NCBI GenBank assembly: GCA_030526155.1
Contig: JAUNDI010000024.1
Location: 1 to 34,965, forward strand
Direction: 5' to 3'
DNA length: 34,965 nucleotides
Source of the DNA: Bacteroidia bacterium
Lineage (GTDB): Bacteria > Bacteroidota > Bacteroidia > Bacteroidales > Marinilabiliaceae
The translations under genes and the position numbers were made by a program. Below the pieces are notes generated by a model. It worked only from the letters and a program-made list of their open reading frames with translations. It searched no databases and was not told the DNA's origin. Shown piece after piece: positions 1 to 34,965 of the stretch; within the stretch, counting starts at the first letter, position 1, and every line of letters starts with the position of its first letter.

Positions 1-311
1 TATTCAACAAAATAGGTAGCATAGCTGAACTTGCCAATATGACAGCTGAAGAGATTTCTAAATATCATGTGAATATTGATACGGTACGTACTGCAAGGTG
101 CGTGATGCGTTATGAACGTGAGGAGGGACGTGCTGAAGGAATGACTGAAGGTATTGAGATTGGAATGCAACGGGGCATAGACAAAGGTAGAGAGGAAGGT
201 AGAGTTGAAGAACGCAAAGGAATAGCTAGAGAATTAAAAAGGATGAATATCCCAATATCTCAAATTATTATGGCTACAGGATTGTCTGAAGAGGAGATTA
301 GTAAATTGTAG
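1..311 (+). CDS. Rpn-family (PD-(D/E)XK) recombination-promoting nuclease, 3' part only
   Basis: The reading frame is open from the window edge (frame of nt 3) to the TAG at 309-311, so this is the C-terminal ~103 residues of a gene that begins outside the window. The translation is nearly the same as the C-terminal third of the complete gene at 29671-30624: it shares IGSIAELANMTAEEIS, then a Glu/Gly/Arg-rich helical stretch, then a tail ending GLSEEEISKL. The family (Rpn / 'PD-(D/E)XK nuclease family transposase') carries its nuclease fold in the N-terminal half, which is not visible here. The charged stretch is one GRAEG unit shorter than in the other copy. The internal ATG at 39 is only a methionine inside the protein, not the start. 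Whether the full gene is intact cannot be seen. Confidence 0.85.
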   Translation, partial: FNKIGSIAELANMTAEEISKYHVNIDTVRTARCVMRYEREEGRAEGMTEGIEIGMQRGIDKGREEGRVEERKGIARELKRMNIPISQIIMATGLSEEEISKL

Positions 312-315
312 ATAG

Positions 316-385
316 ATTATTTGACTATTGGTTTTATAATTTAGCTAAAATGGAGACCATGACAACTAATATACTTAAGGAGTAA
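316..385 (+). pseudogene. Fragment of the interior of an Rpn-family nuclease gene
   Basis: Right after the stop of the preceding gene, nt 323-370 encode DYWFYNLAKMETMTTN in frame, closely matching DYWFYNLANMETMTTN of the complete Rpn gene at 29671-30624. In the intact gene this segment lies upstream of the portion seen at nt 1-311, so here it is out of order and must be a leftover of another copy. The frame ends at a TAA at 383-385, and the sequence diverges from the intact gene just before that. It has no start and no nuclease motif. It looks like debris from duplication and deletion between family copies. Confidence 0.75.
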
Positions 386-475
386 GTATCATATCGCTTA
401 CGAACGTGTAAAAAAAGAAAAATTGAGGTCGAAAACAGAGACAAATCACTCTTCGACATCAAATAATTCATCCTA

Positions 476-506
476 TTGAATAATACAAACATTTTTTGTA
501 TCTTTG
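476..506 (+). promoter_or_regulatory. Promoter of gyrB (Bacteroidota -33/-7 type)
   Basis: A TTG at 476-478 and TATCTTTG at 499-506 are separated by 20 bp. This matches the Bacteroidota primary sigma factor consensus TTTG-N19-21-TAnnTTTG. The gyrB ATG follows 24 nt after the -7 box, so the expected leader is short. Confidence 0.75.
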
Positions 507-530
507 TCGCGATAATTACATCTTGAATAA

Positions 531-2504
<1,974 letters not shown>

Positions 2505-2523
2505 TTTTTTATCGTATAATATT

Positions 2524-2560
2524 GGATAGCTCACTTTGGTGGGCTATCCACTTTTTTTTC
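2524..2560 (+). terminator. Rho-independent terminator after gyrB
   Basis: Eleven-bp stem (2524-2534 with 2539-2549, one G-T pair), TTTG loop, then a run of eight T at 2552-2559. It lies 20 nt after the gyrB stop. It also shows that the longer TTG-initiated reading frame entering from 2536 is not the real start of the next gene. Confidence 0.9.
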
Positions 2561-2583
2561 ACACAGCATTCACACATAGAAAT

Positions 2584-3675
2584 ATGAGCAAGAAAACGAC
2601 AATCGGACTATTTCTCGCTGCTCTTACAGCGACAGCATGTCAAAAGGAGGCAAACCATTACGATGCCACATCAGAGTACTTTACCTATATGGGACGTACG
2701 ATAACAGTAACCGATTTAACAGAAGGTCCTGAGGTTAGATTCAACTATCCAGGTTCATCTATATACACCCAATTTACAGGCAATAAGATAGAGATACAGA
2801 TGCGCCCAGGCTCAGGGTCATTTATGGTTACTATTGACGACAATACGCCAAAGCGCATAGAGTTTGATGAGAATACAAGTAGCATTACGATAGACTCCAT
2901 CGTTGGTGAAGAGCCACATAAGCTATCCATAATGTTGGCAACTGAAGGATACGAGCACAATCCTACATTTTACGGTTTGAATGTCGATGGTGAACTATCT
3001 ACATATACCCTTCCAGAGACAAAGCTTCTCTTTATAGGCAACTCCATAACTTGTGGATATGGCGTAGAGGACTCTATCCCTAGTAATCCTTTTAACTACC
3101 TAACAGAGAACCACTACCATAGCTACGCAGCCATTACAGCACGTACTATTGGTGCTCAGTGGCACTCAATATCACGTTCAGGCATCGGTATTTATAGAAA
3201 CTATGGCGACGTACGTGAAGGCAGTCAGATATGCATGCGTCAGCAGTTCCACCGAACACTCTTTGACAACGAGAGCTTCAAGTGGGACCACTCGACATAT
3301 CAACCAGACGTCATTATGCTCAACCTAGGCACAAACGACACTAGTCTTGACAATTACGACAAAGAGTTACTACAGAGCGGATATGACGAATTTGTTGATA
3401 CATTACGTCAGCTCTTCCCTACTAGTAAGATAGTACTACTCACAGGCTCGATGCTTAATGGCCAAGCCCTGGTAGACGTCAAAGATTGCCTTGACAATAC
3501 CTGCAAGAGATGTAACGATAACGGCGACAACGACGTATACCGCTTTGATATGACACCTCAGAATGGCAACTTAGGCTTTGGTGCGGATTACCATCCAAGT
3601 ATGAAGCAACAGCAAAAGATGGCCGATGAGCTTATATCATTCTTAAATAACAATATATTAACTTCAAAAAATTAG
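2584..3675 (+). CDS. SGNH-hydrolase lipoprotein, carbohydrate esterase family 2-like
   Basis: 363 residues from the ATG at 2584, chosen because the longer frame would begin inside the gyrB terminator and because MSKKTTIGLFLAALTATAC reads as a lipoprotein signal with the lipid Cys at residue 19. An N-terminal beta-rich domain (about 30-140) is followed by an SGNH hydrolase domain. Block I is GNSITCGYG with catalytic Ser154, block III is GTND at 249-252, and block V is D335-Y-H337-PS. This order (jelly roll then SGNH) is that of CE2 acetyl esterases, which remove acetyl groups from polysaccharides, so envelope-anchored deacetylation of glycans is the likely role. The substrate is not visible. 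It starts a co-directional run with the PspC and methyltransferase genes. Confidence 0.8.
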   Translation: MSKKTTIGLFLAALTATACQKEANHYDATSEYFTYMGRTITVTDLTEGPEVRFNYPGSSIYTQFTGNKIEIQMRPGSGSFMVTIDDNTPKRIEFDENTSSITIDSIVGEEPHKLSIMLATEGYEHNPTFYGLNVDGELSTYTLPETKLLFIGNSITCGYGVEDSIPSNPFNYLTENHYHSYAAITARTIGAQWHSISRSGIGIYRNYGDVREGSQICMRQQFHRTLFDNESFKWDHSTYQPDVIMLNLGTNDTSLDNYDKELLQSGYDEFVDTLRQLFPTSKIVLLTGSMLNGQALVDVKDCLDNTCKRCNDNGDNDVYRFDMTPQNGNLGFGADYHPSMKQQQKMADELISFLNNNILTSKN

Positions 3676-3680
3676 ATATT

Positions 3681-3857
3681 ATGGCACTTAAAAGACCAAA
3701 AAGCAATAGAATGTTAGCTGGTGTATGTAGCGGACTTGCAAAACATTTCTCACTCGACCCAACACTTGTACGTTTAGCATGGGCGATACTCGTTCTCATT
3801 GGCGGTACAGGTATTCTTTTGTATCTACTCATGTGGATTATTGTCCCAGAAGAGTAA
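3681..3857 (+). CDS. PspC domain small membrane protein
   Basis: 58 residues, ATG at 3681, TAA at 3855-3857. The start MALKRPKSNRMLAGVCSGLA, then a D-P-T-LVRLAW stretch, then one hydrophobic segment ending YLLMWIIVPEE, is the complete PspC domain (Pfam PspC family): a short cytoplasmic amphipathic part and one transmembrane helix. In enterobacteria PspC senses envelope stress. Stand-alone copies of this size are common in Bacteroidota and their role is not established. It lies 5 nt after the esterase stop and 10 nt before the methyltransferase gene, so all three are probably co-transcribed. Confidence 0.9.
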   Translation: MALKRPKSNRMLAGVCSGLAKHFSLDPTLVRLAWAILVLIGGTGILLYLLMWIIVPEE

Positions 3858-3867
3858 AAAATAAGAG

Positions 3868-4578
3868 ATGAAGGGTAAAGTATATCTAATACCAACATTC
3901 TTAGGAGACGATTCTACTGCAGAACAGACAATGCCTACGTACAATATAGATGTTGTACGTAGGTTAAAATTCTTTCTTGTAGAGGAGATACGCACAGCTC
4001 GTCGATACCTTAAGCGTATGGACAAGTCGATAAATATCGACGAGTTGTCTATTATTCAGCTCAATAAAGATACAAAGTGGGAGCAGATAAAGCCAATGTT
4101 AGCCCCAGCACTAGAGGGTAACGACATAGGCGTTATGAGCGAAGCAGGCTGTCCAGGTATTGCAGACCCAGGTGCATTGGCTGTAGAAGCAGCACACCGT
4201 ATGGGCATACAAGTAGTACCTTTGGTAGGTCCTTCTAGTATACTGCTCGCGATGATGGCCTCTGGCATGAATGGTCAGAACTTCGCCTTTGTAGGATATT
4301 TACCAGTCGACAAAAGCGAATTAGACAAGCGTATTCGCAAAATGGAAGAGCGCTCTGCAAAGGAGCATCAGACTCAGATATTCATTGAAACACCATATAG
4401 AAATGGTAAACTCTTTGATGACCTCATACGCATCTTACGTCCCTCTACGCGCATGTGCATAGCAACAGACGTAGCTTGTCCGACTGAGTCCATCCTCACT
4501 AAGACCATAGCAGACTGGAAGAAAGCTGGAGCACCAGACTTTCATAAAAAACCTACTATTTTCCTCTTTACTGCATAA
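3868..4578 (+). CDS. SAM-dependent methyltransferase, RsmI/tetrapyrrole methylase family
   Basis: 236 residues. The fold and motifs are those of the tetrapyrrole (uroporphyrin-III C) methyltransferase superfamily: N-terminal GKVYLIPTFLGDD, then SEAGCPGIADPGA (about 91-103), then VPLVGPSSILLAMMASGMNGQ, and the C-terminal ETPYRNGKL. RsmI, the best-known relative, methylates the 2'-O of C1402 in 16S rRNA. Bacteroidota often carry this shorter RsmI-like paralogue, whose substrate is less certain, so I give no symbol. The protein is cytoplasmic and lacks a signal peptide. It sits between the PspC gene and the ABC importer with gaps of about 10 nt. Confidence 0.85.
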   Translation: MKGKVYLIPTFLGDDSTAEQTMPTYNIDVVRRLKFFLVEEIRTARRYLKRMDKSINIDELSIIQLNKDTKWEQIKPMLAPALEGNDIGVMSEAGCPGIADPGALAVEAAHRMGIQVVPLVGPSSILLAMMASGMNGQNFAFVGYLPVDKSELDKRIRKMEERSAKEHQTQIFIETPYRNGKLFDDLIRILRPSTRMCIATDVACPTESILTKTIADWKKAGAPDFHKKPTIFLFTA

Positions 4579-4587
4579 AGAATACAA

Positions 4588-5406
4588 ATGCTGAGATTAC
4601 TATTTATTATAGCAATATCACTAACCGCGCTTCACCTTATGGCTCAGAAGCGCGTTGTTAGTTTATCACCATCCATAACATATACTATTGTACAAATAGG
4701 CGCTGAGAATACCATAGTAGGCAGAACATCCTACTGTCCAAATGTTGACAACAGCATAGTTGTAGGAGATGTAATGACAATCAACATAGAGAGCATCATC
4801 GCACTAAAACCCGACGTAGTATTCTGCATGGCCTTCACCAAAGAGAATACCATAAAAAGGCTTCAAAGCCTAGGTATAGAGGTGGTAAACTTTAATACCC
4901 CTACCTCGTTTGACGAGATTGCCATCACAACACTAAAAATTGGAAAGCATATTGGCGAGCCAGCCAAGACACAAACATACCTCTCAAAAGAGCTTGATAA
5001 GATAGCTGAACTCAAAAAAGAGATCACCAATAATAGCTCTATTGAATCGCCATTCGCACATCAGAACAGCAAAACAGCCATGTTCCAAATAGGAGCAAAT
5101 CCTCTTTGGGTCGTTACACCCAATACCTACATGAACGAATACCTAACAACATTAGGCATATACAATATAGTAAAATCTACCAATGGGCAGATAAACAGAG
5201 AGTTTGTGATAACAGAGCAACCAAACATCATCTTTATGTCAGACATGGGAGATACAGGCTTAGCACAGAAAGAGATAGATCAGTGGAAGAGATTAATACC
5301 TAATTGCAAGACCGTTATAGTAGACGCAAATAAATCGTGCTGTCCTACACCACAATTCTTTAGAGAGACATTAGAGCTAATGCATAAGGCCATAACAGAA
5401 GAGTGA
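4588..5406 (+). CDS. Periplasmic metal-chelate/cobalamin-binding protein of ABC importer (BtuF/FecB-like)
   Basis: 272 residues with a signal peptide (about residues 1-20, hydrophobic, ending LMAQ). The mature part opens with RVVSLSPSIT, the hallmark of BtuF and related helical-backbone metal-complex receptors, followed by a basic/aromatic loop (GRTSYC), IESIIALKPDVVF and a C-terminal lobe with EQPNIIFMSD. This family hands vitamin B12, haem or iron-siderophore to an inner-membrane permease. The sequence alone does not say which. The next gene starts 2 nt after the stop, and the ATPase follows that, so these are three co-expressed importer genes. Confidence 0.85.
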   Translation: MLRLLFIIAISLTALHLMAQKRVVSLSPSITYTIVQIGAENTIVGRTSYCPNVDNSIVVGDVMTINIESIIALKPDVVFCMAFTKENTIKRLQSLGIEVVNFNTPTSFDEIAITTLKIGKHIGEPAKTQTYLSKELDKIAELKKEITNNSSIESPFAHQNSKTAMFQIGANPLWVVTPNTYMNEYLTTLGIYNIVKSTNGQINREFVITEQPNIIFMSDMGDTGLAQKEIDQWKRLIPNCKTVIVDANKSCCPTPQFFRETLELMHKAITEE

Positions 5407-5408
5407 CT

Positions 5409-6392
5409 ATGCGCAAATATATAGTCATATTAGTCATATCTGCCCTTTGTATAATCACAACTATCGCATCACTATGCATAGGTGAGAATGGTATACCCTT
5501 GTCAAAGTTGTTTTCATTCAACGAATTGCAACCTGATAGTGTAGAGTATATCATACTTACACAGATACGCCTTCCCCGCACATTTATAGCACTTGCCATA
5601 GGGGCAATGCTAGGAGCTTCTGGCATCATTATGCAGGCTATATTTAGGAATCCACTTGTTGAGCCGTATACCTTAGGCACTTCAGGAGGGGCACTACTTG
5701 GAGTGGCCACATGTATTACATTCGGACTCTCAGGTATATTCTCCGGTAATGGCATGACTTTTTTTGCCATACTTGGCTCATTAGCTTCAATAATCGTCGT
5801 AAGCCCAATTAGAAAGAGAAACACATCCCTATCGTCCAACAAAATACTCCTCTTAGGAATCATGTTTAGCTTCGTAGCTAGCGCACTAACAACACTACTA
5901 TTGAGCATCTCTACACGCGAACAGATGAGCAGCATCATCACATGGTCCATTGGTGGCTTTAGTAGTATTACACCCTACTCTGCTACGCTATGCAGCGTGA
6001 TAGCTATAGTTACTCTTATACTATCACCATTTATGGGAAATCTACTAAATATACTGCTACTAGGAGAGACTACAGCCCATACCTTAGGTATTCGCACTAG
6101 ATTTTATATACCATTAATGCTATCTATAGCAGCTATACTTGCAGCAATAGAAGTCGCATCAGCCGGCATTATAGCTTTCATTGGTATGATAATTCCTCAC
6201 TTCTCAAGGCAGATTATTGGATACGACCACCGCATAGCACTACCCCTAGGCATGGTAATGGGAGGCACAATAATGTTATGTTGTGATATCATAGCTAGAG
6301 AGATTATCTACCCTCAAGAGTTGCCCGTTGGGGTAATAACCGGACTCCTTGGCGGCGTTATATTCATCTGGATAAATCACCACAGCAAATGA
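5409..6392 (+). CDS. FecCD/BtuC-family ABC importer permease
   Basis: 327 residues from the ATG at 5409. A GTG at 5403 would overlap the previous stop and is less likely. About ten hydrophobic segments are present with the family features LPRTFIALAIGAMLGASG (near the N-terminus), RNPLVEPYTLGTSGGALLG and, near the C-terminus, FIGMIIPHFSR and PVGVITGLLGGVIFIW. The permease forms a homodimer in the inner membrane that moves cobalamin or iron chelates from the periplasm. It lies between the binding protein and the ATPase and overlaps the latter by 4 nt. Confidence 0.92.
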   Translation: MRKYIVILVISALCIITTIASLCIGENGIPLSKLFSFNELQPDSVEYIILTQIRLPRTFIALAIGAMLGASGIIMQAIFRNPLVEPYTLGTSGGALLGVATCITFGLSGIFSGNGMTFFAILGSLASIIVVSPIRKRNTSLSSNKILLLGIMFSFVASALTTLLLSISTREQMSSIITWSIGGFSSITPYSATLCSVIAIVTLILSPFMGNLLNILLLGETTAHTLGIRTRFYIPLMLSIAAILAAIEVASAGIIAFIGMIIPHFSRQIIGYDHRIALPLGMVMGGTIMLCCDIIAREIIYPQELPVGVITGLLGGVIFIWINHHSK

Positions 6393-7153
6393 CAGCGATA
6401 ATAATAGATAACCTTCATGTAGCCTATGGTAGACAGCCGGTTCTAACAGGTGTTACCACCACTATACCCAAAGGGAAACTTACTGCCATACTTGGTGAAA
6501 ATGGTTGCGGTAAGTCTACCCTACTTAATACACTATGTCTACTTAACAGTATAAACAACGGATACGTAGATTTATTCGGCAACCCTTTGTCGTCATACGA
6601 CCACAGAGAATTGTCACAAACTATATCTCTAGTGGGTCAACATACTGATACTCTTCCCATAACAGTATTCGACTATATCCTCATGGGGCGCACTCCACAT
6701 AGAGCACTTTTCTCTATTCACGACACCCCTGAAGATAGAAAAATTACGAGCAAGCTTATAGCACGCCTACACTTAGAAGGAATTAAAGACAAGACATTAG
6801 CCACTATCAGCGGTGGCGAACGCCAACTTGCCTCTATAGCTAGAGCCATAGCACAAGATACCCCTATAATGCTTCTTGATGAACCTACGGCAAATCTAGA
6901 CATACGCCATCAAGAGGAGATTATGAGACTACTTCAGCAAGAGGTAGCACAAGGCAAAACAGTAGTAGTAGTAATGCATGATATAAACCTAGCCGCTAGA
7001 TATGCCGAATATGTCATAATGTTAAAAGAGGGCATAGTCTTTAAGGATGGAAATGCTAAGGATATACTTAACAGTCAATATTTAAGCGAATTATACCAAA
7101 TCAACTTTACCAAAATATCAGATAACAACAACTCTATATTCATCCCAATATAG
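6389..7153 (+). CDS. ABC importer ATP-binding protein (BtuD/FecE-like)
   Basis: 254 residues. Walker A GENGCGKST at 36-44, Q-loop Gln84, signature SGGERQ from 141, Walker B LLDE at 162-165 with D-loop, and H-loop His197 are all intact. It is the cytoplasmic ATPase that drives the permease encoded by the overlapping upstream gene (ATGA overlap at 6389-6392). The substrate is B12, haem or iron-siderophore by family. No cobalamin riboswitch-like leader is apparent upstream of the three-gene set, which slightly disfavours B12 but does not exclude it. Confidence 0.93.
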   Translation: MTAIIIDNLHVAYGRQPVLTGVTTTIPKGKLTAILGENGCGKSTLLNTLCLLNSINNGYVDLFGNPLSSYDHRELSQTISLVGQHTDTLPITVFDYILMGRTPHRALFSIHDTPEDRKITSKLIARLHLEGIKDKTLATISGGERQLASIARAIAQDTPIMLLDEPTANLDIRHQEEIMRLLQQEVAQGKTVVVVMHDINLAARYAEYVIMLKEGIVFKDGNAKDILNSQYLSELYQINFTKISDNNNSIFIPI

Positions 7154-7181
7154 AAAAGTTCAAAAAAGTGTTACGAAAGAT

Positions 7182-7212
7182 TTTGCAATACAACTAAAAT
7201 ACCTTAATTTTG
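7182..7212 (+). promoter_or_regulatory. Promoter of the TPR gene at 7251
   Basis: TTTG at 7182-7185, 19-bp spacer, TAATTTTG at 7205-7212. This matches the Bacteroidota consensus in both boxes and in spacing. The start codon is 38 nt further on. Confidence 0.75.
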
Positions 7213-7250
7213 CGCGTCAAAAGAATATTAAATAGATAATTGTTAAAGCA

Positions 7251-7928
7251 ATGTCAAATAATAAATCACAAAATCAGGCAGAGAATAGCCTTCAAGAAGT
7301 AGAAGTTGCTGTATCACGTTTGGAGCAACGTATCGAGCAAAACCAGAATACTATACTAACAGTAGCAGCTATTATCCTCGTGGTAATCGCAGGTGTATGG
7401 GCTTATATCTCTCTTTACCAAGAGCCACTTAAGAAAGAGGCTCAGGCATCTATCTTCAATGCTCAGTACTATTTTGAGGTTGATAGCTTCCAGCTAGCAC
7501 TCAATGGCGATGGCATCAATGATGGTTTCCTCCAAGTAATCGACAACTACGGCTCAACACCAGCTGGTGAGCTCGCAAAATACTATGCAGGTATATGCTA
7601 CCTCAACCTCGGTCAGTTCGCTGAGGCAAAGGATATGTTCAAGTCATTCTCTTCTGACGATGAGACTCTCAACACAATGGCTTTAGGTCTTGTTGGTGAC
7701 GCAGAGTCAGAGCTTGGCAACGCTGAGGCAGCTATCTCAGCATATAAGAAGGCTGCTAACAATGGTAACGAGATTGCATCTCCTCTCTTCCTCAAGAAGC
7801 TCGGCGACGCTTATCGTGCGGCAGGCAACAAGGCTGAGGCTAAGGCTGCTTACCAGACTATCAAGGACAACTACTCTCGTAGCAACGTAGCTCGTGAGGT
7901 AGAGAAGTACCTTGCAACAGTTGAATAA
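7251..7928 (+). CDS. Membrane-anchored tetratricopeptide repeat protein
   Basis: 225 residues. A short cytoplasmic N-terminus with a coiled-coil-like segment (VSRLEQRIEQNQN) precedes one transmembrane helix at about 37-57. The rest (about 65-225) is helical and contains TPR-like units, for example AKYYAGICYLNLGQFAEAKD and GDAYRAAGNKAEAKAAYQ. The layout resembles YfgM-type proteins (one TM helix plus periplasmic TPRs), which in enterobacteria assist envelope proteins at the Sec translocon; that role is only an analogy here. It has its own promoter and a terminator downstream. Codon use is rich in CTC and GCT, like the strongly expressed genes in this window. Confidence 0.8.
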   Translation: MSNNKSQNQAENSLQEVEVAVSRLEQRIEQNQNTILTVAAIILVVIAGVWAYISLYQEPLKKEAQASIFNAQYYFEVDSFQLALNGDGINDGFLQVIDNYGSTPAGELAKYYAGICYLNLGQFAEAKDMFKSFSSDDETLNTMALGLVGDAESELGNAEAAISAYKKAANNGNEIASPLFLKKLGDAYRAAGNKAEAKAAYQTIKDNYSRSNVAREVEKYLATVE

Positions 7929-7949
7929 TAGTTTTTCCGTCATAGCAAC

Positions 7950-7987
7950 AAGTCGCAAGCAGGCTACCCTCTTGCGGCTTTTTTATT
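7950..7987 (+). terminator. Rho-independent terminator after the TPR gene
   Basis: Ten-bp stem (7950-7959 with 7971-7980, one G-T pair), 11-nt loop, then TTTTTT from 7981. It separates the TPR gene from ribH. Confidence 0.88.
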
Positions 7988-8008
7988 ACTAATAACACCT
8001 TAAACAAT

Positions 8009-8503
8009 ATGGCATCAATACTCCACAACCTATCAGAATACGACGCTAATACAGTTCCTAGCGCAAAAGAGATGAAGTTCGGCATCGTAGTAGCCGAATG
8101 GAATCGCAATATTACAGGCGCACTCCTCGAAGGCGCAGTACAAACCCTCCTAGACAATGGCGCAAAGGAGGAGAACATCCGCGTAGAGTGGGTACCAGGC
8201 AGCTTCGAGCTTACTTCAGGGGCTAAATGGATGGCAGAATATACAGAATGCGACGCTATCATAGCTCTTGGTTGCGTAATTCGTGGCGATACTCCTCATT
8301 TCGACTACGTATGCGCAGGTACTACACAAGGTATCACAGACCTTAATGTAAAATACAATAAGTCGTTCGTATTCGGCCTTTTAACTACCGACAACCTAGC
8401 ACAAGCCGAGGCTCGTTGCGGCGGTGCCCTAGGTAATAAAGGTACAGAATGTGCAATTACAGCAATAAAAATGGTCGATTTGCTTTGGAGATTACAAAAA
8501 TAG
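8009..8503 (+). CDS. ribH: 6,7-dimethyl-8-ribityllumazine synthase
   Basis: 164 residues, typical length. It condenses 5-amino-6-ribitylamino-uracil with 3,4-dihydroxy-2-butanone 4-phosphate to lumazine, the penultimate step of riboflavin synthesis, usually as a large icosahedral or pentameric assembly. Diagnostic segments are [51 protein letters not shown] (with the catalytic His in the PHF segment) and [15 protein letters not shown]. No other riboflavin genes lie nearby. The promoter of the downstream tRNA overlaps the 3' end of this gene. Confidence 0.96.
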
Positions 8504-8514
8504 TACTACCTTTG
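8484..8514 (+). promoter_or_regulatory. Promoter of tRNA-Tyr, overlapping the end of ribH
   Basis: TTTG at 8484-8487, a 19-bp spacer and TACCTTTG at 8507-8514 match the Bacteroidota consensus exactly. The -33 box is inside ribH and the -7 box is just past its stop (8503). The mature tRNA begins 56 nt after the -7 box, implying a processed 5' leader. Confidence 0.78.
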
Positions 8515-8570
8515 CACTCGCAATCGGGAAGGAAATAAGATAGCAATATCAAACACCGATAGCGGGCTTT

Positions 8571-8651
8571 GGGAGGATTCCAGAGCGGTCAAATGGGGCA
8601 GACTGTAAATCTGTTGCTTCGGCTTCGAAGGTTCGAATCCTTCTCCTCCCA
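8571..8651 (+). tRNA. tRNA-Tyr (anticodon GTA)
   Basis: Acceptor stem GGGAGGA (8571-8577) pairs with TCCTCCC (8644-8650), with discriminator A at 8651. Anticodon GTA is at 8605-8607 in a CTGTAAA loop closed by AGA/TCT. The long variable arm (about 8612-8625) and TTCGAAT T-loop are as expected for a class II tyrosine tRNA. CCA is not encoded and must be added by the nucleotidyltransferase. A terminator follows directly. Confidence 0.96.
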
Positions 8652-8654
8652 CTT

Positions 8655-8690
8655 AAAGAGACAACCTGATGGTTGTCTCTTTTTTCTTTT
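8655..8690 (+). terminator. Rho-independent terminator after tRNA-Tyr
   Basis: Twelve-bp perfect stem AAAGAGACAACC / GGTTGTCTCTTT (8655-8666 and 8671-8682) with a TGAT loop, running into a T-rich stretch to 8690. Confidence 0.92.
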
Positions 8691-8725
8691 TATACCCTAC
8701 CCACTCAAAAATAACCTTATACCTT

Positions 8726-8733
8726 TATCTTCG
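8726..8733 (+). promoter_or_regulatory. Probable -7 box for the MscS-family gene
   Basis: TATCTTCG at 8726-8733 differs from TAnnTTTG at one position and lies 27 nt before the ATG at 8761, after the tRNA terminator. No convincing -33 box was seen. Confidence 0.4.
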
Positions 8734-8760
8734 TAGACAATAGAGCAATACTACATTAAT

Positions 8761-11091
8761 ATGCGAAGATTATTTCTACTTTTGATTGCCATAACATCTT
8801 TGGCAACTTACTCAAAGGCCGTTCTCACCGGCAGTAATATAGACGAAACAATATCGATGCTTAATAGCGAACAAAAGCAGTTTGCCGTTAGCGTCGACTC
8901 TATCAGTGATATATTCAGAAACTCTCGTAATAGATACCTAGCAGAGCTCTCTACACTAAAGAGCGATGCCGATGCCGTATCTATCATGCTCTACTCCCAA
9001 ACAGAGTCGTATGTATTCGGTCAGGCTTATGCAGCCGAAAAGGTAGAGGATATCGTGAAGCGTTTCAACGATATGAAGGGTCCTATAAACTATTGGCTTA
9101 AGAAATACGACAACGCTATCCATAGGTGCAATAGACTTCTTCAGACTCTTAATGATATCGACACTTGCGACTTATCCCGTAATGGTCTAATCGAACTCAA
9201 TGAGGGCAAGGCAAGAATGACACAAATTCTCGATGCTCTTAACAATTGGAGTACCCAAATACGTAAGGACCACGAGAAATTTGCAGAGATGGAGATTCGC
9301 ATATCTAACATGCATACAGATGCCATAGAATACTACAAAGATATCCATACCAATGTATTCCTAGCAGTGGATAAAAGCTACTGGCAGGTAATGGCAAATT
9401 TTGCCGATGAGTTTAGTCAGGCTGCAGACGGACTACATGGTCTTTTCACCCCCTCCGTCTATGCACATAAGTACATCGACAAGTGGAGTTCGATTGGTAA
9501 TACCATATTGTGGACTGATATCATACTTTTCATCACCGGTGCCGCTATAGGTGTATGGATTGTTGGTGTACGTTATCGTAAAAGACCAGGCGAACTAAAG
9601 AGCTACCACATAATATCTAGGTGGCTCATTGGTTGGATTCTCATTACCATAGCTAACACCCTAATGCGTCTGTTCATAATAGACAACCCTTTCTACCAGT
9701 CTATACTAGCGTTATGGATCGACCTAGGCATACTTAGCATCGTCATCCTTACCTCTGTGGCTCTCCGCGTCAACGTAAGGATGATTAGGCGCACTCTTGT
9801 ATGCTACATGCCTACTCTCTTCATCACATTCGCTACTATAGCGTTCCGTATGTCGCTAGTCAATGCCTCGGTAATACGCGTATTCTTTGTGCCTATATTG
9901 CTTATTGTAACAATCTTGCAGATTATAGCCAACCGCAAGAACAATCGCCTTATCAATAAGTTCGATTGCACAGTAAGTCTTACCTCTTTCTTCGTATATA
10001 CCGCATCTCTATGCATCGCGTGGAGTGGTATGTATTTCTTGAGTATACAGATTGTGACTTTTTGGACTATCATTCTATCTGCTCATCTATTCTTATCGTG
10101 TATATACACCTTCCTCAAGCGTTACGAGGAGAAAAAGCAGAGCGAGGACGAAGAGTATAATAAGGGACTTCTACACCTCACTCTTCACCACCTCCTTATG
10201 CCGCTATTCTTCTTCGTTACCCTATATGCTTGTATATTCGAGTGTGCTCATATCTTCAATATCGTAGATTGGGTCAACCATATCTTAAATACCTACTTCA
10301 TCGACCGCCCAGATACTATCAGAATATCTGTTATGCGTCTGATAATAATACTCATGAGCGGCCTATTTACCAATTTCTTAGTGCGCATAGTCAAATTTAC
10401 CCTAGGTCGCATCTACGGCAAGCGTTCTACCGTAGGCGCTATGGGTATGAGCGTCCAAATAAGCACAATTGTAGTCTGGGGCGTATTCATCGTTATCGCT
10501 CTTGCTATACTCGAGGTAAATAGTGTAGGACTTCTTGCTGTAGTCAGCGGTATCATGGTTGGTATAGGTATCGCCCTTCGTGATACTCTCGACTGCTTCT
10601 TCTGTGGTCTAACAATGATGATGGGACGTGTGAAGATTGGCGATTTCATCGAGTGCGAGGGTGTACGTGGCTGGGTTCGTGATATCCAATACCGTACCAC
10701 ACAAGTAGAGACTGAGTCGGGCAGCATCATATCTTTCTTCAACACCTCTTTCTTTGGTAAGAATTATCGCAACCTCACAGGTGTCAGCAAGTACGAGAGA
10801 ATGCAGATATGCTTCAAAATCCAAAAGGATGCCGATATCCGCGAAATGCGCAAAATATTCATAGAGGAGCTCACCACAAATATCCCAGAGATACAGCGAG
10901 AGCCAGCGCCTCAGATTCTCTTCGTAGGTTCTCATCGTTTCTATGTGGAACTTATGGCTCAAGTATGGCTCCCCGTAGAGGATTATGTGCGCCTCTCTAG
11001 CATGGTCAAGGAGACACTATTCTACGCTCTCAAAAATCGCGGTATGTCTAATATGCTCGAGGATAAGAGAACAATACGTCTCGAACAGTAA
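8761..11091 (+). CDS. Large MscS-family mechanosensitive channel with periplasmic helical domain
   Basis: 776 residues. A signal peptide (about 1-20) precedes a ~220-residue helical, charged domain predicted in the periplasm. Many transmembrane helices follow (first near residues 248-272, then a cluster to about 600). The MscS core is recognisable by the pore helix and beta domain: SGIMVGIGIALRDTLDCFFCGL, then GRVKIGDFIECEGVRGWVRDIQYRTTQVET, then a C-terminal alpha/beta domain. The overall plan resembles MscK/MscM-type channels (extra periplasmic domain and extra TM helices), which release osmolytes on hypo-osmotic shock. It is transcribed alone after the tRNA terminator. Any subtype or gating signal is inference. 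Confidence 0.88.
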   Translation: MRRLFLLLIAITSLATYSKAVLTGSNIDETISMLNSEQKQFAVSVDSISDIFRNSRNRYLAELSTLKSDADAVSIMLYSQTESYVFGQAYAAEKVEDIVKRFNDMKGPINYWLKKYDNAIHRCNRLLQTLNDIDTCDLSRNGLIELNEGKARMTQILDALNNWSTQIRKDHEKFAEMEIRISNMHTDAIEYYKDIHTNVFLAVDKSYWQVMANFADEFSQAADGLHGLFTPSVYAHKYIDKWSSIGNTILWTDIILFITGAAIGVWIVGVRYRKRPGELKSYHIISRWLIGWILITIANTLMRLFIIDNPFYQSILALWIDLGILSIVILTSVALRVNVRMIRRTLVCYMPTLFITFATIAFRMSLVNASVIRVFFVPILLIVTILQIIANRKNNRLINKFDCTVSLTSFFVYTASLCIAWSGMYFLSIQIVTFWTIILSAHLFLSCIYTFLKRYEEKKQSEDEEYNKGLLHLTLHHLLMPLFFFVTLYACIFECAHIFNIVDWVNHILNTYFIDRPDTIRISVMRLIIILMSGLFTNFLVRIVKFTLGRIYGKRSTVGAMGMSVQISTIVVWGVFIVIALAILEVNSVGLLAVVSGIMVGIGIALRDTLDCFFCGLTMMMGRVKIGDFIECEGVRGWVRDIQYRTTQVETESGSIISFFNTSFFGKNYRNLTGVSKYERMQICFKIQKDADIREMRKIFIEELTTNIPEIQREPAPQILFVGSHRFYVELMAQVWLPVEDYVRLSSMVKETLFYALKNRGMSNMLEDKRTIRLEQ

Positions 11092-11252
11092 CCTCTCCCC
11101 ATCGCAATTTATATACAATCTAAAATATATAGCAAATACCGAAAAAAATTACATATTGTGTTCCTAAGATTGTACTATATAACTAAATTTACAATCCGAA
11201 ATCTCACCCCAAAGGGAGATGTCATTTTTAGCACAAACAAATAATAAACCAA

Positions 11253-11269
11253 TAGTCTCATCGAGACTA
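11253..11269 (+). promoter_or_regulatory. Short perfect hairpin in the leader of the DUF4867-like gene
   Basis: TAGTCTC (11253-11259) and GAGACTA (11263-11269) form a 7-bp perfect inverted repeat with a 3-nt spacer, ending 19 nt before the ATG at 11289. It could be an operator or an RNA hairpin near the ribosome entry site. No T-run follows, so it is not a terminator. Confidence 0.4.
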
Positions 11270-11288
11270 ATAACTAAAGATTTAAACA

Positions 11289-11912
11289 ATGGAAATCAAG
11301 AAAATTACAGACCCAGCATTCAGAAAATATGGTCGTCTTGTAACAAACGTAGACTTCACTGAACTCATCGAGGCTCTCAAGACAAAGACTCCTATGCCAG
11401 AGGCTGTAGGTTACGAGCCTTCTGTACCTGCTCTCGAGGCAACAGCAACAGCTAAGCAACTTAAGACTATTACTTTCGGCGAGCTCCCTATCGAGGTAGG
11501 CTACTGCAATGGTCACAATACTAAGCTTAACGCTCTCGAGTACCACAGAAACTCAGAGATTAACGTAGCCGCTACAGATGCTATCCTCCTCGTAGGTATG
11601 CAACAAGATATTGAGGACGATTTCACATATGATACAGCTAAGGTTGAGGCATTCCTCCTCCCTGCTGGTCAGGCTGCTGAAATCTACGCTACTACACTCC
11701 ACTACGCTCCATGCTCACTCTCTCCAGAGGGCTTCCGCGTAGGTATCGTTCTCCCAGCTGGTACAAACTACCCTCTCGACGAGAGCCATAACCCAGGCGA
11801 GGATCGTCTCATCACAGCTAAGAATAAGTGGCTCATCGGTCACAAGGATGGTGGTCTCGACGCTAACGCATTCATCGGCCTCAAGGGCGAGAATATCGAT
11901 ATCGCAAAATAA
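11289..11912 (+). CDS. DUF4867-like cupin-type protein
   Basis: 207 residues, no signal peptide or TM helix, so cytoplasmic. Features remembered for the DUF4867 family are visible: N-terminal KKITDPAFRKYGR, central EVGYCNGHNTKLNALEYHR, QQDIEDDFTYDT, and VEAFLLPAGQAAEIYATTLHYAPC. The beta-rich pattern with His/Glu (LEYHR, TTLHYAPC) resembles cupin-like sugar-ring or ureidoglycolate-type enzymes; in other bacteria such genes occur near sugar metabolism genes. No reaction can be assigned. Codon use is strongly biased to CTC and GCT, suggesting high expression. It is monocistronic, between a hairpin-bearing leader and a strong terminator. Confidence 0.65.
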   Translation: MEIKKITDPAFRKYGRLVTNVDFTELIEALKTKTPMPEAVGYEPSVPALEATATAKQLKTITFGELPIEVGYCNGHNTKLNALEYHRNSEINVAATDAILLVGMQQDIEDDFTYDTAKVEAFLLPAGQAAEIYATTLHYAPCSLSPEGFRVGIVLPAGTNYPLDESHNPGEDRLITAKNKWLIGHKDGGLDANAFIGLKGENIDIAK

Positions 11913-11932
11913 TCTCATGCCATATTAATACT

Positions 11933-11973
11933 AACGGCTATCAGGTATTATACCGATAGCCGTTATCTTTTTT
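11933..11973 (+). terminator. Strong (possibly bidirectional) terminator between converging genes
   Basis: Ten-bp stem AACGGCTATC / GATAGCCGTT (11933-11942, 11955-11964), extended by an inner GGTA/TACC pair, then a T-run to 11973. It sits between the plus-strand DUF4867-like gene and the minus-strand hydrolase gene, whose stop is at its right edge. Confidence 0.88.
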
Positions 11974-12772
11974 ATCTCTCTACCTCCACAAATCTAGAGA
12001 ATCTCTTGCCGTCTCGCTCTACCATCTCAAAAAACATCTTCTCTCGCCTTACCCAAATGGCATTATCGCCATATAATGCCTGATATACCACTACCCTCTC
12101 CTCTGTCTCTGAGTCAAAGGCCGTACTCACAAACTTATACATCCCTCCCTTGAAATGTTGGAAATATCGCTCTTCTCGCCTCTCATAGGTCATCAACATC
12201 TTCTCTATCAATGGCACATGCCATATCTTTACCTCTTCCGCAGTTGGTGTATGCGCACCCGGAAAGGTATATACATTGTTATAATGCTCAATAAATAGGT
12301 GCTCAAATCTTGCCAAAGTATCTGCCTCTCCAAATATCCCCCATACTTTATCCCTATAATAGGGATTACAATAGTTAAATTGCTCTGCCTCCACCTCTGC
12401 AAACTCCTCTATCAATCTCTCATCTATTACCAACTCTTGTTTTCCATCTGCCCGCTCACTCTTATATTGATGCTCTCCTACCCGCTCTTTCAAGAATTCT
12501 GTCATCTTAAAATGCGGATTGCTAAGCAAGGCTGGCACGCCCACTATAGGGGCCATAATCTGAGCATAAAAACTACCACAACTGTTACCCACCAACAAAC
12601 TGGGCTTCTCTTTGTCACATATCTTATGAATAACCTCTAATGCCTCCTTAGGACGAATGGGTATATCTGGCGTCAACACATTGACTCTCCCTTTTAATGC
12701 CGCTTTGAGGGCTTTTGCCATGTCACAACTACCACTCGCAAAAAAACCGTGTAGAAATAGTATAGTTTTCAT
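11972..12772 (-). CDS. YqiA/YcfP-type alpha/beta hydrolase fused to a DUF1653 domain
   Basis: 266 residues. Residues 1 to about 195 are a small alpha/beta hydrolase: LFLHGF at 5-10, nucleophile elbow GNSCG with Ser64, acid-containing GEADTL and a His in FPGAHTPT. That is the YqiA/YcfP esterase pattern. Residues 203-266 begin YFQHFKGGMYKF, run through VVYQALYGDNAIWVR and end in FVEVER, the complete DUF1653 domain, normally a stand-alone ~70-residue protein. The two are joined in one continuous frame with no frameshift. Substrate unknown; the protein is predicted cytoplasmic. It is divergent from yjbQ and has a -7-like TATCTTTG upstream on its strand. Confidence 0.82.
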   Translation of the reverse strand: MKTILFLHGFFASGSCDMAKALKAALKGRVNVLTPDIPIRPKEALEVIHKICDKEKPSLLVGNSCGSFYAQIMAPIVGVPALLSNPHFKMTEFLKERVGEHQYKSERADGKQELVIDERLIEEFAEVEAEQFNYCNPYYRDKVWGIFGEADTLARFEHLFIEHYNNVYTFPGAHTPTAEEVKIWHVPLIEKMLMTYERREERYFQHFKGGMYKFVSTAFDSETEERVVVYQALYGDNAIWVRREKMFFEMVERDGKRFSRFVEVER

Positions 12773-12800
12773 CTTTTCTCTCTCTTGTTATTTTCAAGTG

Positions 12801-12808
12801 CAAAGATA
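12801..12808 (-). promoter_or_regulatory. -7 box for the YqiA-DUF1653 gene
   Basis: Reading the minus strand, TATCTTTG at 12808-12801 matches the consensus exactly, 28 nt before the gene's ATG. A TTTG lies only 14 bp upstream of it, closer than usual, so the -33 element is uncertain. Confidence 0.5.
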
Positions 12809-13098
12809 AGCTCACATTGTGCCAAATATCTGCATACACCCCCATTATTTATCAACAATCTTTCCACAATGCCCTAACACTTACTCTTCTATATATTTTC
12901 ATCCGTATTGTTTATATCCACCTTCTCCAACTTCTCTATAACCTCGCTCTATGCAGGCTCTAACCAGGCTCTACCCTTCCTATACCCTCAAAATCATAAC
13001 AAACCATTAGACTTCTCTCGTGCATATATCTACCATAAATTTAACCTCTCAATTGTTCTATAAATTACGATTTCTCAACACCATTTAATATCCCTACA

Positions 13099-13129
13099 TT
13101 AGGAAATATAATTTTATACCTTATCTTTG
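13099..13129 (+). promoter_or_regulatory. Promoter of the yjbQ-acyl-CoA ligase-porQ run
   Basis: TATCTTTG at 13122-13129 is a perfect -7 box, with TTAG 19 bp upstream at 13099-13102 as an imperfect -33 box. The ATG of the first gene is at 13168. Confidence 0.6.
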
Positions 13130-13167
13130 CACCAAATTCCTAAAAGGAATAAAGTACTTATCACATT

Positions 13168-13581
13168 ATGTGGCAACAAATAGAATTTTCTCTTCAAGAG
13201 CGCAGAAAGGGATTTCACTTGATTACTAGCGAGGTATTGTCAAAATTACCTCAACTCCCTAAGGTGGGTATGCTTAACCTTTTTATTAAGCACACTTCCG
13301 CAGCACTCTCTATTAACGAGAATGCCGACCCCGATGTACGTGTCGACCTAGAGAGCATATTCTCTCGTCTCGTTAAGGAACGCGAACCTTACTATCAACA
13401 TACTCTCGAGGGCGATGACGATATGCCTGCTCACGCAAAATCATCTATCATCGGCCCTAGCTTAAATATCCCTATTACCAATGGCCACCTAAATCTTGGC
13501 ACTTGGCAAGGTATATACCTCTGCGAATTCCGTCACTATGGTGGCTCTCGTAAAATAGTAGCTACTATAGCCGGAGAATAA
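13168..13581 (+). CDS. yjbQ: YjbQ/UPF0047 family protein (secondary thiamine-phosphate synthase type)
   Basis: 137 residues, the full length of the family. Characteristic stretches are LFIKHTSAALSINENADPDV, DDDMPAHAKSSIIGPS and ITNGHLNLGTWQGIYLCEFR, with the conserved His residues. The E. coli member has weak thiamine-phosphate synthase activity, and the physiological role in most bacteria is unproven. The protein is cytoplasmic. It is first in a tight run with an acyl-CoA ligase (37 nt gap) and porQ, behind a recognisable promoter. Confidence 0.9.
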   Translation: MWQQIEFSLQERRKGFHLITSEVLSKLPQLPKVGMLNLFIKHTSAALSINENADPDVRVDLESIFSRLVKEREPYYQHTLEGDDDMPAHAKSSIIGPSLNIPITNGHLNLGTWQGIYLCEFRHYGGSRKIVATIAGE

Positions 13582-13618
13582 TCTGTTTAGATGTTTAGTT
13601 GTAAACCTATCATTTACC

Positions 13619-15535
13619 ATGGAATTTAATACTATTTTCGGCCTTCTAGATCGTAGTGTAAAACTATACCCAAACAACACTCTTACACTCGATAAGGTCA
13701 ATGGTCAATGGACCCCTAAAACTTACACTCAAGTGCGCGATATGGCTCGCAATTTCGGCGCTGGCCTTATCCAACTTGGTATACAGAAGGGCGACCGCCT
13801 CGCTCTCTTGTCTGAGGGGCGCTCAGAATGGCTCATATCTGAGCTCGGTATCCTATACGCACGCGCTATAAATGTACCTTTGTCTGTTAAGCTTATACCC
13901 GACCCAGAGGTCACCTTCCGCGTACAGCACTCTGGCGCTCGTTATCTCATAGTATCGGGTACTCAAGCTACTCGTATCGGTAATGTTTGCGATAACATCG
14001 GTATCGAGGGTCTCATATATCTCGACGAGAAACCAGAGGGGGCTACAGGGCTCTCTTTCGCTGAAATATGTAATAATGGCGAGCAGTGGCTTAAGGATCC
14101 TAATAACCTCGCCGCTTTCGAGGCTTCGCTTGCCGAGGTGACTCCAGACGACTTGGTAAATATCTCTTATACCTCTGGTACAACGGCCGACCCAAAGGGT
14201 GTTATGCTCTCGCATGGCAACTACGCTACAAATACTATCCAAAGTTGTACCGCTATCCATCTCGAGCCTACAGATATCACTTTTACCATCCTCCCTTGGG
14301 ATCACGCTTTCGCTCATACCACAAATCTCTACTGCTTCATCTATTTCGGTGCCGCAGTAGCGTCTCAAGAGATCGGCAAATCGCCTATGGAGACTCTCCG
14401 TAATATCCCTAAGAATATGAAGGAGATTCACCCTACTATCATGATGTCTGTTCCTGCCCTCTCGAAGACTTTCCGTAAAAATATCGAGGCCGGCATAAAG
14501 GCTAAGGGTAATTTCGTATGGAATATGTTCGAGTTCTTCCGTAAGGTGGCTTACATATATAATGCAGAATACTACAATGCTGGTCACGGTCTTCGCTGGA
14601 TGCTTTGGCCTATCAAGAAGCTTGGCGAGGTATTGATAATGAATAAGATTCGCGAGAATTTCGGCGGTCGCCTCAGATATTTCGTAGGTGGCGGCGCACT
14701 CCTCGATATCGAACTCCAACGTTTCTTCCTCGCAGTGGGTATCCCTGTCATGCAGGGTTATGGCCTTAGCGAGGCTTCTCCAGTAATATCAGATAACCTC
14801 TTCTCGGCTTGTAAATTCGGTTCGTCGGGTAAGCCTTTCAAATATATGGAGTGCGAAATCCGCGATGAGAATGATGTCGAGGTACCTCGTGGCCAAAAGG
14901 GCGAGGTATGTATCAAGGGTGGTAACGTCATGAAGGGCTACTGGAAGAATGAGGAGGCTACAGCGTCTACCATCATCAATGGTTGGCTCCATACCGGTGA
15001 TATGGGTTATATGGATGAGGATGGTTATATTTATGTCCTCGGTCGTTTCAAGAGTCTCCTTATCAGTGCCGATGGCGAGAAATACTCTCCAGAGGGCATC
15101 GAGGAGTGTATAGTAGACCTCTCGTCTTCTATCGACCAATGTATGCTCCATAATAACCAATGTGCTTATACCGTGGCTCTCGTATCGCCAAATTATAATG
15201 CTATTAAGGCTAAACTTAAGCACAACCACCATATCCAGCCTGGTACCGAGGAGTACGCTAAGGAGGCTATCAATATCATTTGGAACGAGATATGCCAACT
15301 CCGTAAGGGTGGCTCCGCCGAGGGTCTCCACCCAGAGCGCTGGCTCCCTGCTACCGTGGGTATCCTCCCTGAGGCTTTCTCTGAGCAGAATAAGATGCTC
15401 AACTCTACCATGAAGGTGGTGCGTAATAAGGTTACTGAGCACTACGAGGAGCTCATCAATTACCTCCTCACTCCTGAGGGTAAGGATATAACTAATCCTA
15501 GAAATATCCAGGTAATACTTAATAATTTGAAATAA
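13619..15535 (+). CDS. Long-chain fatty acid-CoA ligase (AMP-forming)
   Basis: 638 residues. The ANL-superfamily AMP/ATP loop YTSGTTADPKGV starts at about residue 184. Further on are the QGYGLSEASPV adenylate-binding motif, the GWLHTGDMGYMDEDGY motif and GRFKSLLISADGEKYSPEGIE, the hinge before the C-terminal lid. The extended linker and C-terminus fit bacterial long-chain acyl-CoA synthetases (FadD15-like), which activate fatty acids at the inner face of the membrane. There is no signal peptide. Codon choice is strongly biased toward CTC and CGC/CGT. The large minus-strand frames within it are shadows of this bias. porQ begins 4 nt after the stop. Confidence 0.93.
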   Translation: MEFNTIFGLLDRSVKLYPNNTLTLDKVNGQWTPKTYTQVRDMARNFGAGLIQLGIQKGDRLALLSEGRSEWLISELGILYARAINVPLSVKLIPDPEVTFRVQHSGARYLIVSGTQATRIGNVCDNIGIEGLIYLDEKPEGATGLSFAEICNNGEQWLKDPNNLAAFEASLAEVTPDDLVNISYTSGTTADPKGVMLSHGNYATNTIQSCTAIHLEPTDITFTILPWDHAFAHTTNLYCFIYFGAAVASQEIGKSPMETLRNIPKNMKEIHPTIMMSVPALSKTFRKNIEAGIKAKGNFVWNMFEFFRKVAYIYNAEYYNAGHGLRWMLWPIKKLGEVLIMNKIRENFGGRLRYFVGGGALLDIELQRFFLAVGIPVMQGYGLSEASPVISDNLFSACKFGSSGKPFKYMECEIRDENDVEVPRGQKGEVCIKGGNVMKGYWKNEEATASTIINGWLHTGDMGYMDEDGYIYVLGRFKSLLISADGEKYSPEGIEECIVDLSSSIDQCMLHNNQCAYTVALVSPNYNAIKAKLKHNHHIQPGTEEYAKEAINIIWNEICQLRKGGSAEGLHPERWLPATVGILPEAFSEQNKMLNSTMKVVRNKVTEHYEELINYLLTPEGKDITNPRNIQVILNNLK

Positions 15536-15538
15536 AGT

Positions 15539-16537
15539 ATGTCTCTATCTCGCGTCATATCTTGCGTCGTTGCGATTATATCTATAGTCGCTCCTCTTGC
15601 TATGGCGCAATCTGATGAGACTATATACGATTTTCTCCGACTACCCTATAGCACCCGTGCTATAGGTCTCGGAGGTAAGCATATCACACTCTCTAATGAC
15701 GAGCCGGGGTTGTGGACTCACAATCCCGCTCTCTTGAGAGATACCCTACACGCTTTCGCTTCGTTCGATGCAGCTCCTCTTACTGATGGTATATGGACTG
15801 CTCAGGCTTCGTACTCACGTAAGATTAGCAATATTGGTACTCTCGGTATCGCTATCCAGCATATTGGGTATGGTAATATTGATGCTACCGACCAATGGGG
15901 CGAATCTCTAGGTAATATGTCGGCTAACGAGAATGCTCTTATATTGGCGTATAATAAACAAATTGCCCCATATCTCTACTTAGGTGCTAGCATAAAGCCC
16001 GTATGGAGCCACCTGACCGGCTACAATAGTTTTGGTCTTTGCATGGATTTCGGTCTGCTTTTCCGCTCACGTAACAATAATATATCTGCCGCATTGGCTA
16101 TCTCAAATATTGGTGGTCAAATTACCTCTTACGACGCCGATGGCTCTACCAACCACCAAACAATGCGACCTCAAGTGGCTATTACTTGCGCACTGACTCC
16201 CCAACATGCCCCAATACATCTAATCCTTACCGTTAAGGATCTACATAAGTGGGACCTTACTCCCGAATACCAAAAGAAGATAGAATTCGCAGATTGCCTA
16301 CTACGTCATTGTATCATTGGCGTCGAATTCCAACCTGCCAAATCTTTCTATATAACTGCAGGGTACGACCAGCGCAAACGCCGCGAATTACGCCTTAGCT
16401 CTGTCGGAGGTACTGCCGGACTCTCATGGGGCCTAGGGATCAAAATAGCTAAGCGTTTCGACCTCAAATACGCCATGTCCCGCTATCACCTAGCCGGAAC
16501 CACTAATAGCATAGGTATATCAACAAAGCTTTTCTGA
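15539..16537 (+). CDS. porQ: Type IX secretion system protein PorQ-like
   Basis: 332 residues with a signal peptide (about 1-23, ending AMAQ). The mature start YDFLRLPYSTRAIGLGGKHI, then PGLWTHNPALL, and the many amphipathic beta strands with a C-terminal strand ending in Phe match PorQ, an outer-membrane beta-barrel protein of the PorV/FadL-like group needed for T9SS cargo handling with PorU/PorZ. It is co-transcribed with the acyl-CoA ligase. No terminator hairpin was seen after it. The accessory island begins beyond this gene. No other T9SS gene is in the window. Confidence 0.85.
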   Translation: MSLSRVISCVVAIISIVAPLAMAQSDETIYDFLRLPYSTRAIGLGGKHITLSNDEPGLWTHNPALLRDTLHAFASFDAAPLTDGIWTAQASYSRKISNIGTLGIAIQHIGYGNIDATDQWGESLGNMSANENALILAYNKQIAPYLYLGASIKPVWSHLTGYNSFGLCMDFGLLFRSRNNNISAALAISNIGGQITSYDADGSTNHQTMRPQVAITCALTPQHAPIHLILTVKDLHKWDLTPEYQKKIEFADCLLRHCIIGVEFQPAKSFYITAGYDQRKRRELRLSSVGGTAGLSWGLGIKIAKRFDLKYAMSRYHLAGTTNSIGISTKLF

Positions 16538-16953
16538 TAATCTCACCTTACTCCACTCTCACCCCCTCCAATATCCACCGCCACAACCAAATTAATATCA
16601 TTACTTATTATTCCCTCCCTTATACAATCCTTATACCTCGCTCTAACCTCGCTCTATACAGCCGCTACAAAACCAATAATACACATTGTTTAAATAATCT
16701 ACAATATCCATATAAACCGACATTTTCCCTCCCCATCTCAAATTCACCTCTCAAAATCCTCAACCATACTTCCACTCACAATTTATTCAAACATTCATTC
16801 ATTCACCGGGATATATTCCTCACACAAGCGCGCGTATTATACACAAAAAATCTACAACATGTATCTCCTTTCGCGATTTTTTTCAATATAGAGTTCATTT
16901 TATATCAGCTACTCCCATTATTTCCCTATTTGACATAAATCCAATACCCATTC
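16538..16953. other. Intergenic region at the left edge of the accessory island, 416 bp
   Basis: No ORF or RNA gene seen. It contains a tandem 11-bp repeat ACCTCGCTCTA (16635-16645 and 16646-16656), the same unit found at 12941, and the inverted copy R1 of the island repeat (16782-16834). The remainder is AT-rich pyrimidine-biased sequence. Confidence 0.6.
16782..16834 (-). repeat. Island repeat, copy R1 (inverted, partial)
   Basis: Read on the minus strand, this copy contains GTGTGAG, then GAATATATCCCGGTGAATG, then AATGAATG and TTTGAATAAA, matching copies R3 and R4 almost base for base over about 50 bp. Similarity fades beyond 16834, though a weak trace continues to about 16850. It lies downstream of the HXXEE gene in that gene's direction. 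Confidence 0.85.
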
Positions 16954-17469
16954 TCAAGAAACAACACGCCTCCCAAGCCAATGCGCAAAGCGTAAATTAA
17001 CAACCATCACAACTACGCCTATAACTCCCCACATCAACATCTCCCATCCGCTCATCACAAGCCAAATACTATGGTCTCCATACCCTCCAAATGGCAACAT
17101 AAGTATCGAGGTGATCACCCCTGGCACATATCCACTCACCAAAAGACCCTGCCCCAAATGTACAAGCAAGTGAACCGAAAAGGCTATAAATAAGGCCGAC
17201 CATATCTCCACAGCATACCTACCACCAACTAAAACATATGCCGTAGCCAAAAGTAATACTACGAGCTCCTCCAATACAGCAACAGCAAAAGCCTTAGTAC
17301 TTAATCCCGACAAATGCTCAATAACAAACCGCATCCGAGGAAATCTCCTACTCAAACTCTCCCTATGCGCTACCAACCATCTATGCTGAAAAAGCATCTC
17401 CTCCAAATCATGTATAATAAACGCCAAAGGAAAAGGCAAAACCAAATATAAAACAGATAAAGCACTCAT
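16954..17469 (-). CDS. HXXEE domain integral membrane protein
   Basis: 171 residues with about five hydrophobic segments and short connecting loops. The N-terminal motif H20-D-L-E23-E24 (IIHDLEEM) defines HXXEE proteins, and further conserved His and Glu residues lie in a later helix (SVHLLVHLGQ) and in AVLEELVVLLL. The family is uncharacterised; the conserved His and Glu in membrane helices suggest a metal-dependent membrane enzyme, which is inference. It is the only gene of the first island module, flanked by repeat R1 at its 3' side and R2 at its 5' side. Confidence 0.78.
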   Translation of the reverse strand: MSALSVLYLVLPFPLAFIIHDLEEMLFQHRWLVAHRESLSRRFPRMRFVIEHLSGLSTKAFAVAVLEELVVLLLATAYVLVGGRYAVEIWSALFIAFSVHLLVHLGQGLLVSGYVPGVITSILMLPFGGYGDHSIWLVMSGWEMLMWGVIGVVVMVVNLRFAHWLGRRVVS

Positions 17470-17552
17470 ATCTTAACTCACTACCTTTCATAAAAATCAA
17501 CCGCAATATACAAAATACCCCCAAACTCATAACATTTCGCACAAAAAATACG

Positions 17553-17642
17553 CCTAAAATTTGGCAACCCCACAAATAAAATCATATCTCGCGCCCGTGT
17601 GTGTGAAATATGTCCCGATAAATGAATGAATGTTTGAATAAA
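17553..17642 (+). repeat. Island repeat, copy R2
   Basis: Shares AATTTGGCAACCCCACAAA, ATCATATCTCGCGC, then GTGTG, ATCCCG-like and AATGAATGAATGTTTGAATA with R3/R4, but with more substitutions (for example TGTCCCGATAAATG). Its hairpin is CGCGC-CCGT-GTGTG, with the arms conserved and the loop changed. Confidence 0.88.
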
Positions 17643-17683
17643 GAGAACAATTTAATTGTTAAAACCAACAAATTATTTGGAAG

Positions 17684-17702
17684 TATATATATATATATAT
17701 AT
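17684..17702. repeat. (TA)n dinucleotide tract
   Basis: An uninterrupted TA alternation of 19 nt, 30 nt upstream of the 46-codon ORF. It could be a slippage-prone promoter spacer or simply AT-rich DNA. Confidence 0.8.
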
Positions 17703-17732
17703 TAGCGGCGTCTAACATAAAAGCAAAAAATT

Positions 17733-17873
17733 ATGGCTAATAAAAACAATTCAAATGGGAATAATAATGATAATGTATCCCAAATTTTAGATGTTATTAA
17801 AACAACAGCAGATGCCGGAAAGAAGATATTGGATTTATGGACAAAACATAAGAAAAACAAAAAATCAAGGTAA
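17733..17873 (+). CDS. Hypothetical small protein, 46 residues
   Basis: ATG at 17733, TAA at 17871-17873. The product is Asn/Lys-rich: an N-terminal polar stretch (MANKNNSNGNNNDN), one amphipathic helix (VSQILDVIKTTADAGKKILD) and a basic tail (KHKKNKKSR). There is no TM helix. I do not recognise a family. It sits between repeat R2 and the structured RNA before the AbiF-like gene. It might be a small component of that system, or a chance ORF in AT-rich DNA. An A-rich stretch just upstream (AAGCAAAAAA) could serve as a Bacteroidota-type initiation region. Confidence 0.45.
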   Translation: MANKNNSNGNNNDNVSQILDVIKTTADAGKKILDLWTKHKKNKKSR

Positions 17874-17956
17874 TAAGAATATCTACAGACAACCAGCTTT
17901 GCATAGACAAATAACTGAAAACTCTATTAAATAAACATTATATTCAAAGATAATTT

Positions 17957-18040
17957 GCACATTTGCTAAACTATACCTAATTTAGCAACGCGAGAACCCG
18001 CCAAGCCTCTCAACGATGCTCAAATGTGCGGGTCTATTTT
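17957..18040 (+). ncRNA. Candidate structured RNA upstream of the AbiF-like gene
   Basis: Several long-range pairings are visible. GCACATTTG (17957-17965) pairs perfectly with CAAATGTGC (18021-18029). GCTAAA (17965-17970) pairs with TTTAGC (17981-17986). GAGA (17992-17995) pairs with TCTC (18008-18011), and its loop contains ACCCGC (17996-18001), which pairs with GCGGGT (18028-18033), an H-type pseudoknot or an alternative to the first helix. A T-rich stretch (TCTATTTTATTT) follows, and the AbiF-like ATG is at 18053. From memory, AbiF genes are often preceded by a conserved 'AbiF RNA motif' proposed to act as an RNA antitoxin. I cannot confirm that this is a member of that family. Confidence 0.5.
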
Positions 18041-18052
18041 ATTTATTCCATC

Positions 18053-18469
18053 ATGGCAACGGTTGTACCATTCAATAAACCATACAGAACTCCATATGAG
18101 CTTATTCTGATTCTTAAATCTAGAGGCTTAAGCATCGTGGACGAGGGAAAAGCTGAAAGATTTGAATCTTGGCTTACAATTATTATAGGACAAAGAAATG
18201 CTTGTTGCCACCATTCGCGTGTATGGAATAAAAAGTATTCAATCCGTCCAACTATGCCAGCTAAAACAACTTACCAATGGATAACATTGCCAACAGATAC
18301 ACAACGAATATATTTCACCTTGTGCATCATCAAGTATTTCTTAAATATCATATCACCTAATAATGACATAATAAATAAAATAAAGAGTCTATTTCAAGAA
18401 TTCAATGAAATTGATATCAGCGCTATGGGTTTCCCAACAGATTGGGAAACCGAACCTATTTGGCAATAA
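18053..18469 (+). pseudogene. AbiF/Abi_2-family HEPN protein, internally shortened
   Basis: 138 residues from the ATG at 18053, versus about 300 for the family. Residues 1-36 match the Abi_2 N-terminus (FNKPYRTPYELILILKSRGL, then DEGKAERF). From residue 39 it jumps to the family's C-terminal part: SWL, then HEPN ribonuclease motif R48-NACC-H53 (RNACCHHSRVWNK), then IIKYFLNIISPNNDI and the terminal MGFPTDWETEPIWQ. About 160 residues in between are missing, yet the frame is kept and there is no stop. Family members cleave RNA and act in abortive infection or toxin-antitoxin pairs. This version is probably a deletion remnant; a functional mini-toxin cannot be excluded. Repeat R3 begins 16 nt after the stop. 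Confidence 0.75.
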
Positions 18470-18484
18470 CCACACAACCTTATT

Positions 18485-18571
18485 TTTTCCTCCCCAAAAA
18501 TTTGGCAACCCCACAAAAATATCATATCTCGCGCACCTGTGTGAGAAATATATCCCGGTGAATGAATGAAT
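18485..18571 (+). repeat. Island repeat, copy R3
   Basis: Nearly identical to R4 from TTTTCCTCC through AATTTGGCAACCCC, ATATCATATCTCGCGC, the CGCGC-ACCT-GTGTG hairpin and AATATATCCCGGTGAATG; similarity ends inside AATGAATGAAT, so the TTTGAATAAA end is missing. It starts 16 nt after the AbiF-like stop. An upstream in-frame ATG for the AAA gene (18562) lies inside this repeat and is not the real start. Confidence 0.92.
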
Positions 18572-18666
18572 TTTACCACATACCCAATAAACTCCATCCG
18601 TCAGCCTATAGTCCGTACAAAGAGAAACTTTCATCATATCACAACTCATTTTTCTCAACAAATAAC

Positions 18667-18674
18667 TATCTTTG
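18667..18674 (+). promoter_or_regulatory. -7 box for the AAA-ATPase/nuclease gene
   Basis: TATCTTTG at 18667-18674 is a perfect -7 box only 7 nt before the chosen ATG at 18682, so transcription would begin almost at the start codon (leaderless or nearly so). A -33 box is not evident. Confidence 0.5.
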
Positions 18675-18681
18675 TCACACT

Positions 18682-20241
18682 ATGGATGCGCGCGACCTCA
18701 AACAATTGCCTATTGGCATACAGACTTTCGAGAAAATTATCAACGAAGGCATGCTCTACGTTGATAAAACCGAACAGATGTATCAACTTACAAAGACAAG
18801 CCAATATGTCTTTCTGAGCCGTCCACGTCGATTCGGAAAGTCACTCCTCGTCTCTACACTCCAAGCCTACTTCGAAGGTAAGAAACATCTCTTCAAAGAC
18901 CTTTGGATCGATAGCATCGAAAAGGAGTGGATTGAGTATCCCGTGCTTCGTTTCGATATGAGCCTTGGCAAGCACCAAGACGCAGAAGGTCTAAACTATT
19001 ATCTCAGCAACAGTCTCAAAATTGAGGAGGACAAGTGGGGCGTTACATACATTGCTGAATCTATCAATGCTCGCCTCGCCAATCTCATACAATTCGCCTA
19101 CGAAAAGACTGGCAAGCAGGTAGTCGTCCTCATCGACGAATACGACGCTCCTCTGCTCGACATAGTACACGAAGAGGAGATGCTGCCAAAACTTCGCAAC
19201 ATAATGCGCAACTTCTATTCGCCACTCAAAGGTTGCGACCCATACATTAAGTTTGCATTCATCACTGGCATCACCAAGTTCTCGCAACTCAGCATCTTCT
19301 CCGAGCTCAACAACATAAAGAATATCTCGATGCTTCCACAGTTTTCAACTATATGCGGTCTGACAGAGACCGAGATGAAAACTCAACTGGGTGACTATGT
19401 TGATTATTTTGCAGAACAAACCAATAGAACAAGAGAAGAAGTTTTTGAGAAGTTAAAATACAAATACGATGGCTATCATTTCACATGGCCATCAGAGGAT
19501 ATCTACAATCCATTCAGCCTTCTGAATTCTTTGCAAGATCTTCAGTTCAAGAGCTATTGGTTCGGCAGTGGCACTCCTACCTACCTAATCGAGATGCTCC
19601 GCAAGTTCGATGTCGTACCGTCCAATATTGGCAGGTGCAAAGTCTTCGACTCCGACTTCGACGCACCTACCGAAAGAATTAAAAGCATCATACCCATTCT
19701 CTATCAGTCTGGCTATATTACCATTAAGGATTATAATAGCGAGACTGAGAGATACTTCCTCGACATCCCTAATGCCGAAATCAGAGTCGGACTGATGGAG
19801 TCTCTTCTGGAAAACTACCTCGACCGACAAACACTCGATGGCAAAGCCCTCATTGTCGACATCTACGAGGCCGTTCGCGACAACGATCTCAATCTGTTGT
19901 TCAGCTCCCTTCAGAAATTCCTCCGTTCTCTCCCATACTGCGAAAATACCCACTACGAAGGACACTACCAGCAGTTGCTATACGTCATCTTCACACTCCT
20001 TGGTCGCTATGTCGATGTCGAAGTGCGTGCCGGTAATGGCCGTGTCGATATAGCCATGAACGTCCGAGGTCGCTTCTACCTCTTCGAACTTAAGATGAAC
20101 CAGTCTGCAGAAGTTGCCATGTCACAAATCAACATCAAACAATACCAGGAGAAATTCGAACTCACTGGCGCAACTGTAACCAAAGTAGCCGTCAACTTCA
20201 GTCTCGACCAGCATACCATTACCGACTGGGTCATTCAATAA
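18682..20241 (+). CDS. AAA-ATPase with C-terminal PD-(D/E)XK nuclease domain (AAA-ATPase-like/DUF1703)
   Basis: 519 residues from the ATG at 18682; the frame is open upstream but that part overlaps repeat R3 and lacks family similarity. The family's usual start, LPIGIQTFEKIINEGMLYVDKT, is at residues 9-30. P-loop RPRRFGKS is at 47-54, Walker B VVVLIDEYD ends at 155, and FAFITGITKFS carries the sensor region. The C-terminus holds Asp456 in NGRVDIAM and E469-L-K471 (FELK), the PD-(D/E)XK nuclease residues. These ATPase-nucleases are abundant in gut and oral Bacteroidota and often multi-copy. Their role is unproven; mobile-element or defence functions have been suggested. GC content and codon use look richer than in the flanking island genes. 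Confidence 0.88.
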   Translation: MDARDLKQLPIGIQTFEKIINEGMLYVDKTEQMYQLTKTSQYVFLSRPRRFGKSLLVSTLQAYFEGKKHLFKDLWIDSIEKEWIEYPVLRFDMSLGKHQDAEGLNYYLSNSLKIEEDKWGVTYIAESINARLANLIQFAYEKTGKQVVVLIDEYDAPLLDIVHEEEMLPKLRNIMRNFYSPLKGCDPYIKFAFITGITKFSQLSIFSELNNIKNISMLPQFSTICGLTETEMKTQLGDYVDYFAEQTNRTREEVFEKLKYKYDGYHFTWPSEDIYNPFSLLNSLQDLQFKSYWFGSGTPTYLIEMLRKFDVVPSNIGRCKVFDSDFDAPTERIKSIIPILYQSGYITIKDYNSETERYFLDIPNAEIRVGLMESLLENYLDRQTLDGKALIVDIYEAVRDNDLNLLFSSLQKFLRSLPYCENTHYEGHYQQLLYVIFTLLGRYVDVEVRAGNGRVDIAMNVRGRFYLFELKMNQSAEVAMSQINIKQYQEKFELTGATVTKVAVNFSLDQHTITDWVIQ

Positions 20242-20355
20242 CCACCCCCATCTATCAACACATGATAGTATTGACGTGACATTTGCTATATTTTACACGT
20301 TAGGACATGAAGGGCACGAATGGCATTAAGAAAAATGGTCCACTACTCAATATTC

Positions 20356-20367
20356 GACCTATAGGTC
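20356..20367. promoter_or_regulatory. Perfect 12-bp palindrome upstream of the EVE-like gene
   Basis: GACCTATAGGTC, 21 bp upstream of the -33 box of the following promoter. The position and perfect dyad symmetry would suit a regulator-binding site; no regulator gene is adjacent. Confidence 0.35.
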
Positions 20368-20388
20368 AATAAATCGTATATTGCGCCA

Positions 20389-20417
20389 TTGTTTGGCACA
20401 TTGTTTATTTACATTTG
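20389..20417 (+). promoter_or_regulatory. Promoter of the EVE-like gene
   Basis: TTG at 20389-20391, 18-bp spacer, TACATTTG at 20410-20417, which agrees with the Bacteroidota consensus. The ATG is at 20487, leaving a leader of about 60 nt. Confidence 0.65.
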
Positions 20418-20486
20418 CGGCAAATACAAATAGATAAATTCTATTGTTTTGCCAAAAATAGGAATACTAACTAAATACAAATAGCT

Positions 20487-21875
20487 ATGAGTGTTTGCGT
20501 AATGATTAGAACGACTAAAGTTATTGTACCTAATGACTTTCTTCATGCCCTCGCAAATAAGGGCGAACAAATTGTTGCAACTAGCCTTGAGTTCCCTTCA
20601 GTTAAATATGGTACTCACGACAAGGCTATTCGTGGCATAGAAGTAAACCAAGAAGAAAACGGATATGAAGTACGTGTCTGTTCATATGCTTCGGTGGAGG
20701 ATTATATATTATTTGCTAAAACCATAGATGTACTTATTGGATTAACAAGAGGGAAAGCATACTACGAAGACTGTGACGATGATCCAATTGAAAATCCTAT
20801 AGAGAGATTCAATACAGATTGGATTGAAGAGCAGAGAATGTCTAGTTTCATGGCGACAAGAGCATTAACCAAACATATCGGTAGCCCAGCCGTTCTTTGG
20901 GGAATGTTTTGTCATATGTGTATTGGTGCAAAAGTGTATAATGATTTTGACATACCATTGAGAAGCGAATACAAAAAAGAGTACATGGACACGCTTCAAG
21001 AATATCTCTTGTCAATACAATGGCATTTTGCCAATTTAAAAGATACAAGTACTGATTTAGTAATACAATCTGAAAATGGTAATAATCTAACAATTTCAAT
21101 GATTTGTATTAAGGATGGTAAGGTAAATAATTTTGACTATATCTCAGTAGCTAGCCTCCTATGTTTAATGGATATGGATAATAAAGATGACGAACCCGTA
21201 TTAATCGAATTTGAAAATTTATGGAAAATACTTCCCGAAGGCGTTTTCCGTGTGATTGACGAATGGCAGTACAAGCGCATTGAAGAAGTCACCCCTGATA
21301 TGGTTCGTCAAATGATAAAGAAAGCAAAACGTTTCCAAATAGACGATTTTCATCATGATCCAATAGAACCTGGTAATGGGTTCGACGATAAACAAAATAC
21401 GTTTATCCTAATGTGGAATCCAGCAATATCAAGTGTAGACCTTGATGAACACAATTATGGTATAGAAAACATGCTTACCGAAATATTCAATTGGAGTGTT
21501 TGGGAACACGAAAAAGCAAAAATAGGAGATAGGTTTTTCTTAGTAAGAGTTGGTGAAGGAAATACAGGCATAGTGATGAGTGGCGTTTTTAGCTCAAACC
21601 CATATGAAGATAGCGATTGGAGCGGTAAGGGTAGACAAACGTATTATATGGATATGAACCCAAATGTTATTCTTAACCCTGAGAAAGTTCCCATGATTAC
21701 TACAGAACAACTTATGACTGCTATCCCAACATTCGACTGGACTGGGGGGCACTCTGGTAGAATACTAGAGAAAGAGGATGCAAAGAAACTAGAAAAACTA
21801 TGGCACGATTATATTGAAGCTAACACAAAATACATAGATGGCGTCAATATGAATGCAGTTAATATTAATTATTAG
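20487..21875 (+). CDS. Two-domain protein with EVE/PUA-like C-terminal domain
   Basis: 462 residues, cytoplasmic. The C-terminal part (about 305-450) starts FILMWNPAISS and continues through FNWSVWEHEKAKIGDRFFLVR, GNTGIVMSGVF, a DWSGKGRQTYYMD stretch, VILNPEKVPMITTEQL and FDWTGGHSG, ending in a LEKLWHDYIE helix. This order (WNP, GDRFFLVR, GIV.SG, YxD, WTxxxSG) is that of the EVE/SRA-like PUA domains that often accompany HNH nucleases and read modified bases. The N-terminal ~300 residues (start MSVCVMIRTTK) resemble a Bacteroidota DUF family I think is DUF4299, at low certainty. No nuclease motif is visible. It is AT-rich compared with the preceding gene. Repeat R4 starts 26 nt after the stop. 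Confidence 0.6.
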   Translation: MSVCVMIRTTKVIVPNDFLHALANKGEQIVATSLEFPSVKYGTHDKAIRGIEVNQEENGYEVRVCSYASVEDYILFAKTIDVLIGLTRGKAYYEDCDDDPIENPIERFNTDWIEEQRMSSFMATRALTKHIGSPAVLWGMFCHMCIGAKVYNDFDIPLRSEYKKEYMDTLQEYLLSIQWHFANLKDTSTDLVIQSENGNNLTISMICIKDGKVNNFDYISVASLLCLMDMDNKDDEPVLIEFENLWKILPEGVFRVIDEWQYKRIEEVTPDMVRQMIKKAKRFQIDDFHHDPIEPGNGFDDKQNTFILMWNPAISSVDLDEHNYGIENMLTEIFNWSVWEHEKAKIGDRFFLVRVGEGNTGIVMSGVFSSNPYEDSDWSGKGRQTYYMDMNPNVILNPEKVPMITTEQLMTAIPTFDWTGGHSGRILEKEDAKKLEKLWHDYIEANTKYIDGVNMNAVNINY

Positions 21876-21901
21876 TTTCTAGTTTGTAGATTTTTGGTAA
21901 G

Positions 21902-21998
21902 TTTTCCTCCAAAAAATTTGGCAACCCCACAAAAATATCATATCTCGCGCACCTGTGTGAGAAATATATCCCGCTGAATGAATGAATGTTTGAATAAA
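21902..21998 (+). repeat. Island repeat, copy R4 (longest copy)
   Basis: Runs from TTTTCCTCC through AATTTGGCAACCCC, ATATCATATCTCGCGC, the hairpin CTCGCGC-ACCT-GTGTGAG, AATATATCCCGCTGAATG and AATGAATGTTTGAATAAA. It is almost identical to R3 apart from a one-base indel and a G/C change, and has the distal TTTGAATAAA end also seen in R1 and R2. It abuts the T-run of the TonB receptor terminator and marks the right edge of the island. Confidence 0.92.
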
Positions 21999-22025
21999 AA
22001 AAGAGCGCACCCAAAAGGTGCGCTC
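21995..22025 (-). terminator. Rho-independent terminator of the TonB receptor gene
   Basis: On the minus strand, GAGCGCACC and GGTGCGCTC (22025-22017 and 22011-22003) form a 9-bp perfect stem with a 5-nt loop, followed by TTTTTTT (22002-21996). The T-run touches the end of repeat R4. Confidence 0.92.
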
Positions 22026-22055
22026 ATATTATATTCAAAGTATATCAGCTGCTTA

Positions 22056-24839
22056 TTATAGCGAGAAGTTTACACCAAATGAGTAAATTCCACCAATAAC
22101 ATCCGCGTTAGCCAACTCTCTCTTCTTATTGTTCAAGAGGTTATGACCATTGAAGAATACCTCACAACCATCAACTGGTGTATAACCAACCTTGAGGTTC
22201 ATTGTGACACGTGAGCCCATCTCTACTGCCTTGTTGATAGCATCAGTTGTCAACTCTCGCTTGCCAATAATATTTGCAAATGCCGAGATATTCAACTTGT
22301 TCATTGGCTTGTACATAAGACCAATCATACCATAAATGCTTGGTGTATCCTTATGCTTATGACCATCCTCCAACTCGTAAGGAGCAACCTCAGTAGAACC
22401 AAAGTAGTACGAATTACTATTTCGGTCAAGGTAAATATTATAGTTCAAACCATAATACAATGAACGAGCAGGATACATCTTACCATTTGGAGCCATCCAC
22501 TCTTGACCTGTATTGACAGCATTCATAAACTCTGTATTAGCCATCAACTCTGTTACCATCTCAGGTGTATAAAGATCTACTGGAGAATAAGATGTAGCTT
22601 GCTTAACAAATGTCTCTACATCTCCACTCATACTCATGCGTGTAGCAAGATCCATGAACAACTGTGCAGCCTTGCCTTGCATAACGCTATTAATATCATT
22701 CAAATCCTTACCGAGGAACTTCTCCTTAGCATCGTTCAACTGCATAGCGATACCAGCCGACTGATGGTACTCGTAGTAATCATTGATTACTGTCTTCTGA
22801 ACGTTCAAGTTCAACTTAGCAATCAACTTTGATGAGATAATATAATCCATATTGAGCGAAAGACCACCCTGATGTACCTTGTATGGAACATTCTTATATT
22901 GGATAGTTGCCTTTGTACCCAACATTGTTCCTACTTGTCGAAACAATTTTTGGAATAGAGATGGATCATTTGGGTCTGCAGTAGCCATTGTACCAATAAG
23001 TTTGCTTAGGTCACTAGCACCCAATGTCAACATCGCCTTCTTTGCCTGCAACGCACCATAGTCTGTAGAGTAGCTATAGTAAACCTCAGCATCTAACAAG
23101 ATATTCGATGTTGGTCTCCAACGATAACCAAGCTCAACAGCATCAGAGTACTGAATCTTAGCATCCTCATTACCTACAAACTCCAAATAGTTTGGTGCCA
23201 AGAGGTTTGTTCGCTTCCAGTTGTACTTACTCTTACCGTTCATCATAACGGCACTTCTCATAGCTCTACCATATGATATACGGATGAAGTTTCTCTGGTT
23301 AATCTCCTTAGAGATAGCCAACTGCCATGAGTTATTCCACTTATCAGGCAACTCTGTCTTGTCCGAACGGAAAGCTGCAATATAACGCCACTTATTATCT
23401 GTCTTATAGTCAAAGCGCAATGCTACACCAAGGTCAGAGTTAGAAGCGTCATTGTTAAAGTAACCAGACAACTCTCTCTCCTCACCATTCTCATACTTGA
23501 ATATCTTATGTGGAGCATCCTCTGCATAATGGTGGAAGTATGAAACCTCAGGACGAATTGTCATGTTCTCTACTGGCTTAATATCATATGATGCACTAGC
23601 CGACCAAACAACTGGGTATATCTTCATACCTGGTGTACCTACTGAGTAGGTACCAGAGAACTTATTGAAGCTAGCATTCAAGGACAAACCATAGATTGAT
23701 GAGTTCAAATTAGCATAACCGCCCTTGAACAAACGCTGGTTGAATGAGAAGTAATCACTCAAATAACCTGTACTTGCAATATGCGATGAGTTATAACCAC
23801 CTGTAAGGTCAAATCTCACATTCTCATTTGGTACGTATGTTACATAACCATTGAAGCCCATTGTCTTACGAGCAAGACGCGAATTCTTGAACATCCCATC
23901 AATAGGTGTCTCAGGCTCCAAAATAGAGTACAACTTACCATCAGTATAAGCTTGCTTAATGTTATTAGCAATCTCCTCCTTAGAATACCATCCACCAAGT
24001 GAAGGATTCTTAGTTGTGCTAATACCATTAGCATCAACGTATACAAGACCGTCGTATGGGTTAATCCACAACTTATCTGTATCACGCTGTCTATTCTGCA
24101 AGTTTGCTGTTACACCAAGTGCAAATCTCTCTGTAGGTGCAATTCGGAATGCAACATCACCTACAGTAGTGTTCTGATTACCTATCTGCAATGAGCCAGA
24201 TACATGTGCCGACTGCTGCGAAGGCTTCTCTGTGATAATATTGATAACACCTTGTACAGCATTAGGACCGTAAAGAGCCGAAGAAGCACCACGAACTACC
24301 TCTATACGCTCCACATCCTCTATACCAATTGGTAGGTTATCAAGCGAAATAGCACCACAAAAATAATCCTGACAAATTCTACCATCAATCATCAAAAGTA
24401 TGTTAGATGTCTCGGTATACAACATCAAGTTGTTGTTTGGAATATTATTAAGGCCTCGAATGATAATTTGATAGATACCATTCGACTTCTCAATAACAAT
24501 AACTCCAGGAATTAGTCTGAATGCCTCCTCAATCGTAGAAACACCATACGAACGCATCTCCGCCTTCGTAATTACCGATGACGAAAGTGGACTCTCAAAT
24601 GCTGTCTCCTCTGATTTCGATGCTGATGATACATTCTTGTTCATGATCATTGCAAAGAGCTCATCTACACTAGAGAGTCCCAGTTTCTCAACTGCTTCCA
24701 TCAACTCCTCTAGAGGCAAATCAGATAGCTCCTCCATACTCATGGACAGAATCTGTTCCTTAGTTAAAGTGTTGTTCTGGGCGTCTGCCATCATTCCGAC
24801 AAAGGCAAACATAAACAACAGAAGTAATAATTGTTTCAT
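22056..24839 (-). CDS. TonB-dependent outer-membrane receptor
   Basis: 927 residues. Signal peptide about 1-20 (ending ADA-QNN). A ~50-residue acidic helical stretch (residues 23-72, with MSMEELSDLPLEELMEAVEK) precedes the plug. The plug domain carries SSVITKAEMRSYGVSTIEEA, the IIRGLNN motif, MIDGR and IEVVRGASSALYGPNAVQGV, all standard. The remainder is a 22-strand-type barrel ending in Phe-Ser-Leu (FGVNFSL). There is no carboxypeptidase-like N-terminal domain and no SusD partner, so this is not a Sus-type polysaccharide receptor; a siderophore, haem, cobalamin or similar ligand is more likely. It is monocistronic, with its own terminator. A pairing with the BtuFCD-type importer at 4588-7153 is possible but unsupported by position. 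Confidence 0.93.
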   Translation of the reverse strand: MKQLLLLLFMFAFVGMMADAQNNTLTKEQILSMSMEELSDLPLEELMEAVEKLGLSSVDELFAMIMNKNVSSASKSEETAFESPLSSSVITKAEMRSYGVSTIEEAFRLIPGVIVIEKSNGIYQIIIRGLNNIPNNNLMLYTETSNILLMIDGRICQDYFCGAISLDNLPIGIEDVERIEVVRGASSALYGPNAVQGVINIITEKPSQQSAHVSGSLQIGNQNTTVGDVAFRIAPTERFALGVTANLQNRQRDTDKLWINPYDGLVYVDANGISTTKNPSLGGWYSKEEIANNIKQAYTDGKLYSILEPETPIDGMFKNSRLARKTMGFNGYVTYVPNENVRFDLTGGYNSSHIASTGYLSDYFSFNQRLFKGGYANLNSSIYGLSLNASFNKFSGTYSVGTPGMKIYPVVWSASASYDIKPVENMTIRPEVSYFHHYAEDAPHKIFKYENGEERELSGYFNNDASNSDLGVALRFDYKTDNKWRYIAAFRSDKTELPDKWNNSWQLAISKEINQRNFIRISYGRAMRSAVMMNGKSKYNWKRTNLLAPNYLEFVGNEDAKIQYSDAVELGYRWRPTSNILLDAEVYYSYSTDYGALQAKKAMLTLGASDLSKLIGTMATADPNDPSLFQKLFRQVGTMLGTKATIQYKNVPYKVHQGGLSLNMDYIISSKLIAKLNLNVQKTVINDYYEYHQSAGIAMQLNDAKEKFLGKDLNDINSVMQGKAAQLFMDLATRMSMSGDVETFVKQATSYSPVDLYTPEMVTELMANTEFMNAVNTGQEWMAPNGKMYPARSLYYGLNYNIYLDRNSNSYYFGSTEVAPYELEDGHKHKDTPSIYGMIGLMYKPMNKLNISAFANIIGKRELTTDAINKAVEMGSRVTMNLKVGYTPVDGCEVFFNGHNLLNNKKRELANADVIGGIYSFGVNFSL

Positions 24840-25029
24840 TGTATATAAGAATTGTATTTATCAGACTGCTTGTACTAAATCTAATACTAAAACAAACTTA
24901 ATTACGCAATTCCAACTCTCTTTGTTACCCCAAAAAACAAAATAATCAGTGTCCGCCTAACTATCATAACCCATTTCACCTCCATATTTAATAAAATATA
25001 ACTATCATTTAACAATGATTAGGAGCCCC

Positions 25030-25068
25030 TGTAGAAGTAAATCCTCCCCTTACTATAGGATTTCTACA
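25030..25068. promoter_or_regulatory. Inverted repeat between the TonB receptor and coaE
   Basis: TGTAGAA plus AATCCT on the left (25030-25045, with a 4-nt insertion) pairs with AGGATTTCTACA (25057-25068), giving a 12-bp dyad with an 11-nt spacer. It lies between divergent genes, just upstream of the coaE -7 box and about 190 nt upstream of the receptor start. It may be an operator or an RNA hairpin. There is no T-run on the plus strand. Confidence 0.45.
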
Positions 25069-25078
25069 ACACATATAA

Positions 25079-25086
25079 TACATTTG
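25079..25086 (+). promoter_or_regulatory. -7 box of coaE
   Basis: TACATTTG at 25079-25086, only 8 nt before the ATG at 25095. Transcription from it would give an almost leaderless mRNA. A clear -33 box is not seen; the inverted repeat occupies that region. Confidence 0.5.
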
Positions 25087-25094
25087 CATACAAT

Positions 25095-25688
25095 ATGTAC
25101 AAGATAGGCATAACAGGTGGTATCGGTTGCGGCAAAAGCAATATAGTCAACGCTTTCGCTGCACTAGGTGCGCCCATATATAAGGCTGATGACGAGGCAA
25201 AACGTCTTAACGAGGAATCTGAAACAATAAGGTCTTTCCTAACCTCTCTCCTCGGTAATGAGGTATACCTCCCTGATGGTCACCTCAATAAGCCATACAT
25301 GGCTAGTCGCATCTTCTCCGACACTACCCTACTACAACAGGTCAACCACACTATCCACGCCGAAGTCCGGAAGGACTTCTACTCTTGGACTGAAAAACAA
25401 TGTACCAATGGTGCAAAATATGTAATATGCGAGGCCGCCCTTATGGTCCAAAGCAATATGCATAAGTTGATGGACAAACTTATCGTGGCTAATCTCGACA
25501 CTGAATCTCGTATCCAACGTACCATAATTCGCGATAACTCTTCACGCGAACAGGTCTTGGCGCGCCTTAGCAAACAGCTTCCTCAAGAGGAATTAATAAA
25601 GTATGCCGACGTGGTTCTTTCAACAGACGACCGCACTCCTATCTTAGATACTATTTTATCTATTCACTCATCATTAATATCTAAATAA
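25095..25688 (+). CDS. coaE: Dephospho-CoA kinase
   Basis: 197 residues, the usual size. It phosphorylates the 3'-OH of dephospho-CoA, the last step of CoA synthesis, in the cytoplasm. P-loop GGIGCGKS at 8-15, then the KADDEAKRL substrate-binding segment and the CoA domain ending in QLPQEELIKYADVVLSTD. The fingerprint start YKIGITGGIGCGKS is diagnostic. The TerB/DnaJ gene starts 4 nt after its stop, so the two are co-transcribed. Confidence 0.95.
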   Translation: MYKIGITGGIGCGKSNIVNAFAALGAPIYKADDEAKRLNEESETIRSFLTSLLGNEVYLPDGHLNKPYMASRIFSDTTLLQQVNHTIHAEVRKDFYSWTEKQCTNGAKYVICEAALMVQSNMHKLMDKLIVANLDTESRIQRTIIRDNSSREQVLARLSKQLPQEELIKYADVVLSTDDRTPILDTILSIHSSLISK

Positions 25689-25691
25689 CAG

Positions 25692-26426
25692 ATGCTTTCT
25701 CTCTTATTCATATTATGCTTATTCGCTCTATTCCGGTTGTGGATGGAGGTCATCTTTAAATACTTCAACAAAAATCAACCTAACTATAGTAGAACCGACT
25801 GGAGTAATATAAGGTACGACTTCCAAACGTCTCTCCTCTCGCTCATAGCTTATATGATGAAGGCGGATGGTCATCCGCGTAAGGTCGAACTCGAATTCGT
25901 CCGTCCTCACCTATATCGTATACTCGGCGATACTCAAGCACCTCGCGCTCTACTCCAACTGCGTGAGTTGCTCAAAAATAATATCAACTTCTACGAGGTC
26001 ACACAGGTTATCAACCACTCGCTCGACGAGACTTCTAAGTGCAACATCCTCAGCATCCTCTATGGTATCGCTATGGCAGATGGCACAATGACTGCCGAGG
26101 AGTGGCAGATGCTAGTCCGTATTACCGAGTATATTGGTCTTAGCCGCCGCGACCTCGAGACTATCCGTATGATGTACGGCAATAATTCATACGGATATAA
26201 TGGTCAATCATACCAATCTAATATCAATACCTCATACGAAATTCTTGGCATATCTCCTTCTGCTACAAACGAGGAGGTCAAACGTGCATATCGTACACTT
26301 GTCAAGAAATTCCACCCAGATATGCTTGCCAACCTTAGCAAAGAGGCTCAAGAGGACGCTCAGAAGCGTTTCGTAAAAATCCAAGAGGCCTACGAAAAGA
26401 TTTGCGAGGCTCGTGGTATTAAATAA
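25692..26426 (+). CDS. TerB/DnaJ-domain membrane-anchored co-chaperone (DjlA-like)
   Basis: 244 residues. One N-terminal hydrophobic helix (about 2-22) anchors it. Residues ~47-165 are an acidic, helical TerB-like domain (LIAYMMKADGHPRKVELEFV, IAMADGTMTAEEW). Residues 181-244 are a J domain, NTSYEILGISPSATNEEVKR, with the HPD motif at 208-210. This order is that of DjlA, which recruits DnaK to the inner membrane; function here is by analogy. A linker rich in Tyr/Asn/Gly (about 170-183) joins the two parts. It is co-transcribed with coaE and followed by a terminator. Confidence 0.88.
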   Translation: MLSLLFILCLFALFRLWMEVIFKYFNKNQPNYSRTDWSNIRYDFQTSLLSLIAYMMKADGHPRKVELEFVRPHLYRILGDTQAPRALLQLRELLKNNINFYEVTQVINHSLDETSKCNILSILYGIAMADGTMTAEEWQMLVRITEYIGLSRRDLETIRMMYGNNSYGYNGQSYQSNINTSYEILGISPSATNEEVKRAYRTLVKKFHPDMLANLSKEAQEDAQKRFVKIQEAYEKICEARGIK

Positions 26427-26454
26427 ATCAATAGCATCTATCGTCATCAAATAG

Positions 26455-26493
26455 AAAGGCCCAAGATTATCTCCTGGGCCTTTGTTATATAAA
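26455..26493 (+). terminator. Terminator between the TerB/DnaJ gene and the LysR gene
   Basis: Nine-bp perfect stem AAAGGCCCA / TGGGCCTTT (26455-26463, 26475-26483) followed by a T/A-rich stretch. Because the stem begins with AAA and ends with TTT it may act in both directions between these converging genes. Confidence 0.82.
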
Positions 26494-26549
26494 TAACTAA
26501 TATCGCGTTAAGTACTGAAATATCTTCTATCAGACTATATAATATTATG

Positions 26550-27455
26550 TTATAGCAAATTCATCAATGCCAATCCGTACGACATATTCTCGCACAACAA
26601 CCTGAGAAACTCTTTAGTGGCGGTCTTCATATACCCATTTTTCAATACATGGAATGAGCCCTCCATCTGTGTGCCTTGTTGGTCAAGTGTTATAGCCTTA
26701 ATACCCGAGGTCCTCACTAGCGCTGCCTCACTCAATACAGTTACCAACTGTCCCGAAGATCTCACAATATCTATAAGTAAGTTCACCTCATTTATCTCTA
26801 GGCGTACATCAAATCTATAGTCACACCCATCAATAATCCTATCAAAGCTATTTCTTGCCTGTAGGCCCTTGGCTGGAAGGGCAAAGGGATATCGCTCCAA
26901 CTCCGAAAGTCGTATCGAATCTCTCTTAGCCAATGGATGAGTATCAGATACTAATACCGCAAGTCTATTATCAAACAGAATATGCGAATCTATATCTTGG
27001 TCAACCATAGATGGCTTATAGCTCAATGCCATATCTATGCGCTCCTCATGTAGCATATTCATTAGTGTAGCCATGGAATGACAACTAATATTAACCTTCA
27101 CCCCTGGATACTGCTTCATGAACATGAGTACCGTCTCTTTCAATAGTGGTAGAAAAGAGTATGTAGAACCCAAATTCAACTCACCACTACCTAGCTGCTG
27201 TACATCTCGTACCTTATCAAGACATGTCTTAGCTGCCGAGATAGTCTTCTCTGCTTGTGGCAAAAATGCAGCACCAACGTCACTTAACCTTACATGATGA
27301 GAATTTCGTATCAGCAACTCTACACCAAGTTCCCCCTCAAGCTGACGAATCTGCTGTGAGAGGGTACTTTGGGTAACATTTAGAACTCTCGACGCCTCAC
27401 TAAAACTCTTCAGTTCAGCAACCTTGACAAAATACTTTAATTGTCGTAGTTCCAT
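26550..27455 (-). CDS. LysR-family transcriptional regulator
   Basis: 301 residues. The N-terminal winged helix-turn-helix is canonical: MELRQLKYFVKVAELKSFSE, then ASRVLNVTQSTLSQQIRQLE and ELGVELLIR. Residues ~90-300 form the periplasmic-binding-protein-like effector domain (GELNLGSTYSFLPLL, then ALSYKPSMVDQD and SDTHPLA). The effector is not evident. It lies 12 nt downstream of the AspT-like exchanger gene on the same strand, so it is probably co-transcribed with it and may control it. A CynR/OxyR-like label is possible but no paired-cysteine signature was identified. Confidence 0.92.
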   Translation of the reverse strand: MELRQLKYFVKVAELKSFSEASRVLNVTQSTLSQQIRQLEGELGVELLIRNSHHVRLSDVGAAFLPQAEKTISAAKTCLDKVRDVQQLGSGELNLGSTYSFLPLLKETVLMFMKQYPGVKVNISCHSMATLMNMLHEERIDMALSYKPSMVDQDIDSHILFDNRLAVLVSDTHPLAKRDSIRLSELERYPFALPAKGLQARNSFDRIIDGCDYRFDVRLEINEVNLLIDIVRSSGQLVTVLSEAALVRTSGIKAITLDQQGTQMEGSFHVLKNGYMKTATKEFLRLLCENMSYGLALMNLL

Positions 27456-27467
27456 AACCTATTAGGT

Positions 27468-29138
27468 TTATAGAGCCATCAAAACTAACAACTGCGCAAC
27501 CAATACTCGCAAGAACATAGTAAGCGGATATACTGTCGAGTACGCTACCGAAGCTTGGTCATTTCCGCAAATGCTGTTAGAATATGCCAATGCTGGTGGA
27601 TCTGTAGTAGCACCAGATATCAAACCTGCTATCGTAAAGTAGTTACACTTAAATGCGACACGTGCCAATATTGCAATAATTATACATGGCAAGAAGGTTA
27701 TTATAAAGCCATACAACACCCACATATAACCACCGTTTATAACTGTATCCACAAAACCATTACCTGCACCAAGACCTACTGCCGCCATAAAGAGCGAAAT
27801 ACCTATCTCTCTCATCAATAGCTTCGCCGAGGCTGTGGTATATGTGATAATGTGCAACTTAGGACCATAACAGCTAAGTAATATCGAAACAATAAGCGGA
27901 CCTCCCGCTAAGCCCAACTTAACTGGTACCGGCATACCTGGGAAGAAGATAGGTACACTACCTAATAATACACCCAAAGCAATACCAAGGAAGATACTAA
28001 ATAGTGCTGGATGCTCAAGGCGCTTTACTGAATTACCCAACAACTCTGATATCTTCTTTACATCCTCACGCGAACCTACTATTGTTACGCGGTCACCTTG
28101 CTGCAACGCCAATGATGGAGCTGCTATAAGCTCTACACCCGCACGCTTTACTCGTGTAATGTTCACATGGAAGTTCTCTCTTGGCTTCAAATCACCAAGT
28201 CTCTTACCCTCCATTTTGCCATTGGTAACAACTATTCTCTCAGAGATCAACTCTCCCTTAGCCTCTTCATCCCAATGCTTTTGATCTACATCCTCAAGTA
28301 CATGTCCCAATATCATCGAGAACACCTCAATATCTGCTGGCTTAGCTACAACAAAGATCTTATCGCCTAAGTGTATCTTCGTCTCTGCCTTTACCAACTC
28401 TATCTCTTTTGTACCAGAGTGCTGAAGACGTGTGGCAACAATATCTCTGCCTGTCATCTTCTGTATCTCTTGCATGGTGTGTCCGCTTACAGCATCATTG
28501 GTAACCTCCAATGTAACAGCCTTAATCTGCTCACTATCATCATTATCATTATCTGCCGAATGCTCATTCTTCAAATTAATTCTGAAGATAACTTTGGTCA
28601 AAATAATCGACAAGATAATACCAATAACACCTAATGGATAAGCTACTGCATAGCCTTGTGCAAAAATCGAGTTAGATGCTCCATTATGAATATCAGAGTA
28701 TGTCTGCTGTGCAGCACCCAAACCTGGTGTATTTGTTACTGCTCCATAAAGTACACCTATCATAGCATATAGGTCCTCTCCTGTCACTACGTGTATCAGA
28801 TATGCAATTATCGCTCCTAGGAATACCAACGAAGCCGCCAACATATTTAGCGAAACGCCGCCCTTCCTAAATGACGAGAAGAAACTAGGTCCTACCTGAA
28901 GACCAATACTGTAAATGAAAAGTATCAAGCCAAACTCTTTCACAAAGTGTGATGTCACAGGATCCAATACCAAGCCAAAATGACTCGCAAAGATTCCCAC
29001 AAATAGTATCCATGTCACTCCCAAGGATACCCCACCGATCTTGATACGACTGAGCGCAAATCCGCCTGCTATGACCGCTGCCACTAGCAAAACACTGTGC
29101 GCTACACCTGGATTTAACCAAAGATTAGAAAACCACAT
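27468..29138 (-). CDS. AspT/YidE-type putative transporter with two TrkA-C domains
   Basis: 556 residues from the ATG at 29138 (MWFSNLWLNPGVAHS); the frame is open further upstream but the extension lacks family similarity and crosses the likely promoter. Two halves of about five or six transmembrane helices flank a central soluble region (about 200-375) that holds two RCK_C/TrkA-C domains (for example ELVKAETKIHLGDKIFVVAK and GDRVTIVGSREDV). Conserved halves contain GLQVGPSFF, YGAVTNTPGLGAA and ISGATTDPPALAY. This is the YidE/YbjL and aspartate:alanine exchanger family (TC 2.A.81), and the substrate here is unknown. Inner membrane. A LysR gene follows by 12 nt. Confidence 0.9.
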   Translation of the reverse strand: MWFSNLWLNPGVAHSVLLVAAVIAGGFALSRIKIGGVSLGVTWILFVGIFASHFGLVLDPVTSHFVKEFGLILFIYSIGLQVGPSFFSSFRKGGVSLNMLAASLVFLGAIIAYLIHVVTGEDLYAMIGVLYGAVTNTPGLGAAQQTYSDIHNGASNSIFAQGYAVAYPLGVIGIILSIILTKVIFRINLKNEHSADNDNDDSEQIKAVTLEVTNDAVSGHTMQEIQKMTGRDIVATRLQHSGTKEIELVKAETKIHLGDKIFVVAKPADIEVFSMILGHVLEDVDQKHWDEEAKGELISERIVVTNGKMEGKRLGDLKPRENFHVNITRVKRAGVELIAAPSLALQQGDRVTIVGSREDVKKISELLGNSVKRLEHPALFSIFLGIALGVLLGSVPIFFPGMPVPVKLGLAGGPLIVSILLSCYGPKLHIITYTTASAKLLMREIGISLFMAAVGLGAGNGFVDTVINGGYMWVLYGFIITFLPCIIIAILARVAFKCNYFTIAGLISGATTDPPALAYSNSICGNDQASVAYSTVYPLTMFLRVLVAQLLVLMAL

Positions 29139-29180
29139 CGTGTTATTGTTTATTGTTCTATTGTTTTTTCTTTTCGGGCG

Positions 29181-29211
29181 CAAATTTGCTACATACATAC
29201 GATAACAACAA
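29181..29211 (-). promoter_or_regulatory. Probable promoter of the AspT-like exchanger gene
   Basis: On the minus strand, CAAATTTG at 29188-29181 is one mismatch from TAnnTTTG, with TTG 20 bp upstream at 29211-29209. The start codon at 29138 is about 43 nt downstream. Confidence 0.45.
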
Positions 29212-29325
29212 TCTTTTGTTATAGAAAAATTCGATAGCAGATATAATGAAACGTTATAAATATTCACCGATTGCAGTTATCGAAATAAACTATTACCATC
29301 GTTTCATCTTCCCCAAAGAATACCT

Positions 29326-29333
29326 CAACTTTG
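29326..29333 (+). promoter_or_regulatory. -7-like box for the small membrane protein
   Basis: CAACTTTG (one mismatch from TAnnTTTG) at 29326-29333, with TTTC 20 bp upstream at 29302-29305. The ATG is at 29363. This supports the internal start over the longer frame that begins upstream of the promoter. Confidence 0.4.
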
Positions 29334-29362
29334 CATCGTCAAACAAAACAATAACGAACAAC

Positions 29363-29548
29363 ATGGTAACATTTGTTATTTGCGCTGTCATCGCACTAGC
29401 TTTCGTATTCAGCGCTGCAGATAAATTAAAGTCTTACAACAAGCAAAACACATCACTCGCTATCGACTGCGACACAGTAACAGTTAACAAGGAGGAGACA
29501 CCATCAGTATCAGCAGAAACTGAAACAGAGGTAAAACTCGCATCATAA
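29363..29548 (+). CDS. Small single-pass membrane protein, hypothetical
   Basis: 61 residues from the ATG at 29363. A longer frame begins at 29246 but would place the start before the probable promoter, and its extra 39 residues look random. The N-terminus MVTFVICAVIALAFVFSA is one transmembrane helix or an uncleaved signal anchor. The rest is short, polar and acidic (KEETPSVSAETETEVKLAS). I do not recognise the family. It is divergent from the exchanger gene and followed by a hairpin terminator, as expected of a real, separately transcribed small gene. Confidence 0.6.
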   Translation: MVTFVICAVIALAFVFSAADKLKSYNKQNTSLAIDCDTVTVNKEETPSVSAETETEVKLAS

Positions 29549-29622
29549 AGAAAAAACAAAAGAGTATTCAAAAGCAATCTTTTGTCCATTACACAAAACT
29601 TGAGTGATAACAATCACACCCC

Positions 29623-29661
29623 AAAGAGCTATTCATCACCAGGATAGCTCTTTGTATTTAT
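29623..29661 (+). terminator. Terminator after the small membrane protein (possibly bidirectional)
   Basis: Ten-bp perfect stem AAAGAGCTAT / ATAGCTCTTT (29623-29632, 29644-29653) with an 11-nt loop and a following T-rich stretch. It sits between this gene and the converging Rpn nuclease gene. Confidence 0.85.
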
Positions 29662-29670
29662 AATATCATT

Positions 29671-30624
29671 CTATAACGCACTAATCTCCTCTTCCGACAA
29701 CCCTGTAGCCAAAACAATTTGAGATATAGACATATTGAGCCCCTTAAGATTTTTAGCAATTTGTATCTGCTTAAGTCTTTCTCCTTCAGCTCTACCTTCT
29801 GCTTTACCCTCTTCTCTACCTTTGGCTACACCCCGTTGCATTCCAATTTCAATACCCTCGGTCATTCCCTCAGCACGTCCTTCAGCACGTCCCTCCTCGC
29901 GTTCATAACGCATGACGCACCTAGCCGTACGCACAGTATCAATATTCACATGATATTTTGAGATCTCCTCAGCTGTCATATTGGCAAGTTCAGCTATGCT
30001 ACCTATTTTGTTGAATATAGGTTGCTCATTCTGGAAGGGTAAATTTGTTGTCATGGTCTCCATATTAGCTAAATTATAAAACCAATAGTCTAATTTTTCT
30101 TTAGGGTACTCTAGGGGCTTGCCCTTAAAGTCGGCTAACTCGAATGTAAAGGCCTTCAGTTTCGTGGAAAATACCTCGCCTGTCTCTACCACTTGAAGCT
30201 GGATAGTACGCCTAGCTCGCTGTTGTAATCCGTTCATACGGAAATTTAAAAAGAATATTCCGTAAACGGGACAAAGTTCGTAATTCCAATCATGGTCACC
30301 TTTACGTTCTTGCGTAGAGAATGATCTTGAGAGATAGAATACGATACGGTCGTTAAAATTTGACTGATACCTATTCTGCATCTCCACGATAAACTCTGCA
30401 CCATCGGCAGTGCGACATCTGAGGTCGTATATTACGCCACGCATCTCAAATGATTCTGCCACTATATCTTTATCCAAAAACTCTATATCCTCAATCGGCG
30501 ATTCCGGGTTTAGTAAATCGGTCAAGAAGGCAATCATTATATCCTTCTCACCAAAGATCTTCTTAAAGCCAAAATCCGTCATTGGATTTATATAGCGCTG
30601 ACTGGTTGTGTTTCTCATATACAT
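29671..30624 (-). CDS. Rpn-family recombination-promoting nuclease / PD-(D/E)XK 'transposase' family
   Basis: 317 residues. An ATG two codons in (30618) is equally possible, because MRNTTSQRYINPMTDFGFKK is the conserved start. The N-terminal region has INPMTDFGFKKIFG and FLTDLLN, and the nuclease core GVIYDLRCRTADGAEFIVEMQ with Asp67 and Glu81-x-Gln83 in the D…ExQ arrangement of this family. The C-terminal region (about 240-285) is a Glu/Gly/Arg repeat helix (GRAEGRAEGMTEGIEIG), then a GLSEEEISAL tail. E. coli Rpn proteins are DNA endonucleases that promote RecA-independent recombination. No terminal inverted repeats were seen. The 3' third is about 90% identical to nt 1-311, in inverted orientation. 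Confidence 0.9.
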   Translation of the reverse strand: MYMRNTTSQRYINPMTDFGFKKIFGEKDIMIAFLTDLLNPESPIEDIEFLDKDIVAESFEMRGVIYDLRCRTADGAEFIVEMQNRYQSNFNDRIVFYLSRSFSTQERKGDHDWNYELCPVYGIFFLNFRMNGLQQRARRTIQLQVVETGEVFSTKLKAFTFELADFKGKPLEYPKEKLDYWFYNLANMETMTTNLPFQNEQPIFNKIGSIAELANMTAEEISKYHVNIDTVRTARCVMRYEREEGRAEGRAEGMTEGIEIGMQRGVAKGREEGKAEGRAEGERLKQIQIAKNLKGLNMSISQIVLATGLSEEEISAL

Positions 30625-30801
30625 AGAATTTTGTGTTATTTTTTGCGAAGGTAGTTATTTTTTTGTTACCTCACTCGAATTTAGCAAAATTACGACACAC
30701 GCAATAAATGAAAAATGATAATTGATGATAATTATTCTCTAATCTCTCTCATATGTCAATTCTAAATTATCTCTTCATTAGGATATTTAAGGCGCTTTTC
30801 A

Positions 30802-30809
30802 TATCTTTG
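30802..30809 (+). promoter_or_regulatory. -7 box of pheT
   Basis: TATCTTTG at 30802-30809 is a perfect match, 30 nt before the ATG. A TTAG about 20 bp upstream may serve as a weak -33 box, the same arrangement as before yjbQ. Confidence 0.6.
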
Positions 30810-30839
30810 CACGGCTAAAAAGAAAACAATAACAAAACA

Positions 30840-33305
30840 ATGAATATTTCCTACAATTGGCTAAAGAAATACATCAACCTCACAGTATCTGCTGAGGAGG
30901 TTGCTGAAAAACTTACTAGCATCGGCCTCGAAGTAGATAGCGTAGAGGAGACTCAAAGCATAAAGGGCGGACTCAAAGGTCTCGTTGTCGGTAAAGTGCT
31001 TACCTGCGAAATGCACCCTAACTCAGATCACCTTCATATTACTACAGTTGACGTTGGCGGTCCAGAGCCTCTAGGCATCGTATGTGGCGCAGCAAATGTT
31101 GCAGCTGGCCAGAAGGTAATCGTCGCTACTTGCGGTACCGTACTCTACGATGGCGATAAGGAATTCGTCATCAAGCCTTCTAAACTCCGCGGTGTACCTT
31201 CTAATGGTATGATATGCGCCGAGGACGAGATAGGTGTAGGAACTTCTCATGATGGTATCATCGTTCTCCCAGAGGATACCCCTGTAGGTATGCCAGCTGC
31301 CGAATACTATGGCCTCGAGAACGATACTATGATAGTAGTAGATATTACTCCTAACCGCGCCGACGCCGCTTCTCATTATGGCGTAGCTCGCGACCTCGCA
31401 GCTGCTTATGGCGTAGAGAATGATAATATTAAGTTGTCTCGCCCTTCAGTGGACGACTTCAAGGTAGCTAACAACTCTAAGCCTATCAAGGTTGTAGTTG
31501 AGAACCCTGAGGCTTGCGGTCGCTACGCTGGCGTTACCGTAAGTGGCGTTACCGTGAAGGAATCTCCTGAGTGGCTCCAAAAGGCTCTCAAGAGCATTGG
31601 CCTTACACCTATTAATAATATTGTCGACGTAACAAACTATATACTATTCGCTCTCGGTCAGCCTCTCCACGCTTTCGATATCAATGATATCAAGGGTAAC
31701 GAGATTCACATTAAGAGCGGTCTTGCTGGTACCAAGTTCGTTACTCTCGACGAGAAGGAGCGTACTCTCCATCAAGACGACCTCATGGTATGTAATGCCG
31801 AGGAGCCTATGTGTATCGCCGGCGTATTTGGCGGTCTCCAAAGTGGCGTGAAGAACACTACTACCGACGTATTCATCGAGTCTGCATGGTTCAACCCAGT
31901 ATCTGTTCGTAAAACAGCTCGCCGTCACCAGCTCAGCACCGACGCTAGCTTCCGTTTCGAGCGTGGTACAGATCCTAACAATGTAATATATGCTCTTAAG
32001 CGTGCAGCACAACTCGTAGTAGAGGTTGCAGGTGGTGAAATAGCTTCAGAGATCGTAGATATCTACCCTACTCCAGTTGAACATTTCAATGTTACCCTTA
32101 GCCGTAAGCGTTGTATGAGTCTTATCGGTAAGGAGATATCTGAGGAGACAATCCAAAAGATTCTCAAGGGTCTCGAGATAGAGGTAGTTGCCGATCGTGG
32201 CGATGAACTCGACCTCCGTGTACCTCCTTACCGCGTAGATGTTACTCGCGAGGCTGACGTTATCGAGGATATCCTCCGTATATACGGATATAATAATGTC
32301 GAGACTCCTTCAGCTGTTCACTCTACACTCGTTTACGCCGATAAACCTGAGCGTCACGCTGTAGAGGCAGCAGTAGCAGCACAACTCGCTGGTCAGGGTT
32401 TCCACGAAATAATGAATAATACACTTACTCATGCCTCTTATTTCGAGAACTCTGATGCTTTCGACTCATCAAAGACTATCGTTCTCGCTAATCCACTTAG
32501 CGCAGATCTAAATGCTCTACGCCAGACTCTCCTCTTCGGAGCTCTAGAGTCTGCTCAGCATAATAGCAATCGTAAGAATGCCGACCTTAAGATGTTCGAG
32601 TTCGGTGCCGTTCATAACCTCCAATCTGCTGAGGCCGACCGCGGTCTTCAACGTAGCTACCTCGAGGAGTGGCATCTCTCAATACTCATGACTGGTCTCC
32701 GTCAGCAGCCTAATTGGATTACAGCGGCTGAACCATTGACTTTCTTCGACCTTAAGTCTACCCTCCTCAACCTTCTCCTCCGTCTTGGCCTAGATGTTAA
32801 GTCTTATACCGAGCAGGCTATCGAGAATGACATATTCTCTGAGGGTATACAGATTCTAGATGGCAAGAAGGCTATCGCTACTTACGGTAAGCTCAAGAAT
32901 GCTCTCGCTTCTAAGTTCGACCTCGATAAGCCTGTATTCTACGCAGAGGTTAATATGGATAAGGTCTACAAGACAATTATGCAGCGCCAAAAGAACGCTC
33001 CTATACGTTTCGTAGAGATTCCTAAGTTCCCTGAGGTTAAGCGCGACCTTGCTCTCCTCATTGACAAGAGCGTGACATACTCGCAAATCGAGCAACTCGC
33101 TCTTCGTACAGAGAAGAAACTCCTCCGTAGCGTATCTCTATTCGACGTATACGAGGGTAAGAATCTCCCAGAGGGTAAAAAGTCTTACGCCGTATCTTTT
33201 GTTCTCCAAGATGAGACAAAGACTATGAACGATAAGCAGGTCGACCACATCATGCAACAGCTCATCTCCGTATTCCAAAAGGAACTCGGCGCTGAATTAC
33301 GTTAA
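30840..33305 (+). CDS. pheT: Phenylalanyl-tRNA synthetase beta subunit
   Basis: 821 residues, the usual length. With PheS (not in this window) it forms the alpha2-beta2 enzyme that charges tRNA-Phe. Domain order: start MNISYNWLKKYINL; tRNA-binding EMAP-like domain at about 40-155 (LVVGKVLTCEMHPNSDHL, KLRGVPSNGMICAEDEIG); B3/B4 editing region including NIVDVTNYILFALGQPLHAF; B5 domain ending in VPPYRVDVTREADVIEDILR; the catalytic-like core; and a C-terminal FDX-ACB anticodon-binding domain (FPEVKRDLALLID). Codon use is strongly CTC/GCT-biased, consistent with high expression. It is separate from pheS, as is common in Bacteroidota. Confidence 0.97.
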   Translation: MNISYNWLKKYINLTVSAEEVAEKLTSIGLEVDSVEETQSIKGGLKGLVVGKVLTCEMHPNSDHLHITTVDVGGPEPLGIVCGAANVAAGQKVIVATCGTVLYDGDKEFVIKPSKLRGVPSNGMICAEDEIGVGTSHDGIIVLPEDTPVGMPAAEYYGLENDTMIVVDITPNRADAASHYGVARDLAAAYGVENDNIKLSRPSVDDFKVANNSKPIKVVVENPEACGRYAGVTVSGVTVKESPEWLQKALKSIGLTPINNIVDVTNYILFALGQPLHAFDINDIKGNEIHIKSGLAGTKFVTLDEKERTLHQDDLMVCNAEEPMCIAGVFGGLQSGVKNTTTDVFIESAWFNPVSVRKTARRHQLSTDASFRFERGTDPNNVIYALKRAAQLVVEVAGGEIASEIVDIYPTPVEHFNVTLSRKRCMSLIGKEISEETIQKILKGLEIEVVADRGDELDLRVPPYRVDVTREADVIEDILRIYGYNNVETPSAVHSTLVYADKPERHAVEAAVAAQLAGQGFHEIMNNTLTHASYFENSDAFDSSKTIVLANPLSADLNALRQTLLFGALESAQHNSNRKNADLKMFEFGAVHNLQSAEADRGLQRSYLEEWHLSILMTGLRQQPNWITAAEPLTFFDLKSTLLNLLLRLGLDVKSYTEQAIENDIFSEGIQILDGKKAIATYGKLKNALASKFDLDKPVFYAEVNMDKVYKTIMQRQKNAPIRFVEIPKFPEVKRDLALLIDKSVTYSQIEQLALRTEKKLLRSVSLFDVYEGKNLPEGKKSYAVSFVLQDETKTMNDKQVDHIMQQLISVFQKELGAELR

Positions 33306-33337
33306 AACCGCTAATTCATTTTTTTATTAACAATACC

Positions 33338-33377
33338 CCTATAGTGCTAGGCTTCGTGTCTAGTACTATAGGTTTTT
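33338..33377 (+). terminator. Rho-independent terminator after pheT
   Basis: Thirteen-bp stem CCTATAGTGCTAG / CTAGTACTATAGG (33338-33350, 33360-33372, one G-T pair), 9-nt loop, then TTTTT at 33373-33377. The next ATG is at 33394. Confidence 0.9.
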
Positions 33378-33393
33378 ACAAAACTCAAGTAAA

Positions 33394-34914
33394 ATGCCAC
33401 GAGATTTGAAAAACAAAACATTTGAAGCACTCGCTCAATCATTTTCAGAAGGTAACCGCCAATACTTGGACACTAACGTTGCTGAGGATTTAATCGACTA
33501 CCTATTGAACCACGATCGTAGAGATGAAGCTCTTGCAATTTCAGATTATGCTACTTCTCTCCACAAATCAGCAACAGGATTACTCATCCAACGCTCAATT
33601 ATTCTTATCGAGTACGACCGACTGGAAGAGGCTCTGGAAATCCTTCGTTATGTGACACCTATCGAACAGAAAAATCCCGATCTCCATATCGCTTGGGGCG
33701 ATCTCCATATGCAGGATGGCGATTATAACAAGGGTATCGAATGTTACGATAAGGCTATCGAATGCGAAACAGACCCAGAGAACTACTGCGAAACTCTTCT
33801 AATGGTTGCCTCTCGACTTAATCGCGATGATCTAGAGCTGTGGAAACACGTCCCTAAATACGCGAAGCTCTATTTCGCTAAAAAACCAGACGACCCTGAT
33901 ATGCTATTCGAATTGGCTTATGCTAAGGATAAGTGCGATAAGCTAGATGAGAGTATGGAGATCTACCTCAAAATACTTAAGCAAGATCCTTACTACGATT
34001 CTGCATGGTACAATTATGCTCTATTATGTACCCGTTGCGGTTATTTTGATAAGGCCGAGACAGCTTTCAAAAATGCTATAGCTCTTAATCCCGACTACAA
34101 TTTCGCATACGTCAATTACGGCAACCTACTTCTCACCGAGGGTAAATATGATCTCGCTATAGAGAAATACACTTTATACATCTCTCTAGCTAAAAACACG
34201 CCAGAATTCGACGTATCGGTATACCAACTCCTCGCCGATTGCCTCCATATGTGGGCTGTATTTGAATACGAGGAGCAAAATGGTGCAGATGGTAATATCG
34301 GTATGACAATCCCTGAGGATAAAAACATATGCGATATTCTCGCTCTCGCTAAGGAGGTTTACCACATTCTCCTAGAGCACCATTTCGAAGAGTCTCACGC
34401 TCTGCTCCAACTTGCCGATACTTACTCTATCTTGGGCGAGCACGATAAGGGCCTAAAGTTCATAGATAGAGCTATAGAAATGGAGGATAAGAACTCCACT
34501 TTGTACTATATGAAGGCAGCTATCCTCGAACGTAAGGGCGAATACGATGAGTGTATACCTCCGCTACTCACAGGTATTAACTACGACGAGGCTCCTATGT
34601 GCGGCTGGCTAGAGTGTGCCAAAATATTATACAAAATAGCGGATAACGATGATTCGCTCGAACTTGTAGACGCATATACTATGCTAGAGGATGTTTCCAA
34701 TAAGTTCAGCTATACCCATCTGCCTTATATCATCATTACTAAATGTTTCCTTCTTCATATCATTGGAAAGGATAACAACCATAATTTCGAGGTCTTCAAA
34801 TCTACTGTCGCAGAGTACTTCGAGATATTCTGGGATGCGCTTTCCGACCCTGATTTCCAAAAGATGATGGATGCGGCACCATATAATACCATTGATAGAA
34901 AAAATCCATTTTAG
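33394..34914 (+). CDS. Tetratricopeptide repeat protein, cytoplasmic
   Basis: 506 residues without signal peptide or TM helix. Repeated TPR units are evident, for example AWGDLHMQDGDYNKGIECYDKAIE, a unit with AWYNYALLCTRCGYFDKAE, the next with AYVNYGNLLLTEGKYDLAIEKY, and LLQLADTYSILGEHDKGLKF. Long TPR arrays mediate protein-protein contacts; the partner cannot be told. Proteins of this kind directly upstream of aroE are a pattern I associate with Bacteroidales, but that is recollection. aroE begins 6 nt after the stop, so the two are co-transcribed. Confidence 0.85.
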   Translation: MPRDLKNKTFEALAQSFSEGNRQYLDTNVAEDLIDYLLNHDRRDEALAISDYATSLHKSATGLLIQRSIILIEYDRLEEALEILRYVTPIEQKNPDLHIAWGDLHMQDGDYNKGIECYDKAIECETDPENYCETLLMVASRLNRDDLELWKHVPKYAKLYFAKKPDDPDMLFELAYAKDKCDKLDESMEIYLKILKQDPYYDSAWYNYALLCTRCGYFDKAETAFKNAIALNPDYNFAYVNYGNLLLTEGKYDLAIEKYTLYISLAKNTPEFDVSVYQLLADCLHMWAVFEYEEQNGADGNIGMTIPEDKNICDILALAKEVYHILLEHHFEESHALLQLADTYSILGEHDKGLKFIDRAIEMEDKNSTLYYMKAAILERKGEYDECIPPLLTGINYDEAPMCGWLECAKILYKIADNDDSLELVDAYTMLEDVSNKFSYTHLPYIIITKCFLLHIIGKDNNHNFEVFKSTVAEYFEIFWDALSDPDFQKMMDAAPYNTIDRKNPF

Positions 34915-34920
34915 ACATAT

Positions 34921-34965
34921 ATGACTACATACGGTTTGGTTGGGTGTCCTATCGGACACTCTTTC
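34921..34965 (+). CDS. aroE: Shikimate dehydrogenase, first 15 codons
   Basis: The ATG at 34921 opens a frame reading MTTYGLVGCPIGHSF up to the window edge. YGLxGxPxGHSF is the conserved N-terminal shikimate-binding motif of AroE (the Ser that contacts shikimate is in GHS). The enzyme reduces 3-dehydroshikimate with NADPH in aromatic amino acid synthesis. The rest lies outside the window. Confidence 0.88.
   Translation, partial: MTTYGLVGCPIGHSF

Follow-up and report, generated by a model that had tools for sequence, protein, structure and literature searches.

Genes and repeat copies at the locus

The window, a 34,965-nucleotide stretch of DNA from a Bacteroidia bacterium of the Marinilabiliaceae (contig JAUNDI010000024.1), contains an island of accessory genes located between a T9SS PorQ gene and a TonB-dependent receptor gene. 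The island is composed of three gene modules, designated A to C, and of a repeat of 53-97 bp with four copies in the interval 16782-21998, one inverted (R1) and three in direct orientation (R2 to R4), with pairwise identities of 87-96% (Table 1). The locus bears on how a chromosome gains and loses small genes of the defence type when no mobile element is in sight.

Table 1 Genes, RNA and repeat copies in and around the island (positions in the window).
Feature	Position	Strand	Remarks
T9SS PorQ gene	15539..16537	+	left flank
R1	16782..16834	-	right 53 bp of the repeat only, from the core CGCGC...TGTGTG to TTTGAATAAA; without left half
HXXEE (PF13787) gene, 171 aa	16954..17469	-	module A
R2	17553/17556..17642	+	91% identical to R4; upstream of module B; 3' of no gene
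46-aa ORF	17733..17873	+	module B; no NCBIfam or PHROGs match
abiF RNA (RF03085)	17997..18033	+	module B; full model length, 58.5 bits
Shortened AbiF/AbiD-like gene, 138 aa	18053..18469	+	module B
R3	18485..18574	+	begins 15 nt past the abiF-like stop; common right end short of its final ~11 nt
AAA-ATPase-like/PDDEXK_9 gene (PF09820, PF08011), 519 aa	18682..20241	+	module C
462-aa protein gene	20487..21875	+	module C; no family match; last third with homologues in relatives
R4	21902..21998	+	begins 26 nt past the stop of the 462-aa gene; 62-nt exact stretch in common with R3
Terminator-like hairpin for the TonB gene	22003..22025	-	T-tail extends into the right end of R4
TonB-dependent receptor gene	22056..24839	-	right flank

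All four copies listed by the first-pass annotation were recovered by self-BLAST, with the end of R3 now placed at 18574. The direct pairs gave E-values of 6e-29 (R3/R4), 8e-24 (R2/R4) and 1e-19 (R2/R3), and the pairs that include R1 gave 4e-13 (R1/R4), 2e-10 (R1/R2) and 2e-9 (R1/R3). At the right end R1, R2 and R4 are alike up to the same base (...GTTTGAATAAA), after which the sequences diverge immediately. The HXXEE gene is followed by R1 after 119 nt. The proposal that copies tend to be placed 3' of genes was found to hold for R1, R3 and R4 (3/4) but not for R2.

A common hairpin with CGCGC and GTGTG arms and a changing 4-nt loop had also been described. The arms are present in the letters, and enclose ACCT in R3 and R4, CCGT in R2 and GCTT in R1, but the structure itself received no backing from energy or covariation. 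Single-strand DNA folds of the copies fell within the range of shuffled sequences (z -1.15 to 0.51), five of the seven hairpin pairs were invariant, and no pair had changed on both sides. At the repeat copies no Rfam family reached its gathering score, and the weak matches overlapping R4 were far below theirs. Given the Rfam and covariation results, a reading of the repeat as a structured RNA was rejected.

The GC3 of the island genes was 0.42 for the HXXEE gene, 0.30 for abiF, 0.56 for the AAA/PDDEXK gene and 0.31 for the 462-aa gene. The 22 other listed genes of the window range from 0.35 to 0.51, and the HXXEE gene falls inside this host range. Both module C genes lie far apart in GC3, yet no repeat is located between them. 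The 462-aa protein matched no family, and its earlier label 'EVE-like' was confirmed by none of the tools. BLAST of the island returned matches confined to stretches of the AAA/PDDEXK gene, in two plasmid and four phage records (66-73%), and tblastn of the short AbiF protein gave matches in 199 plasmid and four phage records. Exact peptide patterns detected no relatives of the AAA, AbiF or 462-aa proteins in IMG/VR. No recombinase was found among the scanned island genes.

Distribution of the repeat

A search of the host assembly, with 150 of 704 candidates scored, revealed no fifth copy, and a search of 70 further family genomes, with 61 candidates scored per genome, revealed none at all; at these depths weak copies may have escaped. 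The best outside match in the host genome (150/704 candidates scored) was at 7177-7252 of the window, with 22 bits and an E-value of 4.6. This segment is AT-rich, promoter-like by eye, and lies just before a gene at 7251. Exact-pattern scans of GTDB contigs and IMG/VR yielded no copy, and the one IMG/VR match to the right-end pattern had nothing in common with the repeat past the simple end sequence. Plasmid BLAST with R4 gave no match.

At the order level, BLAST with R4 produced matches at E<=0.01 in 10 of 393 genomes, the host among them; two candidates were scored per genome, so the host itself displays just two of its four copies. The nine non-host genomes gave ten matches of 19-34 nt (two in G331). 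These were dropped as chance matches, the context of one match per genome (9/9) being without further resemblance.

The first-pass observation that the repeat is absent elsewhere in the window was borne out and can be widened to the host assembly, which yielded no other copy. Copies scattered genome-wide, named by the first-pass annotation as an outcome that would refute its reading, were looked for in the assembly and were not seen. A genome-wide repeat was rejected within this assembly, which is 91% complete, so that missing copies are possible. The chance that four copies randomly placed in 2.6 Mb would all fall within 5.2 kb is ~3e-8. Among the collections searched, the repeat was found in the accessory insertion alone.

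The locus in related genomes

The closest relative by flanking genes (G067) has the same PorQ and TonB receptor neighbours, with another gene and no repeat between them. Its flanks share 74-77% DNA identity with the window, and the match stops at 16538 and resumes at 22055. Relative to these edges, the right end of R4 (21998) lies 57 bp inside the insertion and the outer edge of R1 lies 244 bp inside it. The same flanks with a different gene and no repeat indicate that the four copies belong to inserted DNA and that the gene content of this interval is variable; as to strains, one genome per species was searched. No relic of the G067 gene was found in the island by tblastn against the whole window, where the best match was at 3139-3636 (E 5e-5) and this and two weaker matches fell beyond the island.

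No similar repeat was found around homologues of the module genes in relatives, as assessed by self-BLAST with a low-complexity filter in ten stretches (two overlap) covering 5/5 other HXXEE places and 5/6 other 462-aa places. In the three stretches inspected closely (L068, L070 and L074), the pairs examined measured 34-98 nt and were all two-copy. By eye, L068 and L070 each have one pair that resembles a promoter; the pair in L074 consists of low-complexity sequence, and another two in L070 are 35 and 42 nt long. Tandem or paralogous repeats are present in L068, L071, L072, L074 and L075.

Comparison with known recombination sites and repeat systems

Clusters of attC sites without an integrase are known as CALIN, and the VCRs are an example of a sequence private to one host. 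The core sites of attC are RYYYAAC and GTTRRRY. The repeat resembles an integron or CALIN in that R3 and R4 follow soon after gene stops, three copies are direct, accessory genes lie between them, and the sequence is that of one host. For the Bacteroidetes, one species with a complete integron is mentioned in PMC9024848. The repeat differs from integron arrays in the inverted R1, in having no attC core pair, and in the ordinary bottom-strand folds of R4 and R2. No RYYYAAC/GTTRRRY pair 35-140 nt apart was found on either strand of the four copies with ~60-95 nt of flanks, and the folds of R4 (z -0.88) and R2 (z -0.25) were within those of shuffles. On the core-site scan and the fold, identity with attC was rejected.

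Xer dif/pdif modules have sites of 11-6-11 layout with arms like those of the host dif; these sites occur in both orientations and measure ~28 bp. The repeat likewise has conserved arms around a changing centre, but its unit is 53-97 bp. In PMC12907356, dif/pdif modules of Acinetobacter are described as accessory genes bounded by recombination sites and arranged in linear multi-module arrays. An 11-6-11 dyad in the core of the repeat matched at 7/11 positions in R1 and 8/11 in R2-R4, which is no better than chance, as 169 of 400 random 120-bp segments reached at least 8. The host dif was not found with a dif consensus at up to 3 mismatches, and a dif module was tentatively set aside on both results.

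In the minimal mobile elements of Neisseria, one pair of core genes encloses different genes in different genomes, and short repeats (Correia/dRS3) lie close by; these repeats are numerous genome-wide. At the locus described here the gene enclosed by the core pair likewise differs and short repeats are close to it, but there are four copies, all in a single insertion.

Origin of the repeat copies

The four copies lie mostly at or near joints between unrelated accessory genes. We suggest, with a probability of about 0.35, that they are attachment-site-like scars from modules added at one site. The HXXEE module, the abiF RNA with the short AbiF gene, and the AAA/PDDEXK gene with the 462-aa gene would have been added successively between PorQ and the TonB receptor, and every addition would have left or brought a copy of one ~95-bp sequence at the joint. 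It is plausible that modules may recombine at the repeats. Since direct copies flank modules B (R2/R3) and C (R3/R4), recombination between them would remove the module in question, with a single copy staying behind, either through a site-specific enzyme supplied in trans or through RecA acting across the 62-nt exact stretch of R3 and R4. We infer both the involvement of the repeat in the insertions and the existence of such an enzyme. Five matches to the Phage_integrase family are present in the genome, all of them off the contig of the window, and these could act in trans. R1, with its core and right half alone, would fit a joined site that had a different left partner.

The first-pass suggestion that the repeat is a substrate for cassette gain and loss is supported in part. 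In its favour are the confinement of the repeat to the insertion, its position at or near the joints of modules, the different gene between PorQ and the TonB receptor in the closest relative, and the unequal composition of the modules. Against it are the negative searches for a recombinase among the scanned island genes, an attC core, a target duplication beyond chance and a Y1 transposase, and the hairpin's failure to gain backing from energy or covariation. Other points against border repeats are that no pair of strains displays gain or loss of a module, R1 is inverted and set 244 bp in from the left edge, R2 lies behind no gene, R3 is without the common right end, the GC3 of the HXXEE gene is host-like, and module C is split in GC3 without a repeat between its genes.

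An import of the whole 5.2-kb block in one event from an unsampled donor is possible, although we doubt it; the repeat would be a common intergenic element, and its copies passengers that never served as joints here. VCR, RUP and BOX are such common intergenic repeats in their hosts, and all copies here are intergenic, three of the four on the 3' side of a gene. As the 70 family genomes gave no copy and neither did the exact-pattern scans of the GTDB and IMG/VR collections, the repeat would be from outside the sampled set or have arisen here, which agrees with such an import; however, GC3 differs among the modules, which is less expected of one donor, and exact patterns found no donor in the GTDB collection. 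Local spread into the gaps between genes, with the repeat as a small non-autonomous mobile element of the MITE/PATE kind, is unlikely. Like MITE, REP/RAYT and PATE elements, it is short, non-coding and intergenic with short arms; its full copies are 87-97 bp long, a sharp right end is common to 3/4, and both orientations occur. Unlike them, it shows no terminal inverted repeats by eye in the letters, and has no dispersed copies and no target-site duplication beyond chance at the four copies. The longest flanking matches were 4 (R1), 4 (R2) and 5 (R3), with none of at least 4 for R4, and among 1000 random placements 524 reached at least 4 and 192 at least 5. In addition, R1 and R3 are truncated, and the assembly gave no match to the Y1 transposase family (Y1_Tnp, PF01797) at E<=0.001, where 5 of 14 control genomes were positive.

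It is distinctly unlikely that the copies were conserved as a common control element (leader, 3' UTR or protein-binding site) through which the accessory genes are regulated together. The core letters are conserved amid unrelated flanks, the left half is Bacteroidota-promoter-like by eye, with TTTG ~20 nt before TATCTCGC, and the promoter-like best outside match is placed just ahead of a gene; yet the copies take no consistent position with respect to genes, neither R1 nor R4 is followed by a gene in its own orientation, the hairpin is without support, and no Rfam family reached its gathering score. Very improbable, in our estimation, is a capture system of the integron type in Bacteroidota that uses an attachment site unrelated to attC or dif, a species-private sequence of ~95 bp with a conserved CGCGC-N4-GTGTG core. 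Insertion, excision and inversion of defence-type modules at this site would be carried out by a recombinase whose gene lies in another part of the genome. For attachment-site-like scars, the three direct border copies offer exact and cheap tests, namely the R2xR3 and R3xR4 excision junctions and the R1xR2 inversion, all with predictable product sizes.

Four repeat copies in the accessory insertion

The repeat is true, private to its host and clustered, and it lies at or near accessory-gene joints. The first-pass annotation had placed four copies of one short sequence within 16782-21998 and none elsewhere in the window. Both claims were borne out: the same sequence was present at all four places (R1-R4), and no others were returned by BLAST against the host assembly, which is 91% complete at 2.6 Mb in 85 contigs. 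R3 and R4 were 96% identical over 90 bp, with 62 exact nucleotides in common, and identity to R4 was 91% for R2 and 92% for R1. The last common base (...GAATGTTTGAATAAA) was the same in R1, R2 and R4, which diverged directly after it; R3 left the common sequence ~11 nt before this shared right end. At the left end, TTTTCCTCC was common to R3 and R4 and absent from R2 and R1.

Features of the insertion and other repeats in the window
Feature	Position	Description
Left flank gene		T9SS PorQ
R1		inverted; only right 53 bp of repeat present
Module A		one HXXEE gene
R2, R3, R4		+ orientation; 87-97 bp
Module B		46-aa ORF, abiF RNA (58.5 bits), 138-aa AbiF-like gene
(TA)9 run	17684-17701	upstream of module B
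abiF RNA	17997-18033	full-length
AbiF-like gene	18053-18469	138 aa, shortened in frame
Module C		AAA-ATPase-like/PDDEXK_9 gene, 462-aa protein gene
462-aa protein gene	20487-21875	
Right flank gene		TonB receptor
Second small repeat	12930-12973, 16624-16667	11-nt units, two intergenic spots
Inverted partial copy	1-374	of 29665-30094
PDDEXK_2 region	29671-30624	transposase-like gene region

Genome-wide scatter of copies with no link to accessory genes, named in the first-pass annotation as an outcome that would refute its finding, was absent from the host assembly by BLAST and by covariance model; with the model (150 of 704 candidates scored), the best other stretch was AT-rich and promoter-like (7177-7252, E 4.6). 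The search was extended to a family set of 71 genomes (host, 14 same-genus and 56 others), in which BLAST matched the host alone (0/70 others), as did the covariance model with 61 candidates scored per genome. At the order level (393 genomes, two candidates scored per genome), nine genomes besides the host had matches of 19-34 nt, which were read as chance and dismissed as copies.

The two flanking genes suggest a Bacteroidota host. The closest relative by PorQ and TonB proteins (G067; 79% and 81% identity) had the same PorQ/TonB neighbourhood. DNA similarity to G067 ended at 16538 and restarted at 22055, and its interval between the two genes held a single 220-aa gene, SGNH-hydrolase-like as read from its sequence, and lacked the repeat. 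The best matches to PorQ and to TonB did not lie side by side in either G066 or G065. The PorQ-TonB interval is a variable spot.

Content of the modules

Two longer proteins served for comparison with the AbiF-like gene of module B, an Abi protein of Bacteroides fragilis (338 aa) and a homologue from Phocaeicola (299 aa). Relative to them, this gene retained approximately the first 34 and last ~100 residues, with ~160 middle residues missing. The retained part included an RNxxxH motif, which we take to be HEPN. This product, an N-terminus joined to a C-terminal HEPN part, is a remnant of an AbiF or else a minimal version of one. The abiF RNA also accompanied both reference proteins, and such an RNA is reported to neutralise the AbiF toxin in C. 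difficile (PMC12373285). At the Phocaeicola plasmid AbiF locus, abiF RNA motifs flanked the gene on both sides (857-893 and 1884-1943 of the fetched stretch L081). The (TA)9 run occupied the spacer between TTTG (17676) and TATATTAG (17698), a promoter read by eye, which its repeat number could tune.

GC3 was 0.42 for HXXEE, 0.30 for abiF, 0.56 for AAA and 0.31 for the 462-aa gene, compared with 0.35-0.51 in 22 other listed window genes; the HXXEE gene is thus not distinctive in composition, since its value falls within that range. The 462-aa protein had no matches in Pfam, PADLOC, NCBIfam or PHROGs. Its last third had homologues in 6/70 other family genomes, and HXXEE in 5/70; in same-genus genomes both lay on contigs other than that of PorQ. 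This last third matched short open frames (173-183 aa) in same-genus G058, G059, G060 and G067 and longer frames in G057 and G046, so a fusion may account for the N-terminal 300 aa.

The window's repeat was not found in ten stretches fetched around these homologues (HXXEE places 5/5, 462-aa places 5/6), some of which carried other two-copy or tandem repeats. Around a same-genus HXXEE gene (G057, contig C52), two-copy intergenic-looking repeats of 34-42 nt (L070:3700-3741 and 9628-9669) had a sequence with no relation to that of R1-R4.

Origin of the repeat

The reading that fits most facts, at a probability of about 0.35, is that the repeat may be a border or attachment sequence. Each module insertion would have copied it; the direct pairs R2/R3 and R3/R4, flanking B and C, would permit excision, and the R1/R2 pair would permit inversion of module A. 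The right end of R4 lay 57 bp from the right edge of the insertion, entering the tail of the TonB terminator, and the outer end of R1 lay 244 bp from the left edge. Five Phage_integrase matches were found in the host genome, none on the window's contig. The attachment reading is, however, opposed by these observations: no gene precedes R2, R1 is inverted and sits away from the left edge, and module C holds two genes of differing composition with no repeat between them. The cassette idea of the first-pass annotation is reasonable as a hypothesis. The repeat did not qualify as attC by core sites or by the folds of the two copies tested; for a dif site, the dyad of the repeat was within chance, and a host dif was looked for and not found.

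Alternatively, the block may have been imported once from an unsampled donor, which we consider possible if doubtful. Exact patterns for the left half and core, a kind of scan that diverged copies escape, had no matches in GTDB genome contigs or IMG/VR, and the repeat was not found in plasmids; the sole IMG/VR match to the right-end pattern had nothing in common beyond that simple sequence. That the repeat is a small element, also raised by the first-pass annotation, is unlikely: unlike a MITE, it showed no target duplication beyond chance and no dispersal, and no inverted ends were seen by eye, while the Y1 transposase of a REP/RAYT system was looked for and not found. A control element is slightly less probable again; the hairpin of the first-pass annotation was present as letters in the copies, but its structure was unsupported. 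Among the PMC papers listed on Bacteroidetes integrons, dif modules, MITE/REP in Bacteroides, minimal mobile elements and defence-island recombination, none described the repeat in its title or abstract opening, a sample that leaves absence unproven.

Other repeats in the window

The units of the second small repeat contained CCTCGCTCTA, and its 10-mer had three exact matches compared with 0.08 expected. The start of the window carried an inverted partial copy (77-93% identity) of the PDDEXK_2 transposase-like gene region, which lies 30 kb from it.
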